From NCBI RefSeq assembly GCF_902833045.1, contig NZ_CADFDU010000005.1:310583-374582 (forward strand): 64,000 nt of DNA, in the 5' to 3' direction. Shown here in pieces: positions 1 through 64,000 of the stretch (position 1 is its first letter; each line of letters begins with the position of its first letter). Below the pieces are notes generated by a model. It made no database searches and had not been told where the DNA came from. It saw only the letters and a list, made by a program, of their open reading frames with translations. The position numbers were made by a program, and so were the translations under genes. The DNA comes from Burkholderia sp. BCC0322 (GTDB lineage: Bacteria > Pseudomonadota > Gammaproteobacteria > Burkholderiales > Burkholderiaceae).

Positions 1-888
1 AACCGCGCGGCGCCGCTCGTGATCGTGTCGCTCGGGATGACGCTCGTGATCGCGACCCGCGGGATCGACATCTCGGTCGGCGCGATCGTCGCGATCGCGG
101 GGGCGGCCGCGGCGATCGTGCTCGACGCGGATCCGTCGCGGGTCGGCCTGGCGCTGGCCGCGGCGCTCGGCGTCGGGCTGCTGGCCGGCGCATGGAACGG
201 GCTGCTGGTGGCGTTCGTCGGGATGCAGCCGATCATCGCGACGCTGATCCTGATGGTGGCCGGCCGCGGCGTCGCGCAACTGCTGACGGGCGGCCAGATC
301 ATCCCGATCGGCGCGCCCGGCTACCTCGCGCTCGGCGGCGGCTATCTCGCGGCCGCGCCGTGCGCGGTGTGGATCGCCGTCGCGACGATCGCCGCGACCG
401 CGCTGCTGGTGAACCGCACGGCGCTCGGGCTGTTCATCCGTGCGATCGGCGTGAACCCGGTCGCGACACGGCTCGTCGGGCTGCGCTCGGGCGCGGTCGT
501 GTTCGGCGTGTATCTGTGCTGCGGCGTGATGTCGGCACTCGCGGGCATCCTGGCAAGCTCGAACGTGCGCAGCGCCGACGGCAACAATGCGGGGCTGCTG
601 CTCGAGCTCGATGCGATCCTCGCGGTGACGCTCGGCGGCACATCGCTGCTCGGTGGCCGTTTCAGCCTCGCCGGCTCGGTGCTCGGCGCGCTGATCATCC
701 AGACGCTGACCTACACGACCTATTCGATCGGCGTGCCGCCGGAGGCGACGCTCGTCGTCAAGGCGGTCGTCGTGATCGTCGTGACGCTGATCCAGTCGGA
801 CGCGGCGCGCGCGCTGGTCGTCCGGCACGCGTCGCGGTTGCTGTCTTCCGCGCGTTCGCGCGCCACTTCCGGAGCGACGCCGCGATGA
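1..888 (+). CDS. ytfT: Sugar ABC transporter permease, YtfT/RbsC type (5' end outside window)
   Basis: Inner-membrane permease subunit of a ribose/galactofuranose-type ABC importer. The reading frame is open from base 1, so the N-terminus lies upstream and the visible 295 codons are the C-terminal part. The segment reads as a chain of hydrophobic helices. It carries the family motif 'TRGIDISVGAIVAI' near its start and 'LGGTSLLGGRFS' late in the protein, both typical of the BPD_transp_2 (RbsC/AraH) family. The next permease starts at 885, overlapping this stop as ATGA, so the two are translationally coupled. Paired RbsC-like permeases in tandem match the YtfT-YjfF arrangement; the substrate (galactofuranose or another sugar) is inferred from that pairing alone. 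The ATPase and binding protein would lie upstream. Confidence 0.85.
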   Translation, partial: NRAAPLVIVSLGMTLVIATRGIDISVGAIVAIAGAAAAIVLDADPSRVGLALAAALGVGLLAGAWNGLLVAFVGMQPIIATLILMVAGRGVAQLLTGGQIIPIGAPGYLALGGGYLAAAPCAVWIAVATIAATALLVNRTALGLFIRAIGVNPVATRLVGLRSGAVVFGVYLCCGVMSALAGILASSNVRSADGNNAGLLLELDAILAVTLGGTSLLGGRFSLAGSVLGALIIQTLTYTTYSIGVPPEATLVVKAVVVIVVTLIQSDAARALVVRHASRLLSSARSRATSGATPR

Positions 889-1973
889 ACCGATTCCTTG
901 GCCGGCTCGCCGACCCGCGCACGCTGCCGATCGTCGTGACGATCGTGCTGTTCGCCGCGCTGTTCGGCTTCGGGTCCGTGACCTACACGGGCTTTTTCTC
1001 GATGCAGGTGCTGACCGGGTTGCTCGTCGACAATGCATTCCTGTTGATCGTCGCGATCGGGATGACGTTCGTGATCGTGTCGGGCGGGATCGACCTGTCG
1101 GTCGGTTCGGTCGTCGCGCTGACGACGATCTTCTGCGCGGTCGGCGCCGAGCGGCTGCACTGGCCCGTGTGGGCGATCGTGCCGCTGGTGCTCGCGTTCG
1201 GCGCGCTGTATGGCGCGGCGATGGGCGCGTTGATCCATTGTTTCCGGCTGCAACCGTTCATCGTCACGCTGGCCGGGATGTTCCTCGCGCGCGGCGCGTG
1301 CTTCCTGATCACGACGCAGTCGATCACGATCAACGAGCCGGTGTTTCATGCGATCGCGGGCTTCAGCGTGCCGGTCGGCGGCGGGATGCTGAGCGCCGGC
1401 GCGCTGATCGCGCTCGCGACGCTGGCCGGCGCGATCTACGTCGCGCATTTCACGCGCTTCGGCCGCAACGTCTACGCGATCGGCGGCAACGAGCGTTCGG
1501 CGCTGCTGATGGGGTTGCCGGTCGCACGCACGAAGATCGGCGTCTATGCGCTGAGCGGCTTCTGTTCGGCGCTCGGCGGCGTGGTGTTCACGCTGTACGT
1601 GCTGTCGGGTTACGGGTTGCAGGCGCAGGGGATGGAGCTCGACGCGATCGCCGCGACCGTGATCGGCGGCACGCTGCTCACGGGCGGCGTGGGCTACGTG
1701 GTCGGCTCGGTGTTCGGCGTCGGCATCCTCGGCACGATCCAGGTGCTGATCACGTTCGACGGCACGTTGAGTTCGTGGTGGACGCGGATCGTGATCGGCG
1801 CGCTGCTGTGCGTGTTCTGCGTGCTGCAACGGGTGATCGAACGGCACGCAGCGCGGCGGCGCACGGGCGGCACGGGGCTCGGCGCACCGAGCCCGACACG
1901 CGACCCGGTGCGGGCGCGGCCGGCATCGCCCGACGAGGGCGACGCGCTGGTTTCGACGATGCGGCGGCTGTAG
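885..1973 (+). CDS. yjfF: Sugar ABC transporter permease YjfF
   Basis: Second permease subunit of the same importer, 362 residues, normal for the family. ATG at 885 lies inside the ytfT stop (ATGA overlap). Hydrophobic segments run throughout. The motif 'VSGGIDLSVGSVVAL' (about residues 65-79) and 'IGGTLLTGGVGYVVGS' (about 265-280) are diagnostic for BPD_transp_2 permeases. The last 50 residues are hydrophilic, rich in Arg, Pro and Gly, and probably a cytoplasmic tail. It is the last gene of the operon; the next gene (2111-4459) is on the opposite strand and converges on it. Function in sugar uptake is secure as a family call; the exact substrate is inferred. Confidence 0.87.
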   Translation: MNRFLGRLADPRTLPIVVTIVLFAALFGFGSVTYTGFFSMQVLTGLLVDNAFLLIVAIGMTFVIVSGGIDLSVGSVVALTTIFCAVGAERLHWPVWAIVPLVLAFGALYGAAMGALIHCFRLQPFIVTLAGMFLARGACFLITTQSITINEPVFHAIAGFSVPVGGGMLSAGALIALATLAGAIYVAHFTRFGRNVYAIGGNERSALLMGLPVARTKIGVYALSGFCSALGGVVFTLYVLSGYGLQAQGMELDAIAATVIGGTLLTGGVGYVVGSVFGVGILGTIQVLITFDGTLSSWWTRIVIGALLCVFCVLQRVIERHAARRRTGGTGLGAPSPTRDPVRARPASPDEGDALVSTMRRL

Positions 1974-2110
1974 CGCGCGCATCGTCCGGCGGGCGGAGCG
2001 GCACAAGGCGTCCTGACGTGCCGGTCGGCGGTGCGCCGATGCGCGGGCGGTCGCCTCCGGCGGCCGGCCGGTGCCCGATCGGCGCGTGAGCGATGCGGCG
2101 GACCGTGCTG

Positions 2111-4459
2111 TCAGGCCGGCCCGGCGGTGTCGGCTTCAGCGTCGAACGCCGCGGCGGCGCTGCGCGCATGTTTCAGCGAGCCGGCCAGTTTTCCGATCGC
2201 GTCCAGGTCCAGGGCATCGAGGTGTTCGTGTACGTCTCGCACGAAGGGCGCGTAATCCGGCTCGTCCGCGTACTGGCCGAGCCATGCCTCGATATCGGTC
2301 AGCTGCCCGTTGTCGGCCAGCAGGATCAGGTGGTCGAGCGCCTCGTCGGGCGGGCACGGCATCGCGGGCGCGGGGAGATCCGGTTCGGCATCGCCGTCCG
2401 GCTGAAACCGCCGGACGAGTTCCGGCACCGGCACGAGCGCGTGCCCGACGGCCGGCGCGACGATCGCGAACGAGAATGCCGTGCCGACGCCCGGCTGGCT
2501 GGCCACGGCCAGCTCGCCCCCCATCGCGCCGACGATGCGCTGCGCGATGAACAGGCCGAGCCCGGTGCCGCCGTTCACGGCCTGCACCTGCTGGTACGCG
2601 CGGAAGATGTCGCGGTTTCCGCTGACGTCGATCCCGATGCCCGTATCGGCCACCTCGAACAGCAGGCGCCAGGTGTCGCCTTCGCGCGCGGCATGAATCG
2701 ACAGCGTGACCGTGCCGTCGCGCGTGAACTTCGACGCGTTGGACAACAGGTTGAGCAACACCTGCTGCAGGCGCATGCCGTCGATCGACACCGTGCGCGG
2801 CAGCGGCGTGGCCGGCCGGTAGACGAACCGGTTGTCCTGTTGCGCGCACAGCGCGACCGCGTAGTGGCCGATATCGTCGAGCAGGCCGGGCAGGTCGGTC
2901 GCGTCCGGCGACACGCCGAGCGGCTGCAGCTCGGCCTTCGTGAACGCGAGCAGTTCGTCGATCAGCGTGAGCTGGTAGCGGATGCTGCGGTCGATCGACC
3001 GGATCAGCCGCGCCTGGCCGCGCGTCGCGCCTTGCAGCAGCAGCTTCGCGTAGCCGTTGATCGTGGACAGCGGCGCGCGCAGGTCGTGGCTGACGTAGCC
3101 GAGCGTCTCGATCTTCTGCTGCATGTGGGTCGTCACCTGTTGCAGCGCGTCGTTGAGCGCGAGTGTGCGTCGTGCGACTTCGTCGCGCAGGCGATCCTGT
3201 TCGGTGAGCTGCCAATGCTCGAGCCGCTTCCTCGCCTCGGTGCGCTGGCGGCCGACGTGGTGGATCCATGCGGCCAGCACCAGCAGGTGCGTGGCGAGAC
3301 CGACGATCGCGATGACGGGGTTCGGGAAGATGTCGGATTTCAGCCAGGCGAGCGCGGGCGGCAGCGTGTTCATGCCGTCGAGCACGCGGATCAGCATGTT
3401 GAAGGTGGCGAAGGCGATCGCAATCAGCATCACGCGGCCGGTCGGCGTCCGGCGAATCGCGAGCACCAGCGCGACGCTGATGTTGACGATCCCGACCAAC
3501 GCGTTCAGCCGCAGGCAGAACCACGTGAACGTCAGCAGGTCGCCGCACGCGGCGCCGACCATGCCGACGCCTTCGAGCGCGAGGAATGCCGTGTAGATCG
3601 CGCGCATCGGCAGCTTCGCCTGCTCGCGCCGGGCGACCATCAGGATGAACACGATGAAGCAGGAGATCGCCAGGTACGCGAAGACGATTTCGCCGCGCGC
3701 CGACCATTCACGCAGCGCAGGCGGCAACGCCGTCGCCAGGTAGCCGCGGTAAGCCGCTTCGAACAGCGTCGTGCCCAGCGCCACCGCGGCCAGCACGTGG
3801 AACACGCCGCTGCGCGAAAAGAACCCGATCAGCAGTGCGCACCACACGAGCGCGAGCAGCCCGCCGAAGAAGCCGAAGTCCCACATCGTCGCGCGCCGTT
3901 CCAGCGCATCCCATGCCGCGCGCGTGAACGCGGCCGGCGCAAGCCGCATTTCCTTGCGCGACGTGACGCGGATCAGGACGGGGAGGCTTTCGCCGGCGCG
4001 CAACGTGACGTCGAGCGTCGGGTAGCGCGAGGGCGGCCCGGCGGCACTACCGCCGGCGCCGGCGGCCGGAAAGCGGCGGTCGAGCGTCCACCGGCCGTTC
4101 CGGCCGATATAGAAGTCCGCCTGGTCGACGCGCGCGTCGCGAATCGCGAGCACCAGCGGGTGGGCGGCGTCGTCGCGGTTGGTCAGTGTTGCGCGGATCC
4201 ACCACGCCGATCGCGAGAACTCGATGTTGAACGACGACGTGCCGGCCACCGGTGTGCGATGAACCGGATCGGCGAGCCGTGCGGCCGCCTGATCGGCGGA
4301 CATCGTCGTGCTCGCGTCCTCGAATACCGATACGGCGTCCAGTTGCGCGGGGTTCGGCGTCGGCGCGGCGCGCGCCGTCGCGCAGGTGACGGCCATCGCG
4401 AGCAGAAGCAGCAGCGTCGCGCGACATCCGGCTGCCCATGCCGCGTGGCGCCTACCCAT
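2111..4459 (-). CDS. 7TMR-DISM sensor histidine kinase
   Basis: Membrane sensor kinase of 782 residues. A signal peptide (about 1-31, hydrophobic core LLLLLAMAV) is followed by a periplasmic DISMED2-like domain (about 40-190), seven predicted membrane helices (about 205-400), a short coiled segment, a HisKA domain with 'YVSHDLRAPLSTINGY' and phospho-acceptor His458, and a HATPase_c domain showing N ('NLLSNASKF'), G1 ('DTGIGI') and G2 ('GTGLGLF') boxes. About 110 further helical residues at the C-terminus have no motif I recognise. The ATG at 4459 overlaps the end of the response regulator gene by 8 bases, so the pair is one operon. DISM receptors usually sense carbohydrates or other small ligands. 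Lying between a sugar importer and an adhesin, it may control either; that is inference. Confidence 0.88.
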   Translation of the reverse strand: MGRRHAAWAAGCRATLLLLLAMAVTCATARAAPTPNPAQLDAVSVFEDASTTMSADQAAARLADPVHRTPVAGTSSFNIEFSRSAWWIRATLTNRDDAAHPLVLAIRDARVDQADFYIGRNGRWTLDRRFPAAGAGGSAAGPPSRYPTLDVTLRAGESLPVLIRVTSRKEMRLAPAAFTRAAWDALERRATMWDFGFFGGLLALVWCALLIGFFSRSGVFHVLAAVALGTTLFEAAYRGYLATALPPALREWSARGEIVFAYLAISCFIVFILMVARREQAKLPMRAIYTAFLALEGVGMVGAACGDLLTFTWFCLRLNALVGIVNISVALVLAIRRTPTGRVMLIAIAFATFNMLIRVLDGMNTLPPALAWLKSDIFPNPVIAIVGLATHLLVLAAWIHHVGRQRTEARKRLEHWQLTEQDRLRDEVARRTLALNDALQQVTTHMQQKIETLGYVSHDLRAPLSTINGYAKLLLQGATRGQARLIRSIDRSIRYQLTLIDELLAFTKAELQPLGVSPDATDLPGLLDDIGHYAVALCAQQDNRFVYRPATPLPRTVSIDGMRLQQVLLNLLSNASKFTRDGTVTLSIHAAREGDTWRLLFEVADTGIGIDVSGNRDIFRAYQQVQAVNGGTGLGLFIAQRIVGAMGGELAVASQPGVGTAFSFAIVAPAVGHALVPVPELVRRFQPDGDAEPDLPAPAMPCPPDEALDHLILLADNGQLTDIEAWLGQYADEPDYAPFVRDVHEHLDALDLDAIGKLAGSLKHARSAAAAFDAEADTAGPA

Positions 4460-5288
4460 CGTGATGGTGCTCCGCGGGTGCGACGGCAGGGGCATTGACC
4501 GCATGGCGCTGGCGCCGCCAGTCGGACGGCGTGCTGCCGAAGCGTTCGCGGAACGCGGTCGCGAAGTTGCCGGGCGTGGAAAAGCCGATTTCCTCGGCGA
4601 TGTCGCCGATCCCCATCGACGTCTCCGCCAGGAAGTGCATCGCGGCGCGCAGGCGCGTGTCGCGCAGATATTCGAACACGGTCTGGCCGAGATGGTCGCG
4701 GAACACGCGGGACAGGCGCTTTTCGTGCGTACCGACCTGCCTGGCGAGTTCCTCGAGCGCCGGCGGATGGCGCAGGTCGCGCAGCAGGACCTCGGACGCC
4801 GCGCGCACGAGGGCCGCATCGGGGTTGTCGGGCAGCTCGGGCAGATGGGCGAACGGCTGGCTGCGCCGCGCCCGTTTCAGGTGATTGCGGATCCGGGCCA
4901 GCACTTCGGTCGGCTCGAACGGCTTGATGATGTAGTCGATCGCGCCCGTTTCGAGCCCGGCGATGCGATCCGCGAGATCGCCCGCGGCCGTCAGGATGAT
5001 GACCGGGATCGATTGCGTCGAAGGCGTCGACGCCAGCAGCCGGCACGCGGCGAAGCCGTCCATGCGCGGCATGCGGACATCCATCAGGATCAGGTCGGGC
5101 GCGATCGCCTGGGCACGGTGATAGGCCTGCAGCCCGTCGAACGCGACGCTGATCCGGCACCGTGCGGCACGCAGGATTTCGGTCAGGAGTCGCAGGTCGT
5201 TCGGGCGATCGTCGACGACAAGAATATGGGCGTCAGCGAGATCCGGCGTGGGACGAGGCGACGCCGAACTGGACAAGCGGGATGACAT
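4452..5288 (-). CDS. Response regulator: receiver plus AraC-type DNA-binding domain
   Basis: 278-residue partner of the kinase at 2111-4459. The receiver domain (about 20-137) has acidic pair D26/D27, phospho-acceptor Asp70 in 'LILMDVRMP', Thr100 and Lys122 in 'IKPFEP'. The AraC/XylS helix-turn-helix pair occupies about 165-265, with 'DIAEEIGFSTPGNFATAFRERFG' as the second HTH. I chose the ATG at 5288 because the receiver fold starts about 20 residues later; the frame stays open to 5423 but adds only unconserved residues. This unusual receiver-AraC architecture is known from DISM-type systems. It is divergently arranged, across 1.4 kb of non-coding DNA, from the autotransporter gene at 6731, a candidate target. 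Confidence 0.87.
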   Translation of the reverse strand: MSSRLSSSASPRPTPDLADAHILVVDDRPNDLRLLTEILRAARCRISVAFDGLQAYHRAQAIAPDLILMDVRMPRMDGFAACRLLASTPSTQSIPVIILTAAGDLADRIAGLETGAIDYIIKPFEPTEVLARIRNHLKRARRSQPFAHLPELPDNPDAALVRAASEVLLRDLRHPPALEELARQVGTHEKRLSRVFRDHLGQTVFEYLRDTRLRAAMHFLAETSMGIGDIAEEIGFSTPGNFATAFRERFGSTPSDWRRQRHAVNAPAVAPAEHHHDG

Positions 5289-6730
5289 GGTTGCGGACGC
5301 GTTGGAAGGGTGGCCGGTCAGAGTGAGCGCATCGCTGTCTGTGCGATTGTTGCAAAAAATTATATGCCGACAACAGCGCATGTTGTGAGGATTCCGTGCG
5401 ACCCGTGGGGGCTTGCGCGACAAGGTGTTGCGTGTCGGCTGCCACCGCGTTCGGCCGAATGAAACGGAAGCGGGAAAACGTGCCGAATTGATTTTTAATG
5501 ATCGGTCTTTATTTCCGGATCAATTCTGAAAAATTCTATTTTGTACGAGTGAAGAATCAGTTGACCGTGCGGCCGGAGGTTGGCGTGTGCAATGTAAAGC
5601 AGATGAAGGGTGTGTAGTTTGACCGATTAATTTTTTGTCGATTCCTGGTTGGAATCATGTTAGTCAGGAAGTCGCTTTTTGCACCGGAATGTATGAATGT
5701 AAATGCCGTCCGCTCGGGAAAAGGATTTTTCCGCTCGGGAAAAGATTCGTTCGGACGGATACCCGCACACTAGCCCCGGCGCGGCTGGAATCGGTTCTTC
5801 CGATGCGGACGAGATCGCGCGGATCGCATGTCGAAGTTCCATCCAGGTGCATGCGATACCAATGTGACATTGCATGATGTAATTCCCATGATCCGGGATT
5901 GCGGCGGTGAACGAATAACTGGCACGAGGGTAATCAAAATTTCATAATTCGCCGAATACGTTGTCATATAAGAGAAATCGGTGAATTCTGGAATTCGGTT
6001 GGGTGTGTGATACCGGTCGAGACGAAATCGTCAAGGAAATTCGATCGATTCATTCGGTGCAGGGGTCGTCCGGCAAATCGTCGATGCTGTTCCGGAAATC
6101 CGGAAAAAGCGTTTGAATGCCGGACGGAACGGGTGAGTGGCTGCGCGTTGGCCGTCCGAGGGTTCGATCCATCGGGGGGCGGCCGCGCGCGGTGCGCTCT
6201 CGAATCAGGCGGGCACGAAAACGATGAGCACAGCAGGCACGACAGGCCAACGCCCCGGTTCGCACGAACCGGCGGCGCATGCTTCAGTCCCGGGGATCGC
6301 ATGGCGTCATCCTCCTCCTGAATGAAGCAGGGCGGGCCGCCCCCGGGTGCGGGCCGGCTTCCGCCATCCGGCGTCCGAGTGACGCTTTCCCACGAGAGTC
6401 AAGATCGTCGCTGATCCGGCGCGATGGCGCACGCGCACGCGCGCGCGGAAGAGCGGCGCGCATGTTGCCGCCCGGCCTGCCGCGTCGGCGTCCATGATTC
6501 GATAACTGCGATCGTCGCGTTGCATCGTGTCGACGGACACGGGCGGCGTGCGGTCGCGCGATCGCGAGGTCCATCGCGAGTGTCGTGCAGCGTTACCCGG
6601 CTGTTTAGTTAGTGATCCAAAGTGAAAGGCGACGCGTCGCGAGGCGGACGGGAATGTGCGGAGGGTGTTCTCGCCGGCCGCCGCGTTCGACGTTGCGTCA
6701 TCCAGCACATGAGAACCGAGGGAAGACAAG
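5289..6730. promoter_or_regulatory. 1.4 kb non-coding region between the two-component system and the adhesin
   Basis: No convincing gene: reading frames here are short, overlapping on both strands and lack recognisable protein features. Base composition drops sharply between about 5440 and 6050 (AT-rich runs such as ttatttccggatcaattctgaaa), then returns to high GC. A 14 bp direct repeat lies at 5710 and 5731. The AT-rich part probably carries the divergent promoters and may be a target for H-NS-like silencing; that is inference. Confidence 0.5.
5710..5744. repeat. Pair of 14 bp direct repeats
   Basis: CCGCTCGGGAAAAG occurs at 5710-5723 and again at 5731-5744, 21 bp apart, which is two helical turns. 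Exact spacing of this type is common for tandem operator half-sites, such as those of response regulators. Here it lies between the response regulator gene and the autotransporter gene. Confidence 0.6.
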
Positions 6731-9700
6731 ATGAACAAGTCGTTCAAGTCGATCTGGAACGAAGCATTGGGAGCCTGGGTTGCGGCTTCGGAGCTTGATC
6801 GCGCGCGCGGAAAGCGCGTCGCGTCGTCGCGTGGCACGCCGGCGCGTGCCATGGACGGAGGAGTCGCGGCCTGCGCGGGCGCGCCTTCGGCCCCGTCGCT
6901 CAGGCGGCTCACCGTGCTGATGGCGTCAGCGTATCTCGCGCTGTTCCATGCCGGCGCGCACGCGCAGTACCAGCCGGATGGCGGCTCGGCTACCGGCGGT
7001 GTCACGTCGATCGCGATCGGCGTCGGTTCGAGTGCCGCGCAGCAGAATTCCACGGCGCTGGGCAACCTTTCGACGGCGCAGGGCTTGTCGGCCACGGCGC
7101 TCGGCCCGGGTGCGCATGCGATGGCGGACGGTTCGACGGCCGTCGGCATCAACGCGCAGGCGACCGGCGTCAACAGTACATCGATGGGCGTGCAGGCGAT
7201 CGGGTCGGGCAACTACGCGGTCGCGCTCGGCAACCAGTCGAATGCGACGCAAACCGGATCGGTGGCGCTGGGCAGCGGGTCGTCCGCAACCGGCGTGTCG
7301 GCCATCGGGCTCGGCAACAATGCGACGGCTTCCGGCCAGTATGCCGCCGCGCTGGGCCTCGGGGCCGTCTCGTCCGGCATTGCCAGCGTCGCGCTCGGCT
7401 ATTCGTCGCAAGCCATCAATCAAGGCGCGATCGCGCTCGGCAATCAGTCGACGAGTTCGGGCGCGGCCGGGGTTGCCGTGGGGAGCGGTGCGCTGGCGAC
7501 CGGCAATTCCGGCGTCGCGATGGGCGTCAATGCCGGCGCGAAAGGCGCGACGTCGATCGCGATCGGCTGGGGCGGGACAGCCGGCGTACCGGGTTCGGGC
7601 ACGCAGTCGCTCGGCACCAGTTCGATCGCGCTGGGCTCGAAAACGACGGCAGGCGCCGACAACGCCCAGGCGTACGGCTTGAGCGCCAATGCGTCGGGTG
7701 TCAGTTCCGTTGCGATGGGCGTTCAGTCGACGGCGACGCAGCAGTTTGCGGTCGCGCTCGGCGATCTTGCGCTCGCGACCGGCGTGTCGGCGACTGCATT
7801 GGGCTCGGGTGCGACGGCGTCAGCCACGAACGCGACGGCCATCGGCATCAACAGCGTCGCGGCGGCGGCTTCCACCGTGGCGATCGGCGACAGCAACTCG
7901 GTCGCGGCCGCGGCGGGGGCGGGCTCGATTGCCGCCGGCAACAACTCGAAGGTGCTCGGCGGTATCGGCGCCGTCGCGCTCGGCGCGGGCCAGACGGTCA
8001 GCGGCAACGGCGCGGTGGCGATCGGCGATCCCAGTACCGCGATCGGCACCGGCGCGGTCACGGCCGGTTCGAACAACACGGCGAACGGCGACGGCGCGGT
8101 GGCGATCGGCAATTCGAACAACGCGCAGGGCGCCGGCTCGCTCGCGCTCGGCAACACGTCGACGGCCGCGGCTGCCGGTGCGGTGGCGTTCGGTGCATCG
8201 GCGGTGGCGAACAATACCGGCGATGTCGCGCTCGGCTCGGGCTCGACGACGGCCGCGCCGAATCCGACGGCAAGCGCGACGATCGGCGGCGTGACTTACA
8301 CGTTCAAAGGCACGACGCCGGCGAGCGTCGTCAGCGTCGGCGCGGCGGGCACCGAGCGCCAGATCACCAATGTCGCGGCCGGGCGCATCAACGCCGCGAG
8401 CACGGATGCGATCAACGGGTCGCAGCTCGATGCGACGAACCAGGCGGTGAATTCGCTGTCGACGTCGACGGCGTCGAGCGTCGGTTCGTTGTCGACGGGG
8501 GTGTCGTCGTTGTCGACCGGGTTGTCGTCGGCCAACAGCTCGATCACGTCGCTTTCCACGTCGGCTTCGACGGGTATCAGCTCGTTGTCGACGGGGTTGA
8601 GCTCGACCAGCAGCGCCGTCACGTCGTTGTCGACGTCCGCATCGACGGGCCTGTCGTCGGCCAATAGTGCGATCACGTCGCTGTCCACGTCGACTTCGAC
8701 CGGCATCGGTTCGCTGTCGACGGGGTTGAGTTCGACCAACAGCGCGGTGACGTCGTTGTCGACTTCGACGTCGACCGGCATCAGCTCGTTGTCGACGGGC
8801 TTGAGTTCGACCAACAGTTCGGTGACGTCGCTGTCGACATCCACGTCGACCGGATTGTCGTCCGCCAATAGCGCCATCACGTCGTTGTCGACTTCGACGT
8901 CGACGGGCATCACCTCGCTGTCGACGGGGCTGAGTTCGACCAACAGCGCGGTGACGTCATTGTCGACCTCCACGTCGACCGGATTGTCGTCGGCCAACAG
9001 CGCGATCACGTCGTTGTCGACTTCGACGTCGACGGGCATCACCTCGTTGTCGACGGGGCTGAGTTCGACCAACAGCGCGGTCACGTCGCTGTCGACCTCC
9101 ACGTCGACCATCGTCGGTTCGCTGTCCACGGGGTTGAGTTCGACGAACAGTGCGGTGACGTCGTTGTCGACCTCTACGTCGACGATCGTCGGTTCGCTGT
9201 CCACGGGGCTGAGTTCGACCAACAGCGCGGTGACGTCGCTATCGACGTCCACGTCGACGATCGTCGGTTCGCTGTCCACGGGGCTGAGCTCGACCAACAG
9301 CACGGTGACGTCGCTGTCCACGTCGACGTCGACCAGCATCAACTCGCTGTCCACGGGACTGAGCTCGACGAACAGCGCGGTGACGTCGTTGTCGACCTCG
9401 ACCTCGACGATCGTCGGTTCGTTGTCCACCGGCGTCGTATCGCTGTCCACCGGCCTGAGCACGACCAACAGCAACGTCACGTCGCTGTCGACCGCGACAT
9501 CGACGAGCATCGGTTCGCTGTCGACCGGGCTCAGTTCGACGACCAGCTCGATCGCGTCGCTGTCGACTTCGACCTCGACGACCGTCGGCTCGCTGTCCAC
9601 CGGGCTGTCGAGCACGAACAGCAACTTGACGTCGCTGTCCACCGCGACATCGACGGGCATCGGTTCGCTGTCGACCGGCCTCAGCTCGATCGCCAGCAAC

Positions 9701-11452
9701 AACACCAACCTCGGCAACAGCACGGCGGGCGCGATCGGCGGCGGGGCCACCTACGATCCGACGACCGGGAAGATTTCCGCGCCGTCGTACGTGACGTACA
9801 ACAGCGACGGTTCGACGACGATCAACAACAACGTCGGCTCGGCGATCGACAACATCAACGCGAACGGCATCAAGTATTTCCACGCGAACTCGACCGCACC
9901 GGACAGCCAGGCGCTCGGGCTCGACAGCGTCGCGATCGGCCCGAACGCGGTCGCGAAGGTGGACGGCAGCATCGCGCTCGGCGCCGGCTCGGTGTCCGAT
10001 CGCGCGACGGTGCCGGCCTCCGGCGTGATCCGCAACGGCAGCGCATCGATTCCGTTCAACACGACCGACCAGACGTTGCTGGGCGCGGTGTCGGTCGGCG
10101 ACGCCGCCAGCAAGACGTATCGCCAGATCACCAACGTCGCGGACGGCACCGGGCAGCAGGACGCCGTGACCGTGCGGCAACTGGCCGGCGCGTTGCAGTC
10201 GTTCGCGGTCACGAGCCAGAAGTACTTCCACGCGAACTCGACGGCGGTGGATTCGCTCGCGGTAGGCGCGGATTCGGTCGCGGTCGGCCCGACGACGGTC
10301 GTCAACGGCGATAACGGCGTGGGCATCGGCAACGGCGCGATCGTCGACGCCACCGCGCCGGGCGGCGTGGCGATCGGACAGGCGGCCAGCGCCGCGCAGG
10401 CCGACGCGCTCGCGCTCGGCAGCGGCGCGACGGCAACCGGCGCGCAGTCGGTTGCGCAGGGCGCCAACGCGGTCGCGGCCAGCGTGGGCAGCGTCGCGCT
10501 CGGATCGGGCGCGCACAGCACGGCGACCGATGCGCTCGCGCTCGGCGCCGGCGCGTCGGCGACCTATGCGAACAGCGTCGCGCTCGGCGCGGGGTCGCTG
10601 ACGACGGTCGGCGCGCAGACGAACTACATCGCGTACGGCCTGAGCAGCCCGCAGTCGTCGGCCGGCGAGGTCAACGTCGGCAACCGGCAGATCACCGGCC
10701 TCGCGGCCGGCAAGAACGGCACCGACGCGGTGAACGTGTCGCAACTCGACTCGGTCGCCAACCAGTTGACGACGCTGATCACCCAGCGCACGTCCAACCT
10801 CGGCGGCTCGTACACGACGAATCCGGCCGGCACGAACCTGCCGCCGGGCTCGACGGGGGCGAACTCGTCGGCGGGCGGCTCGGGGGCGGTCGCGTCGGGC
10901 TCGAACAGCACGGCGGTCGGCAACGGGGCGCTGGCGTCCGGCAACGGGTCGACCGCGATCGGCGTCGGCTCGAGCGCGACGGGCAGCAATTCGGCCGCGA
11001 TCGGCACGGGCAGCAACGACGGCGGCCGCTCGAACGTCGTCGCCGTGGGCTCGGCGGATTCGGCGCGGCAGGTCGTCAACGTCGCGGCCGGCACGCAGGG
11101 CACCGACGCGGTCAACGTGAACCAACTGAACGCGAGCGTGGGCAATACGCTGTCGCAGGCGAACAGCTACACGGACGGCCAGGTCGCCAGCCTGCGCAAC
11201 AGCCTCGACAGCTACCGCCGCGACGCGGATGGCGGCACGGCGACGGCGATGGCCGTGGCCGGCCTGCCGCAACCGTCCGGGCCCGGCAAGAGCATGGTCG
11301 CGCTGGCCGGCAGCGTGTATCGCGGCCAGTCCGGGCAGGCGCTCGGCATTTCGACGATCTCGGAGAACAACCACTGGGTCTACAAGGCGGCCGTCTCGAC
11401 CAACACGCGTGGCACGTATGGCGCGGTGGTCGGTGCCGGGTATCAGTGGTGA
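6731..11452 (+). CDS. Trimeric autotransporter adhesin (YadA/Hia type)
   Basis: 1573-residue outer-membrane adhesin secreted by the type V c route. ATG 6731 is preceded by GAGGGAAG at 6718-6725. It begins with an extended signal peptide region (residues 1-24, 'MNKSFKSIWNEALGAWVAAS') and a hydrophobic core near 60-75, with likely cleavage after AHA (78). Residues about 90-520 are YadA/Hia head repeats of about 14 residues ('AxALGxxAxAxGxxSVA'). A neck-like segment ('QITNVAAGRINAASTDAINGSQL') lies near 545-567. Residues about 575-990 are a long Ser/Thr stalk. A second head set with 'KYFHANSTA' segments follows, then the C-terminal anchor (about 1467-1573) with four beta strands ending in 'VVGAGYQW', whose terminal aromatic residue is expected for BAM insertion. 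Likely role: adhesion, serum resistance or biofilm formation. Confidence 0.93.
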   Translation: MNKSFKSIWNEALGAWVAASELDRARGKRVASSRGTPARAMDGGVAACAGAPSAPSLRRLTVLMASAYLALFHAGAHAQYQPDGGSATGGVTSIAIGVGSSAAQQNSTALGNLSTAQGLSATALGPGAHAMADGSTAVGINAQATGVNSTSMGVQAIGSGNYAVALGNQSNATQTGSVALGSGSSATGVSAIGLGNNATASGQYAAALGLGAVSSGIASVALGYSSQAINQGAIALGNQSTSSGAAGVAVGSGALATGNSGVAMGVNAGAKGATSIAIGWGGTAGVPGSGTQSLGTSSIALGSKTTAGADNAQAYGLSANASGVSSVAMGVQSTATQQFAVALGDLALATGVSATALGSGATASATNATAIGINSVAAAASTVAIGDSNSVAAAAGAGSIAAGNNSKVLGGIGAVALGAGQTVSGNGAVAIGDPSTAIGTGAVTAGSNNTANGDGAVAIGNSNNAQGAGSLALGNTSTAAAAGAVAFGASAVANNTGDVALGSGSTTAAPNPTASATIGGVTYTFKGTTPASVVSVGAAGTERQITNVAAGRINAASTDAINGSQLDATNQAVNSLSTSTASSVGSLSTGVSSLSTGLSSANSSITSLSTSASTGISSLSTGLSSTSSAVTSLSTSASTGLSSANSAITSLSTSTSTGIGSLSTGLSSTNSAVTSLSTSTSTGISSLSTGLSSTNSSVTSLSTSTSTGLSSANSAITSLSTSTSTGITSLSTGLSSTNSAVTSLSTSTSTGLSSANSAITSLSTSTSTGITSLSTGLSSTNSAVTSLSTSTSTIVGSLSTGLSSTNSAVTSLSTSTSTIVGSLSTGLSSTNSAVTSLSTSTSTIVGSLSTGLSSTNSTVTSLSTSTSTSINSLSTGLSSTNSAVTSLSTSTSTIVGSLSTGVVSLSTGLSTTNSNVTSLSTATSTSIGSLSTGLSSTTSSIASLSTSTSTTVGSLSTGLSSTNSNLTSLSTATSTGIGSLSTGLSSIASNNTNLGNSTAGAIGGGATYDPTTGKISAPSYVTYNSDGSTTINNNVGSAIDNINANGIKYFHANSTAPDSQALGLDSVAIGPNAVAKVDGSIALGAGSVSDRATVPASGVIRNGSASIPFNTTDQTLLGAVSVGDAASKTYRQITNVADGTGQQDAVTVRQLAGALQSFAVTSQKYFHANSTAVDSLAVGADSVAVGPTTVVNGDNGVGIGNGAIVDATAPGGVAIGQAASAAQADALALGSGATATGAQSVAQGANAVAASVGSVALGSGAHSTATDALALGAGASATYANSVALGAGSLTTVGAQTNYIAYGLSSPQSSAGEVNVGNRQITGLAAGKNGTDAVNVSQLDSVANQLTTLITQRTSNLGGSYTTNPAGTNLPPGSTGANSSAGGSGAVASGSNSTAVGNGALASGNGSTAIGVGSSATGSNSAAIGTGSNDGGRSNVVAVGSADSARQVVNVAAGTQGTDAVNVNQLNASVGNTLSQANSYTDGQVASLRNSLDSYRRDADGGTATAMAVAGLPQPSGPGKSMVALAGSVYRGQSGQALGISTISENNHWVYKAAVSTNTRGTYGAVVGAGYQW
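8455..9690 (+). repeat. Coding tandem repeats of the adhesin stalk (SLST modules)
   Basis: About 1.2 kb of imperfect tandem DNA repeats inside the autotransporter gene. They encode alternating 14-residue units (SLSTGLSSTNSAVT type) and 11-residue units (SLSTSTSTIVG type), so a full period is 25 residues or 75 bp. More than a dozen copies are visible. Near-identical copies such as those between 9060 and 9300 make copy-number change by recombination or slippage plausible. Confidence 0.85.
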
Positions 11453-11487
11453 GCCGCGGCCCGTGCCGTTTCCCTTCCATTCAGACA

Positions 11488-11892
11488 ATGGCAAACATGA
11501 ACGCAAATCTTGCAAAGTTCGCGGCCGCGGCGCTGCTCGCCGCCGCCGGCCTGACCGGATGCGCCACGCAGCAGGGCGATCCGCCGTTCCCGTCGGCCGA
11601 CACGGCCACGCTGCCCGAGGGGACGTACCCGAATCTCGCCAACCTGGCGCGGGTCCAGCCGGGCGTGACGAAGAACCAACTGTACGAACTGCTTGGCCCG
11701 CCGCATTTCCACGAGTGGATCTTCCACGTGCGGACGTGGAACTACCTGTTCCAGTTCCGCGACGCCGGCAAGGTCGCGACCTGTCAGTACCAGATCCAGT
11801 TCGATTCGGATAACCGCGTCGTGAAGACGCGGTGGGACAAGCCGGAGTGCGAGGCCTTTGGCGGGAAGGCGGCGGGCGGCACGGAAGGCTGA
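11488..11892 (+). CDS. Small outer-membrane lipoprotein, SmpA/BamE (OmlA)-like
   Basis: 134-residue lipoprotein starting 36 bases after the adhesin stop. A signal peptide ends in the lipobox 'LTGC', so the mature protein would be acylated on Cys near residue 24. The body contains 'VQPGVTKNQLYELLGPPHF', the BamE/SmpA fold signature seen in assembly lipoproteins, and a beta-rich remainder. An alternative ATG at 11497 would shorten it by three residues; an upstream GTG at 11446 would overlap the adhesin. Placement right behind a trimeric autotransporter suggests a helper for its outer-membrane assembly, like other adhesin-linked lipoproteins; that link is inferred. A hairpin follows at 11902. 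Confidence 0.82.
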   Translation: MANMNANLAKFAAAALLAAAGLTGCATQQGDPPFPSADTATLPEGTYPNLANLARVQPGVTKNQLYELLGPPHFHEWIFHVRTWNYLFQFRDAGKVATCQYQIQFDSDNRVVKTRWDKPECEAFGGKAAGGTEG

Positions 11893-11901
11893 CGCTGCAT
11901 G

Positions 11902-11955
11902 ACCGGCCTGCGGGCCGGTTGGCGGGCGCCGATGTCGCGGGGGCATCGGCCCGCC
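11902..11955 (+). terminator. Two consecutive hairpins after the lipoprotein gene
   Basis: ACCGGCC-tgcg-GGCCGGT at 11902-11919 is followed at once by a second inverted repeat, GGCGGG..GCCGATG with CATCGGC..CCGCC, at 11921-11955. The first begins 10 bases after the stop codon. There is no real T-run, so termination is likely but not certain. Confidence 0.5.
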
Positions 11956-12303
11956 ACCGTATTGCCGTGCACGGCCTTGTATGCGCATGAACACGGTTTC
12001 CCGGTCATCACCAGCTCGTTGGGCATCTCGCGGTGGAAGAGCATGCAACAGATCAACGATTACGGTGTGCGCGCGGCCTCGCCTTATCCCGACATGCTGT
12101 ATTGGGAATAAAACTGGCGCAAAGGCGGCGGCTCGGCGCGCATGATCGAGATTCGCAAGCGGGAAAATTTCTACCAGCAAGAACATTGCGGCTGCGTCTA
12201 CTCGCTACGCGACACCAATCAGCATCGCCTGGAAAGCGGCCGCGAACGCATTCAGCCGGGCGTGAAGTTCTACGGAGACGACGACTCCGCGATCGAGTCC
12301 TGA
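11956..12303 (+). pseudogene. queH: queH (epoxyqueuosine reductase) remnant with in-frame stop
   Basis: The translation contains '[10 protein letters not shown]', '[16 protein letters not shown]', '[14 protein letters not shown]', '[24 protein letters not shown]', which I recognise as the C-terminal half of QueH (DUF208), the enzyme of the last queuosine step. The frame is interrupted by TAA at 12109-12111, exactly between 'YWE' and 'NWRKGGG', and otherwise runs intact to TGA at 12303. The N-terminal half, with the catalytic CCxPC motif, is missing. The 5' border lies near 11960, just past the hairpins of the previous gene. This is a truncated, nonsense-mutated relic; a functional copy must be elsewhere if the cell makes queuosine. 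Confidence 0.8.
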
Positions 12304-13039
12304 GCTTGCCATCCGTGCCCGGATCAACAAGCGGAACGGCTTTAAGGCAGCGTGCTCGAACAAAACCCCGGTCGCGCTGCGTACCGTCCGACGCATGTTC
12401 CGGATCGCCAGGCTGCAGGCCTTTGGCACGGCGCTGGCGCATCGGAAGCGACTCGGTACCGACCTGCGCCCCTTGTCTGCTGCGATTCAGCGCAAGATCG
12501 AACCAGCTATCGGCTACTTCATTCGTCGTTCGTCGCCCCTCGCCCCCGCAGTGAGGGACGTCTCTTTCACGCACGCTTCATTTCGCGGTTCGCCGCGCGA
12601 TTCGATCCGAAGCAAGCGAATCCGCTTGTCGCGCGACGCGTTCGCCACGCGCGCTCCATGACTTTGCCGTTGGCCGAGCGCCGGAGCGGTCAACCTCCCG
12701 CAAGCAAGGAAGGGCCCTGAGGCCGATGTTCCTGGACGCGAGAGCGTCGGGACATGAAGCGTCGCATGACCGCGAAGCTGCCTCCATCAGGCCATGACGG
12801 GGCGAATGGAGAAGGGCGAGTGCGCGAGAAAACCAACTGGCACGTCGAATCATGAACGTGGCTAATGGATTGATGAGAGAAATTCACTTTTTTTCATGGA
12901 TGGCCCGGCATAGAATTTCGACTTGAACGCCGATGTGAAACATATTTCTGAGAAAAAATCAGAAAATAAAATCGGACAGCATTGAAAAGTCACGGCCTGA
13001 ATTCAGGCTTTATCTCGGAAATCAGGGTGCCAGATCAAA
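12304..13039. other. Non-coding stretch upstream of mesX
   Basis: No supported gene. The first 540 bases are high GC with short overlapping frames on both strands and no recognisable protein. From about 12850 the composition falls (ttcactttttttcatgg, gagaaaaaatcagaaaataaaa), probably the promoter region of the mesX operon. I looked for a methionine or cobalamin riboswitch here and could not make one out. Confidence 0.45.
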
Positions 13040-14023
13040 ATGAGTCAGGATTTTACATTTGCCATCAAGCGCATTTGTTTCGATGAAGACTATCGTCCGT
13101 CAGACAGCACGCGTATCACGACCAACTTCGCCAACTTGGCCAGAGGCGCGAATCGCCGAGAGAACTTGCGCAATACATTCAGGATGATCGACAATCGTTT
13201 CAATGCCCTGGCGCATTGGGACAATCCCGCAGGCGATCGCTATGCCGTCGAACTTGAAATCATTTCCGTTGAAATGAGCATTGACGGCGAGAGCAGCGGC
13301 AGTTCGCTCCCCTTGATCGAGATGTTGAAAACCAATATTGTCGATCGGAAGACCCATGAGCGCATCGAAGGCATCGTAGGGAATAATTTCTCCTCTTACG
13401 TGCGGGATTATGACTTCAGCGTTCTACTGCTGGATCACACCAGGAACCAGTCCGAGTTCAGCACGCCGGAGAATTTTGGAGATCTGCACGGGAAGCTGTT
13501 CAAGTGCTTCGTGAATTCAAGCGCCTACCGGGCCAATTTCAGCAAGCAACCCGTTATCTGCCTGAGCGTGTCGAGTAGCAGGAACTATTATCGAACCGCC
13601 AATCAGCATCCGGTATTGGGTATTGAATACGAGCAGGACGAATACTCGCTGACCGACGAATATTTCAAAAAAATGGGGTTGAAGGTTCGCTATTTCATGC
13701 CCCCGAATAGTGTTGCACCTTTGGCATTCTATTTTTCCGGCGATTTGCTGGGCGACTACAGCGATCTCGAGCTTATCGGCACCATCAGCACGATGGATAC
13801 GTTCCAGAAGATCTACCGGCCCGAGATTTACAACGCGAATTCAGCAGCAGGAAAATCCTATCGGCCAAGTCTGAAGCATCAGGATTTTTCATTGACCCGA
13901 ATTGTTTACGATCGGGAAGAACGCAGCCGGCTGGCTATCGAGCAGGGAAGGTTTGTCGAGGAGCACTTCATCAAACCGTACCACGCTGTCCTTGAGCAGT
14001 GGTCCGCCAACTACGCGCTTTGA
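13040..14023 (+). CDS. mesX: MesX, DUF1852 putative oxygenase for methionine synthesis
   Basis: 327-residue protein of the DUF1852 family, recognised from its N-terminus ('FTFAIKRICFDEDYRPSDSTRITTNFANLARG') and the motif 'VCLS/ICLSVSSSRNYYRTANQHPVLGIEY'. DUF1852 proteins, now called MesX, are required together with MesD for an oxygen-dependent, folate-independent methionine synthase described by genetics (recalled from the literature). No signal peptide or membrane segment; cytosolic. The GTG-started mesD gene begins 27 bases after its stop, forming an operon. Third positions are far richer in A/T than in surrounding genes, which suggests acquisition from another lineage or low adaptation. 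Mechanism of MesX is unknown. Confidence 0.88.
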   Translation: MSQDFTFAIKRICFDEDYRPSDSTRITTNFANLARGANRRENLRNTFRMIDNRFNALAHWDNPAGDRYAVELEIISVEMSIDGESSGSSLPLIEMLKTNIVDRKTHERIEGIVGNNFSSYVRDYDFSVLLLDHTRNQSEFSTPENFGDLHGKLFKCFVNSSAYRANFSKQPVICLSVSSSRNYYRTANQHPVLGIEYEQDEYSLTDEYFKKMGLKVRYFMPPNSVAPLAFYFSGDLLGDYSDLELIGTISTMDTFQKIYRPEIYNANSAAGKSYRPSLKHQDFSLTRIVYDREERSRLAIEQGRFVEEHFIKPYHAVLEQWSANYAL

Positions 14024-14050
14024 TTCATCAAAAAACCACGGTCACCTATT

Positions 14051-15085
14051 GTGAAGAAATTGTTCCCGACTTCAACTGCCGGCAGCTTGCCCAAACCCTC
14101 CTGGCTCGCACAACCCGAGACGCTTTGGTCGCCCTGGAAGCTACAGGATGAGGGGTTGATCGAAGGCAAACGAGATGCTTTGCGCTTGTCATTGCAAGAG
14201 CAGCAACATGCGGGCATCGATATCGTCAGTGATGGCGAGCAAACGCGCCAGCATTTTGTGACGACGTTCATCGAGCACCTCAGCGGCGTTGATTTTGCGA
14301 ACCGCAAGACCGTTCGAATCCGTGATCGCTATGATGCAAGCGTGCCGACGGTCGTCGATGCCGTTGCGCGACAAAAGCCGGTTTTCGTCGAAGATGCCAG
14401 GTTCCTGCGCCAGCAGACCACGCAACCCATCAAATGGGCGCTGCCGGGCCCCATGACCATGATCGATACGCTCTATGACGATCATTACAAAAGTCGCGAG
14501 AAACTGGCCTGGGAGTTCGCAAAGATCCTGAACCAGGAAGCCAGGGAGCTGGAGGCGGCCGGCGTCGACATCATTCAATTCGACGAGCCCGCGTTCAATG
14601 TTTTCTTCGATGAAGTGAATGATTGGGGCGTGGCGACCCTGGAGAGGGCCATAGAAGGTCTCAAGTGCGAGACTGCCGTGCATATTTGCTATGGCTATGG
14701 CATCAAGGCCAATACGGATTGGAAAAAGACGCTGGGGTCGGAGTGGCGCCAATACGAAGAAGCCTTTCCCAAGCTGCAAAAATCCAGTATCGACATGGTT
14801 TCGCTGGAATGCCACAACTCTCGTGTTCCAATGGATCTGATCGAACTCATTCGAGGTAAAAAGGTCATGGTGGGGGCCATTGATGTGGCAACCAATACCA
14901 TTGAAACGCCCGAGGAAGTCGCCGACACCTTGCGGAAGGCGCTTCAGTTTGTCGATGCCGACAAGCTCTATCCTTGCACCAACTGCGGCATGGCGCCCTT
15001 GTCTCGTGACGTCGCGAGAGGCAAGCTGAATGCTTTAAGTGCGGGCGCAGAAATCGTCCGAAGAGAACGCTCGAACGCGTTCTGA
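14051..15085 (+). CDS. mesD: MesD, core-MetE folate-independent methionine synthase
   Basis: 344-residue protein equal to only the C-terminal catalytic domain of cobalamin-independent MetE (about 750 residues). It transfers a methyl group to homocysteine. Zinc ligands of MetE are all in place: His211 and Cys213 ('VHICYG'), Glu253 ('SLECH') and Cys312 ('CTNCGM'); the homocysteine-site pair Asp178-Glu179 ('QFDEPAF') is also present. Absence of the N-terminal domain and of the folate site matches MesD, whose methyl donor is not 5-methyl-tetrahydrofolate and is still uncertain. GTG start (14051) chosen because 'KKLFPTSTAGSLPKPSWLA' is the conserved beginning. Cotranscribed with mesX. Confidence 0.88.
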   Translation: MKKLFPTSTAGSLPKPSWLAQPETLWSPWKLQDEGLIEGKRDALRLSLQEQQHAGIDIVSDGEQTRQHFVTTFIEHLSGVDFANRKTVRIRDRYDASVPTVVDAVARQKPVFVEDARFLRQQTTQPIKWALPGPMTMIDTLYDDHYKSREKLAWEFAKILNQEARELEAAGVDIIQFDEPAFNVFFDEVNDWGVATLERAIEGLKCETAVHICYGYGIKANTDWKKTLGSEWRQYEEAFPKLQKSSIDMVSLECHNSRVPMDLIELIRGKKVMVGAIDVATNTIETPEEVADTLRKALQFVDADKLYPCTNCGMAPLSRDVARGKLNALSAGAEIVRRERSNAF

Positions 15086-15129
15086 GCGAAAGTCGATGCG
15101 ATGCTCGGCAGGATCGAAGGCGATGGGTT

Positions 15130-15158
15130 TCAGGGAGTTTATTAGCAGGACTCCCTGA
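15130..15158 (+). other. Inverted repeat between mesD and the flavin reductase
   Basis: Perfect 9 bp arms TCAGGGAGT (15130-15138) and ACTCCCTGA (15150-15158) around an 11-base loop, 45 bases after the mesD stop. No T-run follows, so it may be a weak terminator, an mRNA-stabilising hairpin or an operator. Confidence 0.4.
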
Positions 15159-15341
15159 ATCTGCTGAAATACGCCGCCCGGGTTGCCCGAGTATCCAGTT
15201 GAAGCAAGCATCGTTGTCGACCCCGATCAAGCCGGCAAGCGCAAGCGGGCCTGAAGGTTGTTTCCGATCGAAACGGGTCGGGTGACGCCGCAGAAGAGGG
15301 GTTTGCCCCGTTCGAGCCGCCTCCGGCATTCAGTATCTACC

Positions 15342-15851
15342 ATGTCACTTTCCAGCACGGCCATCGAGCCATCGAGCTTTCGCGAAGCGCTCGGGCACTA
15401 CGCATCCGGCATCACGGTCATTGCCTCACGCGTTGAGGGTGAGCCGATCGGCTTCACTTGCCAGTCGTTCCATAGCGTGTCGATGAACCCGCCGCTGGTG
15501 TCGTTCAGCGTCATGTCCGGTTCGGCCAGCTATCCCAGGATTCGCCAGGCAGGTCGATTCGTCGTCAATATCCTGTCAGAGGGGCAAGTCAGTATTTCTA
15601 ATCAATTCGCCAGGCGAGGCACGGACAAGTGGCATGGAGTCGAATGGCAGGAATCGCCGCTGGGCAACCCGATCATTGTCGGCAGCCTCCACTGGCTTGA
15701 TTGCGAAATCCACGCCGAACACGCCGCGGGTGATCACCTGATCGTGATTGGTGAAGTGAAGGCGTTGAACCGGCAGGAAGCGGCTGCTGCGCAGCCATTG
15801 CTGTATTTCAAAGGGCAATATCGCAACATCGCTGCGCATGGCGCGGTTTGA
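15342..15851 (+). CDS. Flavin reductase family protein (FMN-binding split barrel)
   Basis: 169-residue NAD(P)H:flavin oxidoreductase-like protein. Family motifs: 'FREALGHYASGITVIASR' at the N-terminus, 'GFTCQSFHSVSMNPPLVSFSV' (about 43-63, flavin-binding) and 'HAEHAAGDHLIVIGEV' near the C-terminus. ATG 15342 gives the standard family length. It lies 256 bases after mesD on the same strand. Such reductases supply reduced flavin to a partner oxygenase; since MesX is a proposed oxygenase and MesD needs oxygen, delivery of reduced FMN/FAD to MesX is the natural hypothesis. The higher GC of this gene than mesX/mesD leaves open that it is an older neighbour. Confidence 0.85.
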   Translation: MSLSSTAIEPSSFREALGHYASGITVIASRVEGEPIGFTCQSFHSVSMNPPLVSFSVMSGSASYPRIRQAGRFVVNILSEGQVSISNQFARRGTDKWHGVEWQESPLGNPIIVGSLHWLDCEIHAEHAAGDHLIVIGEVKALNRQEAAAAQPLLYFKGQYRNIAAHGAV

Positions 15852-16170
15852 GCGTTGACTTTCGTTGCCCGCTTCGACGCGTCTATCGATTGAAAGCGTG
15901 ATCATTGCCGTGAATTCGCCTGGCACCGGCGCAAACGCGGCACTGCACCAATCCGTCAAATGGCGGGCCGGGTGGCGATCACGCCGGGTCATCCGGCGGC
16001 GTTGATGACCTGTCTCGGATTCGAGGGAATCAGGAAGGAGGACGTCGGTTGCCGGCCGCTGCTTGACTGTCGAGTCCTCAGGTTTGATTCGACGCAAGCG
16101 CGGCGCGATTGCGTCTCGCGTGCCCGCAATGGCGAGTACACTGAAAATGCCTTGGAAACAGGAGAATGCG
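15852..16170. other. Intergenic region, no gene seen
   Basis: 319 bases without a convincing coding frame. The only clear signal is the AGGAG ribosome-binding site at 16160-16164 belonging to the next gene. Confidence 0.4.
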
Positions 16171-16488
16171 ATGATCGACGCTGGCCCCCAAAGAACCTTC
16201 CGAGGGCTGCCGCTGACCGTGGAGCAGGACGCGGAAGTGAGGCACTACATCAAGGATCGAACTCGGCGCGGGCTGCCATGGGACACGCCGGAGTTGAGCG
16301 CGATGCTCAAGGACATGCTGCATCCCCCGGGTGACGGCGACGGTGATCCGGCTTCCGCGGCAGACGAAACCCGGGCGGCCGCCGAGCGCGCGACGGCTTC
16401 GGTTGACGAAGCGATGGACCCCATCGAGGCGAACGAGGAGTGGCATGCGGCCATGGAGTCGGAGGGCATGAAAGGGCCGAGACGATAG
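16171..16488 (+). CDS. Conserved-looking hypothetical protein, 105 aa
   Basis: Unrecognised small cytosolic protein. ATG 16171 follows a good AGGAG site at 16160-16164, which decides the start. The N-terminal part ('RTFRGLPLTVEQDAEVRHYIKDRTRRGLPWDTPELSAMLKDML', about 7-50) looks like a compact helical domain. The second half is acidic, Ala/Glu-rich and probably disordered. Codon use is typical of the genome, which supports a real gene. No function can be assigned. Confidence 0.65.
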   Translation: MIDAGPQRTFRGLPLTVEQDAEVRHYIKDRTRRGLPWDTPELSAMLKDMLHPPGDGDGDPASAADETRAAAERATASVDEAMDPIEANEEWHAAMESEGMKGPRR

Positions 16489-16774
16489 ACGCGGCGCAAC
16501 GACGCTCCGATTCCTGCAGCGCCGCATGCGGGACATACGCGCCGGATGCCAGGCCTTTCAGGAATGGCACGTTCCGCGTAGCGCGTGCGCTGCGTCGCAC
16601 CGGATGCGGCACGACTGCCGGCACGCACGGCGCCCCCATCGCGAGCCGCCCGACACGTAATCCGTCCGTCTGCAGGTGATTTCGGACGCAGCCAGTCACG
16701 GCACCCGCGTCGCATGGCGCCAGCGAAACTGCGAGCGGCATCTCGTCGCCGGGCGCCCGGCAGCGGGCGCCCTG
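16489..16774. other. Intergenic region, no gene seen
   Basis: 286 bases between convergent small genes. Short frames on both strands show no protein-like features, and I see no hairpin with a T-run. Confidence 0.35.
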
Positions 16775-16963
16775 TCAGTGTCTGAGCACGCAGACGGCCA
16801 CGATTTCGTATCCGGGGTCGGCATGCACGTGCGCGGCCTTTTCCGCTTCCTCATACGAACCAAACGACGTGGCATCTTCAACCGCCGGTGCCATGCCGAT
16901 ATCGCCATCCTCGGCGGTGCAGAGGAACTGCTCGCCGGTCTTCACGACGTAGACGGACAACAT
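16775..16963 (-). CDS. Small hypothetical protein, 62 aa
   Basis: Unrecognised 62-residue protein read from ATG at 16963, with a strong GGAGGGAAT site directly upstream on the minus strand. The sequence 'MLSVYVVKTGEQFLCTAEDGDIGMAPAVEDATSF' suggests a small beta-rich fold with a helix from 'SYEEAEKAAHVHADPGY'. It is one of several short hypotheticals between 16 and 17.3 kb. Function unknown. Confidence 0.6.
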   Translation of the reverse strand: MLSVYVVKTGEQFLCTAEDGDIGMAPAVEDATSFGSYEEAEKAAHVHADPGYEIVAVCVLRH

Positions 16964-17087
16964 GATTCCCTCCATCGTTTGCAGGGGGGAATTCCAGTCT
17001 AGCAGGCCAGAAACGGGGTACAGGCGGTTTGCAGCGTCCTTTCCGCGAGGCCTGCGACAGGCGCGAAAAGCCGTGCACAATACCGGC

Positions 17088-17303
17088 ATGCAAAACCCCG
17101 ACCTCGAACGCCTCGTCACCGTCACCATGCCCTTTGGAAAATACAAAGGCCGGCTCATTGCCGACCTGCCCGGGCCTTACCTCAATTGGCTGGCCCGCGA
17201 AGGGTTCCCGCGCGGCGAAATCGGCCGTCAGCTTGCGCTGATGCACGAGATCGATCACAACGGCCTGCGGGACTTGCTGGAGCCGTTGCGCAAACGCGGA
17301 TAG
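17088..17303 (+). CDS. DUF3820 family protein
   Basis: 71-residue protein with the DUF3820 signature 'MPFGKYKGRLIADLPGPYLNWLAREGFP' spanning most of it. Family members are small proteins named as putative quorum-sensing-regulated virulence factors; their biochemical role is not established. The motif resembles short nuclease-associated modules that recognise DNA or RNA ends. ATG 17088 places the motif at residue 14; the frame extends upstream without conservation. It stands alone between two small genes. Confidence 0.75.
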   Translation: MQNPDLERLVTVTMPFGKYKGRLIADLPGPYLNWLAREGFPRGEIGRQLALMHEIDHNGLRDLLEPLRKRG

Positions 17304-17437
17304 CGCCGGTCGGATGCCATCGACGCAGCGCGCTGCGCCGGCTTCGCCTCGCAGGCGGAATCACCGCGTTGCCGCTGCTGACATAGAATAGAAAGCAGTC
17401 CCCCGAGGACGAGTTGATGGCAAGAAAGGGGTGCCAT

Positions 17438-17947
17438 ATGAGACGCCTTTATTTCCTCGTACCCGATACGCAGATGGCGAAGGCTATCGTCGACGATCTA
17501 CTGCGCGCACGCATCATCTGGCGCCATATCCATGTTCTCGCCGATCACAGTGTCACACTCGATCAGTTGCCCGAAGCATCGTTGCTGCAAAGCAGCGACG
17601 TCGTGCATGCGCTCGAACGCGGTGTCGCGCTCGGCGGCGCGGCCGGTGCGCTGATCGGACTCGTCGCGCTGGTATTTCCCCCGGCGGAGCTCGTGATTGC
17701 GGGCGGCGCCGTCGTCGGGCTGACGTTGGCGGGAGCGGGTTTCGGGGCGTGGACCGCCGCGATGATCGGCATCGCCGAGCCGAACGCGCGACTCCAGCGG
17801 TTTCGCGAGGCCATACAGGAAGGCCAGATCCTGATCATGGCCGACGTGCCGGCATTGCGAGAGCAGGAAATCGAAGAGATGGTCGCCCAGCATTTTCCGA
17901 AGGCGGACCTGGAGGGCGCCGAGCCTACTACACCGATCTTCCCCTGA
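17438..17947 (+). CDS. DUF1269-like membrane protein
   Basis: 169-residue protein. Residues 1-60 form a soluble alpha/beta head ('MRRLYFLVPDTQMAKAIVDDLL'), residues about 68-118 are two hydrophobic Gly/Ala-rich helices ('GGAAGALIGLVALVFP', 'GGAVVGLTLAGAGFGAW') and the tail is soluble, ending in acidic residues. This order matches the DUF1269 family of small membrane proteins, often linked to stress. ATG 17438 is favoured because an AAAGGGGTG site precedes it; ATG 17417 is possible. It is separated by 289 bases from the oxidase operon. Confidence 0.68.
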   Translation: MRRLYFLVPDTQMAKAIVDDLLRARIIWRHIHVLADHSVTLDQLPEASLLQSSDVVHALERGVALGGAAGALIGLVALVFPPAELVIAGGAVVGLTLAGAGFGAWTAAMIGIAEPNARLQRFREAIQEGQILIMADVPALREQEIEEMVAQHFPKADLEGAEPTTPIFP

Positions 17948-18236
17948 CGCGCGACAGCAAGCCGGCCTGCCCGACAGCCTGGTTCATCGATGCGTTTCGC
18001 CAAGTGCGCCGTTGCATGGCCGCGGCCTCGCGTCGCCACGCGCCGACAGCCCACCGATGCGCCGATCCGGAACCGCGAACGGAACGCCGCCGCCGTGCCA
18101 TGCGACGAGCGGATCGTTCGCCGATTGTGCAGGCGACCCTGTCCGCCATGCCGGATCGGGCCAGGGACGCAGGGCCGGCACGCGTGACGCCTTCGGATCG
18201 GAAGCGCCGACGTCGAACCGTCGGCAAGGAGGTCGT

Positions 18237-18752
18237 ATGGAACTGCACATTCAATCTCACCATTGGGAGCGTCGTACGCCCGACTGGGTCGCCGCTGCCG
18301 TGGCCGGACTCGCGGGCGGTGCGCTGGTGATCGCGCTGGAATTCGTCTGGTCGACCCTCGTGCTCGGCACAAGCCCGTGGCAACCGACCCACAAGATCGC
18401 GGCGATGGTGATGGGCCGCAGCGCGCTCGGCCAGCTGACGCAATTCAACCTTGAAATCGTGGCGATGGCGCTGCTGCTGCACTACGTGCTCGGCGCGATC
18501 ATGGGGATGATGCTCGCCGCGATCATGGCGCCTTTCCGCTTCGATTCGAGCGTGGGCATGGAAGCCGCGATCGGGCTGGCGTTCGGGATCGTCGCGTATG
18601 GGTGGAACTTCTACGTCATGACGGCCGTGTTCCCGTGGTTCGTCTCCGAGCGCGGTGCCGGGCCCTTGCTGGCCAACCTGTTGTTCGGCGTGGTTGCGGC
18701 CATCACCTACGGCCGGCTGGAACGATTGCGCAAGCAGAACGGGGACGACTGA
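18237..18752 (+). CDS. Membrane protein at the head of the oxidase operon
   Basis: 171-residue inner-membrane protein with four predicted helices: about 20-40 ('AAAVAGLAGGALVIALEFVWS'), 78-100, 108-128 and 145-162. An excellent AAGGAGG site at 18226-18232 precedes ATG 18237. It lies 104 bases upstream of coxII on the same strand and is probably cotranscribed. I do not recognise a named family. Similar small membrane proteins sit beside haem-copper oxidase genes and may help assembly; that is inferred from position only. Confidence 0.75.
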   Translation: MELHIQSHHWERRTPDWVAAAVAGLAGGALVIALEFVWSTLVLGTSPWQPTHKIAAMVMGRSALGQLTQFNLEIVAMALLLHYVLGAIMGMMLAAIMAPFRFDSSVGMEAAIGLAFGIVAYGWNFYVMTAVFPWFVSERGAGPLLANLLFGVVAAITYGRLERLRKQNGDD

Positions 18753-18856
18753 CCCATCGCGTTTCCCGCCGCGCCGAGCTTGAACGCGCGGCGCCCGCGG
18801 GAGACCCGGAACCCGGTGTCGGCGGCTCTGGCGAGTGATACACGGCGAGGCGGCCT

Positions 18857-20038
18857 ATGGCCCTTGCGATTGCCCTGATCCTGATCATCCTGTTGGCGGT
18901 GGGGTTTCACTTTGCCAGTCCGTGGTGGATCACGCCGATCGCGTCGAACTGGGTGCGCATGGACGACATGCTGACGATCACGCTCGTCATCACCGGTGCA
19001 TTCTTCATCGCCATCAACCTGTTCATCGTGGTCGCACTGGTGCGCTATCGCCACCGCGGCGGGCATCGCGCCGCCTACGAACCGCACAACCGGAAGCTGG
19101 AATGGTGGCTGATCGGCCTGACCGTCGTCGGTGTGGCGGCGTTGCTCGCGCCGGGGCTGTTCGTCTACGCGGACTACATCCGGCCGCCGCGCAACGTGCT
19201 GCAGATGGAAGTGCTCGGCCAGCAATGGCAATGGCGATTCCGCTTCGCCGGCCCCGGCGGCAGGCTGGGCACGACCGACGTGCGCTACATCAGCGACGAC
19301 AATCCGTTCGGCCTGAATCCCGCCGACCCGAACGGCCGTGACAACTACCTGATCGAGAGCCCCGAGGTGCACCTTCCGCTCAACCGGCCGATCCAGGTCC
19401 TGACACGGTCGCGCGACGTGCTGCACGACTTCTACGTCCCGCCGTTCCGCGCGCGAATGAACATGGTGCCGGGCATGGTGACCACCTTCTGGTTCACGCC
19501 GACCAGGGCAGGCCGTTACGACATCCTGTGCGCGCAGCTCTGCGGGATCGGACACTCCGGCATGCGCGGCGTGGTGGTGGTGGAAGACGAAGCCGCGTTC
19601 TCGCGCTGGCTGGCGCGGCAGACCACGTTCGCGCAGCAGCAACTGGCCCGCGTGCAGGCTGCACCGGCCGCGGCGGGCGGCAGCGCGCAGGCGCTTGCCA
19701 ACCTGGGCAAGACGCTCGCGGCGGCCAAGGGCTGCATCGCGTGCCATACCGTGGACGGCAGCCCGCTCGTGGGCCCGACCTGGAAAGGCCTGTACGGCAA
19801 GACCGAAACGATGGCCGACGGCAGCACCGCGAAGGTGGACGAAGCCTATCTGCGCGCGTTCATCCGCAATCCGACGGCCCGCGTCGTGAAGGGCTTCTCG
19901 CCGATCATGCCGCACTTCGACCTGAGCGAGCAGGAACTGGCCGCGCTGGTGGCCTATATCGAGGCACAGGGCGGGACACCGGCCCGCACCGCGGCCCAGC
20001 CAGCGGAACAGACGGAGCAGACGGAGCAGACGCCATGA
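18857..20038 (+). CDS. coxB: Cytochrome c oxidase subunit II with fused cytochrome c domain
   Basis: 393-residue subunit that carries electrons into the oxidase. Two N-terminal membrane helices (about 5-28 and 35-62) plus a third near 85-105 are followed by the periplasmic CuA cupredoxin domain with His190 ('LHDFYVP'), Cys225, Cys229, His233 and Met236 ('CAQLCGIGHSGM'). The residue usually Glu in this loop is Gln. A C-terminal class I cytochrome c domain follows, with haem motif Cys293-I-A-Cys296-His297 and axial Met351 ('PIMPHF'). This is a caa3-type layout. The stop overlaps the next ATG as ATGA. Confidence 0.93.
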   Translation: MALAIALILIILLAVGFHFASPWWITPIASNWVRMDDMLTITLVITGAFFIAINLFIVVALVRYRHRGGHRAAYEPHNRKLEWWLIGLTVVGVAALLAPGLFVYADYIRPPRNVLQMEVLGQQWQWRFRFAGPGGRLGTTDVRYISDDNPFGLNPADPNGRDNYLIESPEVHLPLNRPIQVLTRSRDVLHDFYVPPFRARMNMVPGMVTTFWFTPTRAGRYDILCAQLCGIGHSGMRGVVVVEDEAAFSRWLARQTTFAQQQLARVQAAPAAAGGSAQALANLGKTLAAAKGCIACHTVDGSPLVGPTWKGLYGKTETMADGSTAKVDEAYLRAFIRNPTARVVKGFSPIMPHFDLSEQELAALVAYIEAQGGTPARTAAQPAEQTEQTEQTP

Positions 20039-21795
20039 CCTATGCGCACACCGACCACGTCCCGCGCAGCTTCTGGACCCGCTACGTGTGGAGCCAGGAC
20101 CACAAGGTCATCGCCGTGCAGTACGCGCTGACGGCCATCGCGATCGGCCTGGTCGGCCTCGTATTGTCGGACCTGATGCGGCTGCAGCTCGGCTTTCCGG
20201 GCAAGTTCGCGTTCATCGACGCGAACCACTACTACCAGTTCGTCACCATGCACGGCATGATCATGGTGATCTACCTGCTCACGGCGCTGTTCCTCGGCGG
20301 CTTCGGCAACTACCTGATCCCGCTGATGCTCGGTGCGCGCGACATGGTGTTCCCGTTTCTCAACATGCTGAGCTACTGGGTCTACCTGCTGGCCGTGCTG
20401 GTGCTGGTGTCGAGCTTCTTCGTGCCGGGCGGGCCGACCGGCGCCGGCTGGACGCTCTATCCGCCGCAGGCCATCCTGCCGGGCACGCCGGGCGTGGAAT
20501 GGGGCATCGTGCTGATGCTCGTGTCGCTGGCGATCTTCATCGTCGCGGCCACGATGGGCGGCCTGAACTACGTTACCACCACGCTGCAGGCACGCACGCG
20601 CGGCATGACGCTGATGCGCATGCCGCTCACGGTGTGGGGCATCTTCATCGCGACCATCATGGCGCTGCTGGCGTTTCCGGCGCTGTTCGTGTCGGCGGTG
20701 ATGATGCTGTTCGACCGGACGCTCGGCACCAGTTTCTTCATTCCGGCCGTGGTGTCGATGGGGCAGACGCTCAAGCACGCCGGCGGCAGCCCGCTGCTGT
20801 TCCAGCACCTGTTCTGGTTCTTCGGGCATCCGGAGGTCTACATCGTCGCGCTGCCGGCCTTCGGCATCGCGTCGGATCTCATCAGCACGCACGCGCGCAA
20901 GAGCATCTTCGGCTACCGGATGATGGTGTGGGCCATCGTCATCATCGGCGCGCTGAGCTTCGTGGTCTGGGCGCACCACATGTTCATCGCCGGCATGAAT
21001 CCGTACTTCGGCTTTTTCTTTGCCACCACCACGCTCATCATCGCCGTCCCGACCGCCCTCAAGGTCTACAACTGGGTGCTGACGCTGTGGCGCGGCGATA
21101 TCCACCTGACCGTGCCGATGCTGTTCGCCATCGGCTTCATCAGCACCTTCGTGCTGGGCGGCCTGACCGGCCTCTACCTCGGCAATGTGAGCGTGGACAT
21201 CCCGCTGTCGAACACGTACTTCGTCGTCGCGCACTTCCATATGGTGATGGCCGTGTCGCCGATCCTGGTGGTGTTCGGCGGCCTCTACCACTGGTACCCG
21301 AAGGTGACGGGCCGCATGCTGGACGACACGCTCGGTCGCGCGCACTTCTGGATCACCTTCGTCGGCACCTATGCGATCTACTTCCCGATGCACTATCTCG
21401 GCATCCTCGGCATGCCGCGGCGGTATTACGCGTATCAGGGCTACAGCTTCATTCCGCATTCCGCGCAGACGCTCAACGCGTTCATCACGATCGTCGCGCT
21501 GATCGTCGCGGCGGCGCAGTTGCTGTTCCTGTTCAACCTCGCGTGGAGCCTCGTGCGCGGCCGGCGGGCCGACGGCAACCCGTGGCGGGCCACCACGCTC
21601 GAATGGCAGACGCCGCAAACGCCGCCCGTGCACGGCAACTGGGGCGCGACGCTGCCCGTCGTCTATCGCTGGGCATACGAATACAGCCCGCCGGGGCAAC
21701 AGGAAGACTTCGTGCCGCAGAACCAGCCGCCCGAGACCGCGCCTGAACCTGAAGCGGCCCACCCGACACTACACCCCGGCGAGGCGCACGAATGA
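20035..21795 (+). CDS. ctaD: Cytochrome c oxidase subunit I
   Basis: 586-residue catalytic subunit with about 12 membrane helices. Metal ligands visible: His73 ('MHGMIM', low-spin haem), His265 and Tyr269 in 'GHPEVYIV' (CuB ligand and cross-linked Tyr), His314/His315 ('WAHHMF', CuB), and His400/His402 ('VAHFHMVM', high-spin and low-spin haems). Glu267 of the PEVY motif indicates an A1-type D-channel. ATG 20035 overlaps the coxB stop, giving translational coupling; the end overlaps the next gene in the same manner. It reduces oxygen to water and pumps protons, using electrons from the CuA/haem c subunit. Confidence 0.95.
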   Translation: MTYAHTDHVPRSFWTRYVWSQDHKVIAVQYALTAIAIGLVGLVLSDLMRLQLGFPGKFAFIDANHYYQFVTMHGMIMVIYLLTALFLGGFGNYLIPLMLGARDMVFPFLNMLSYWVYLLAVLVLVSSFFVPGGPTGAGWTLYPPQAILPGTPGVEWGIVLMLVSLAIFIVAATMGGLNYVTTTLQARTRGMTLMRMPLTVWGIFIATIMALLAFPALFVSAVMMLFDRTLGTSFFIPAVVSMGQTLKHAGGSPLLFQHLFWFFGHPEVYIVALPAFGIASDLISTHARKSIFGYRMMVWAIVIIGALSFVVWAHHMFIAGMNPYFGFFFATTTLIIAVPTALKVYNWVLTLWRGDIHLTVPMLFAIGFISTFVLGGLTGLYLGNVSVDIPLSNTYFVVAHFHMVMAVSPILVVFGGLYHWYPKVTGRMLDDTLGRAHFWITFVGTYAIYFPMHYLGILGMPRRYYAYQGYSFIPHSAQTLNAFITIVALIVAAAQLLFLFNLAWSLVRGRRADGNPWRATTLEWQTPQTPPVHGNWGATLPVVYRWAYEYSPPGQQEDFVPQNQPPETAPEPEAAHPTLHPGEAHE

Positions 21796-22403
21796 CCACG
21801 CTGCCGCGCCCCTTCGTTCCCGATGCGCCACCCGGCTTGCCGAATGCGGGCCGTACCGGCCTGGCCGTGTTCATGGCGGTTGCGACGATGCTGTTTTCGC
21901 TGCTGCTGCTCGCCTATGCGATGCGCATGCGTGAATCCGACTGGCAGCCGATCCCGCATCCGGCGCTGCTGTGGTGGAACACCGGCGCGCTCGCGCTGGC
22001 CGGCATCGCGATGCAGCGCGCCCGGCAACCGACCCTGCACCGTACGGCGTGGCTGGTGGGCGGCGGCGTGCTGGCGGCCGGGTTCGTGATCGGGCAACTC
22101 GCCGCGTGGCACGTGCTGTCGGCGGCCGGGCAGACCGTCACCGTCAATCCGTCCAACAGCTTCCTCTACCTGCTCACCGGCCTGCACGGGTTGCATGTAC
22201 TGGGCGGGCTGGCGGCGTGGGGCGTGACGATCGCGCAGCTGCGGCGCGCCGACCCGTTCCGGGCTCGACGCGCCATCGCGCTGTGCGCGCTCTACTGGCA
22301 TTTCCTGCTCGCGGTCTGGCTCGTGCTGCTGGCGGCGATGTGGTGGTTGACCCCCGGGATCGTCGCCGCGATCTGCGGGCCGGTGTATGGAGCCGCGCCA
22401 TGA
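21792..22403 (+). CDS. Cytochrome c oxidase subunit III-like protein (first copy)
   Basis: 203-residue membrane protein with about five helices. It has the COX3 features 'LTGLHGLHVLGGLAAW' (about 130-145) and 'ALYWHFLLAVWLVLL' (about 170-184). It is shorter than the next gene, lacks the first two helices of classical subunit III, and overlaps both neighbours by ATGA. With the following gene this operon has two COX3-family subunits, an arrangement seen in some alternative caa3 operons. Confidence 0.85.
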   Translation: MTTLPRPFVPDAPPGLPNAGRTGLAVFMAVATMLFSLLLLAYAMRMRESDWQPIPHPALLWWNTGALALAGIAMQRARQPTLHRTAWLVGGGVLAAGFVIGQLAAWHVLSAAGQTVTVNPSNSFLYLLTGLHGLHVLGGLAAWGVTIAQLRRADPFRARRAIALCALYWHFLLAVWLVLLAAMWWLTPGIVAAICGPVYGAAP

Positions 22404-23119
22404 CCGCGCCCACGATCCACACCGAATCCTCGGCCGAATCGCCTGCGGCCCCGCCCGTCGATGCCCGGCCCGACGGCTGGCGCGGCATCGTCACGGACTG
22501 GTCGTCCGACCGCGAAGCCTTCAGGGTGCCGTGGGGCAAGGCGATGATGTGGATCTTCCTGCTGTCGGACACGTTCGTCTTCAGCAGCTTCCTGATCGGC
22601 TACATGACGGTGCGCATGTCGACCACGGCGCCGTGGCCCGATACCGCGAAAGTGTTCGGGCTCAGCGTGGGCGGCGTGGAAGTGCCGTTGCTGCTGATTG
22701 CCATCATGACGTTCACGCTGATCAGCAGCAGCGGCACCATGGCGATGGCCGTCAACTTCGGCTACCGGCGCAACGCGAGGCCCGCCGCCGCGCTGTTGCT
22801 GGCGACCGCGCTGCTGGGCGCGACCTTCCTGTCGCTGCAGGCGTTCGAATGGAGCAACCTGATTTTCCGTGAAGGGATTCGCCCGTGGGGCAACCCGCTG
22901 GGCGCGGCGCAGTTTGGCGCGTGCTTCTTCACGATCACCGGGTTCCACGGCTTCCACGTGACCTGCGGCGTGATCTACCTGCTGCTGATCGCACGCAAGA
23001 TCCTGCAGCCGGGGTTCACCGAACACGGCAACTTCCAGATCGTCGAGATCGCCGGCCTGTACTGGCACTTCGTCGACCTGGTGTGGGTGTTCATCTTCGC
23101 GCTGTTCTATTTGTGGTGA
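22400..23119 (+). CDS. Cytochrome c oxidase subunit III (second copy)
   Basis: 239-residue COX3-family protein. A hydrophilic N-terminal stretch (1-45) is followed by helices starting 'GKAMMWIFLLSDTFVFSSFLIGY' and by the signature segments 'TGFHGFHVTCGVIYLLL' and 'GLYWHFVDLVWVFIFALFYLW' at the end, which are the classical subunit III end. 'LSDTFVFSSF' corresponds to the 'SExMFF' lipid-site region. ATG at 22400 overlaps the previous stop. It stabilises proton pumping of subunit I. Confidence 0.9.
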   Translation: MTAPTIHTESSAESPAAPPVDARPDGWRGIVTDWSSDREAFRVPWGKAMMWIFLLSDTFVFSSFLIGYMTVRMSTTAPWPDTAKVFGLSVGGVEVPLLLIAIMTFTLISSSGTMAMAVNFGYRRNARPAAALLLATALLGATFLSLQAFEWSNLIFREGIRPWGNPLGAAQFGACFFTITGFHGFHVTCGVIYLLLIARKILQPGFTEHGNFQIVEIAGLYWHFVDLVWVFIFALFYLW

Positions 23120-23127
23120 GGCAGGCC

Positions 23128-23469
23128 ATGGAACATATCGATCCCGCCGATCGACCCGACGCCGCGCACGGCCAGCAGCATCCGATCGGCCTCTACCTGA
23201 AGATCTGGGGCCTGCTGTTCGTGCTGAGCACGTTCTCGTACCTGGTCGATTACTTCAACGTGCAGGGCCTGATGCGCTGGGTGCTGATCGTCGTGCTGAT
23301 GATTGCGAAGGCCGGGCTGATCGTGTCGATCTTCATGCACATGATGTGGGAGCGCCTGGCGCTGGTGTACGCGATCCTGATACCGCCGCTGTGCCTGCTG
23401 GTGCTCATGGTGCTGATGGCGGCGGAAGCGCATCACACGTTCGGGATGCGGGCGCTGTTCTTTCGCTGA
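23128..23469 (+). CDS. Cytochrome c oxidase subunit IV-like protein
   Basis: 113-residue membrane protein with three helices (about 24-44, 50-70 and 78-98) following a short polar N-terminus. 'YLKIWGLLFVLSTFSYLVDYF' and 'KAGLIVSIFMHMMWERL' fit the CyoD/COX4-pro family of small oxidase subunits. It begins 8 bases after subunit III. It helps assembly of the CuB site in related oxidases. Confidence 0.85.
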   Translation: MEHIDPADRPDAAHGQQHPIGLYLKIWGLLFVLSTFSYLVDYFNVQGLMRWVLIVVLMIAKAGLIVSIFMHMMWERLALVYAILIPPLCLLVLMVLMAAEAHHTFGMRALFFR

Positions 23470-23587
23470 TGCGTTCGCCGGGTGATCCACCGGCGACGGG
23501 CGCCGTGTCGGAGCGGGCGGCATTGCGTCTTTTGGGGAACGACGCGTCCCGGACATCCGTTCACGCAAACCTGAAGGGAGGCCCCCC

Positions 23588-23908
23588 ATGAAATTTTCAC
23601 GCCGACGTTTTATTGCAGTGACCAGCGTTCTCGCCTCCGCGCTCGCCGTCGGACGCCGCACGGCGGCGGCAGATGCCGGTGCCGGTGTCGTTCAGGAAAC
23701 CGATGCAAATGCCCAGGCGCTCGGCTACAAGACGGACGCCAGCCGGGTCGACCGCGCGAAGTACCCGAAATTCCGGGCGGGCGAGGCCTGTGCGAATTGC
23801 CAGTTCTTCCAGGGCAAGGCCGGCGCCGCGACGGGGCCGTGCGCGATTTTCGGTGGCAAGCAAGTCAATGCGAAAGGGTGGTGCAGCACTTATGCGAAAA
23901 AGGCGTAG
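23588..23908 (+). CDS. hip: High-potential iron-sulfur protein (HiPIP), Tat-exported
   Basis: 106-residue periplasmic electron carrier. A twin-arginine signal 'SRRRFIAV' opens the protein, with cleavage expected after TAAA (about 28). The mature part has the four [4Fe-4S] ligands Cys68, Cys71, Cys85 and Cys99 in the HiPIP spacing ('CANCQFF', 'GPC', 'GWC'). AAGGGAGG lies just before ATG 23588. It follows the oxidase genes by 118 bases on the same strand. HiPIPs can donate electrons to terminal oxidases, so it is a likely donor to the CoxII haem c; that link is inferred. Confidence 0.9.
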   Translation: MKFSRRRFIAVTSVLASALAVGRRTAAADAGAGVVQETDANAQALGYKTDASRVDRAKYPKFRAGEACANCQFFQGKAGAATGPCAIFGGKQVNAKGWCSTYAKKA

Positions 23909-24219
23909 CCGGAGAGCGAGCGCCTGGCGATGTCGACATTCACGTCACGCTGAATTTTCGCCATTCGACTCGGAACCCGGAACTCGGCGCTGTACTGCGC
24001 CGACCGGCGGCCGACAGTCATCAGGCGCACGCGTTGCAACCGGAGCCATCGACTGCGGGGCTGGGCCGAACCTGATGCAGGGAGCGACGCGGACGCCGGG
24101 TTGTCCGGCTCATTTCGGCCACAAGTAGACACCCGGAAGCCTTCGGTGAACGGCAGTTAGCGAGAAATGAACCGTCACCCATCGATACGCGGCGAACGCA
24201 TGGCTGAAATGCTGCGACA
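23909..24219. other. Intergenic region between convergent genes, nothing seen
   Basis: 311 bases between the HiPIP gene and the convergent LysR gene. No gene-like frame and no strong hairpin with T-run was found. Confidence 0.35.
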
Positions 24220-25119
24220 TCATTCAGCGCGTGTTACGTCGACGCTTTCGCCAAACTCGTCCAGCAAGAAATTGATGAAGGCGCGGGCCGCCGCCCGGGT
24301 CGCGCGACCGAGGGGGAAATAGGCATGCACGTTGGTGCCGACCATCGACCAGTCGGTGAGGATCGGCACGAGCGATCCTTCCTCGAGCTCCCTGCGGCAG
24401 GCCCAGTATCCTATCGAGGTGATACCCAAGCCGGCCTTCGCGGCTGCAACCGCGCCTTCGTTGTCGCTGAACGATATATTGGGTTCGATCGGCACATTGC
24501 TGGTTATTCCGTTGTGCGTAAATGTCCAGGCGGTGCTGACAGTGGCCGCCGGTCCATAGACGATCCGGTGACCGACGAGCGCGTCCGGCGACAGGGGCGT
24601 GCCGCATCGCGCGAGATATGCAGGGGAGGCGACGATCAGCCGTGCGTAGCTCGTGAGCAGACGCGCTGTCGCATTGGAGTCTGGCAGGGTGCCTATCCGG
24701 ATGGCGACATCGACCGCGTCCCGGACAAGGTCCTGGCGACGGTCGTCGAGCACCACGTCGATCCGCAGCCGCGGATGACGTTCAGCAAAACGGGGAAGTC
24801 GGGGGATGATCTCCCGCACCCCGGCACTCGTCGGCATCCCGACGCGCAGCGTTCCGCGAAGTTCGTCCTGCCGGACGCTCTGTCCGGCATCGTCAAGCTG
24901 GTCGAGCACGGCTTCGATGCGGATGAGGTAGTCGGCGCCTGCTTCCGTCGGAATCACGGCGCGCGTCGTCCGCGCCAATAGCAGCGTGCCCAACTCGGCC
25001 TCGATGTCCGACACGGCGCGCGATGCCTGCGATTGCGAGATGGACAGCTCCCGCGCGGCGGCCGAAAAACTTTGCAGTCGGGCGACCCGGCAGAAAATCC
25101 GCAACGCGTTGATGTCCAT
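24220..25119 (-). CDS. LysR family transcriptional regulator
   Basis: 299-residue LysR regulator. N-terminal winged HTH (about 1-60: 'MDINALRIFCRVARLQSFSAAARELSISQSQASRAVSDIEAELG') and a C-terminal substrate-binding domain (about 90-295). 'AELGTLLLARTTR' is the usual wing end. It is divergent from the hydrolase gene at 25300, across 180 bases, and by LysR habit would control that operon and itself. The DTDCR-like effector is unknown. Confidence 0.92.
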   Translation of the reverse strand: MDINALRIFCRVARLQSFSAAARELSISQSQASRAVSDIEAELGTLLLARTTRAVIPTEAGADYLIRIEAVLDQLDDAGQSVRQDELRGTLRVGMPTSAGVREIIPRLPRFAERHPRLRIDVVLDDRRQDLVRDAVDVAIRIGTLPDSNATARLLTSYARLIVASPAYLARCGTPLSPDALVGHRIVYGPAATVSTAWTFTHNGITSNVPIEPNISFSDNEGAVAAAKAGLGITSIGYWACRRELEEGSLVPILTDWSMVGTNVHAYFPLGRATRAAARAFINFLLDEFGESVDVTRAE

Positions 25120-25144
25120 CGTCTTCCTCCATGCGTCCTACGTT

Positions 25145-25167
25145 CTATCTATGCACATTCCGGATAG
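25145..25167. promoter_or_regulatory. Candidate LysR operator between divergent genes
   Basis: Short inverted repeat CTATC (25145-25149) and GATAG (25163-25167) within the intergenic region, of the interrupted dyad type with an A/T-flanked core that LysR proteins bind. Weak evidence, based on shape and position only. Confidence 0.35.
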
Positions 25168-25299
25168 GTCATAACCGCGTTTCATGGCTAGTGCATGGCG
25201 AGTCCGCCTTCTATATTGACACCGTAGCAGCACGAAACCGTCAATTCCGACAGGCCGCCACCTTCCTGGTTAGCGCGTTGGAGCATAGAGGATTAAACC

Positions 25300-26136
25300 A
25301 TGAACAGCATCAATTACGATACGGCACCGACCCAATTCGTCGAGGCCAACGGCATCCGTTTCGCCTACCGCCGGTTCGGCAAGCACGGCGGCGTGCCGCT
25401 TGTCTTCAATCAGCACTACACCGGCACCCTCGACCACTGGGATCCGGCGGTAACCGATGGTTTTGCAAAGGATCGCGAGGTGATCCTGTTCAACAACGCC
25501 GGCGTCGCCAGTTCCTCGGGCGAGACCCCGACGAGTTTCCAGGAGATGGGGGCCAATGCGATCGCCTTCATTCGCGCGCTGGGCCTGACCCAGGTCGACG
25601 TGCTCGGCATTTCGATCGGGGGCTTCGTGGCCCAGGAGATCGCGCTGCAAGGCGGCGACCTGGTCCGCAAGATCATCCTCGTCGGCACCGGGCATCGTTC
25701 ACAGGACATGTCGGAAAGCCGCTCCGCGGAAATCTTCGCCGGCAGCTACGACCCGCCCGAACATCTGTGGCTTGCTGTCCATTTCGGACCTTCCGAAGCC
25801 AGCCAGAAGGCCGGCCTCGCCTTTCTCGAGCGCAAGCTGCGTCGTCAGGATCGCGATCCGCAAGTGAGCGAGCAAACCATTGCCGCTCAGGGCGAGGCGA
25901 TCGGCAAATGGCACGTGCCGAACGATCGCGCGCTGGCGTATCTGAAAGAGATCCGGCAGCCCGTGCTGATCGTCCAGGGCAGCAACGACGTCATTATTCC
26001 GACGAGGCATTCGTTCACGCTCCAGCAGCATCTGCCGAACGCGCAACTGATCGTCTATCCGGACTCCAATCACGGGTCGATTTATCAGTATCCGGAGACG
26101 TTCGTCGCCCATGCGACGACCTTCCTCGACGCCTGA
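25300..26136 (+). CDS. Alpha/beta hydrolase
   Basis: 278-residue soluble hydrolase. Nucleophile elbow Gly103-Ile-Ser105-Ile-Gly, acid Asp230 ('GSNDVIIP') and His258 ('SNHGS') complete a Ser-Asp-His triad. Before the core, 'LVFNQHYTGTLDHWDP' forms the oxyanion-hole region, where the usual HG is replaced by NQHY. ATG 25300 follows AGAGGATT. First gene of an operon with the LLM monooxygenase (26193) and the MDR reductase (27567); in such sets the hydrolase usually opens a lactone or ester formed by the monooxygenase. Substrate unknown. Confidence 0.88.
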   Translation: MNSINYDTAPTQFVEANGIRFAYRRFGKHGGVPLVFNQHYTGTLDHWDPAVTDGFAKDREVILFNNAGVASSSGETPTSFQEMGANAIAFIRALGLTQVDVLGISIGGFVAQEIALQGGDLVRKIILVGTGHRSQDMSESRSAEIFAGSYDPPEHLWLAVHFGPSEASQKAGLAFLERKLRRQDRDPQVSEQTIAAQGEAIGKWHVPNDRALAYLKEIRQPVLIVQGSNDVIIPTRHSFTLQQHLPNAQLIVYPDSNHGSIYQYPETFVAHATTFLDA

Positions 26137-26192
26137 AGCCCGCCGCTGGCTCGTCAATCGAGCCGGCGGCACCTGACGCGACGGAGCACCAT

Positions 26193-27539
26193 ATGACCAG
26201 ACATCGCCAACTCCACCTCGGTGCATTCATGCGGCCGGCGGCCATCCACACGGGTGCGTGGCGCTATCCAGGCGCCGATCCGCATGCGAATTTCAGCCTC
26301 GACCAGATGCGTCGCTCGATCCGGCGACTGGAAGCGGCGAAGTTCGATGCCTTCTTCATGGCCGACCATCTGGCGTTATTGAACATGCCGATGGCGGCGC
26401 TGATGAGGAGCCACACGGTGACGTCATTCGAACCTTTCACGCTGCTCTCGGCGCTGTCGGCGGTGACCGAGCGGATCGGGCTGATCGCAACAGCGTCGAC
26501 AACCTTCGATGCGCCGTACCACATTGCCAGGCGGTTTGCGTCGCTGGACCACATCAGCGGCGGTCGGGCGGGCTGGAACGTGGTGACAACGGCGAACCCC
26601 GACGCGGCCCTCAACTTCGGCTACGAGTCCCAGATGGGGCATGACGATCGCTACGAGCTTGCACGGGAGTTTGTCGATGTCGTCACCGGTTTATGGGACA
26701 GCTTCGCCGATGACGCCTTCGTCAGGAACACCGAAAGCGGGGTCTTCGTCGATCCCGCACGAATCCATGCGATCAGTCACACAGGTCCCTCGCTGAAAGT
26801 GCGCGGCCCGCTCAACATCGCACGGCCTCCGCAGGGCTGGCCTGTGATCGTGCAGGCCGGTGCGTCGCCGGCAGGGCGGCAGTTCGCGGCGGAAACCGCC
26901 GAGGTCATTTTCGGCGCCCCGCCGACGATAGAGGCCGCCCGCAGCTTCAATGCCGATGTCCGTACCCGCATGGCAGCGATCGGCCGCGCCCCCGACGCGC
27001 TGCGTTACTTGCCCGGCGCATTCGTGGTCGTGGCCGACAGCAAGGATGAGGCGCTCGAGCGCCGCGCGACGCTCGACAGTCTCATCCACTACGACAGTGG
27101 CATCGGCTCTCTGAACGCGATGCTCGGATTCGACGTGTCTGGCCATGATCCCGATGGACCACTACCGGAGATTCCGGAGACTGAAGCCGGCCGCTCGCAG
27201 CGCGAGCGCATGGTCAATCTCGCGCGGGAGAAGGGTCTGACGATCCGGGAACTGGCGCGAGCCGCCGGCAGCTATTCGGGCTTCGCCTTCGTCGGCACCG
27301 CCGCATCGATCGCCGACGAGATGCAGGAGTGGTTGGAGACTGAAGCCGCCGATGGCTTCAACGTCATGTTTCCCTGGATTCCAGGCGGCCTCGACGAGGT
27401 GGTCGACAAGCTCGTCCCGGAGCTCCAGCAGCGCGGTTTGTTCAGACGCGAATATGAAGGGCGCACATTGCGCGAGCATCTCGGCCTTCCACGGCCATCC
27501 AACCGTTTCTTTCCGCACGAGCCCAGTGCGGCCTTCTGA
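26193..27539 (+). CDS. LLM-class flavin-dependent monooxygenase (NtaA/SnaA/DszA family)
   Basis: 448-residue bacterial-luciferase-like enzyme. N-terminal 'LHLGAFMRPAAIHTGAWR', 'FDAFFMADHLALLN', and 'FEPFTLLSALSAVTERIGLIATASTT' followed by 'PYHIARRFASLDHISGGRAGWNVVTT' are the hallmark FMN-binding segments of the nitrilotriacetate/alkanesulfonate group. It uses FMNH2 and oxygen, so a separate flavin reductase is required. ATG 26193 was chosen; the frame stays open far upstream through the hydrolase gene but in a different frame. Likely role: oxygenation of a xenobiotic or S/N compound. Substrate unknown. Confidence 0.9.
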   Translation: MTRHRQLHLGAFMRPAAIHTGAWRYPGADPHANFSLDQMRRSIRRLEAAKFDAFFMADHLALLNMPMAALMRSHTVTSFEPFTLLSALSAVTERIGLIATASTTFDAPYHIARRFASLDHISGGRAGWNVVTTANPDAALNFGYESQMGHDDRYELAREFVDVVTGLWDSFADDAFVRNTESGVFVDPARIHAISHTGPSLKVRGPLNIARPPQGWPVIVQAGASPAGRQFAAETAEVIFGAPPTIEAARSFNADVRTRMAAIGRAPDALRYLPGAFVVVADSKDEALERRATLDSLIHYDSGIGSLNAMLGFDVSGHDPDGPLPEIPETEAGRSQRERMVNLAREKGLTIRELARAAGSYSGFAFVGTAASIADEMQEWLETEAADGFNVMFPWIPGGLDEVVDKLVPELQQRGLFRREYEGRTLREHLGLPRPSNRFFPHEPSAAF

Positions 27540-27566
27540 TCGCATTTTCCGATAAAGGATTTCACC

Positions 27567-28556
27567 ATGGCACGCATCGTCACATTTGCTGAATATGGCG
27601 CACCCGATGTTCTGAAGATCGAGGACGTCGCATTGCCGGAACCGGGACCGGATGAGATTCGCATCGCCGTCAAGGCGATCGGTTTGAACCGTGCGGAATC
27701 GATGTGGCGCACCGGCGTCTATGTCGAACCGGTCAATCTTCCCGGCCGGCTGGGCTATGAGTCCGCAGGCGTTGTCGAAGCCGTCGGAGAAAACGTCACG
27801 CACCTCGCGGTGGGCGATGAGGTTTCCACCATGCCGGCTTTCTCGATGAACGATTACGGCCTGTATGGCGACCATGTGTTGGCGCCAGCAAGTGCCGCCG
27901 TGAAGAAGCCAGCGTCAATCTCGTTCGAAGAAGCGGTTTCAATCTGGAATCCCTTCATCACGCCGTGGGGAGCGTTCATCGAAAGCGGCATCGTGACGCA
28001 TAGCGATACGGTGATCATCACTGCCGGTTCGAGCAGCGTGGGCATCGGTGCGATCCAGGTTGCGAAGCTTGCAGGGGCGAAGGTCATCGCAACGACGCGC
28101 ACCAGGGAGAAGGTCGCGCCAATCAGAGCGGCCGGTGCGGACCATGTCGTCGTCACCGACGACGAGGATCTGGTGGTCGAGGTCGAACGGATAACCCAAG
28201 GCGCGGGTGCAACCGTCGCGTTCGATCCGGTCGGTGGTCCCGCTTTCCCCAAGCTTGTCGACGCCCTGGCGCCGGGCGGCACGGTCATGATCTATGGCGC
28301 ATTGAGCGACGAAGTGACACCGCTCCCGATGCTCCGGACGCTCGCAAAGGAGGTCGTGATCCGGGGCTATAACCTGTTCTCGATTACGACCACCCCGGCC
28401 CGTCAGGCCAAGGTAGCCAGATTCGTTTATGAAAATCTCGAAGCGGGCAAGCTGAAGGCAACCATCTCGAAGTACTTCCCGTTCGAACGAATCGTCGAAG
28501 CGCATCGCGAGCTGGAGAAGAACCGGCATATCGGCAGGATCGTCATCACGCTGTAA
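27567..28556 (+). CDS. MDR-family NAD(P)H:quinone oxidoreductase / alcohol dehydrogenase
   Basis: 329-residue medium-chain reductase. GroES-like domain at 1-120, then the nucleotide-binding motif 'AGSSSVGIGAIQVAK' (about 151-165) and 'GADHVVVTDDEDL' after it. Structural zinc cysteines are absent, pointing to the zinc-free quinone oxidoreductase (QOR) branch. A short 27-base gap from the LLM gene supports cotranscription. It may reduce an alpha,beta-unsaturated ketone or quinone made by the pathway. Confidence 0.88.
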   Translation: MARIVTFAEYGAPDVLKIEDVALPEPGPDEIRIAVKAIGLNRAESMWRTGVYVEPVNLPGRLGYESAGVVEAVGENVTHLAVGDEVSTMPAFSMNDYGLYGDHVLAPASAAVKKPASISFEEAVSIWNPFITPWGAFIESGIVTHSDTVIITAGSSSVGIGAIQVAKLAGAKVIATTRTREKVAPIRAAGADHVVVTDDEDLVVEVERITQGAGATVAFDPVGGPAFPKLVDALAPGGTVMIYGALSDEVTPLPMLRTLAKEVVIRGYNLFSITTTPARQAKVARFVYENLEAGKLKATISKYFPFERIVEAHRELEKNRHIGRIVITL

Positions 28557-28678
28557 GTTGCGGCAGTCGTCCGCAGCGAACTTCCGCGCAACGCTTTTTC
28601 AACTCGTCTTTGCAGCGTTTGAACAGCATCGGGCGATTGCTATGCGCGTGACTCACCCTCTACTCAATGGACAGCATC

Positions 28679-29425
28679 ATGGCAAATACGCTTCAAGGAA
28701 AGATCGCTCTTGTGACGGGCGGCTCACGCGGTATCGGCGCGGCAACCGCCATCCAGCTCGCTGCGGAAGGCGCGACCGTAGCGCTAAGTTATTCCAGCAG
28801 CGAGACCGCGGCCAGAGAGGTCATTGCAACGATCGAAGCGTCCGGTGGCAAGGCTATTGCCCTGAAGGCCGACCAGGCGGACGCAACTGCGGTTAAAGCA
28901 TTGATTGCCGACGTTGTCGAGCGGTTGGGACGGATCGACATTCTGGTCAACAACGCCGCCGTTTTCGTGACGGGCACGGTGGCCGAGACCACCGACACAT
29001 CGGGCTTCGAGCGACAGCAGAAGATCAATTATGAAGCCGTGGTAACCGCAATTCGGGAAGCATCGCGGGTAATGGATAGCGGCGGCAGGATTATCTCGAT
29101 TTCCTCGGCCCTCGCGTGGCGATCGACCTGGCCAGGCCTTGCTGACTACAGCGCAACAAAGCGCGCGATTGAGGGCTACAGCAAAGGTGCTGCGCGGGAT
29201 CTGGGCCCGAAGGGCATTACCGTGAACGTTATCGGAACCGGTTCGACGAATACCGAGATGAATCCAGACAACAGTCCCTTTGCCGAGGCGCAGGCAGCCG
29301 CCACTGCGCTTGGACGCTTTGGCCGGCCTGAAGAGATCGCTTCCGTGGTCGCCTTCGTCGCCAGCCCGGCGGCGAGCTTCATTACCGGCGCGATCATTCC
29401 CGTTGACGGGGGTTACAGCGCGTAA
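28679..29425 (+). CDS. SDR family oxidoreductase
   Basis: 248-residue classical short-chain dehydrogenase/reductase. Cofactor motif 'TGGSRGIG' (about 12-19), 'LVNNAAV' (about 86-92) and catalytic Ser and 'YSATK' (about 152-156). The ATG at 28679 (MANTLQGK) matches the family start; ATG 28667 adds four residues. It lies 122 bases past the MDR gene on the same strand, so membership of that operon is uncertain. Substrate unknown. Confidence 0.9.
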   Translation: MANTLQGKIALVTGGSRGIGAATAIQLAAEGATVALSYSSSETAAREVIATIEASGGKAIALKADQADATAVKALIADVVERLGRIDILVNNAAVFVTGTVAETTDTSGFERQQKINYEAVVTAIREASRVMDSGGRIISISSALAWRSTWPGLADYSATKRAIEGYSKGAARDLGPKGITVNVIGTGSTNTEMNPDNSPFAEAQAAATALGRFGRPEEIASVVAFVASPAASFITGAIIPVDGGYSA

Positions 29426-29516
29426 CGCAATACGAGCCATGTGACGCGATGTTCGCGTTTGGTGGCTCGGATAACCTTGAATCTTTTTCGTAACGGGTTA
29501 CCGAAGGAGTCTGAAC

Positions 29517-30266
29517 ATGAGTCATTCGCCAGTAGTACTTGTGACGGGAGCGCTTTCTGGAATTGGTCGCGCGACAGCAATTGCCTTCGCTAAAGAGAAA
29601 GCGCGGCTCGTGATTTCGGGCCGTCGGCTCGAAGAAGGCAGGAAGTTCGCAGAGCAACTGCGTTCGTCTGGTGCCGATGTGGAATTTGTGCAGGCAGACG
29701 TGCGTTTCGAGGATCAGGTCCAAGGCTTGGTCGACCGCGTCATTTCCCGTTTTGGTCGTCTCGATATTGCGGTGAACAGCGCCGGTTACGAGGGCGACCC
29801 GGCGCCGATCGTCGAGCAGAACGTCGATCAATATGCGTTCGTTTTCGATACGAATGTTCTCGGCACGTGGCTGGCGCTCAAGCACGAAATCCGCGTGATG
29901 ACGGCCCAGGGCAGCGGAAGCATTGTCAATGTATCGTCAACGATGGGTATTCGCGGCGCCCCCCGTAACGCACTTTATGTCGCCAGCAAGCATGCGGTCG
30001 AGGGCCTGACGAAATCCGCCGCACTCGAGACGGCGGCGCACAATATTCGAGTCAACGCGGTGGCTCCGGGGCCCATACAGACTGAAATGCTTGACCGCAT
30101 AACGGGTTCCGAATCGAGCAAGGCCGCGATGCTCGCCACCGTGCCGCTTAAACGTGCGGGAACGCCCGAGGAGATTGCAGATGCCATCGTTTTTGTGGCG
30201 TCGGATAAAGCGAGTTTTATGACCGGAGAAGTGCTTCGGGTCAACGGGGGGCGCACTGCTGCGTGA
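29517..30266 (+). CDS. SDR family oxidoreductase
   Basis: 249-residue classical SDR. 'TGALSGIG' (about 11-18), 'VNSAGYEGDPAP' (about 85-96, replacing NNAG with NSAG), 'SSTMGIRGAPRNALYVASK' with catalytic Ser and Tyr-x3-Lys, and a C-terminal 'VLRVNGGRTAA'. It starts 91 bases after the previous SDR gene with GAAGGAG just upstream. It is the last gene of this plus-strand group; the next gene converges on it. Substrate unknown. Confidence 0.9.
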   Translation: MSHSPVVLVTGALSGIGRATAIAFAKEKARLVISGRRLEEGRKFAEQLRSSGADVEFVQADVRFEDQVQGLVDRVISRFGRLDIAVNSAGYEGDPAPIVEQNVDQYAFVFDTNVLGTWLALKHEIRVMTAQGSGSIVNVSSTMGIRGAPRNALYVASKHAVEGLTKSAALETAAHNIRVNAVAPGPIQTEMLDRITGSESSKAAMLATVPLKRAGTPEEIADAIVFVASDKASFMTGEVLRVNGGRTAA

Positions 30267-30403
30267 GACTTGCTCACAGCCCGCTCGTGATTGGATGACC
30301 TCGCTGCCCGCGCTGCGGGCTCGAGATTTTGTGCCATTCAACACCTGAAGTTCAGGCCGCGTTGGCGGGTCTGCGCCCCCTTTGCCTTGCATGCTCAGAC
30401 ATC

Positions 30404-31876
30404 CTATGCAAGCTCCCGCTCTTCCACTTTCTCTTTGAACAAATCCGTTCCAATGGCCGGGGCCGCGTCATAAGCACCGAAGTTGTAACCGGCATAGCGC
30501 GCGAACATTTGAATGTCGTTCCCTTCGGTGAGACACTTTTGCAACGCGTATGCTCGAGCGGATTCGGAAAGGAAAAACCTATGTTCGCCGTTATTCGGCT
30601 CCACACTCACCAACGACTTCTCAGTCAGTTCAGCAATGCCGCTGACAACTTCAGACAGCGTATACGTCGTATCACACGCTAGCGCACACAACGCTTCAAA
30701 AGTAAAAGCACTCCGGAATGCCGCAACTTGACCGAAAAGTTTCTGACTTGATGGGCTCAGCGACGCAAAGCTCCAGTCGAAGCTGGCCCGTAACGTCTGG
30801 TGGTGCGCAAGAGCGGTCCTGTATCCCAGCGTCAGCAACTCGAAGCGATTGTCGAGAAATCCGTGAACACCTCGAACGCCCAATGCACCGACACGTCCGA
30901 CTGCCATTTCGATCGCCAGTGGATTACCGTCGAGCCGACGACAGATATCACCAACGAGATGAGCGCTTTTTCTCAAATTATCAACGTCGCAACCTGACTG
31001 TTGCGCGCGCTGCAAGAACATTTGTACTGCCGCACTATCCAGAACCTCTGTGGTGGATGATCCCGGAAGCGGCACTTCAAGTGGGTGTACCTGGAAGACA
31101 ACCTCACCTAATACCCGCAACGGTTCGCGGCTCGTTACGAGTACCTGTAAGTTGTCACGCCGCATGCCAAGTGAATCGACAAGTCGAGCGACTGCATCGA
31201 TGACGTGCTCTGCGTTGTCCAGCACTAGTAGAGTGCGGTCTTGCGGCAATGTTGAGACTAGCTCGTCAACCCCCGACCTGTCGTCCCGTATCGATACGCC
31301 GAATGCCGCAGCAACTTTTTGCAGAACCATTTCTGGAGAGGCAGCAGCGGCAAGCTTGACGAAACGTGTGACGCCAAAGCGGCCGCATACTGCCGCATGA
31401 GCCACTTCAATTGCCGCGCTGGTCTTCCCGACTCCGCCGGCGCCCACCAGTGCCAATACACGCGTCGTGTCCAGCATTGCCGCGATATTGGAGACCAGTT
31501 TGTCGCGTCCCGTGAGTGCCCTGTGCCGTAGCGGGATATCGCCGTCGCTCTGCCTGACCGGTGTCGCCGCCGTCAAATTCGCGCCAGGGGCCTGCGTCTG
31601 CCTGAGTTGGTAACCGCGACCGGGTACGGTCACGATCAGGTCGCGCTGCGGTCCGAGCAATTTTCGCAACGTGGAAAGGTGCACATGCAGATTGTTTTCT
31701 TCAACTACTGTTCCGGGCCAGACCGCGTCCATCAACTCGTCTTTCGTTACGAGACGTCCCGCCGCAGACAAAAGTACCGCGAGCACGTCAAAGGCACGTG
31801 AACCGACATGGATCGCTTCCCCGTCACGTCGCAATGAGCGCGTCGGCAAATCGACTTCGAGTGTGCCTAGCAGCAT
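30404..31876 (-). CDS. Winged-helix regulator with AAA/NB-ARC-type ATPase domain
   Basis: 490-residue regulator. OmpR/CadC-type winged helix at 1-92 ('LVTKDELMDAVWPGTVVEENNLHVHLSTLRKLLG', ending 'VPGRGYQL'). An ATPase domain has Walker A 'GAGGVGKTS' (145-153), Walker B around Asp220 ('LLVLDNAEH') and 'VTSREPLRVLGE' (sensor 1). After the winged-helix-like region ('FDWSFASLSPSSQKLFGQVA') the protein stops, so the TPR half of SARP/AfsR-type or LuxR-type relatives is missing. ATG 31876 lies 4 bases past the phzF stop and was preferred over TTG 31894. Codon use is noticeably less GC-biased than its surroundings. Confidence 0.83.
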   Translation of the reverse strand: MLLGTLEVDLPTRSLRRDGEAIHVGSRAFDVLAVLLSAAGRLVTKDELMDAVWPGTVVEENNLHVHLSTLRKLLGPQRDLIVTVPGRGYQLRQTQAPGANLTAATPVRQSDGDIPLRHRALTGRDKLVSNIAAMLDTTRVLALVGAGGVGKTSAAIEVAHAAVCGRFGVTRFVKLAAAASPEMVLQKVAAAFGVSIRDDRSGVDELVSTLPQDRTLLVLDNAEHVIDAVARLVDSLGMRRDNLQVLVTSREPLRVLGEVVFQVHPLEVPLPGSSTTEVLDSAAVQMFLQRAQQSGCDVDNLRKSAHLVGDICRRLDGNPLAIEMAVGRVGALGVRGVHGFLDNRFELLTLGYRTALAHHQTLRASFDWSFASLSPSSQKLFGQVAAFRSAFTFEALCALACDTTYTLSEVVSGIAELTEKSLVSVEPNNGEHRFFLSESARAYALQKCLTEGNDIQMFARYAGYNFGAYDAAPAIGTDLFKEKVEERELA

Positions 31877-31880
31877 GGCA

Positions 31881-32753
31881 TCAGGCCTCGTCAATCAGAC
31901 AAACCGGGCCACTGAGCCAGCAACCCCTGCCTTCATCGGCCGGATCGCGGAAGTTCACCGTGATTGCGGACGGACGTCCCATCGCGACGCCCTGACGCAC
32001 GACGATGCCGCGTACTCCCCTGGCGACGAGCCCATAGCGACGCGCGCCGAACAGCAGCGCTGCCGCTGCGATGCCGGTCGCCGCGTCCTCCGGATAGCCG
32101 GATGCGCGCGGGAATTGCCGTGCCTCGAACACGTGCGGTGCATGAGCATCGAACGAAAACGGATACAGACCGGTCGACGACAGGGCGTCGCATAGAGCTT
32201 TGATGAGGTCCAGTTTGGGCGTGATCGCATTCAGCCGTGAGGTCGTGCGGACCGGCACCAGCGTTTTGGTGCGGCTCGTCGTCGCGTTGGCGATGCCATG
32301 AGGCAGCAGATCGCTCGCATCGAGATTCAATGCATCGAGTGTTCTGGCGATTAGCGCCGCGTCAATGACCGGCTCGACGCGCCCCGCAGGCTGGCTGACT
32401 TCGATCCGCGCGTCGGACGCGTCATATCGCGCTTCGACGCTTCCGCTCAGCGTCTCGATCAGGGCCGTCTTCGTGCACCATGCGCCCGTGTGACGCAGCA
32501 GCCACAATGCGCCCAGCGCCGCGTGTCCGCACATCTCCATCTCGTGGTTGGGCACGAAAAAGCGGAAGCGGAAATCGTGGCGCGGGTCGACGGCGCGCAT
32601 CACAAACCCGCTTTCCAGACCATAGGCGCGGGCCACGTCTTTCATTTGCGCCTCGGTCCAGCCGTTCGCGTCGAGGGCAACCGGGGCCGGGTTGCCGCCT
32701 TTGTCTGTGGTCGAAAATACCCGTACAAGTCGTACTCGTTGTACGATGCTCAT
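31881..32753 (-). CDS. PhzF family isomerase/epimerase
   Basis: 290-residue member of the PhzF/YHI9 family with two diaminopimelate epimerase-like domains. 'VRVFSTTDKGGNPAPVAL' opens it, Glu47 in 'YGLESGFV' is the family catalytic Glu, and 'EMCGHAALGALWLLR' and 'GYPEDAATGIAAAALLF' carry the conserved Gly-rich turns. It lies directly upstream of the ATPase regulator with a 4-base gap, hence cotranscribed. No other phenazine genes are nearby, so phenazine synthesis is not implied. Substrate unknown. Confidence 0.87.
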   Translation of the reverse strand: MSIVQRVRLVRVFSTTDKGGNPAPVALDANGWTEAQMKDVARAYGLESGFVMRAVDPRHDFRFRFFVPNHEMEMCGHAALGALWLLRHTGAWCTKTALIETLSGSVEARYDASDARIEVSQPAGRVEPVIDAALIARTLDALNLDASDLLPHGIANATTSRTKTLVPVRTTSRLNAITPKLDLIKALCDALSSTGLYPFSFDAHAPHVFEARQFPRASGYPEDAATGIAAAALLFGARRYGLVARGVRGIVVRQGVAMGRPSAITVNFRDPADEGRGCWLSGPVCLIDEA

Positions 32754-32963
32754 GCGCTTGTTCCGAAATTAATCCTGCTCATCGGCGTGCTGCCCTTTGT
32801 GAAGCCGGCGCGAAGGCCAGTCCGTCATCTCTCGCAGCATGCACGATCGGCGTTTTTTCTTCGCTTCCGTTTGGGCCGGAACATGCTCACTATTGGGCCA
32901 TGGCGGTTTGCGTTAGTGCGTTGCTACAATCCACCGGAAAATCCCAAGTCGCAGGTTCGCGTT

Positions 32964-33800
32964 ATGTTTTATCAAACGTCTAAATCGCACATTCCCGCCG
33001 ACCGCGTGGCTGCGCCCCGTCGCATCACGATGGCCGATTACGTGACGTCGTGGCACGAGCACGAAGAGTTCATGTTCCTGCTGCCACATCAAGGCGCGCT
33101 GACGCTGACCTCGGAGCGTTCGAAGCACGCGCAGCGCATCAGCGCCGGCGTGCTTGCGATGGTTCCGGCCGGGATTTTTCACGACACGGCGAGCAATCGC
33201 GGAGAGCATTGCCATACAGCGGTATATGTGGAGCGCGACTTCGTTTCGTTTTGTGCGCGCAAATCCAATGGTCGGATCGCCAAGGGAGAGGCACCGCGCT
33301 ATTGCGCGCCGCCACATGCACTGCTTGGCGCGCTGCGTATGCAAAGACAGTTCAACGCGGCCGACAAAACGGGGGAAGCAGATGATATGTCGCGGTATCA
33401 ACACGATCTGATCGATCGGCTGATTGCATCAGCGTGCGTGGAGGCCGTGCTAAGTGCCGCGCCGAGCGGTACCAATCCGAAGGTTTCGCGCGGGCAACTG
33501 GTCAGTGAGATTAAGGCGTATCTTGACGTCATGCTGGCGGAGCGAATTGATATAGACGCAATCGCTTCAGAATTCGCCATATCGCGACGTCATCTCACTC
33601 GGATCTTCCGCGAGGAGACAGGCGAAAGCCTCACCGCTTATCAAGTCCGACAACGTGTAATGCGTGCGCGTTCGCTCTTGGATGTTCCCGGCACGACCGT
33701 GCTGTCGGCGGCCTTGAGCGTAGGGATCGAATCGCCGTCCTACCTGGCAAGGCTATTTAACAAGTTCGGTATGCCTTCGCCCCGCGATCTAAAGACATAA
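32964..33800 (+). CDS. AraC family transcriptional regulator
   Basis: 278-residue AraC regulator. An N-terminal cupin-like sensor (about 10-110, 'WHEHEEFMFLLPHQGALTL') precedes the C-terminal HTH pair (about 180-275: 'IDAIASEFAISRRHLTRIFREETGESLTAYQVRQRV', then 'LSAALSVGIESPSYLARLFNKFG'). ATG 32964 gives the usual length. It is divergent from phzF across 210 bases and could control phzF, itself or the downstream region. Inducer unknown. Confidence 0.9.
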   Translation: MFYQTSKSHIPADRVAAPRRITMADYVTSWHEHEEFMFLLPHQGALTLTSERSKHAQRISAGVLAMVPAGIFHDTASNRGEHCHTAVYVERDFVSFCARKSNGRIAKGEAPRYCAPPHALLGALRMQRQFNAADKTGEADDMSRYQHDLIDRLIASACVEAVLSAAPSGTNPKVSRGQLVSEIKAYLDVMLAERIDIDAIASEFAISRRHLTRIFREETGESLTAYQVRQRVMRARSLLDVPGTTVLSAALSVGIESPSYLARLFNKFGMPSPRDLKT

Positions 33801-33832
33801 GATGTGCTCGATGCAACTGACGCTTCTTTCCT

Positions 33833-34030
33833 TTAGTCAACACCGTCAGACTCAAACCATTCATCCCGTAAATCCTGGAGTAACTGACGGCTCGCGATAA
33901 GGTTGCCGCCGGCGGTTTGGACGAGTCTGTTCCACACTGTGACGCCGAACGGCCGATTCTGATGGCCGTTATCGTGAATCTCGAAAGTCTGCTCAGGGTC
34001 GACCGCATCAGCCAGTCGCCCGCCATCAAC
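33833..34030 (-). other. Possible minus-strand coding relic
   Basis: One minus frame reads like protein: 'DPEQTFEIHDNGHQNRPFGVTVWNRLVQTAGGNLIASRQLLQDLRDEWF', ending at 33833. It lacks a sensible start and family. It may be a decayed gene fragment or chance. Confidence 0.25.
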
Positions 34031-34089
34031 CGTCATTGGCCCTCGACGGGCCTGACGGCCGTCCGCCGGCGCGAAGCGGACGGTGGTGC

Positions 34090-34225
34090 CGAGCGCCCGA
34101 CCGGCGCCAACGTAACCGGCGCATTGCGACTTGCCGAACGGCTTGGCCCGGCCGCCACGATCGTGACGATCATGTGCGACACGGGCATGCGGTATCTGAA
34201 GTCGTTCGCGCAAGCGATCGGCTGA
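34090..34225 (+). pseudogene. C-terminal fragment of a cysteine synthase-like PLP enzyme
   Basis: The frame reads 'RPTGANVTGALRLAERLGPAATIVTIMCDTGMRYL', which matches the end of CysK/CBS-type enzymes ('GANLxGALRLAxxxGPGxTIVTLLCDxGxRY'). It stops normally at TGA 34225, but nothing upstream reads as the PLP-binding remainder. It is a 3' remnant left after deletion or transfer. The last residues (KSFAQAIG) look native. Confidence 0.6.
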
Positions 34226-34261
34226 TGGCCTTCGGGTGGATCGGAGCGGTCGATCAGTCGA

Positions 34262-34858
34262 TCAGTCGAACCTGATCAGGTCCTTGAAGATCAGGTGTCC
34301 CCAGCTTTTTCCACGCGCGTGCACCAGCCATCCGCCTTTCGACAGCCCGCCAAGCTGGATCGGCGCGAAACCGAGTTTTTCCGCAAGCGCACCGACCTCC
34401 GCAGCGGCACCGTCATCGTCGCTCGCCAGGAACACGACGCGCCGGCCGCCGTGGACGGCCGGGTCCTGGTCGAGGACGGCAGCGACCAGATGGTTGAAGC
34501 CCTTCACCAGCCTCGCGCCGGCGAACGCTTTCGCGACGAAGGCCGAGGACGGGAGACCGTCCAGTTCGTCAAGCGGGGCCTGCGTGTTCATCGCGTCGAT
34601 GACCGTTTTCCCGGTCCAGTCGGCCAGTGCTTTGGCGACCGCCGGGTGCGACTCGAAACGAACGGCCAGAAAGAGGATGTCCGCCTTGACCGCTTCCGCA
34701 AGGGTGGTGGGGACGATCGTTGGCCCGATCGCGGCGGCATCGGCCGCAAAGCTTGCCGGATCGCGTGTGGTTGCAACGGCCACTTCGATGCCGTGGCGGG
34801 CGAAGGCCCTGGCAAGCGCGCGGCCGATCTTGCCGAAGCCGATGATTGCGTAACGCAT
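34262..34858 (-). CDS. NADPH-dependent F420 reductase-like protein
   Basis: 198-residue Rossmann-fold protein. 'MRYAIIGFGKIGRALARAFARHGIEVAVATTRDP' is a GxGxxG dinucleotide-binding motif (8-13), and 'IDAMNTQAP', 'VKGFNHL' fit the Fno/NPY1 (F420 reductase/NAD(P)-binding domain) family. The genome type lacks F420 as far as known, so the substrate is uncertain. It lies 27 bases downstream of the SDR gene at 34886 and belongs to the same minus-strand operon. Confidence 0.83.
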   Translation of the reverse strand: MRYAIIGFGKIGRALARAFARHGIEVAVATTRDPASFAADAAAIGPTIVPTTLAEAVKADILFLAVRFESHPAVAKALADWTGKTVIDAMNTQAPLDELDGLPSSAFVAKAFAGARLVKGFNHLVAAVLDQDPAVHGGRRVVFLASDDDGAAAEVGALAEKLGFAPIQLGGLSKGGWLVHARGKSWGHLIFKDLIRFD

Positions 34859-34885
34859 GTGTTTCTCCTTCGTTTCGCGGTGGGC

Positions 34886-35653
34886 TCAGAGCTTGTAGCC
34901 GCCGCTCGCCTCGATCGTCTGGCCGGTCACCCAATGGCCTTCATCGGAAGCCAGAAACGCCACGACATCGGCGATTTCCGAAGGCTCGCCAACGCGGCCC
35001 AGCGCGATTTGCGCCTCGAGCGCCTTGACGAGTTCGGGGTTCTCCCGAAGGGCGGCGTTCGCATCCGTTCGCGTGAAGCCCGGCGCTACGGCGTTCGCGG
35101 TGATGCCACGCGGCCCCAGCTCGATGGCGAGCACATGGGTCAGCGTGTTGATCGCCGCTTTCGCCATCGAGTAGACGGGCGCCGCCGTAACGGGCTTCGT
35201 GGCGGAAGCGGAAGAGATGTTGACGATGCGTCCGCCATCGGCGAGGCGATCGAGCGCGGCTTGAATGATGAAGAAGGGCGCGCGGGCGTAGACCGCCATC
35301 AGGGTGTCCCAGCTCTCCGGCGTCGCGTCCTTGAAGCCAAGCCAGCCGGAATTGCCGGCGTTGTTGACCAGAATGTCGAGGGTTTTGCTGCCGTGCCGTC
35401 GGGTGAATTCGTCGTCGAGTTTTTCGAACAAGGCCGGGACGCTCGCCGGGGCGACGAGATCCGCATGGATCGCAAACGCGGCGCCTCCCGCTTTCTCGAT
35501 GGCCGAGACCGTCTCGTCCGCGCCCGATCGGCTGGCGTTGTAGGTCAGAGCGACTGTCGCCCCGTCCCTGGCCAGACGTTCGGCGATCGCGCGACCGATG
35601 CCCCGTGATGCGCCGGTAACGAGCGCGGTCTTGCCCTTTAGCGATTGGGTCAT
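34886..35653 (-). CDS. SDR family oxidoreductase
   Basis: 255-residue SDR. 'TGASRGIG' (14-21), 'LVNNAGNSG' (about 95-103), 'SSASATKPVTAAPVYSMAK' with catalytic Ser/Tyr/Lys, and C-terminal 'TGQTIEASGGYKL'. A 13-base gap to the next SDR gene upstream shows a shared transcript. Family is clear; the substrate is not. Confidence 0.9.
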   Translation of the reverse strand: MTQSLKGKTALVTGASRGIGRAIAERLARDGATVALTYNASRSGADETVSAIEKAGGAAFAIHADLVAPASVPALFEKLDDEFTRRHGSKTLDILVNNAGNSGWLGFKDATPESWDTLMAVYARAPFFIIQAALDRLADGGRIVNISSASATKPVTAAPVYSMAKAAINTLTHVLAIELGPRGITANAVAPGFTRTDANAALRENPELVKALEAQIALGRVGEPSEIADVVAFLASDEGHWVTGQTIEASGGYKL

Positions 35654-35666
35654 GTTGTCCTTCTCC

Positions 35667-36401
35667 TCAGAGTTGTGCCAGGCCGCCGTCGACGGCGACC
35701 TCGCTGGCGGTCATGAAGCTGCTGTCCGACGATGCGAGAAAGGCGGCCGCCGCCGCGATCTCCGCCGGATCGGCCATACGCTGGAGCGGCGTCAGCGCAC
35801 CGTAGGCCCGCTGACCTTCTTCGCCCAGCGCCTCCTTGGCCAGTTCGGTTGCCGTCGCCCCGGGCGACAGCACGTTGACCCGGATGCCGGTGCCCTTCAG
35901 GTCCTCCGCCCATGTCCGGGCGAGGTTGCGCACGGCGGCCTTGCTCGCGCTGTAAGCCGTGAATCCGGGCGCTCCCGTGGTCCCGGCGCTCGACCCGGTC
36001 AGGATGATCGAACCGCCCGCGCCCATCAGCGGCAGCGCCTGCTGGACCGTGAAGATCGTCCCTTTCACATTGGTGTCGAAGATGTCGTCGATGTGCTCGG
36101 CGGTGATCTGGCCGAGCGGAAGCGGGCTTCCCGTCCCCGCATTGGCGAAGACGATGTCGAGGGTCCCGCGCTCCGCCTTCACTGCCGCGTAGAGCCGGTC
36201 GAGATCGGTCGAATCGGAGACAGATCCTTTCACCGCGCGGGCATGGGGCCCAAGGTCGGCCACCGCGGCGTCGAGCGCTTCCTGCCGACGGCCGAAGAGG
36301 AAGACGAACGCGCCTTCCTCGATGAAGCGCTTTGCCGCGGCGCGGCCGATGCCGGTTGCGCCACCGGTGATCACGGCGGTCTTTCCGTTCAGTCTGTTCA
36401 T
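35667..36401 (-). CDS. SDR family oxidoreductase
   Basis: 244-residue SDR, first gene of this minus-strand operon. 'TGGATGIGR' (about 11-19), 'ANAGTG' (about 88-93), 'YSASK' (catalytic Tyr and Lys), C-terminal 'VDGGLAQL'. ATG 36401 was chosen because AAGGA lies about 10 bases upstream; ATG 36410 would leave no spacing. Divergent from the LysR gene at 36508, its likely controller. Confidence 0.9.
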   Translation of the reverse strand: MNRLNGKTAVITGGATGIGRAAAKRFIEEGAFVFLFGRRQEALDAAVADLGPHARAVKGSVSDSTDLDRLYAAVKAERGTLDIVFANAGTGSPLPLGQITAEHIDDIFDTNVKGTIFTVQQALPLMGAGGSIILTGSSAGTTGAPGFTAYSASKAAVRNLARTWAEDLKGTGIRVNVLSPGATATELAKEALGEEGQRAYGALTPLQRMADPAEIAAAAAFLASSDSSFMTASEVAVDGGLAQL

Positions 36402-36474
36402 GTCGTGCATCCTTCGAGACAAAAGTGACGAACCTGATTCTGGCGCGCTTGATTCATGAAGCCAATTGACTGAA

Positions 36475-36504
36475 TATCTATAAGTACCATCTACTTTCTA
36501 GATA
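36475..36504. promoter_or_regulatory. Candidate LysR operator
   Basis: TATCTA (36475-36480) and TAGATA (36499-36504) form an inverted repeat across 18 bases in the 106-base gap between divergent SDR and LysR genes. It ends three bases before the LysR ATG, which fits autorepression. Confidence 0.45.
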
Positions 36505-36507
36505 GAT

Positions 36508-37431
36508 ATGCTGGACAACGTCACCATCAATCAACTTCGGGCGTTCGTCGCCGTGTGCGACCAGGGAAGCTTTTCCGGAGCGGCAAGGGAACTGAGGCGA
36601 GCGCAGTCGGCGATCAGTCACGCGATCAGCGCGCTCGAGAGCGCCTTCGACGTGGTGCTGTTCGAGCGCAACACGCGCAAGGCGACGCTCACGGCCGCAG
36701 GCCGCAGCCTCCTGCCCGATGCGCGCGGGGTGATCTCACGCACCGAGGAAATGAAGATGCGTGCGGTCGCGATTGCTGAAACCGGCGTCCCGCAGGTCTC
36801 GATCGCCGTCGACACCTATTTTTCGCGTTCGCACCTGATCGAATGCCTGCGCACGCTGCAGGCGGAGTTTCCAACGATTGCGATCAACCTGCGCATGACG
36901 ACCATGCAGGGCGGCGAGCGCCTGGTTCTGCAGGGCACGTGCGGATTGGCGGTGACGATCACGGACGTGCCCGAGCTGAGCCCGGGCACCATCGAACGGC
37001 ATCATTTATGGGATGCACAGATGGTGACCGTGTGCGGGCCGTCGCATCCGCTGGCCGCCATGGCGCAGCCGATCCCGCGGGAAGAATTCGGCCGGCATAT
37101 CCAGCTCGTCGTCACCGACAACCAGCCCGATGCGGAAAAGACCCAGCAAGGGGTTGCCAGTGAACGCCAGTGGTGGGTGAACGACCTCGGCGCGAAGCAC
37201 GATCTGCTGAGAGGGAGCTTGTGCTGGGGACACATGCCGCGCCATATGGTCGAGGCAGACCTCGCGATGGGAACGCTCGTCGAGCTCAAACGGCGCGGAT
37301 GGCACATGCACCCGCTGACGTTCATGGTCTCGCAGCGGCGCGGGTACGCGTTCTCCGGATGCGAGACACGGCTGGTCGAGCTTCTTGGCAAGTGCCCTTC
37401 GCAGAGGGTGGGGAGAGTGAAGTCGACGTAA
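36508..37431 (+). CDS. LysR family transcriptional regulator
   Basis: 307-residue LysR regulator. N-terminal HTH 'VTINQLRAFVAVCDQGSFSGAARELRRAQSAISHAISALESAF' (3-45) and an effector domain (about 90-295). Divergent from the SDR operon (35667-36401), which it most likely regulates. It lacks a clear SD, but the ATG lies close to the dyad. The C-terminal ten residues are basic. Effector unknown. Confidence 0.92.
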   Translation: MLDNVTINQLRAFVAVCDQGSFSGAARELRRAQSAISHAISALESAFDVVLFERNTRKATLTAAGRSLLPDARGVISRTEEMKMRAVAIAETGVPQVSIAVDTYFSRSHLIECLRTLQAEFPTIAINLRMTTMQGGERLVLQGTCGLAVTITDVPELSPGTIERHHLWDAQMVTVCGPSHPLAAMAQPIPREEFGRHIQLVVTDNQPDAEKTQQGVASERQWWVNDLGAKHDLLRGSLCWGHMPRHMVEADLAMGTLVELKRRGWHMHPLTFMVSQRRGYAFSGCETRLVELLGKCPSQRVGRVKST

Positions 37432-37773
37432 TGTGCGGGCGATTTCGGGAATTGCAGTTGTCGCTGATGGGGCGGCCACGGTGTTGATGGACAGCGCCCG
37501 TTCAGCCGGCAAGAGGGTAGAGCTCACCTTCATCGCCCCGGACGACGGCGGAAAGCGCCACCGCCAGGTGCATGGCCGCCGCCATCGTTGGATCGACTGC
37601 GGATAGATTCCGACGCGCATTGAAACTTGCGCAGCCCTTGCTCCAGCTAAAGGTCTTGATCCATTCGCCACCGACGAGGATCGACACAAATGAAATCGCC
37701 CTCGATAGTCAAGCCGCTTGAACACCCCTTGGATGCATTCTCATCGGGCATCGATTCTGCTCGCGAAGTTGTC
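37432..37773. other. Intergenic region before the IS3 remnant
   Basis: 342 bases with no firm gene. A minus-strand frame (37502-37687, 61 codons) has natural-looking codons ('PTMAAAMHLAVALSAVVRGDEGELYPLAG') but no family I recognise. Confidence 0.3.
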
Positions 37774-37799
37774 TGGACCGGCCAGAGTTTCATAGACAC

Positions 37800-38036
37800 T
37801 CACGAGCCGTTTGGCGCGTAGCGCCGCTCAAACTCTACAGGTGACAGGTCGCCGGCGGAACCATGCCGGCGAATCGGGTTGTAGAACATCTCAATGTAAT
37901 CGAATACGTCCGTGGCAGCAGTAGCCCTGTTCGGGTAGATGCGCCGCTTAATTCGCTCCTTCTTCAATGCGCTGAAGAAGCTTTCGGCAACGGCGTTGTC
38001 GTGGCAATTACCGCGACGACTCATGCTCGGCACCAT
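37800..38036 (-). pseudogene. IS3-family OrfB integrase C-terminal fragment
   Basis: The minus frame from 38036 to 37800 reads 'PSMSRRGNCHDNAVAESFFSALKKERI' and 'FDYIEMFYNPIRRHGSAGDLSPVEFE', the C-terminal end of an IS3 integrase with the last catalytic Glu ('AESFF'). The first two Asp of the triad are absent. It overlaps the OrfA remnant because of the internal deletion. Confidence 0.8.
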
Positions 38037-38301
38037 ATGGTGAGTACGCGGCGGCCTTTTTTAGAATGTCTCGTTCCTCGGTCACCCGCTTGAGTTCGGT
38101 CTTCAATCGCCGCACCTCGGCGCTCGGGTCTAGTTCCACCTGCCGCACGACATCTGGCTTATCGAACTTCGCTCGCCAGGCATATAGGCTGTGCGTCGTA
38201 ATGCCCAACCGCTGGGCCACATCTGCAACCGAATGACCACGCTCGCTGACTTGCTTGACTGCTTCGATCTTAAACTCATCCGTGTACCGCTTTCCGCTCA
38301 T
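38008..38301 (-). pseudogene. IS3-family OrfA (transposase helix-turn-helix subunit), truncated
   Basis: 97-codon frame from ATG 38301: 'MSGKRYTDEFKIEAVKQVSERGHSVADVAQRLGITTHSLYAWRAKF' is the OrfA HTH, and 'RLKTELKRVTEERDILKKAAAY' is its leucine-zipper end. After AAAY the frame continues into 11 unrelated residues at the deletion junction near 38045. The normal end and frameshift site into orfB are missing. Confidence 0.8.
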
Positions 38302-38478
38302 ACTGACCTCCTCGGTTGCCGCAAATTATGGCTCGAAGACGTCTACGAAAGGCTGGCCGGTCCAAATTGATCCCGCACCCAATCACGAGAAGTGCTCTCG
38401 TCAACAGCACTCGCGGAGTGCCGCGATTCATTCCAGCGGCGGTCTATCATTGCTATCCGCCAAGCTACGGGAGCCGCC

Positions 38479-38988
38479 ATGATCGAATTGCTTGAGCCTT
38501 TCTCTCGCCAAATGGCGGGAGACCTTCTATCGGTCTTCCCGAGCTGGAGGAGCCATTTGTCTATCGTCGCCAACGCTGGTGAGAACTACTTCAATGTTAG
38601 GGTGCCTGCGCTCGCGGCATCGAAAGGTGGCCCCTTGGAGGTTTCGTCCTTGTACAACGACGAGGTGACGGTTTTCTACGCAACAACCCATCGGCATTTT
38701 TTCTCCATGCTGGGTAATGCTGACGAAGCCGCCGGTGCGGTCGAATTCATTCGGAGGATACTCAACGAACAACTTGCCGTGGTCTCATACATTTGCACGG
38801 GGGACGCAACCATACGAGACGGGGTTTTTTCAAGCGTTGCGGTTCCTGCGGACGAAATTCCACGCGCAAATTATGAGTATTTCTACACCACCTCGATGAG
38901 CGTGCGTTCATGGAGGGGCACTTTCGATGCCGACTTCGTAGCCCCGTACGTCCGAGATAGGCCAACAGGTATTGGTGGTCGAGCGTAA
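38479..38988 (+). CDS. Orphan protein of unknown function, 169 aa
   Basis: Soluble 169-residue protein, no recognised family. ATG 38479 is preceded by GGGAG at 38469-38473. It has a mix of helices ('MIELLEPFSRQMAGDLLSVFPSWRSHLSIV') and strands ('YFNVRVPAL', 'VTVFYATTHRHFFSM'). Codon use is lower in GC than in genes nearby. It sits directly next to the IS3 remnant and the repeat at 39014, so it is probably acquired. The size and composition would fit an immunity protein, but no toxin is adjacent; that is speculation. Confidence 0.6.
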   Translation: MIELLEPFSRQMAGDLLSVFPSWRSHLSIVANAGENYFNVRVPALAASKGGPLEVSSLYNDEVTVFYATTHRHFFSMLGNADEAAGAVEFIRRILNEQLAVVSYICTGDATIRDGVFSSVAVPADEIPRANYEYFYTTSMSVRSWRGTFDADFVAPYVRDRPTGIGGRA

Positions 38989-39013
38989 GTATTGGCGTAG
39001 GGTTATCCGGCGA

Positions 39014-39180
39014 CCCTGTCAGATCAGACGCAGGTACTGCGGCATCGTTGGAGTGACGGTTGGAGGTGCTGCGGTGGGTTGCATGCTCATGTGACCCGGA
39101 ATAGTTGCTTTGGCTGCCCGAGTTTACCAGCCGCTCGAACGCGACCGCGCGAAGTTCGTTGTTCGGCTAGTTGCGTGGCC
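39014..39180. repeat. Direct repeat, copy 1 (~165 bp)
   Basis: This stretch is clearly similar to 39961-40125: shared blocks include CAGGTACTGC, TTGGAGTGACGGTT, GCTCATGTGACC and GTTGCTTTGGC, in the same order and spacing. It flanks, together with copy 2, the GNAT gene at 39124-39891, and its end forms the 3' end of that gene. Confidence 0.7.
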
Positions 39181-39891
39181 AGCAGTCGGAAGCAGGCGTT
39201 CGATAAGTACGACAATGGCTCCCGGACAGGGCCGTGTTTCGGTGATCGGCATCACGGAGCCCGTTCTAAGCAGGGGGGGCTGATTGATTGATAGACGATA
39301 TTGCGTCAGTCCCGGACGTTCAATGCGTTCCGTGATCGCAAATCCATGGCGTATATAGAAGGGAATATTGCGCGACTCCGCGGTTTCCAAGGAAATCGTC
39401 CCGGATGGTTCGATCTCGCGAAGATGGGCCAACGTTGCGTTCAGGAGCGTCGATCCGATCCCTTCGCCTTGCAGCATCGGGGACACACCGATGAACTCGA
39501 TCCAGCTTGAATTCGAACCTGGCGAGTTCGAGGCGGAACTCTCGCGAAGCAGATCGATCCTTGCCAACGATAGTTCACCGCAGCCGCTTGCAATCTGATG
39601 TCCCAGCTCGGCTAGGTTGTCGGGGGATTCGGCGCAGGATGCCGGCGCAAAGTAGCTCACGGCAATGAGGTCACCGTTTCGCCACGCGCCCAAAGCAGGC
39701 ATGAGTGCATCGTGGTGATACCTCAAATAGCTTCTTAGATAGTTTGTGCGGCGCTCGTCGAATCCCCTGTTTTCAGCGAACAGGCACCAGGCAAGGGTCG
39801 GGTCTTGCTCAAACGCTGCCTCTAGCAAAGCCAGCGCGAATTCAAAAGACTGATGCGGCAATGGTGCTACCGAGAGTTTTGCATCGTGCAT
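39124..39891 (-). CDS. GNAT family N-acetyltransferase
   Basis: 255-residue acetyltransferase-like protein. The GNAT core has 'IEFIGVSPMLQGEGIGSTLLNATLAHLRE' (motif A, Q-x-x-G-x-G near residue 141) and 'LETAESRNIPFYIRHGFAITER' (motif B). Residues after about 205 are unlike GNAT; the final dozen residues are read from a repeat sequence (39014-39180), suggesting the original end was replaced. The substrate is unknown. Read from ATG 39891. Confidence 0.82.
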   Translation of the reverse strand: MHDAKLSVAPLPHQSFEFALALLEAAFEQDPTLAWCLFAENRGFDERRTNYLRSYLRYHHDALMPALGAWRNGDLIAVSYFAPASCAESPDNLAELGHQIASGCGELSLARIDLLRESSASNSPGSNSSWIEFIGVSPMLQGEGIGSTLLNATLAHLREIEPSGTISLETAESRNIPFYIRHGFAITERIERPGLTQYRLSINQPPLLRTGSVMPITETRPCPGAIVVLIERLLPTAGHATSRTTNFARSRSSGW

Positions 39892-39960
39892 GTCCGGTTC
39901 GGGCAGTAGGCGCTCGTTGAATCAATCGGCGAAACCTGCAGCGTGGTTTTTGCCGTGAAG

Positions 39961-40125
39961 CCGTGTCAGATTAGGCACAGGTACTGCTGCATCATTGGAG
40001 TGACGGTTGCAGATGCTGCTGCGGATTGCGTGCTCATGTGACCGGGAAAAGTTGCTTTGGCAGCCCAAGTTTACCTGCGGGCCGTACGGGACCGCTCGAA
40101 GTTCTCCGTTCGGCCAGTTGCCAGA
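39961..40125. repeat. Direct repeat, copy 2 (~165 bp)
   Basis: Second copy of the 39014-39180 repeat, similar over its whole length but diverged at many positions. It precedes the second GNAT gene (40222). The two copies bracket a GNAT gene about 0.8 kb apart. Confidence 0.7.
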
Positions 40126-40221
40126 GACATCACGACCGGCAGCTACCGGCCATAAGCGGCCCTTCGACTTCGACGCCCAGATCGTCCGCAATCGGCATCG
40201 CAGATTCTCGCCTGAACCGCC

Positions 40222-40749
40222 ATGACCATGACAATGCCCACGCCTACGCTACGCCTAATCGACCGCCAGTCGTCGAACGACATGGAACGTCTGCAAGCCG
40301 TGCTCGAAGGTGCGCCAGGCTATAGCCTGGCCGTGGAAGGCAGGCTGCCCCCTCCGAACGCCGCCATCGAGGTACTTGATGCGCTACCGCCCGGCAAAAG
40401 CCACTCGGACAAATTCGTCTACGAAATCTCTCAGGATGTCGAGGCGGTTGGATGTATGGAAATGGTGCGGGGCTATCCAGAGGTCGACATCGCTTTCATC
40501 GGCCTGCTGTTGTTCCGGGAGAGTTCGCAGGGACGGGGCTTGGGCCCGCAGGTTCTGCGGCTCGCCGAAGCAATCGGAATGGGCTGGCAATGTCGCGCAT
40601 TACGCATTGCAGTCATCGATACCAATCCGAGAGCGTTCGAATTCTGGAAACGCGAAGGCTTCGTTGAGTTGCTTCGCAAACCAGCGATGGATTTCGCCGC
40701 CCAAGCAATCGTGATGGAGCGTGCGCTACCGGCCGCAATATCCATCTAG
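40222..40749 (+). CDS. GNAT family N-acetyltransferase
   Basis: 175-residue acetyltransferase. The core motif is 'IGLLLFRESSQGRGLGPQVLRLAEAIGM' (acetyl-CoA pyrophosphate loop QGRGLG, about 96-101) followed by 'ALRIAVIDTNPRAFEFWKREGFVELLRK' (motif B). ATG 40222 gives MTMTMPTP. It sits 97 bases past repeat copy 2. The substrate is unknown. Confidence 0.85.
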   Translation: MTMTMPTPTLRLIDRQSSNDMERLQAVLEGAPGYSLAVEGRLPPPNAAIEVLDALPPGKSHSDKFVYEISQDVEAVGCMEMVRGYPEVDIAFIGLLLFRESSQGRGLGPQVLRLAEAIGMGWQCRALRIAVIDTNPRAFEFWKREGFVELLRKPAMDFAAQAIVMERALPAAISI

Positions 40750-41170
40750 GGCAGATCGTTGTCCCATTGAGTTCGATACCTCGCGACTGTTCGTTATCGC
40801 CGTCAGTCGGTCACGACCGGTCATTCGACTGCACTGCACGAATCGTCGAAAATGACGGTATCGAAACGAACTTCGTCAGGCGCCAGGGGAAAGACGGAGG
40901 AAGCGTTGCAGCGGATATTTAAAAATGCCGCCGCCGGAGGCGCCGCCTCGATGTCGAACGTGTCGACATGGCCGCTCCCGGTCCTCCCCATCTCGACGGC
41001 CGCCTTGAATCGGGTCTCAATCGCTCCGACCAAGGATGGCGGGCCACGAACGCATCGGGGCCGGCGCCATGTCCAGACCGGGTTCCAGCTTGAGCGAACA
41101 GCGTTCCGGCTGAAGTGAATCCCGATAGCCGGCCGCGTGCCCATGACGCCCCCAGGGTCGTCATGGAAAA
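40750..41170. other. Intergenic region, no gene seen
   Basis: About 420 bases with no supported gene. Frames on both strands are short and lack protein signatures. The following element is the LexA box of the uvrA-like gene. Confidence 0.4.
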
Positions 41171-41192
41171 CTGTATGAATATACAGTATAGT
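41164..41192 (+). promoter_or_regulatory. LexA (SOS) box overlapping a promoter
   Basis: CTGTATGAATATACAG at 41171-41186 is a perfect CTGT-N8-ACAG LexA operator. A -35-like TGGAAA (41164-41169) and a -10-like TATAGT (41187-41192) with a 17-base spacer place the operator right in the spacer. The uvrA-like gene starts at 41313. LexA repression with derepression after DNA damage is strongly suggested. Confidence 0.85.
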
Positions 41193-41312
41193 GTCCGTCG
41201 AAATCGAGCCGCACGGGTACGACCTTGCGGCACGTGCGCCGCGCCTGCGGGCATCCGCCGCAGCGTTCCGGCACCGTGAAATCCGGCTAACTCATTCAGA
41301 CGGGCAGGCAAA

Positions 41313-44300
41313 TTGTCATCCAGCAATCTGATCCGCATTCGCGGAGCACGTCAGCACAACCTCAAGAATCTTGATCTCGACCTGCGCACCGGCGAGATGA
41401 CGGTCGTCACCGGCCCGTCGGGCTCCGGCAAGTCGAGTCTCGTGTTCGACACGCTGTACGCTGAAGGGCAGCGGCGCTACGTCGAGACGTTCAGCGCGTA
41501 CGCGCGGCAGTTCCTCGACCGGATGGATCGCCCGCAGGTCGAGCGCGTCGACGGCGTGCCGCCCGCGATCGCGATCGACCAGACCAACCCGGTCCGTAGT
41601 TCGCGCTCGACCGTCGGCACGATGACCGAGCTGAACGATCACCTGAAGCTGCTGTACGCGCGTGCGGCCGAGCTGTTCGACCGCAAGACCGCGCGGCAGG
41701 TGCGGCACGACACGCCGGAGACGATCTACGCGGATCTCGTCGCGCGCACCCAGGCGGACGATCCGCGCGTCGTCGTCACGTTCCCGGTCGAGCTGCCGGA
41801 AGCGGTGTCCGACGAAGAAATTGCACAGTGGCTGTCGGCGAGCGGCTATACGCGTGTGCAGGCGCAGCGCGAGGTCGCGTCGCCCACCGGGCCGCGCAAG
41901 GTGCTCGACGTGGTGGCCGACCGCTTCCGCGTGCAGGGCGCCGACAAGGTGCGCGTCGTCGAGGCGATCGAGGCGTCGCTGAAGCGCGGCGGCGGGCGCG
42001 TGAACGTGTACGTGCTCGCGGCGGAGCCGGAAAGCCCGGATGGCGCAGCCGCCGAGCCGCAGGTGTGGCGCTTCTCCACCGGGCTCCACGATCCCGACAG
42101 CGACCTGCGCTACGCGGAGCCGCAGGCGGCGCTGTTCTCGTTCAATTCGGCGTACGGCGCGTGCGAAACCTGCCGCGGCTTCGGCCGCGTGATCGGCGTC
42201 GATCTCGGCCTCGTGATCCCCGACGCGCGCAAGACGCTGCGTGGCGGCGCAATCAAGCCGATGCAAACGCCTGCCTGGAAGGAGTGCCAGGACGACCTGA
42301 TGCGCTACGCGGCGAAAGCCGGCATCCCGCGCGACACGCCGTGGGCCGAGCTGTCGGACGCCGAGCGCGACTGGGTCGTGAACGGGTCGCCGGACTGGAA
42401 CGGCAAGTGGCAGAGCCAGTGGTACGGCGTGAAGCGCTTCTTCGGCTATCTCGAGTCGAAAGCGTACAAGATGCATATCCGCGTGCTGCTGTCGAAATAT
42501 CGCAGCTACACGCCGTGTGACGTGTGCGGCGGCGCGCGCCTGAAGACGGAATCGCTGCAATGGCGGCTCGGCTCGAAGGAAAACGCCGACGGCGTGCTCG
42601 CGCCCGCCGGCCGTTTCATGCCGCGCGGCGTCGACTGGAGCCGCGCGCAGCTCGAAGCGCTGCCGGGCCTGACCGTGCACGACCTGATGCTGCTGCCGAT
42701 CGAGCGCATCCGCCGCTTCTTCGATGAAATCTCATTGCCGAGCGCGCTGCTCGACGATGCGCTGAAGCTGCTGCTCGCCGAGGTGCGCACGCGCCTGAAA
42801 TACCTGTGCGACGTGGGGCTTGGCTACCTGACGCTCGACCGGCAGAGCCGCACGCTGTCGGGCGGCGAGGTGCAGCGGATCAACCTGACGACGGCACTCG
42901 GCACGTCGCTCACGAAAACCCTGTTCGTGCTCGACGAACCGAGCATCGGGCTGCATCCGCGCGATCTCACGCGGATCGTCGAGGCGATGCAGCGGTTGCG
43001 CGACGCGGGCAATACGCTGGTCGTGGTCGAACACGATCCGTCGGTGATGCTCGCGGCCGACCGGCTGATCGACATGGGGCCCGGCCCGGGCGAGCGCGGC
43101 GGCACGATCGTCTATGACGGCACGCCGGGCGACATCCGGTCGGCGCACACGCTGACGGGCGAGTATCTCGGCGGCCGCAAGCATGTCGCGCACGCGTCGA
43201 ACTGGGCGCGCCGGGTGGTCGATGCAAACACGCCGCGCATCGTGCTCGAGGGCGCGAGCGAACACAACCTGCGCGACGTGACGGTCGAGATTCCGCTGCA
43301 GCGGCTCGTCTGCGTGACGGGCGTGTCGGGGTCCGGCAAGTCCACGCTGCTGCAGGACGTGCTCTATCCGGCGATGGCCCGGCACCACGGCAAGGCGACC
43401 GAGTCGCCGGGCGCGTACCGCGGCCTCACGGGCGCCGACCAGGTGGGCGACGTCGTGTTCGTCGACCAGTCGCCGATCGGCAAGACCACGCGTTCGAACC
43501 CGGCGAGCTACGTCGGCGCGTTCGACGAGATCCGCAAGCTGTTCGCGAAGGCGCCGCTCGCGCTGCAACGCGGGTACGGCGCCGGCACTTTCAGCTTCAA
43601 CTCGGGCGACGGCCGTTGCCCGACCTGCGGCGGCTCGGGCTTCGAGCACATCGAGATGCAGTTCCTGAGCGACGTCTACCTGCGCTGCCCGGACTGCGAC
43701 GGCAGCCGCTACCGCGCCGAGATTCTCGAAGTGCGCATCGAGCGCAACGGCCGCGCGTTGAGCATCGCCGACGTGCTCGACCTCACGGTCAGCGAAGCGG
43801 CCGCGTTCTTCGCGGCCGACGCCGAGGTGCTGCGCGTGCTGCAGCCGATCGTGGACGTCGGCCTCGAATACGTGAAGCTCGGCCAGCCGGTGCCGACGCT
43901 GTCGGGCGGCGAAGCGCAACGCCTGAAGCTGGCCGGCTTCCTCGCCGAATCGGCGGCAGCCGTCAACGGGCGCCGGGTCGTCACGGAAGAGGCGCGCATC
44001 GCGCGTGCGAAGCTGTTCATGTTCGACGAGCCGACCACCGGGCTGCATTTCGACGACATCGCGAAGCTGATGCAGGCGTTCGGCAAGCTGCTGGCGGCCG
44101 GCCATTCGCTGATCGTGATCGAGCACAACCTCGACGTGATCCGCGCGGCCGACTGGCTGATCGATCTCGGGCCGGAAGGCGGCGACGGCGGCGGTCGGGT
44201 GCTGTGCGCGGGCACGCCGGACGAGGTGAAGGCGTGCGCCGAATCGCATACCGGCGTGGCGCTGTTGCAATACGACCGCGCGATGGATGCCGAGCTGGCG

Positions 44301-47216
44301 GTCGCCGACGAAGGCAAGCCGCTGCAGGCGGTGCTGAACGCGGCGCGCGAGCGCCGTGCGATCGAGGGCGAGGACGTCGTGCGGATCGTCAACGCGCGCG
44401 AGCACAACCTGAAATCGCTCGACGTCGATATCCCGCACGGCAAGTTCAACGTGATCACCGGCGTGTCGGGTTCCGGCAAGTCGACGCTCGCGTTCGACAT
44501 CCTGTTCCACGAAGGCCAGCGCCGCTACCTCGAATCGCTGAATGCGTATGCGCGCTCGATCGTGCAGCCGGCCGGCCGCCCCGAAGTCGACGCGGTGTAC
44601 GGTATTCCGCCGACGGTGGCGATCGAGCAGCGGCTGTCGCGCGGCGGGCGCAAGAGCACGGTCGCGACCACGTCCGAGGTCTGGCACTTCCTGCGGCTGC
44701 TGTACGTGAAGCTCGGCCTGCAGCATTGCATCCACGACGGCACGCCCGTCACGTCGCAGTCTGTCGAATCGATCGCCGCACAGTTGCTGCGCGATCATCG
44801 CGGCGAGCACGTCGGGTTGCTCGCGCCGCTCGTCGTCAACCGCAAGGGCGTCTATACGGATCTCGCGAAGTGGGCGAAGGCGCGCGGCAGCACGCATCTG
44901 CGGGTCGACGGCGAGTTCGTGCCGGTCGATCCGTGGCCGAAGCTCGACCGTTTCCGCGAGCACACGATCGAGTTGCCGGTGGCCGATATCGTCGTGTCGC
45001 CGGACAACGAGGCCGAACTGCGGCGCGTGCTCGACGAGACGCTCGAGCTCGGCAAGGGCGTGATGCACCTGCTCGCGCCGCTCGACGGGCTGCACGATGC
45101 GATGCAGAACGATCATTCGACCGCGCGCGTCGGCACGGTCAAGGTGCTGTCGGTGAAGCGCGCGTGCCCGGTGTGCGGCACGAGCTACCCGGAGTTGGAT
45201 CCGCGGATGTTCTCGTACAACAGCAAGCACGGGTGGTGCACGACCTGCGTCGGCACCGGCGTCACGCTCACGCGCGAACAGCGCGCGGCGTACGACGACA
45301 CGGTGCTCGCCGGGGATGATCGAGGCCGCGAGCAGACGCTGCCGTCCGACGAGCAGGAACCGGAAGGTGTGGGCAACGAGCCATGCCCGGATTGCAACGG
45401 TACGCGGCTGAACCCGTCCGCGCGCGCGGTCACCTTCGACGCGCATCCGATCGTCGAGGTTGCGCAATGGACGGTGTCCGACACGCGGCGCTGGATCGAC
45501 GGGCTGGAACTGACGGGGCGCGATGCGCAGATCGCACGCGACATCGTCAGCGAGATCGGCAGCCGCCTCGCGTTTCTGGAGGAAGTCGGGCTCGGTTACC
45601 TGAGCCTCGATCGCGCGGCGCCGAGCCTGTCGGGCGGCGAAGCGCAGCGCATCCGGCTCGCCGCGCAGCTCGGCAGCAACCTGCAAGGGGTCTGCTACGT
45701 GCTCGACGAACCGACGATCGGCCTGCATCCGCGCGACAACCAGATCCTGCTGGACGCGTTGCGCAAGCTGGGCGACAAGGGCAATACGCTCGTCGTCGTC
45801 GAGCATGACGAGGACACCATTCGCCGGGCCGATCACATCATCGACGTTGGCCCGGGCGCGGGCAAGCGCGGCGGCACGCTGGTCGCGCAGGGCGCGGTCG
45901 CGGATCTGGCCGCGCAGGCCGATTCGGTGACGGGGCGCCTGCTCGCGCAGCCAATGACGCACCCGCTCCAGCCGCGCCGCAGTGTGAGCCTGCCGGGGAG
46001 GAAGGGTGGCGCCACGGTGCCGGAAGCCTGGCTGACCGTGCATGGCGCGCGGCTGCACAACCTGCGTGACGTCACGGTCGGCATTCCGCTCGCGCGACTC
46101 GTCGCGGTGACGGGCGTGAGCGGCTCGGGCAAGTCGACGCTCGCGCGCGACGTGCTGATGACGAACCTGCTCGACGCGGTCGGCCGCTCGGTGCTGTCGT
46201 CGCCGGCCACGCGCCGCGCACGCAAGGCCGCGCAGCAGGACACGCCGGGCACTAACCGCCGTTCGAGCGTGCTCGCGCGCAGCGCACCGCGGCCGTCGCT
46301 GAACGTCACGCATGCGTGGCAGGGCTGCGAGTCGCTGAGCGGCTGGGAGCAGATCGATCGCGTGCTGGAAGTCGACCAGACGCCGATCGGCAAGACGCCG
46401 CGTTCTTGCCCGGCCACCTATATCGGCGTGTGGGACACGATCCGCAAGCTGTTCGCCGATACGCTCGAAGCGCGGGCGCGCGGCTACACGGCGTCGCGTT
46501 TCTCGTTCAATACCGGCGACGGGCGCTGCCCCGCATGCGAAGGGCAAGGCGTGCGCACGATCGGCATGAGCTTCCTGCCCGACGTGAAGGTGCCGTGCGA
46601 CGTGTGCCACGGGCAGCGCTTCAACCCGGAAACGCTCGCCGTCACGTGGCGCGGCCGGAACATCGGCGACGTGCTGACGATGGAGATCGACGAGGCGGTG
46701 GCGTTCTTCGCGCCGATCTCGAACATCGCGCATCCGCTGCAGCTGATGAAGGATGTCGGCCTCGGCTACCTGACGCTCGGCCAGCCGTCGCCGACGCTGT
46801 CGGGCGGCGAGGCGCAGCGCATCAAGCTCGTCACCGAGCTGACGAAGGTGCGCGACGACATCACGCGGCGTGGCCAGAAGGCGCCGCATACGCTGTATGT
46901 GCTCGACGAACCGACGGTCGGCCTGCACATGGCGGACGTCGCGAAGCTGATTCGCGTGCTGCACCGGCTCGTCGATGCGGGGCACAGCGTCGTCGTGATC
47001 GAGCACGACCTCGACGTGATCGCGGAAGCCGACTGGATCATCGATCTCGGGCCGGAAGGCGGCGTGGGCGGCGGCACGATCGTCGCGGCGGCGCCGCCGG
47101 AAGCGCTCGTGCAGGTGAGCGCGAGCCACACCGGGCAGGCGCTCAAGCCGGTGCTGGCGCGAACGGGGACGGACGAGGGGGAAGCCGAGCACGAAGGGGA
47201 GGCGCGGGTAGGCTGA
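41313..47216 (+). CDS. Double-length UvrA-like excinuclease subunit (four ATPase cassettes)
   Basis: 1967-residue fusion of two UvrA units. Four Walker A motifs ('GPSGSGKSS' near 34, 'GVSGSGKST' near 669, 1049 and 1601), four ABC signatures (LSGGE at 515, 863, 1439 and 1829), and four Walker B-DEP segments (first Asp541) show four complete cassettes. Zn-ribbon pairs occur in both halves ('CPTCGGSGFEH', 'CPDCDGS', 'CPACEGQG', 'CDVCHGQ'). Unit 1 is about 1-1005 and unit 2 about 1010-1967. TTG 41313 start is chosen from the conserved 'LIRIRGARQHNLKNLDLDL'. It should bind damaged DNA like UvrA or act in drug resistance like UvrA2. Controlled by the LexA box at 41171. Confidence 0.9.
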   Translation: MSSSNLIRIRGARQHNLKNLDLDLRTGEMTVVTGPSGSGKSSLVFDTLYAEGQRRYVETFSAYARQFLDRMDRPQVERVDGVPPAIAIDQTNPVRSSRSTVGTMTELNDHLKLLYARAAELFDRKTARQVRHDTPETIYADLVARTQADDPRVVVTFPVELPEAVSDEEIAQWLSASGYTRVQAQREVASPTGPRKVLDVVADRFRVQGADKVRVVEAIEASLKRGGGRVNVYVLAAEPESPDGAAAEPQVWRFSTGLHDPDSDLRYAEPQAALFSFNSAYGACETCRGFGRVIGVDLGLVIPDARKTLRGGAIKPMQTPAWKECQDDLMRYAAKAGIPRDTPWAELSDAERDWVVNGSPDWNGKWQSQWYGVKRFFGYLESKAYKMHIRVLLSKYRSYTPCDVCGGARLKTESLQWRLGSKENADGVLAPAGRFMPRGVDWSRAQLEALPGLTVHDLMLLPIERIRRFFDEISLPSALLDDALKLLLAEVRTRLKYLCDVGLGYLTLDRQSRTLSGGEVQRINLTTALGTSLTKTLFVLDEPSIGLHPRDLTRIVEAMQRLRDAGNTLVVVEHDPSVMLAADRLIDMGPGPGERGGTIVYDGTPGDIRSAHTLTGEYLGGRKHVAHASNWARRVVDANTPRIVLEGASEHNLRDVTVEIPLQRLVCVTGVSGSGKSTLLQDVLYPAMARHHGKATESPGAYRGLTGADQVGDVVFVDQSPIGKTTRSNPASYVGAFDEIRKLFAKAPLALQRGYGAGTFSFNSGDGRCPTCGGSGFEHIEMQFLSDVYLRCPDCDGSRYRAEILEVRIERNGRALSIADVLDLTVSEAAAFFAADAEVLRVLQPIVDVGLEYVKLGQPVPTLSGGEAQRLKLAGFLAESAAAVNGRRVVTEEARIARAKLFMFDEPTTGLHFDDIAKLMQAFGKLLAAGHSLIVIEHNLDVIRAADWLIDLGPEGGDGGGRVLCAGTPDEVKACAESHTGVALLQYDRAMDAELAVADEGKPLQAVLNAARERRAIEGEDVVRIVNAREHNLKSLDVDIPHGKFNVITGVSGSGKSTLAFDILFHEGQRRYLESLNAYARSIVQPAGRPEVDAVYGIPPTVAIEQRLSRGGRKSTVATTSEVWHFLRLLYVKLGLQHCIHDGTPVTSQSVESIAAQLLRDHRGEHVGLLAPLVVNRKGVYTDLAKWAKARGSTHLRVDGEFVPVDPWPKLDRFREHTIELPVADIVVSPDNEAELRRVLDETLELGKGVMHLLAPLDGLHDAMQNDHSTARVGTVKVLSVKRACPVCGTSYPELDPRMFSYNSKHGWCTTCVGTGVTLTREQRAAYDDTVLAGDDRGREQTLPSDEQEPEGVGNEPCPDCNGTRLNPSARAVTFDAHPIVEVAQWTVSDTRRWIDGLELTGRDAQIARDIVSEIGSRLAFLEEVGLGYLSLDRAAPSLSGGEAQRIRLAAQLGSNLQGVCYVLDEPTIGLHPRDNQILLDALRKLGDKGNTLVVVEHDEDTIRRADHIIDVGPGAGKRGGTLVAQGAVADLAAQADSVTGRLLAQPMTHPLQPRRSVSLPGRKGGATVPEAWLTVHGARLHNLRDVTVGIPLARLVAVTGVSGSGKSTLARDVLMTNLLDAVGRSVLSSPATRRARKAAQQDTPGTNRRSSVLARSAPRPSLNVTHAWQGCESLSGWEQIDRVLEVDQTPIGKTPRSCPATYIGVWDTIRKLFADTLEARARGYTASRFSFNTGDGRCPACEGQGVRTIGMSFLPDVKVPCDVCHGQRFNPETLAVTWRGRNIGDVLTMEIDEAVAFFAPISNIAHPLQLMKDVGLGYLTLGQPSPTLSGGEAQRIKLVTELTKVRDDITRRGQKAPHTLYVLDEPTVGLHMADVAKLIRVLHRLVDAGHSVVVIEHDLDVIAEADWIIDLGPEGGVGGGTIVAAAPPEALVQVSASHTGQALKPVLARTGTDEGEAEHEGEARVG

Positions 47217-47309
47217 GCGTGACGCTTCGTATCGACGGCCCCGCCGCCGGGCGAGGATGTCCCCCAGCCAACTTGCAAGTGGCCGGGGGGCACCGCGATC
47301 CGGCCCATG

Positions 47310-47336
47310 CACCCCTCTTCGAGGGGTGTTTTCTTT
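47310..47336 (+). terminator. Rho-independent terminator of the uvrA-like gene
   Basis: Perfect 8 bp stem CACCCCTC-ttc-GAGGGGTG (47310-47328) followed by TTTTCTTTC. It lies 94 bases after the stop codon of the uvrA-like gene and is a textbook intrinsic terminator. Confidence 0.85.
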
Positions 47337-47509
47337 CAAGCGTCACGGCGAGCCGGAGACGCCGGCCGATCTGGTCCGGCCCAATTGCCTGGGAGGCGGA
47401 AACACGAGAAGCGATCGTGGCTTCCCGCGCCCGAGGCGGTCGCGCGAAGTCGAACGGCCGGCAAGCGGGGCGATTGCCGTCCTGGATCGCTGCGCCGCGC
47501 CCTGTGCAA

Positions 47510-48244
47510 TCACGCTTGCGGCGCGACGGATGCGCCGGTGATGCCATGCCGCCGCAGCGAATCCGCGACGAAGCCCGACGCCTTCATTTCCTCGACGAAA
47601 GCATTCAGCGCCGCCGCGGCCGCTTCGCCGCGGCTCTTCGGCACGCCCATGGCCTGCTGGATCACCATGAACCGCTCGTCGAGCAGGCGCAGGCCGGGCG
47701 TTTTCGCTGCATCGGCCTCGAGCTGCTGCTTCACGCCTGCCGCCACTTCCAGTTGCTGTTCGAGGAAGGTTGGCACGACGGCTTGCGACGTCGGCGCACG
47801 CACGATCTGCGCGGCCTTCAGTTCGCGCGTGAGGAACAGGTCGTAGGCGCTGCCTTTGCCGACGGTCACGCGGTTGTCCGGCTCGTCTACGTCCGCGTTC
47901 GTGCGGATCGGCGACGCGTCACGCACCAGATAGAACCCCTCGATCAGCACGTACGGCGCAGTGAACGCGACCGTTTCGCCGCGCAACGGATCGACTGCGA
48001 AGAAGCCGAAATCGGCACGCTCGTCGGTCAGCGCCTGCACCGACTTCCCGGCGGTGTCGAACACCACGAGCTCCAGTTCGGCCGACAGGCGCTCGGCGAA
48101 CGCGCGCGCGAGATCGATCGACACGCCGAACGGCTCACCCGTCGCCGGGTCGCGGTTCGCAAGGATCGGGTTGCCGAGGTTGATCGACGCGCGCAGCTTG
48201 CCGATCGGCGTGAACGCGGAGAGAACGGAAGGGGCGAGGGGCAT
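47510..48244 (-). CDS. Amino acid/small-molecule solute-binding protein, ABC type (SBP_bac_3)
   Basis: 244-residue protein of the extracellular solute-binding family 3. 'GKLRASINLGNPILANRDPATGEPFGVSIDLARAFAERL' (N-lobe), 'DFGFFAVDPLRGETVAFTAPY' and 'YVLIEGFYLV' are family features; 'RVTVGKGSAYDLFLTREL' begins the second lobe. No signal peptide is visible from ATG 48244, and no ABC permease lies next to it. It may be a non-secreted relative, or its signal was lost. The ligand is unknown. Confidence 0.82.
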   Translation of the reverse strand: MPLAPSVLSAFTPIGKLRASINLGNPILANRDPATGEPFGVSIDLARAFAERLSAELELVVFDTAGKSVQALTDERADFGFFAVDPLRGETVAFTAPYVLIEGFYLVRDASPIRTNADVDEPDNRVTVGKGSAYDLFLTRELKAAQIVRAPTSQAVVPTFLEQQLEVAAGVKQQLEADAAKTPGLRLLDERFMVIQQAMGVPKSRGEAAAAALNAFVEEMKASGFVADSLRRHGITGASVAPQA

Positions 48245-48623
48245 GGGAGGCTCGTTGCGGTCGTAGGGTCAGGGTTTGGGGCGCGTCGAGGTACGACGGC
48301 GCGTCGGCATCGAGCTTATCACCGGGCTTTCGTCATGGCGCAGCGTCGAGCGGCGCAAGCCTGCCTGCGCCGCCAACCGGGAGTCGCGATATATGCGCCT
48401 TCGCCTCATCTTGTGGCCCGAACGGTTATCGATGGGTGAAGGGGGAACGGCTGCGACAGGCGAGTGAATGCGGGAAAAGAGGGGGTGATTTGCTTGCTCC
48501 GCGCCGGCGGCGGCGGGCGGTTGGCCGTGTCGTCGCTCCGCGTCGGCGCCTTCCAGCCGGGAGCAGTGGGCTTTGATTCGCCCGGCAACCGCTAGAATTG
48601 CGCTTTTAGTCCGGAATACGTCC

Positions 48624-50069
48624 ATGTCTTTTGCCTCGCTTGGCCTGATCGATCCCTTGCTGCGTAATCTGCAGGACCTCAATTACCAGGCCCCGACGCC
48701 GGTGCAGGCCAAGGCGATTCCTGCCGTGCTCGGTGGCAGGGACGTGATGGCGGGGGCCCAGACCGGCACGGGCAAGACGGCGGGTTTTGCGCTGCCGCTG
48801 TTGCAGCGGCTGGTGCAACACGGCCCGGCGGTGTCCAGCAACCGTGCCCGTGTGCTGGTGCTGGTGCCCACGCGTGAACTGGCTGAACAGGTGCTGCAAA
48901 GCTTCATCGCTTACGGCAAGGGCCTCGATTTGCGATTTCTGGCCGCTTACGGTGGCGTAAGCATCAACCCGCAGATGATGAAGCTGCGCAAGGGCGTGGA
49001 TGTGCTCGTGGCCACGCCGGGCCGTCTGCTGGATCTCCATCGCCAGAACGCGGTGCAGTTCGACCAGGTGCAAGCGCTGGTGCTGGACGAAGCCGACCGC
49101 ATGCTGGATCTTGGCTTTGCGCGTGAGCTCAACGCCGTCTTTGCCGCGCTGCCGGCTCAGCGCCAGACCCTGCTGTTCTCCGCCACGTTTACCGACGACA
49201 TCCGCGCGATGGCGGCGACCATTCTGCGGAGCCCCGTCAATATCAGCGTCAGCCCGCCCAATGCCACGGCCAGCAAGATCAAGCAGTGGGTGGTGACGGT
49301 GGACAAGCGGAACAAGCCCGACCTCTTCATGCACCTCGTCGCCGAGAACAAGTGGGAGCATGCGCTGGTATTCGTCAAGACGCGCAATGGCGTGGATTAC
49401 CTCGCGGCCATGCTGGACGAAGCGGGCTATGCGGTCGACACCATCCACGGCGACAAGCCCCAACCGGCGCGCCTGCGTGCGCTGGAGCGCTTCAAGACGG
49501 GTGAAGTGCAGATGCTGGTGGCCACCGACGTGGCCGCGCGCGGGCTGGATATCGACGACCTGCCGCTGGTGATCAACGTGGACCTGCCGATCGTGGCGCA
49601 AGACTATGTGCACCGTATTGGCCGTACCGGGCGCGCCGGCGCCAGCGGGGTGGCGGTGTCCCTGGTGTGTGCCGACGAAGCGCCGCAACTGGCGGCGATC
49701 GAAGCGCTGATCAAGCAAACGCTGCGCCGTGAAGAAGAGCCGGGTTTCGAGGCTGAACACCGCGTGCCGGAAACCAGCGCGACGGGCCAGATCATCAAGA
49801 AACCCAAAAAGCCCAAGAAGCCGAAAGTGCCGCACGCTGCGTCGGGTGCCATGCCGGCGCCGGGTAAAAAGCCGCGTCCGCAAAGTGGTGAGAACAAGCA
49901 CAAGGTTGCGGCGCCGCGCGCGGGGTCTGCGGGTCAGGGCAAGCGCTCGTCCAGTGGCAGTCCGTTCAGCGCGCAGAAGCCACGCGGCAAACCGGCCGGC
50001 CAGCCGGCCGCAGGCGCGCGCAAGCCGGCTGGTAAACCTGCTGGCGGCCGTGGCAAGCGTCCGTCCTGA
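48624..50069 (+). CDS. rhlE: DEAD-box RNA helicase, RhlE type
   Basis: 481-residue RNA helicase. Motifs: Q motif ('YQAPTPVQAKAIP'), I 'AQTGTGKT', Ia 'PTRELAEQV', Ib 'TPGRLL', II 'DEAD', III 'SAT', IV 'LVFVKTR', V 'ATDVAARGLDI' and VI 'HRIGRTGRAG'. The last 100 residues are a Lys/Pro/Arg-rich basic tail typical of RhlE. ATG 48624 gives the standard N-terminus. It unwinds RNA in ribosome biogenesis or mRNA decay, and is often cold-responsive. Confidence 0.94.
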   Translation: MSFASLGLIDPLLRNLQDLNYQAPTPVQAKAIPAVLGGRDVMAGAQTGTGKTAGFALPLLQRLVQHGPAVSSNRARVLVLVPTRELAEQVLQSFIAYGKGLDLRFLAAYGGVSINPQMMKLRKGVDVLVATPGRLLDLHRQNAVQFDQVQALVLDEADRMLDLGFARELNAVFAALPAQRQTLLFSATFTDDIRAMAATILRSPVNISVSPPNATASKIKQWVVTVDKRNKPDLFMHLVAENKWEHALVFVKTRNGVDYLAAMLDEAGYAVDTIHGDKPQPARLRALERFKTGEVQMLVATDVAARGLDIDDLPLVINVDLPIVAQDYVHRIGRTGRAGASGVAVSLVCADEAPQLAAIEALIKQTLRREEEPGFEAEHRVPETSATGQIIKKPKKPKKPKVPHAASGAMPAPGKKPRPQSGENKHKVAAPRAGSAGQGKRSSSGSPFSAQKPRGKPAGQPAAGARKPAGKPAGGRGKRPS

Positions 50070-50182
50070 TTCGTTGGAATGAGGCGCGCCGGCCATGGGT
50101 AAGCGCTCGACATGTACCGTCTATTCATGAGGGCACGGCACAGGCAATCTGATTCCCATCAGATGTAATGGGAATTAGATGG

Positions 50183-50608
50183 ATGAGGCCAGTGGTGCAT
50201 GGAAGACAACCGGGATCGAAGAACGACACGAAGGCGTTTCGGGAAGCGGTTGCTGCCGAAGCGATCGATCCGAATCGTTCGATTGCCGAGGTGGCGCGTG
50301 CGCATCGCTTGAACGCCAACGTGATCGCGCAGTGACGGAGAGGCTTGGTGGAGGCGCAACGTGCAACGTCGATACCAAACATCGCGCTGCTGCCTGTCGA
50401 GGGGGGCGATCTGCCACTGAAAGACGTCCCAAACCACGCTCTGCCGCAAACGCTGGATGTGTCGGCGAGTCCGGCGATGTCGCCGAGCCGTGAAATCGAG
50501 ATTGAGATTGGCGAGCGACGTATCCGCATCCGCGGCGTGTCAAAGGAGTTCGCTGAACGGTACCTACCCACGCAAGGATTTGGCTTTGCACTCGGATCCA
50601 AGTCTTGA
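50183..50608 (+). pseudogene. IS66-family TnpA remnant with in-frame stop
   Basis: The frame from ATG 50183 reads 'FREAVAAEAIDPNRSIAEVARAHRLNANVIAQ', stop TGA at 50333, then continues 'RRGLVEAQRA' and ends with 'IEIEIGERRIRIRGVSKEFAERYL'. This is IS66 orf1 (TnpA), whose Trp codon expected after AQ is TGA here. Other IS66 genes (TnpB, transposase) are absent. It is a decayed relic. Confidence 0.68.
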
Positions 50609-50633
50609 TAGTATGCGCGCATACTATTTATCG
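50605..50633 (+). promoter_or_regulatory. 20 bp palindromic operator in the SRPBCC-MarR promoter
   Basis: ATAGTATGCGCGCATACTAT at 50608-50627 is a perfect 20 bp palindrome. A -35-like TTGATA (50605-50610) and a -10-like TTTATC (50627-50632) flank it, so it occupies the spacer. The gene pair downstream includes a MarR-type regulator (51061), and the sequence has the size of a MarR operator, so autorepression is likely. Confidence 0.75.
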
Positions 50634-50645
50634 AAAAGGGCCGAC

Positions 50646-51068
50646 ATGTGGTCAATTGAGGTCGTAGGTGAGTGTGCAGCAACACCTTCGCAGGTCTATC
50701 GCATCTTGGCCGAGCCGCAGAGGTGGTCGGAGTGGAATCCTGGCGTCCTTAGAATCGAGATGCACGGCCCATTCCAATCCGGTACGACGGCAGTGATGGT
50801 TCTCCCTGACTCGACGGCGTTGCCTTTCCGCTTCGCGTGGGTTGAAGCCGACAAGGGCTTCGAGGACATCACTGAGGTTCCCGACGCTGGCGCGGTTGTT
50901 CGCGTTCGGCACGAACTGTCGCCAACGGAACTGGGGACTCGGATTACGTATCGCTGTGAAATCGACGGGCCCGAGCAAGTAGTTGAAGAGTTGGGCGCAG
51001 CGATCACTTCCGACTTCGCCGATGTGATTGCTGCCCTCGGCGCACGGGCAGAGCTGCTCGGTGAGTAA
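50646..51068 (+). CDS. SRPBCC (START/Bet v1-like) family protein
   Basis: 140-residue protein with the SRPBCC fold: 'WSIEVVGECAATPSQVYRILAEPQRWSEWNPGVLRIEMHGPFQSG' is the conserved N-terminal strand and helix with the W-x-x-W-x-P motif, followed by beta strands and the long C-terminal helix ('EQVVEELGAAITSDFADVIAALGARAELLG'). ATG 50646; an alternative at 50613 would overlap the palindrome. It overlaps the MarR gene by 8 bases. It probably binds a hydrophobic ligand or acts as a detoxification enzyme. Confidence 0.82.
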   Translation: MWSIEVVGECAATPSQVYRILAEPQRWSEWNPGVLRIEMHGPFQSGTTAVMVLPDSTALPFRFAWVEADKGFEDITEVPDAGAVVRVRHELSPTELGTRITYRCEIDGPEQVVEELGAAITSDFADVIAALGARAELLGE

Positions 51069-51489
51069 ATCTCTAGAACCTGGCGAAAGCCCGGGTCTGC
51101 TTCTATGGCGCGCGACGCTGAGTTGGCAGCGTCGCATCACTGCTGCACTGAAACCGTTGGGGCTGACCCATGTGCAGTTCGTCTTGCTGGCCAGTACCTG
51201 GTGGCTGACGTGCATTGCCGAGGAGACCCCGAGCCAACGCCGTATCGCCGAGCACGCCAATACGGACCCGATGATGACCTCACAGGTTCTCCGCGCACTT
51301 GCGGAACGAAAACTGGTGACTCGAACGCCCGACCCTTCTGACTCGCGAGCTCAGATCGTTGACGTAACGCCAGCCGGTGCGGACCTCGCCGTCCGCGCAG
51401 TGAAGGTCGTTGAAGCTGCGGATCGTGACTTCTTCAAGGCCGTGGACCAACAAGTGCTGATGAGCGTTCTCGGCACCCTGAGTCGATGA
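51061..51489 (+). CDS. MarR family transcriptional regulator
   Basis: 142-residue MarR regulator with GTG start at 51061 overlapping the SRPBCC stop. Winged HTH about 45-110 ('QRRIAEHANTDPMMTSQVLRALAERKLVTRTPDPSDSRAQIVDVT') with the conserved DxRxxxV wing. Helical dimerisation ends are present. Likely binds the palindrome at 50608 and represses the pair until a ligand is present; this is inference from position. The aromatic residues 'ASTWWLT' may form a ligand pocket. Confidence 0.88.
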   Translation: MSKSLEPGESPGLLLWRATLSWQRRITAALKPLGLTHVQFVLLASTWWLTCIAEETPSQRRIAEHANTDPMMTSQVLRALAERKLVTRTPDPSDSRAQIVDVTPAGADLAVRAVKVVEAADRDFFKAVDQQVLMSVLGTLSR

Positions 51490-51574
51490 ATCTTGCCCCA
51501 TCCGATAGCATCGCGCATTCGTTGCAGCTCGTCGTGAAAACCCAAGGACAGCGCAGCTGCCCGATTCGCCAGGT

Positions 51575-51790
51575 TCAATGCACTTCACTTGCGACGATGG
51601 ACGCCAACGCCCGATCGCCGTCGCGTTGGGCAGTGTCTTCCGTGGAAAAGATGTCGGTACTGAATGCGATCAGTTTGAAGCCGGATCCCGCTGAGCGAGG
51701 GACCGTGATGCCCCAGTGCCAGCCTCCATCCTGCTGGAACACGTGGAGGGCATGAGGCGCTTGGGCCAGTGCGGGTGAAGAAGTCGTCAT
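51575..51790 (-). CDS. Small hypothetical protein, 71 aa
   Basis: Unrecognised 71-residue protein, read from ATG 51790 with GGGAGAG about 8 bases upstream. 'ALHVFQQDGGWHWGITVPRSAGSGFKLIAFSTDIFSTEDTAQRDGDRALASI' suggests a compact beta-rich fold with a final helix. It is on the opposite strand to, and convergent with, the MarR gene. Function unknown. Confidence 0.6.
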   Translation of the reverse strand: MTTSSPALAQAPHALHVFQQDGGWHWGITVPRSAGSGFKLIAFSTDIFSTEDTAQRDGDRALASIVASEVH

Positions 51791-51992
51791 GGCGTGCTCT
51801 CCCGTCGTAGGGCGACTGCGGGGCAACTACATCGGACGCGCGAACCCAGTCTACGGGCACTTTTGCTGCGGCGCAATATTCGAGTCTCGCGAAAATGCCG
51901 ATGTGTGAATCGCCACAATTTTGAAATACAAATATGCAACGTCGGGGATGACTGGCATATTGATGTGACGATTAGGATTGTTCGGAGGCTTT

Positions 51993-52307
51993 ATGGATCG
52001 CAGTTCGCTTGTGTGGGCGGGGGTCCCGCATAGCAGCGATGGCATCGTGTTTCAGATTCGGGTAGGCCGCGGGCTTCAGCGTTTTCATATTGCTCGATTG
52101 ACTCTCGAGAAGGCGTGCGACCTTGAGCGACTGGCGTCTGACGCGCGACAGCTCGAATGCTTTTACGAGCATTTGGCGCCGATCCTGGCGGTTGCACGGA
52201 AGACGCGCTCAAAGGCGAAGGCCGATACGGTGTCGCTGAATGTTTCGGATTTTGTTCGAACGGGGAGTGCCCGGGGTGAGCAGGGGGCTTGGGCGGGAAT
52301 GCGGTAA
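51993..52307 (+). CDS. Small hypothetical protein, 104 aa
   Basis: Unrecognised 104-residue protein. ATG 51993 is preceded by GGAGG at 51984-51988. An N-terminal beta segment ('SSLVWAGVPHSSDGIVFQIRVGRGLQRFHIARLTLEKACDLE') and a basic C-terminal tail resemble small DUF1488-like proteins, but I am not sure. No signal peptide. Function unknown. Confidence 0.58.
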   Translation: MDRSSLVWAGVPHSSDGIVFQIRVGRGLQRFHIARLTLEKACDLERLASDARQLECFYEHLAPILAVARKTRSKAKADTVSLNVSDFVRTGSARGEQGAWAGMR

Positions 52308-52521
52308 TTGACAGGGACCGGGAAGCATTTCTTTCGCGCAGTCTCGTGATTGAGCCTCGCGATGAACGGGCGTCGCTCAATGACCGCATCCCCATGAATG
52401 AAAAGCGCTGGCCGGTGAACTGGCCAGCAAAATGGTCCTGGCGATCCGAGGTTGAGGTGTGCCAGGACCGTAGACACTGAACGGCGTGCGCATGCAGCCA
52501 GACGGGCATATCAAACGATCG

Positions 52522-52542
52522 GCCCCGAAAATCGGGGCTTTT
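52522..52542 (+). terminator. Intrinsic terminator-like hairpin
   Basis: GCCCCGA-aaa-TCGGGGC at 52522-52538 followed by TTTT. It is about 215 bases after the 104-residue gene's stop and reads in the plus direction. Confidence 0.65.
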
Positions 52543-52578
52543 CCGGCTCGGGCGTGCGCAACAATCTGTGATCGCAGT

Positions 52579-52983
52579 TTAGGCTGGGCTGGCGCATGCG
52601 GCCAGACGTGCGCTCACGCCCGGAAGCTTGAACGCATCATAGGGCTGCTTGGGAACGTCCCATGTTGCGATCATCGCGGCAGTCGGCAGATAGTCGGGAT
52701 CGGCCGACGCGACCCCGGCCCACACGCCTTGAGACACCTGTCTGCCATGGAGATAAAAGTGCAGCTCACGGCCGGCGCGTTCGCAAATACACCTGATTCT
52801 CTCCGCCGATTGGCCCAATCCTCTAATCCGTGCGATTTGGTCGCGATCCAGCTCGAACATGGCACTCGTCACGCCGTCACAATCGCCAATGGCAATCATG
52901 TTGCTGTCATCAGTCAACGCCCACGTCGGATGCGGCGTGCCTAAGCGCAGCATGAAATAATCTGCAGATTCCGAACCAACCAT
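52579..52983 (-). CDS. Hypothetical protein, 134 aa
   Basis: Unrecognised 134-residue protein from ATG 52983, with GCAGGAG just upstream on the minus strand. 'DYFMLRLGTPHPTWALTDDSNMIAIGDCDGVTSAMFELDRDQIARIRGLGQ' looks like a soluble mixed fold; there is no signal or membrane segment. It is next to other orphan genes at 51.5-52.5 kb. Function unknown. Confidence 0.6.
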   Translation of the reverse strand: MVGSESADYFMLRLGTPHPTWALTDDSNMIAIGDCDGVTSAMFELDRDQIARIRGLGQSAERIRCICERAGRELHFYLHGRQVSQGVWAGVASADPDYLPTAAMIATWDVPKQPYDAFKLPGVSARLAACASPA

Positions 52984-53156
52984 ACTGTTTCTCCTGCAAA
53001 TATGTATCGCTCTACTAACTGAGGGTCAATAAAAACGAACGTTCATCCAATCCTGTTCTCGTCGCCGTACCGGGACGTACGAGTGGATGTGCCCCAGTGC
53101 CTTGCAATGGCCGGGCGCAACATCGAAGCGCCCTGCGCCCGCGGCTTCCGAAGCAC

Positions 53157-54395
53157 CTACACGCTTGCCTGACGCGTCACGGTTTCTGCAGTGAGACTGT
53201 CCGAACCGGACAGTCTCACTGCAACAGCCGCTGCCGCCGTGCTCCCGTAGACGTTGAGGGCGGTTCTCCCCATGTCGAAAAAGGCGTCGACGCCCAAAAG
53301 CAGCAGCACCGCATCGGCCGGCAACCCGATCGACGTCAGCACGATGGTGATGGCTACGATCGCCCCGGAGGGCACATTGGCTGCTCCGTCGATGGTGATG
53401 ATCGTCAAGATCAAAATCGTAATCACCAGCGGCCAGGACCAGGCAAGATGATATGCGTCGGCCAGATAGCCGACCGCAAGGGCCGTGTAGAGGACTGCGC
53501 CGTCGCGATTGAAAATATATGCGAGAGGCAAAATCGTGGACGCCACGCCGTAGGGAACGCCCAATTCAACCAGCTTCTTCAGGTGCAATGGATAGGTAAT
53601 TTCAGACGAACGCGTCGTGAAACCCAGGATCAGGGGTTCCTTCACCTTTCTGAAAACGGCGAGCGGCGACTGGCCGGCGACGCGAATGACGAGGGTGAGT
53701 ACAACCGCCAGAATTGCCATGCCGAGATAGGCCACGCCCAGAAGTTCGATAAGCGAGTGCACGCCGGTAAAACCCTTGGCCGACAGCAGCTGCGCGATCG
53801 CGGCGAAGATCGCGAGCGGCGACCATGCGATCACCCACTGGGTCATCTTGAACAGTCCCGACAGCAGCGCCTCGAAAACGGCAATCGCAGGCTCGGCCCG
53901 CTCCGGGGCAGCCGCCAATGCCGCACCGAAAATGACTCCGAACACGAGTACCGGGAGCGAGTTCCCAGCAGAGAGCGCGGCGACGATGTTTGCGGGGATC
54001 AAATCGACGAGAAATTTCGTCCAGTCGATGCTGGACGCGAGTGCTGCGGGCATCGACCCGGAGTGAATGACGCTCGCCCCGAGACCCGGTCGAAATGCAA
54101 AGTTGAGCAGCAGGCCGAGCGATGCCGCCAGGCCCGTCATGAGAACGAAGAAGCCGATACTGGATAGTGCGACCTTTCCAAGCCGCTCGCGAAGTCGGCC
54201 CGCACGAAAGACCCCGACCGTGACCGACAGGAAGATCAATGGCATGACGACCATCTTGATCGCGTGGCCGAACATGGTGCTTAGAAAGCCCAGCTTCGCG
54301 GCAAAGCCAGGGGCAAACACGCCGCAAGCGACGCCCAGGACAAGCCCGCCAAGCATTTGTATCGGGAGGGAAGGCCCCTTATTTTTCGTGTTCAT
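53157..54395 (-). CDS. Dicarboxylate/amino acid:cation symporter (DAACS family)
   Basis: 412-residue secondary transporter with about eight membrane helices. The Gly-rich N-terminus, 'GHAIKMVVMPLIFLSVTVGVF', hairpin HP1 'TTRSSEITYPLHLKKL' (usually TxSSxxTLP; here SSEITYP), and 'AYIFNRDGAVLY' plus 'SLGLPADAVLLLLGVDAFFDMGRTALNVYGS' (HP2 and TM8) identify the GltP/DctA-like family. The binding motifs suggest acidic substrates, for example dicarboxylates or glutamate. The start overlaps the GntR gene by 17 bases. A 15 bp perfect stem lies in the last codons (53188). Confidence 0.9.
   Translation of the reverse strand: MNTKNKGPSLPIQMLGGLVLGVACGVFAPGFAAKLGFLSTMFGHAIKMVVMPLIFLSVTVGVFRAGRLRERLGKVALSSIGFFVLMTGLAASLGLLLNFAFRPGLGASVIHSGSMPAALASSIDWTKFLVDLIPANIVAALSAGNSLPVLVFGVIFGAALAAAPERAEPAIAVFEALLSGLFKMTQWVIAWSPLAIFAAIAQLLSAKGFTGVHSLIELLGVAYLGMAILAVVLTLVIRVAGQSPLAVFRKVKEPLILGFTTRSSEITYPLHLKKLVELGVPYGVASTILPLAYIFNRDGAVLYTALAVGYLADAYHLAWSWPLVITILILTIITIDGAANVPSGAIVAITIVLTSIGLPADAVLLLLGVDAFFDMGRTALNVYGSTAAAAVAVRLSGSDSLTAETVTRQASV
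53188..53222. repeat. Perfect 15 bp inverted repeat within the transporter 3' end
   Basis: GCAGTGAGACTGTCC (53188-53202) and GGACAGTCTCACTGC (53208-53222) are exact complements around a 5-base loop. It lies in the last 25 codons of the symporter. Neither side has a T-run, so it is not a standard terminator. Confidence 0.8.
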
Positions 54396-55041
54396 GCCGC
54401 GCCTTTAGCAGTTTTATCCGAGCGGGAGTCCCGTCGACGATGTGATTCCACATGTGCTGACGTGCAAGCTCGCCGTTGTTCGCTTCGATTGCGTGAAAGA
54501 TGTGCAGGTGTTCGATCGTGCCGCGCCGAACGGTTTCGGCGTCACTCCGCGGGAGTTCGTTCAGGGCCAAGGTTTGAGCCCGCAACAGACCATACGCCGT
54601 TGAAATTCGCGCGTTCCTTGCGGCGGCAAACAACGCTTGATGAAACACCCAGCCGACGCGTTGCTCGAGCATGATGTCCGCGACGTCCTGGTCAATCAGC
54701 TGCTGCATTTTCTCAGCCGCCTCGCGAAGGTCCGCCGTTACGCCCGACCTGGCTGCAAGAAACGCGGCGGTGCTCTCGAGAGCCAGCCGCATTTCAAAGA
54801 TTTCGCGGAGATCGCTCGTCGTCGGCGATGCGACATAGGTCCCGCTCTTTTCGATCACGACGACCAGCCCCTCGGACTCGAGCAAATGCAATGCGCTGCG
54901 CACGGGCATGTGGCCGAAGCCAAGTTCGTCCGACAGGCCTCGATGGGATACTTTCTGCCCAGGCGCAAGGCGCCCGTCAAAAATCCTCGACCGGATCTCG
55001 TCGTAGGCAAGCTCTGCATCGGTCGACACTTTCGACGTCAT
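54379..55041 (-). CDS. GntR family transcriptional regulator (FadR/FCD subfamily)
   Basis: 220-residue GntR regulator. Winged HTH at about 10-75 ('LAYDEIRSRIFDGRLAPGQKVSHRGLSDELGFGHMPVRSALHLLESEGLV') followed by an all-helical FCD effector domain (about 80-215). It is cotranscribed with the symporter (17-base overlap) and precedes it, suggesting control of dicarboxylate or amino acid uptake. The effector is probably the transported acid. ATG 55041. Confidence 0.9.
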   Translation of the reverse strand: MTSKVSTDAELAYDEIRSRIFDGRLAPGQKVSHRGLSDELGFGHMPVRSALHLLESEGLVVVIEKSGTYVASPTTSDLREIFEMRLALESTAAFLAARSGVTADLREAAEKMQQLIDQDVADIMLEQRVGWVFHQALFAAARNARISTAYGLLRAQTLALNELPRSDAETVRRGTIEHLHIFHAIEANNGELARQHMWNHIVDGTPARIKLLKARHEHEK

Positions 55042-55092
55042 CTGTGATCGCAGTTATCGTATGATTAGAAAAGAGATGGCTGATAGGAAATT

Positions 55093-55138
55093 ACCCTTAC
55101 TGGTTGCGCCCGGCAACTGCTATTTTTGCCAGTAGGGT
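55093..55138. promoter_or_regulatory. Candidate GntR operator
   Basis: ACCCTTACTGG (55093-55103) pairs with CCAGTAGGGT (55129-55138), one base inserted, in the gap between the divergent GntR operon and the GNAT gene at 55192. A likely GntR or promoter element. Confidence 0.45.
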
Positions 55139-55191
55139 TGCCGAAAGAGAACCTGAAGAAAATCAGCGTGACGAAAGGGGCGGATAATTAA

Positions 55192-55656
55192 ATGATTTCA
55201 CAAGATGTGCGCTTTACCATCTGCGCCGTTCGTGCGGAAGAAACTTATCCCCTGAGGGCCGCCATCTTGATGGCCGGAGATGAGGAGGGGAGCGCCCTAC
55301 ACGGAGACCTCGCCCCAACGACAAAGCACTTTGCCGTTCGTAATGACGGCGGCATTGTTGCGGTGGCGTCAGTATGTAAGGAAGGACAATCCGGCATTTT
55401 GAACTCTGAAGCCTGGCGCCTTCGCGGCATGGCCGTCCATCCATCGGTACGCGGTCTGGGATTCGGACGCCTTCTGGTCAATCTGGCCATTCGCCATGTC
55501 CGCGAACAGCATGGATTGCTGCTCTGGTGTACGGCGCGCGAATCGGCATACCCATTTTACGAAATGCTCGGCTTTAATCGCGATCCGGTACCGGTTTCAA
55601 TGCCTGGTCGCGACGACATGAAATTTTATCTAATGCAGTTCCAGGTCGAGTGCTGA
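55192..55656 (+). CDS. GNAT family N-acetyltransferase
   Basis: 154-residue acetyltransferase. Core motif 'LRGMAVHPSVRGLGFGRLLVNLAIRHVRE' (R-G-L-G-F-G, about 89-94) followed by 'LLWCTARESAYPFYEMLGFNRDP' (motif B). ATG 55192; the upstream sequence is AT-rich. Divergent from the GntR operon. Substrate unknown; the size suits amino acid or antibiotic acetylation. Confidence 0.87.
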   Translation: MISQDVRFTICAVRAEETYPLRAAILMAGDEEGSALHGDLAPTTKHFAVRNDGGIVAVASVCKEGQSGILNSEAWRLRGMAVHPSVRGLGFGRLLVNLAIRHVREQHGLLLWCTARESAYPFYEMLGFNRDPVPVSMPGRDDMKFYLMQFQVEC

Positions 55657-55719
55657 TTTTCGTCTGCTCCTGACGTCGACAACCTGACGCTGTCTGACTG
55701 GTCTGTTTCAGCTTGCAGT

Positions 55720-55818
55720 GTGATTCAGGCCAAGTGGCTCAATGAGCATCCGCGAAAGACACTAAACATCGATACACCAGCTGAGCGATTTCATCAATTC
55801 GTTGCATCGACGGGTCGA
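55720..55818 (+). pseudogene. IS30-family transposase C-terminal fragment
   Basis: The frame reads 'WLNEHPRKTLNIDTPAERFHQFVAST', which matches the C-terminal conserved block of IS30 transposases (LNxRPRKTLxxxTPAE). The rest of the transposase is absent. It lies between the GNAT and the MBL genes and marks an old insertion. Confidence 0.55.
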
Positions 55819-55910
55819 ATCCGCACTCAAAAAACGTCACTCGATTTGAACGGGCGACCGACGGTTATTGGCGTTGGACGGTGGCGTCGCACGTCTGGAT
55901 ACGTGTGGCT

Positions 55911-56756
55911 TCATGCTTCATGCTCGTAAATCAACTCGTATCCGCGACTCGTGCGCTTGATCCGCGCGAACCCGAGTTCCCCCAGATGCATGCCGGCGAT
56001 CACGAGCCCGTCCGAGCTGACCTGATCGAGAAGCCGTAATCGTGTGCCTGCTGCCAGCGATGCATCGTGATCGAAGGCAATCGATACGTCCGGCCGCCGG
56101 ATCTGGATATGCGGAAAATGAACCACATCGCCCCACACCAGAAGCCCTTGATCGCGGGATTCAAGAACATATCCGGTGTGTCCATCGGTGTGTCCCGGCA
56201 GCGGCAGCGCACCGATGCCGGGGAGCACGTGTCCGTCTTCGAACGTGCGAAGCCTGTCGTCATAGGCATCGAACACCTGACGCGCCTTCGCAAAGTTGCC
56301 GCGAGCCCGCTCGCTGGCGCGACCGAGGTTTCCATCGTCCTGCCAGAACCTGACCTCGCGCTGATGCACAACCAGCTCCGCGTTCGGAAACGCGACCTGG
56401 CCCGCGCCGTTCACCAGCCCCCCGACATGATCGGGATGGGCGTGGGTAAGCAGGATGGTGTCGATCGCAGCGGGTTCGATACCGGCAAGCGCCAGGTTCG
56501 TCCGGAGTCGGCCGCCCCATTGCTTGAACCCGCCCGCCCCGCCATCGATGAGCACGGTGCGGCCCGCTCCGCGTACGACATAGCAATTGATATGCACCGC
56601 CGCCGGCTCCCTCTGTCCCGCGTCCCGCTGCATGCTCGACGCCTCGTCCGAATCGATATTCGACAGAAAGTCGAGACTGGCCGTGAGATATCCATCGCTG
56701 ATGGCGGTAATCGTGAAATCCCCGACTTGCTGGCTCGGAAAGGTAAGGGTGGACAT
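55911..56756 (-). CDS. MBL-fold metallo-hydrolase
   Basis: 281-residue metallo-beta-lactamase-fold hydrolase. Metal ligands: His105, His107, Asp109 and His110 ('THAHPDH'), His189 ('LPGHTDGH'), and Asp210 ('WGDVVH'). The length and these motifs fit AHL-lactonase-like (AiiA/AttM) or other quorum-quenching or Zn-hydrolase enzymes. No signal peptide; cytosolic. Last gene of the operon with the tautomerase and 57108-57650 genes. Substrate is unknown. Confidence 0.88.
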   Translation of the reverse strand: MSTLTFPSQQVGDFTITAISDGYLTASLDFLSNIDSDEASSMQRDAGQREPAAVHINCYVVRGAGRTVLIDGGAGGFKQWGGRLRTNLALAGIEPAAIDTILLTHAHPDHVGGLVNGAGQVAFPNAELVVHQREVRFWQDDGNLGRASERARGNFAKARQVFDAYDDRLRTFEDGHVLPGIGALPLPGHTDGHTGYVLESRDQGLLVWGDVVHFPHIQIRRPDVSIAFDHDASLAAGTRLRLLDQVSSDGLVIAGMHLGELGFARIKRTSRGYELIYEHEA

Positions 56757-56774
56757 TGTGTTGCTCCGAATCGG

Positions 56775-57101
56775 CTAATTGCGGGCGTGAATGTTCGACG
56801 CGGTGTAACCAAAACACCGAATGCGCGCCGTGAGGCCGGTGCGGCGAGCGATCGCCTGATCCAGCGCTTCCATGAACCGTTCCATGACCGCTGGTGTGCG
56901 AGATGTCCCGACGCGATACCGGATGTCTGCGAAGACGGGGTGTCCATGCCCGTGGCGAACCGCCAGAAAAATGACATGGACGTTCTTGAGTTCCGCCTCG
57001 AGCACATGCGTACAGAGCTCGACGCAGTCGCGCGACAGCTCGGCAAGATTTTCATCAGCCGGCATCCGCTTCGCATCGATCGAGAAAGTGACGTTCGGCA
57101 T
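56775..57101 (-). CDS. Tautomerase-family protein (4-oxalocrotonate tautomerase-like)
   Basis: 108-residue protein. The mature N-terminal Pro2 ('MPNVTFSID'), the catalytic general base of this superfamily, is in place. The remaining sequence ('RYRVGTSRTPAVMERFMEALDQAIARRTGLTARIRCFGYTASN') fits a tautomerase of the larger 'MIF/CHMI-like' size. It lies between the MBL gene and the 180-residue gene with gaps of 18 and 6 bases, hence the same operon. Substrate unknown. Confidence 0.8.
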   Translation of the reverse strand: MPNVTFSIDAKRMPADENLAELSRDCVELCTHVLEAELKNVHVIFLAVRHGHGHPVFADIRYRVGTSRTPAVMERFMEALDQAIARRTGLTARIRCFGYTASNIHARN

Positions 57102-57107
57102 CGTGGT

Positions 57108-57650
57108 CTACTCGTGCGCGGTCGAAAGGGAGCGTGTGCTCGTCAACTGCTCCGTCATCGGCGCGTAAAGGTGAACGCCTTCGGGGCGCGGCTCGACGAG
57201 CAGTGCACTATGCGGCGGCACGACGGCGAGCCAACGTCGCTCGGGAAACTTCTCCAGCGCAACGGCCTGCATGGCCAGCGGTTCGAGGCCCGACCGAATC
57301 AACGGAGCGGGGCCGTCGGCACTCAGTGCGAGGTGTTCCCCTTCCTTTACCGCCGGCGCGAAGCCGATATCCCCATAGAGATTCCGATGCCAGTCGGTGA
57401 TGTGGTGTTGCCACTTCGCGAAATTGCCGCCGCCTTTCCGCCGATATTCGTCGCCGGTCAGGACATCGAGGCCGTCGATCGTGTGGATCGCCAGATAGAC
57501 AGGGCAACCGCCCGTGATCGCCTGGAACCGCTGCGACGTGTGAAACCCCGTCACCGAGATCAGGGCGGGCAGCTTTTCATGCGTGTAGAAGTCGTTCCAT
57601 TCGGCTTCGCTGGCGCGGTCGGCGAAGCTGCATTCCACGGTGTAGATCAT
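57108..57650 (-). CDS. Dimeric alpha/beta-barrel-like protein of unknown function
   Basis: 180-residue protein, first gene of the operon with the tautomerase and MBL hydrolase. 'MIYTVECSFADRASEAEWNDFYTHEKLPALISVTGFHTSQRFQAITGGCPVYLAIHTI' has the ferredoxin-like strand-helix pattern of dimeric alpha/beta barrel (EthD/ABM-like) proteins. Such proteins bind or isomerise small aromatic intermediates. No certain family name. ATG 57650 was chosen. Confidence 0.7.
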   Translation of the reverse strand: MIYTVECSFADRASEAEWNDFYTHEKLPALISVTGFHTSQRFQAITGGCPVYLAIHTIDGLDVLTGDEYRRKGGGNFAKWQHHITDWHRNLYGDIGFAPAVKEGEHLALSADGPAPLIRSGLEPLAMQAVALEKFPERRWLAVVPPHSALLVEPRPEGVHLYAPMTEQLTSTRSLSTAHE

Positions 57651-57702
57651 GGGATTGTCCTTTGGGCAGGATGCACATCGATCTGAGCACGTCGGATGTT
57701 CA

Positions 57703-57738
57703 GTGCGGTAACGTAATGCTAAGCTCGCAATTCCGCAC
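57703..57738. promoter_or_regulatory. Candidate LysR operator for the divergent MBL operon
   Basis: GTGCGG (57703-57708) and CCGCAC (57733-57738) form an inverted repeat in the 166-base region between the minus-strand operon and the LysR gene. Weak evidence from position and shape. Confidence 0.35.
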
Positions 57739-57816
57739 CATAAAACGAAATAAAGTCAGCCTTCAGTGATATTTGCTCAAGCTGATGGCGAACGCACCCT
57801 GACCGACACGACGCCC

Positions 57817-58722
57817 ATGTCCCGCAAGATTCCAAGCAATTCCGCGCTCCAGGCGTTTGAAGCCGCGGCCCGACACGGCAGCTTTGCCCGAGCCGCCGAG
57901 GAACTGGCGCGGACCGAGGGCGCCGTCAGCCGTCAGATCGGCCGGCTGGAGGCGTTCCTGGGCGTGACCCTGTTCGAGCGGATCGGCAATCGGGTACGGC
58001 TTGCGCCGAACGGCGCGCGCTATGCGGTGCAGGTTCGCGAGATTCTGGATCGGCTCGAACGGGACAGCCTGTACCTGATGGGGCAGCCGATCGAAGGCGC
58101 GAGTATCGATATCGCCGCCATTCCAACCTTTGCCACCCGCTGGCTGATCCCCCGGCTGAAACACTTTCAGGACCGGCATCCGAACATCACCGTGCATATT
58201 GCCGAGCGGATGGAACCGTTCCTGCTGGCCGGGAGCGGTTTCGACGCGGCGCTTCATTTCGAGCATCCGGCATGGGCGGGGATGCATCTGCATCCGCTGC
58301 TGGAGGAAGTGCTGGTGCCCGTCTGCAGTCCGGCGCTACTCGCCGGCGCCGGGGCGAGCCCGTCGCTGGATGCATTGCCACGTCTTCACCGGCGGCAAAA
58401 CCCGGACGCGTGGCAGGCCTATGCACAAGAGTCCGGCATCGTGCTGACCAATTCCGCGGTCGGCGCGCGTTACGACCTTCATTCGATGTTGATCGAAGCG
58501 GCGCTGGCCGGCCTGGGTGTCGCGCTGGTGCCGCGCCTTTACATCGACGCGGAGCTGGAGCAGGGCCGTTTGGTCGCACCGTGGCCGGTGGGCACGGCGG
58601 TGACGAAAAACTTCTGCCTCGTGCTGCCCGAGCCGATCGAACTGGCCGACGGGCCGTTGCAGGCGTTCGCGACCTGGATCCTGAATGAAGCGCGGGCATC
58701 GGCGCCACACGGTCGCGACTGA
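57817..58722 (+). CDS. LysR family transcriptional regulator (GcvA-like)
   Basis: 301-residue regulator. HTH 'NSALQAFEAAARHGSFARAAEELARTEGAVSRQIGRLEAFLGVTLFER' is typical of GcvA/AmpR-type LysR proteins, and the effector domain follows (about 95-295). ATG 57817 is preferred to GTG 57766. Divergent from the MBL-tautomerase operon, its likely target. Confidence 0.9.
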   Translation: MSRKIPSNSALQAFEAAARHGSFARAAEELARTEGAVSRQIGRLEAFLGVTLFERIGNRVRLAPNGARYAVQVREILDRLERDSLYLMGQPIEGASIDIAAIPTFATRWLIPRLKHFQDRHPNITVHIAERMEPFLLAGSGFDAALHFEHPAWAGMHLHPLLEEVLVPVCSPALLAGAGASPSLDALPRLHRRQNPDAWQAYAQESGIVLTNSAVGARYDLHSMLIEAALAGLGVALVPRLYIDAELEQGRLVAPWPVGTAVTKNFCLVLPEPIELADGPLQAFATWILNEARASAPHGRD

Positions 58723-58830
58723 CGCTCGTCGCCAAACCGTTACCGCTGCAAGCGGCCTCGTCAGGCTGATGCGCCGGGCGCGGCTTGCGCTCGGGTACAC
58801 TCGTGATCCCGTCACGCACGCGGCACCAGC

Positions 58831-59634
58831 ATGGACAGTCAGCTTTGGATCATCTGCGGGCTTACCTTCGTCATCCATGTGATCGCGACACTGGCGTATG
58901 CGGTGCGCATTGCCGGCGTTCGCACGCGTCGCATTGCGTTGTCGTTTTCGTTGTTCGGGATCATCGCGCTGGTGTCGCGAACGGCCAATTCCTTTCAGGG
59001 GCCGTTCATCGCGAAACGGGTTGAAATGGACATCGCGCACCGGATGGGGAGCGGGTTGCTGGCCGACTTCCGGTGGTTCCTGCTCGCCGCCACCGCGGCG
59101 ACCATCGCCGGGTCGTTCCTGATCCCGACGTTCCAGCGTTATTTCAGTCGCGCTGTCGAACACTTCCAGGTGAACCGCTCGATTCCCCGCCTGCTGCTGC
59201 ACGCGTGCAGTCGTGCGGGTATCAACTATCTCCGCGTCGGCGCACGACTGCCGTCCAGCCAGAACGTCACGCAGCTGACCGCGAACGTCGGCGTGTCGTG
59301 GGGCGTCATTGCGCTGAACGTGGCCGCGATGGCGATCTGGACGGTCGGCGTGTTCGCGTCGCTGTATGCGGGCTATCTGAAGCCCGAACTGCGAGTGACC
59401 TGCGCGAACCTGTCGTCCGTCATCAACGGATTCGCGACCGTCGTGCTGGCGGTCGTCATCGACCCGCAGGTTTCCGTCATGACCGACGACGTCATCGAAG
59501 GGCGGATATCGGAGAACAACTTTCGGCGCGCCATCACGACACTCGCGCTCGCGCGCGTGCTCGGCACGGTGTGCGCGCAGGCGGTGCTCGTGCCGGCCGC
59601 GCTCGTCATCGTGCGCGTCGCCGAGCTGATCTAG
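58831..59634 (+). CDS. Amj-like lipid II flippase family protein (DUF2837)
   Basis: 267-residue membrane protein with about six helices. 'LWIICGLTFVIHVIATLAYAVRIAGVRTRRIALSFSLFGIIALVSRTANSFQGPF' and 'LYAGYLKPELRVTCANLSSVINGFATVVLAVVIDPQVSVMTDD' are features of the Amj (YdaH) family, known in Bacillus as an alternative to MurJ for lipid II flipping. Its job in a Gram-negative cell with MurJ is unclear. It starts at ATG 58831 and may be cotranscribed with 59676. Confidence 0.8.
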   Translation: MDSQLWIICGLTFVIHVIATLAYAVRIAGVRTRRIALSFSLFGIIALVSRTANSFQGPFIAKRVEMDIAHRMGSGLLADFRWFLLAATAATIAGSFLIPTFQRYFSRAVEHFQVNRSIPRLLLHACSRAGINYLRVGARLPSSQNVTQLTANVGVSWGVIALNVAAMAIWTVGVFASLYAGYLKPELRVTCANLSSVINGFATVVLAVVIDPQVSVMTDDVIEGRISENNFRRAITTLALARVLGTVCAQAVLVPAALVIVRVAELI

Positions 59635-59675
59635 CGCGGCAACCGGGCAACCGGCAATCTCACCGGACCATCGCC

Positions 59676-60188
59676 ATGAAACCCGTCGCTGTCGTATTGC
59701 ACGGCCCGACCAGTGCAGGGAAGAGCAGTCTGGCGCGGGCACTCCAGCAAAGTTCGGTCGTGCCGACGTTTCACGTGTCGCTCGACGCGTTCGTCGAAAT
59801 GTCGCGCCGGCGTGACATGCGATCCGACGAAGAACGGAATCAGGCGCTGAGACTTCACCTGCTCAACCTGCAGTCGACGCTCGCGCGGATCGCCGCGAGC
59901 CATTTCGAGATCGTGCTGGACCTCGTGCTTCGGGATCTGTCCGCGCTCGACGCGTGCATCGCCGCGCTGTCGCCGCGACCGACCTTCGTGATCGGCGTGA
60001 CGTGCCCGCTGGATATCCTCGAGCAGCGCGAACGCGCGAGACCGGATCGAGCCGAAGGCATGGCTCGTTCGCAGTTCGGGCATCCGGCGTATTCACGTCC
60101 CTACTCGCTGCGCATCGACACATCGACCTGCACGCCGGAGGAAGGCGCGCGCCGCATACGTGCGCACGTCGACGCGCAGCGCGAATGA
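59676..60188 (+). CDS. Chloramphenicol phosphotransferase-like P-loop kinase
   Basis: 170-residue kinase-like protein. Walker A 'GPTSAGKSS' (10-18) at the N-terminus, 'FHVSLDAFVEM' (about 32-42) and 'LDLVLRD' follow the CPT (chloramphenicol 3-O-phosphotransferase) fold. The substrate is not evident and may be an antibiotic or a nucleoside-like molecule. The ATG is 42 bases after the flippase stop, so cotranscription is likely. Confidence 0.75.
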   Translation: MKPVAVVLHGPTSAGKSSLARALQQSSVVPTFHVSLDAFVEMSRRRDMRSDEERNQALRLHLLNLQSTLARIAASHFEIVLDLVLRDLSALDACIAALSPRPTFVIGVTCPLDILEQRERARPDRAEGMARSQFGHPAYSRPYSLRIDTSTCTPEEGARRIRAHVDAQRE

Positions 60189-60768
60189 TCGTCACCGGAT
60201 GGCGTCCGGACAGCCAGTCGACCTTCTCCTTTAAACTCGCCGGCAATGAAGCGCGTCGGCCACACGGATTATGTCGTTGGCGCGCGACAAATGGCATTGT
60301 GCCGACACGCGGGGGATTCTCGATGAAACCGATTCCGGTGTTTTTATGCCGATCGCCATTCATTCACGCGTCAAACGGATTGCCGTGTTGACGGTGCGGC
60401 CAGGGCGGCTCTGGCGGGTGAACGGGCGTTGCCGCCCCTTCGTGTCCAGGCAGGGGATTCATGGATTGAATGCGCATCGATTCAAAATATAAATTTCGGA
60501 AAGACCCTGGCACGGGATATGCTCGGCGGGCCTTATCCGGTCGGAACACATGCCGGATATTCGTCAGCGTAATCAGGCAAGCGCATGACCCGGTTTGCTC
60601 CGACAAGACGATCGATTAGAGGGTCGATTAGAGGATCGAACGTTTGTGAAATCCGCGCGGGAGTGCCAAGCTGCGCGCGGAGCAAAGTCGTACGCGGATT
60701 GATTGAGTTGGGTGACTTGAAACGCAGGCCGTAATTCCTTGCGACGGCCACTACTGACAGTTCAGGAT
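60189..60768. other. Intergenic region before pntA
   Basis: 580 bases with no supported gene. Frames are short and mutually overlapping. The AT-richer part after 60470 (tcaaaatataaatttcgg) probably carries the pntA promoter. A GATTAGAGG repeat occurs near 60615-60633. Confidence 0.4.
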
Positions 60769-62361
60769 ATGACACTACTGATTGGGGTCCCTCTGGAGAC
60801 GGCCCACGAGGAGCGGCGCGTAGCGACCGTTCCCGACGTGGTCGAGAAGCTGATCAAGCTCGGGTTCTCGGTGGCCGTGCAAAGCGGCGCCGGCATCGGC
60901 GCGAACTTCAGCGATGACGACTACCGCACGGCCGGGGCCGAAGTGGTGGCGACGGCTGCCGATCTGTGGGGCCGCAGCGATATCGTCCTCAAGGTGCGCC
61001 CGCCGAGCAGCGAAGAAGTCGCGCTGATGCGCGAGGGCGGCGCGCTGATCGGCTTCGTCTGGCCGGCCCAGAACCCTGAACTGATGCAGCAGCTGGCCGC
61101 GAAGCGGGCCACGGTGCTGGCGATCGATTCGCTGCCGCGCACGCTGTCGCGCGCGCAGAAGATGGATGCACTGACGTCGATGGCCGGCGTGAGCGGTTAC
61201 CGCGCCGTCATCGAGGCGGCCCACGCGTTCGGCCGTTACTTCAACGGGCAGATCACGGCCGCGGGCAAGGTGCCGCCGGCCAAGGTGTTCATCGCCGGCG
61301 CGGGCGTCGCCGGCCTCGCGGCGATCGGCACGGCCGCGGGCCTCGGCGCGATCGTGCGCGCCAACGACACGCGTGCGGAAGTGGCCGACCAGGTCAAGTC
61401 GCTGGGCGGTGAATTCGTCAAGGTCGACTACGAGGAAGAGGGCTCGGGCGGCGGCGGCTACGCGAAGGTGATGAGCGAAGGCTTCCAGCAGGCGCAGCGC
61501 GCGATGTACGCGCAGCAGGCCAAGGACGCGGACATCATCATCACCACCGCGCTGATTCCGGGCAAGCCGGCGCCGAAGCTGATTACGGCCGAGATGGTGC
61601 AATCGATGAAGCCGGGCAGCGTGATCGTCGACATGGCAGGCGAGCAAGGCGGCAACTGCGAGCTGACGGTGCCGGGCGAGGCGGTGGTGCGTCATGGCGT
61701 GACCATCATCGGCTACACGGATCTCGCGTCGCGCCTGGCACGGCAGTCGTCGACACTCTATGCGACCAACCTGCTGCGCGTGGTCGAAGAGCTGTGCAAG
61801 GCCAAGGACGGCACGATCAACGTCGACTTCGCCGACGACGCGATCCGCGGCCTCACGGTCATCAAGGAAGGTAACGTCACCTGGCCGCCGCCGCCGATCC
61901 AGCAGCCGGCCGCCGCGCCGAAACCCGCCGCGCCGCCGGTCGCGGCAACCGCGTCCAAGGGGCACGGTCACGGCAGCGGCGCGCCGATGTCGGCGAAATC
62001 GCTCGCCATCGTGTTCGCCGTCGGCGCACTGGCGTTCCTGCTGGTCGGCCAGTTCGCGCCGGCCACGTTCCTGTCGCACTTCACGGTCTTCGTGCTGGCC
62101 TGCTTCGTCGGCTACATGGTGATCTGGAACGTCACGCCGTCGCTGCATACGCCGCTGATGAGCGTCACCAACGCGATCTCGTCGATCATCGCGATCGGCG
62201 CGCTGGTGCAGGTCGCGCCGCCGTTGGGCGACGCGGCGGCGGAGGGCCGTCCGTCAGGACTGATCCTGGGCCTGGCGGTGGGCGCGCTGACGCTCACGGC
62301 CGTCAACATGTTCGGCGGTTTCGCGGTGACGCGACGCATGCTGGCGATGTTCCGCAAGTAA
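60769..62361 (+). CDS. pntA: NAD(P) transhydrogenase subunit alpha
   Basis: 530-residue subunit. The NAD(H)-binding dI domain comprises about 1-380 ('[19 protein letters not shown]', 'RPPSSEEV', '[22 protein letters not shown]' Rossmann loop, '[11 protein letters not shown]'). A Pro/Ala linker (about 380-410) leads to four membrane helices of dII (about 415-525). ATG 60769 gives the family start ([10 protein letters not shown]). It transfers hydride between NADH and NADP+ in the membrane, driven by proton flow, with PntB at 62375. Confidence 0.95.
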
Positions 62362-62374
62362 GGAGACGACAACC

Positions 62375-63787
<1,413 letters not shown>

Positions 63788-64000
63788 CGGGGAGCAGGGC
63801 CGGGTGCGTGCGCGGGTCGAACGACGTCGGCGGATAGTCGGCTGATCGAGGCCCGGCACGCCGGGCATGCGCATTGGGGAAGGCACGGCAGTGCGAAGCG
63901 GGGTGGTACGTTTCGCACTGCCTGCCGGTAAAAGACAGCGATCGATCGTCGGCGTGTAGATCGACGATCAACGGGCATGATGCCGTTGGCACGGAGGGGC
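63788..64000. other. End of window, non-coding with two hairpins
   Basis: No gene seen. A perfect 11 bp inverted repeat GGCAGTGCGAA (63887-63897) and TTCGCACTGCC (63912-63922) forms a stem with a 14-base loop, and a smaller one pairs GATCGTCG (63944-63951) with CGACGATC (63962-63969). These may help end the pntAB transcript, but no T-run is seen. Confidence 0.45.

Follow-up and report, generated by a model that had tools for sequence, protein, structure and literature searches.

A MesX-MesD methionine synthase locus with a broken queH in a putative mobile B12-bypass island of Burkholderia

The three adjacent genes described here, in a 64,000-nucleotide stretch of Burkholderia sp. BCC0322 DNA (the window), most probably represent the known MesX-MesD system, with a MesX that is a probable user of FMNH2, in a mobile B12-bypass island of this lineage; we give this reading a probability of roughly 70%. 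In its fullest form such an island would comprise a metR-like gene, queH, mesX, mesD, a flavin reductase gene and a gene for an MTHFR-like protein, and in it MesXD would serve as a backup for MetH, and QueH for QueG, both of these cobalamin enzymes being mostly retained by the hosts. The window locus can be read as a decayed copy, in which the left part (the metR-like gene and the first half of queH) would have been lost and mesX-mesD-reductase left intact.

MesX-MesD would make methionine aerobically, with no requirement for cobalamin or methyl-folate. Homocysteine would be methylated by MesD via its zinc site, and MesX would generate or deliver the methyl group with the help of O2 and, probably, of FMNH2 supplied by a flavin reductase. 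The system and the reduced-flavin idea were already published by Price et al. in 2021, who also named a nearby flavin reductase (PMC7857596, available text). In the same text, the S. koreensis genes conferred on E. coli an oxygen-dependent methionine synthesis independent of B12 and MetF: MesX and oxygen were needed, MetF and cobalamin were not, and mesX plus mesD rescued metE and metF deletions with no reductase cloned.

The mesX-mesD-reductase locus

The gene mesX (13040..14023, forward strand) encodes a putative oxygenase partner of the PF08908 family (DUF1852). The protein is intact at 327 aa, matches the full profile (E 3.4e-187, 621 bits against a cut-off of 25) and keeps the conserved residues, 91 positions being invariant among 136 sequences that include the window copy. 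The mesD gene (14051..15085, forward) starts with GTG 27 bp 3' of mesX and encodes a core methionine synthase of 344 aa (NF006589, 712 bits against a cut-off of 392). Profile search found PF01717 only, the N-terminal folate domain of MetE being absent. Zinc ligands E253 and C312 match solved MetE in the alignment, and H211 and C213 were placed via the HxCY motif only, because the MetE alignment is shifted at that point. The flavin reductase gene (15342..15851, forward) belongs to PF01613 (151 bits against a cut-off of 27); its product is HsaB/HpaC-like, with 3nfw as the best solved relative. We chose ATG 15342 as its start, which leaves a gap of 256 bases after mesD; the mechanical ORF opens at TTG 15258. 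The sequence-only reading of this DNA had correctly described three genes lying together, the 256-base gap, and a MesD with four zinc ligands and no folate domain.

As in the system of Price et al., both genes are intact, adjacent and in the same order, MesD lacks the folate domain, and a reductase is near, as reported in the available text for Acinetobacter baylyi (PMC7857596). The window copy differs in that a queH remnant shares its compact block. The earlier description of a "complete" set agrees with that text in gene identities and oxygen dependence but overstates the reductase, since mesX and mesD alone worked in E. coli.

Base composition and island borders

Blastn confines the homology between the window and the mesX loci L001 and L002, from B. 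aenigmatica and its sister, to 11969..16012 (forward); the flanks are unmatched. Third-position GC is 0.65 in mesX and 0.66 in mesD, against 0.90, 0.85 and 0.88 in the adhesin, tpgA-like and coxB genes of the window. A lowered value had been ascribed to mesX and mesD only, but the reductase gene is also low, at 0.69. GC content is lower in the block than around it in 76/77 close loci and 28/41 broad loci (surveys defined below), length filters having dropped three close and two broad loci. Low GC is a trait of the block in nearly all high-GC hosts and by itself does not date a transfer into the Burkholderia genome. The foreign look of this DNA is supported, but we rejected low GC as proof of a recent transfer. 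Islands were found on plasmids of Robbsia, A. lwoffii and ACNIH1, consistent with mobility. No MesX relative was confirmed among viral contigs, and an Rfam scan of the window at gathering scores gave no match.

Flavin reductases and the chemistry of MesX

Linkage was surveyed in 80 loci of close relatives (close loci) and in 43 loci across Pseudomonadota (broad loci), with a neighbourhood of 5 kb for PF01613. MesD adjoins MesX in all 80 close loci. Of the close loci, 69/80 have a PF01613 reductase no further than 5 kb from mesX, as against only 2/43 of the broad ones, so that the reductase-mesXD linkage is strong in close relatives but rare further afield. With this count and the published E. 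coli rescue, a PF01613 reductase was rejected as an obligatory third gene. Among the PF03358 matches listed, an MsuE-type FMN reductase (PF03358), unrelated to PF01613, adjoins mesXD in four other broad loci, and neither reductase type does so in 37/43; the MsuE type also adjoins mesXD on one Acidovorax plasmid. A PF03358 protein is found 3-4 kb from mesX in three further genomes (G289, G385 and G387). Genome-wide, PF03358 is present in 43/43 broad genomes, and two mesX genomes are without any PF01613 at E 0.001 in a profile search. The state of the reductase changes at least 18 times on the MesX tree, a quick tree with many weak forks. In one A. baumannii locus the order is mesX-mesD-reductase. 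The MsuE-type reductase in the place of the PF01613 one is the best new hint for a use of reduced flavin by MesX.

The two-component flavin logic proposed from the window agrees with the available text of PMC7857596 and gains from these MsuE-type neighbours, but the rarity of PF01613 in the broad loci weakens it. The likeness to two-component flavin-dependent monooxygenases (HpaBC, HsaAB, StyAB, SsuDE/MsuDE) lies in the window reductase, which belongs to the PF01613 family feeding such oxygenases and which elsewhere is replaced beside mesXD by the MsuE type. MesX itself matched no known oxygenase component in searches with its sequence and with a fold predicted from a shallow alignment, and its outcome would be methyl transfer, not hydroxylation. 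A search of solved structures with the single MesX sequence gave no match at E up to 1, and a profile search gave four matches at E 0.65-0.89. The predicted model (pLDDT 77.6, shallow alignment) retrieved no relative and no recognisable flavoprotein fold, an absent match that does not prove a new fold.

MesX could also work without flavin, as a metal-dependent or cofactor-free oxygenase, with the reductases serving another co-regulated task such as sulfur scavenging or stress. The many broad loci with neither reductase, the sufficiency of mesX and mesD in E. coli and the unrecognised fold would all fit. We nevertheless consider this rather unlikely: reductases of two unrelated families are repeatedly found next to mesXD, and E. 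coli itself has both kinds, PF01613 and PF03358 being found in our control genome. Moreover, B12 addition to A. baumannii AB5075 lowers the flavin reductase ABUW_3196 (log2 -2.5) along with mesX (log2 -8.3), according to the available text of PMC12892962.

Linkage of queH to methionine synthase genes

What is left of queH (11969..12304, forward) encodes residues 114-222 of the 222, the C-terminal half, and is interrupted by one in-frame stop; nothing of the first half remains, and there is no complete open frame. By tblastn it shows 94% identity to the QueH of L001, in DNA from about 11971, and the piece after the stop matches PF02677 (E 4e-8). QueH is the cobalamin-independent counterpart of the cobalamin-dependent QueG (PMC11906303, available text).

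Among the 79 genomes of the close loci, 38 have QueH, and 27 of those also carry QueG. In 25 of these 27, a whole or fragmentary QueH is found no more than 5 kb from mesX; 4/25 linked copies are fragments (L005, L007, L054 and L055), and the L005 genome has an intact QueH at another site, adjoining metE. Of the two exceptions, one is split by a contig end and the other has QueH beside metE and a MetR-like gene. None of the 11 genomes without QueG has QueH near mesX; all 11 are Alcaligenaceae by title, so this contrast amounts to about one event and we do not lean on its p value. A first contrast on 49/79 genomes (22/24 near mesX against 0/6, Fisher p 4.7e-5) used a subset chosen when the loci with QueH nearby were already known; completing the other 30 gave the counts above. 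Overall, QueH is near mesX in 26/80 close loci and 1/43 broad loci. The remnant is real, as first reported, but not incidental: with 25/27 linked, unrelated debris was rejected as its explanation. The broken queH belongs to the island and is the most informative clue at the locus. As in known QueG/QueH alternatives, QueH replaces the cobalamin-dependent step of epoxyqueuosine reduction; it differs here in that it often supplements QueG and that its gene is physically linked to one for a B12-independent methionine synthase, and in the window it is broken. Among the papers listed by our literature search, none covers both QueH and MesD.

Passenger traffic, in which queH, the MTHFR-like gene and the reductase share mobile segments with mesXD and no common role, would explain why the components vary in position and orientation, why the linked queH is a fragment in the window and in the four loci named above, and why QueH occurs on plasmids away from mesXD. 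Among 250 plasmid records, QueH is on 99 from Klebsiella and 62 from Escherichia, and in the two Klebsiella plasmids inspected neither mesXD nor metE is annotated nearby. This explanation seems quite unlikely to us. Further QueH copies or fragments in QueG genomes adjoin metE in 4/4 inspected (L172, L173, L174 and L183), which ties QueH to two unrelated routes of B12-free methionine synthesis and not to one segment, and the QueH state changes at least 17 times on the MesX tree. In QueG-less genomes QueH is beside metE in 0/8 inspected (L184-L191, 8 of the 11; about 6 kb per side, less at one contig end).

Possible regulation and further genes of the putative island

A site at 12874..12886 (forward), 166 bp upstream of mesX, matches with one mismatch TGAA-N5-TTCA, which we take to be the MetR-box consensus. 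Exact boxes are enriched upstream of mesX, in 42/135 regions against a shuffle mean of 0.62. The nearest GC-matched control window, with 32 boxes, probably overlaps the true upstream region, and the next five gave 5-8. No cobalamin riboswitch was found in the window, or directly upstream of mesX among the matches listed. MetH is retained in 49/49 genomes tested. The PF12225 gene for a second, MTHFR-like protein is present in 18/49, near mesX in 12, and a gene for a MetR-like regulator is likewise recurrent in relatives; neither a MetR-like nor an MTHFR-like gene lies beside mesXD in the window. A term search of the main text of PMC7857596 gave no queuosine, MsuE, riboswitch, PF12225 or MetR.

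These recurrent genes allow a more specific and decidedly tentative version, a mobile cobalamin-independence island that gathers replacements for B12-dependent steps under a MetR-like regulator, with MesX as an FMNH2-dependent oxygenase and the extra MTHFR-type enzyme run backwards, oxidising 5-methyl-folate. Such an enzyme would relieve a methyl-folate trap: 5-methyl-folate piling up with MetH idle would be usable by MetE but not by MesXD. Finally, selection of the same island by nitrous oxide or another attack on Co(I) cobalamin, and not by B12 scarcity, would suit the N2O inactivation of MetH and the N2O tolerance of two strains with MesD homologues (PMC13059711, available text), but is very unlikely, as the same text does not mention QueG with N2O and mesX is repressed by B12 itself (PMC12892962, available text).

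Significance

The MesX-MesD system and the flavin proposal were already known (PMC7857596, available text), and the new element on the flavin side is the hint from MsuE-type neighbours. Under the reading of a mobile B12-bypass island, the question about MesX is sharpened to whether it takes FMNH2 as co-substrate and which of the reductase families it requires. The island also touches on the way in which a methionine synthase independent of folate escapes a folate trap. The linkage of queH and mesXD suggests that bacteria may gain B12 independence as a set of genes at once and not one enzyme at a time, with implications for B12 cross-feeding and nitrous oxide tolerance.

mesXD genes and island borders in the window

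Profile matches and coordinates agree with the sequence-only reading that mesX, mesD and a flavin reductase gene are grouped. These are mesX (13040-14023, + strand; end-to-end match to PF08908, 621 bits), mesD (14051-15085, +; 712 bits to NF006589, a curated methionine synthase model) and, 256 bp downstream of mesD, the reductase gene (15342-15851, +) for a PF01613 protein; mesX and mesD are separated by 27 bp. The description of MesD as a core MetE lacking the folate domain was also confirmed, as PF01717, the catalytic domain, was the only domain found by profile search. The solved structure 3rpd is a close relative of this MesD (686 bits). For the reductase, the closest NCBIfam model is HsaB, at 183 bits and under the model cut-off of 230. 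An inverted repeat of nine bases with an 11-base loop was noted by eye between mesD and the reductase (15130-15158) and could split the reductase off from the mesXD transcript.

Across 136 MesX sequences, among them that of the window, 91 positions never vary and the least identity to the window protein is 60%, in a Rhodococcus plasmid. Among named genomes, the closest MesX proteins are those of Burkholderia aenigmatica (93%) and its sister, followed by B. metallica (91%). A fold search with the predicted MesX structure (pLDDT 77.6) gave no recognisable relative.

By blastn of the window, homology to the B. aenigmatica loci is confined to 11969-16012, with a short break ahead of the reductase, and the flanks outside this interval did not match those loci. 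The right flank (16086-16487) resembles another B. arboris replicon (contig piece L171). At the left edge, QueH residues 114-222 remain with one in-frame stop, which bears out the broken queH proposed 5' of mesXD. Intact queH, a MetR-like gene and an MTHFR-like gene are all absent from the window, which counts against the island reading given below. Directly left of the island, 6731-11892 holds a large gene that by eye resembles a trimeric autotransporter adhesin, then a TpgA-like gene with a BamE domain. Elsewhere in the window, an open frame of ~1979 aa (41280-47216) has a third-position GC of 0.90.

Flavin reductases linked to mesXD

The genetics of MesXD are published. In Price et al. 2021 (PMC7857596), MesD and MesX are named, E. 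coli metE and metF deletions are rescued by mesX and mesD jointly and by neither singly, and this rescue requires air. Because a flavin reductase often lies near mesXD, the same paper proposes that MesX is an oxygen-using partner, perhaps with reduced flavin. As it thus holds the gene roles, the oxygen requirement and the reductase idea, the interpretation in the sequence-only reading was already in print. No later MesX biochemistry was found in the literature searched.

Conserved linkage of the reductase, as expected from that reading, held among near relatives but not across Pseudomonadota. In the close set (80 loci, MesX 80-93% identical), 69 loci have a PF01613 reductase no more than 5 kb from mesX. 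Two of the other 11 (L021 and L028) stop within 220 bp past mesD; the remaining nine have at least 3 kb of downstream sequence with no PF01613 reductase. The broad set (MesX in 44 of 398 genomes; G001 belongs to the close set and is not counted again, leaving 43 loci) has a PF01613 reductase near mesX in only 2/43. Among the matches listed, four other broad loci have an FMN reductase of a different family, the MsuE type (PF03358), adjoining mesXD: its gene stands upstream of mesX in three (L140, L142, L143) and separates mesX from mesD in the fourth (L160). Three further genomes (G289, G385, G387) encode a PF03358 protein at a distance of 3-4 kb from mesX, not adjacent to it. An Acidovorax plasmid has the order msuE-mesX-mesD, with MsuE exceeding the TIGR03566 cut-off. 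The reductase types occupy separate places on the MesX tree, with at least 18 state changes, some of which may reflect contig ends or weak forks. That two unrelated FMN reductases have been recruited argues for flavin use more strongly than a single linked gene would. In Acinetobacter baumannii, where one locus has the order mesX, mesD, reductase, PMC12892962 reports that B12 causes a fall of 8.3 log2 units for mesX and of 2.5 for the flavin reductase ABUW_3196.

Genome G092 carries a second, decayed mesX-mesD copy (L161); in its intact copy, msuE sits between the two genes and queH lies downstream. Acinetobacter phage MD-2021a records (L170) contain mesX-mesD-reductase amid chromosomal-looking genes, probably host DNA within the assembly.

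Extra QueH copies beside B12-free methionine synthases

In several relatives, an intact queH occupies the matching left position, often preceded by a MetR-like LysR gene (205-297 bits to the MetR model, under its cut-off of 382). QueH is present in 38 of the 79 genomes of the close loci. QueG, which depends on cobalamin, is absent or under cut-off in 11/79, all Alcaligenaceae by title; each of these genomes has QueH, but in 0/11 is it near mesX within the locus sequence examined. Of the 27 genomes with both QueG and QueH, 25 carry QueH no more than 5 kb from mesX, against a chance expectation of ~0.04 genomes (27 x 10 kb / roughly 7 Mb). The linked QueH is a fragment in four of the 25 (L005, L007, L054, L055). 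One exception is a contig break, a MetR-like gene and queH reaching the end of contig piece L175 and L013 beginning 193 bp before mesX; in the other (L172), QueH has metE and a MetR-like gene as neighbours.

QueH copies away from mesX were examined for their neighbours, with the outcome open beforehand. In genomes with QueG, these copies adjoin metE, which encodes a second B12-free methionine synthase, in 4/4 examined; QueH is intact in L172 and L183 and fragmentary in L173 and L174 (metE scored over cut-off in L172-L174 and was confirmed in L183 by a tblastn match of 82% identity), whereas in genomes without QueG neither metE, mesX nor mesD was near QueH in the eight examined of 11 (L184-L191, 8.8-14 kb read). 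Thus, an extra QueH accompanies a B12-free methionine synthase and a sole QueH does not, the latter group being one bacterial family. The place and orientation of QueH beside mesXD vary, with at least 17 QueH state changes on the MesX tree. Against the island reading, the linkage is mainly beta/gamma-proteobacterial: QueH is near mesX in 26/80 close but 1/43 broad loci. QueH plasmid records (n=250) include 99 from Klebsiella and 62 from Escherichia, and in two Klebsiella plasmids inspected no mesXD or metE was annotated nearby. No paper naming both QueH and MesD was found in the literature searched; QueH beside metE may have been reported before, as papers naming both exist.

MTHFR-like partner and plasmid islands

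The third island partner combines an MTHFR domain with a cysteine-rich PF12225 domain in one protein. PF12225 was found in 18/49 genomes tested, one of these matches being short and containing a stop; in 12 of the 18 it is no more than 5 kb from mesX. Ordinary metF is present in 49/49. The MTHFR core keeps what we take to be the counterparts of E. coli MetF Glu28, Asp120 and Gln183. The protein is encoded near mesX in 18/80 close and 2/43 broad loci, and 2 to 4 kb from mesX in seven of seven Acinetobacter lwoffii-group plasmids (H135-H141) among the matches listed. A. lwoffii pNL3 carries an integrase, the MTHFR-like gene, queH, a hypothetical gene, mesX, mesD and a flavin reductase, and Robbsia plasmid p2 carries LysR, queH, mesX, mesD and cobF genes, with no reductase annotated.

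Of the broad loci, 10/43 (L123, L124, L131, L134, L135, L136, L141, L148, L149, L152) have a gene for a TauE/SafE-type exporter no more than 5 kb from mesX, in several arrangements, and one is also on the ACNIH1 plasmid. The methylcitrate-cycle genes acnD and prpF lie beside mesXD on Novosphingobium and Acidovorax plasmids (L167, 8784-12972; L169, 1-4293); this cycle is another B12-free alternative route.

Regulation

Upstream regions of mesX were scored for TGAA-N5-TTCA, which we take to be the MetR box consensus (one of 136 loci dropped). An exact box was found in 42/135 regions, whereas 100 shuffles gave 0.62 on average and never more than 4. Allowing up to one mismatch raised the count to 88/135, compared with 14.4 over 30 shuffles. 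In the window, a copy with one mismatch lies at 12874. No cobalamin riboswitch lay directly upstream of mesX among the matches listed for 49 genomes. In L011, with contigs matched by coordinates, such a riboswitch seems to stand ahead of a gene for a nickel/cobalt transporter, 3-4 kb away from mesX; L004 has a similar case, below cut-off, at the same distance.

Proposed role of the island

MetH was retained in 49/49 genomes tested (one match with an in-frame stop), and the island is therefore a back-up and not a replacement. Our counts establish the linkage of its genes, and the genetics of MesXD comes from published work; what the reductase and the MTHFR-like enzyme do within the island is inferred. 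MesXD supports aerobic methionine synthesis without B12 or methyl-folate, QueH lets queuosine be made without B12, and the MTHFR-like enzyme may clear methyl-folate otherwise usable by MetH or MetE only.
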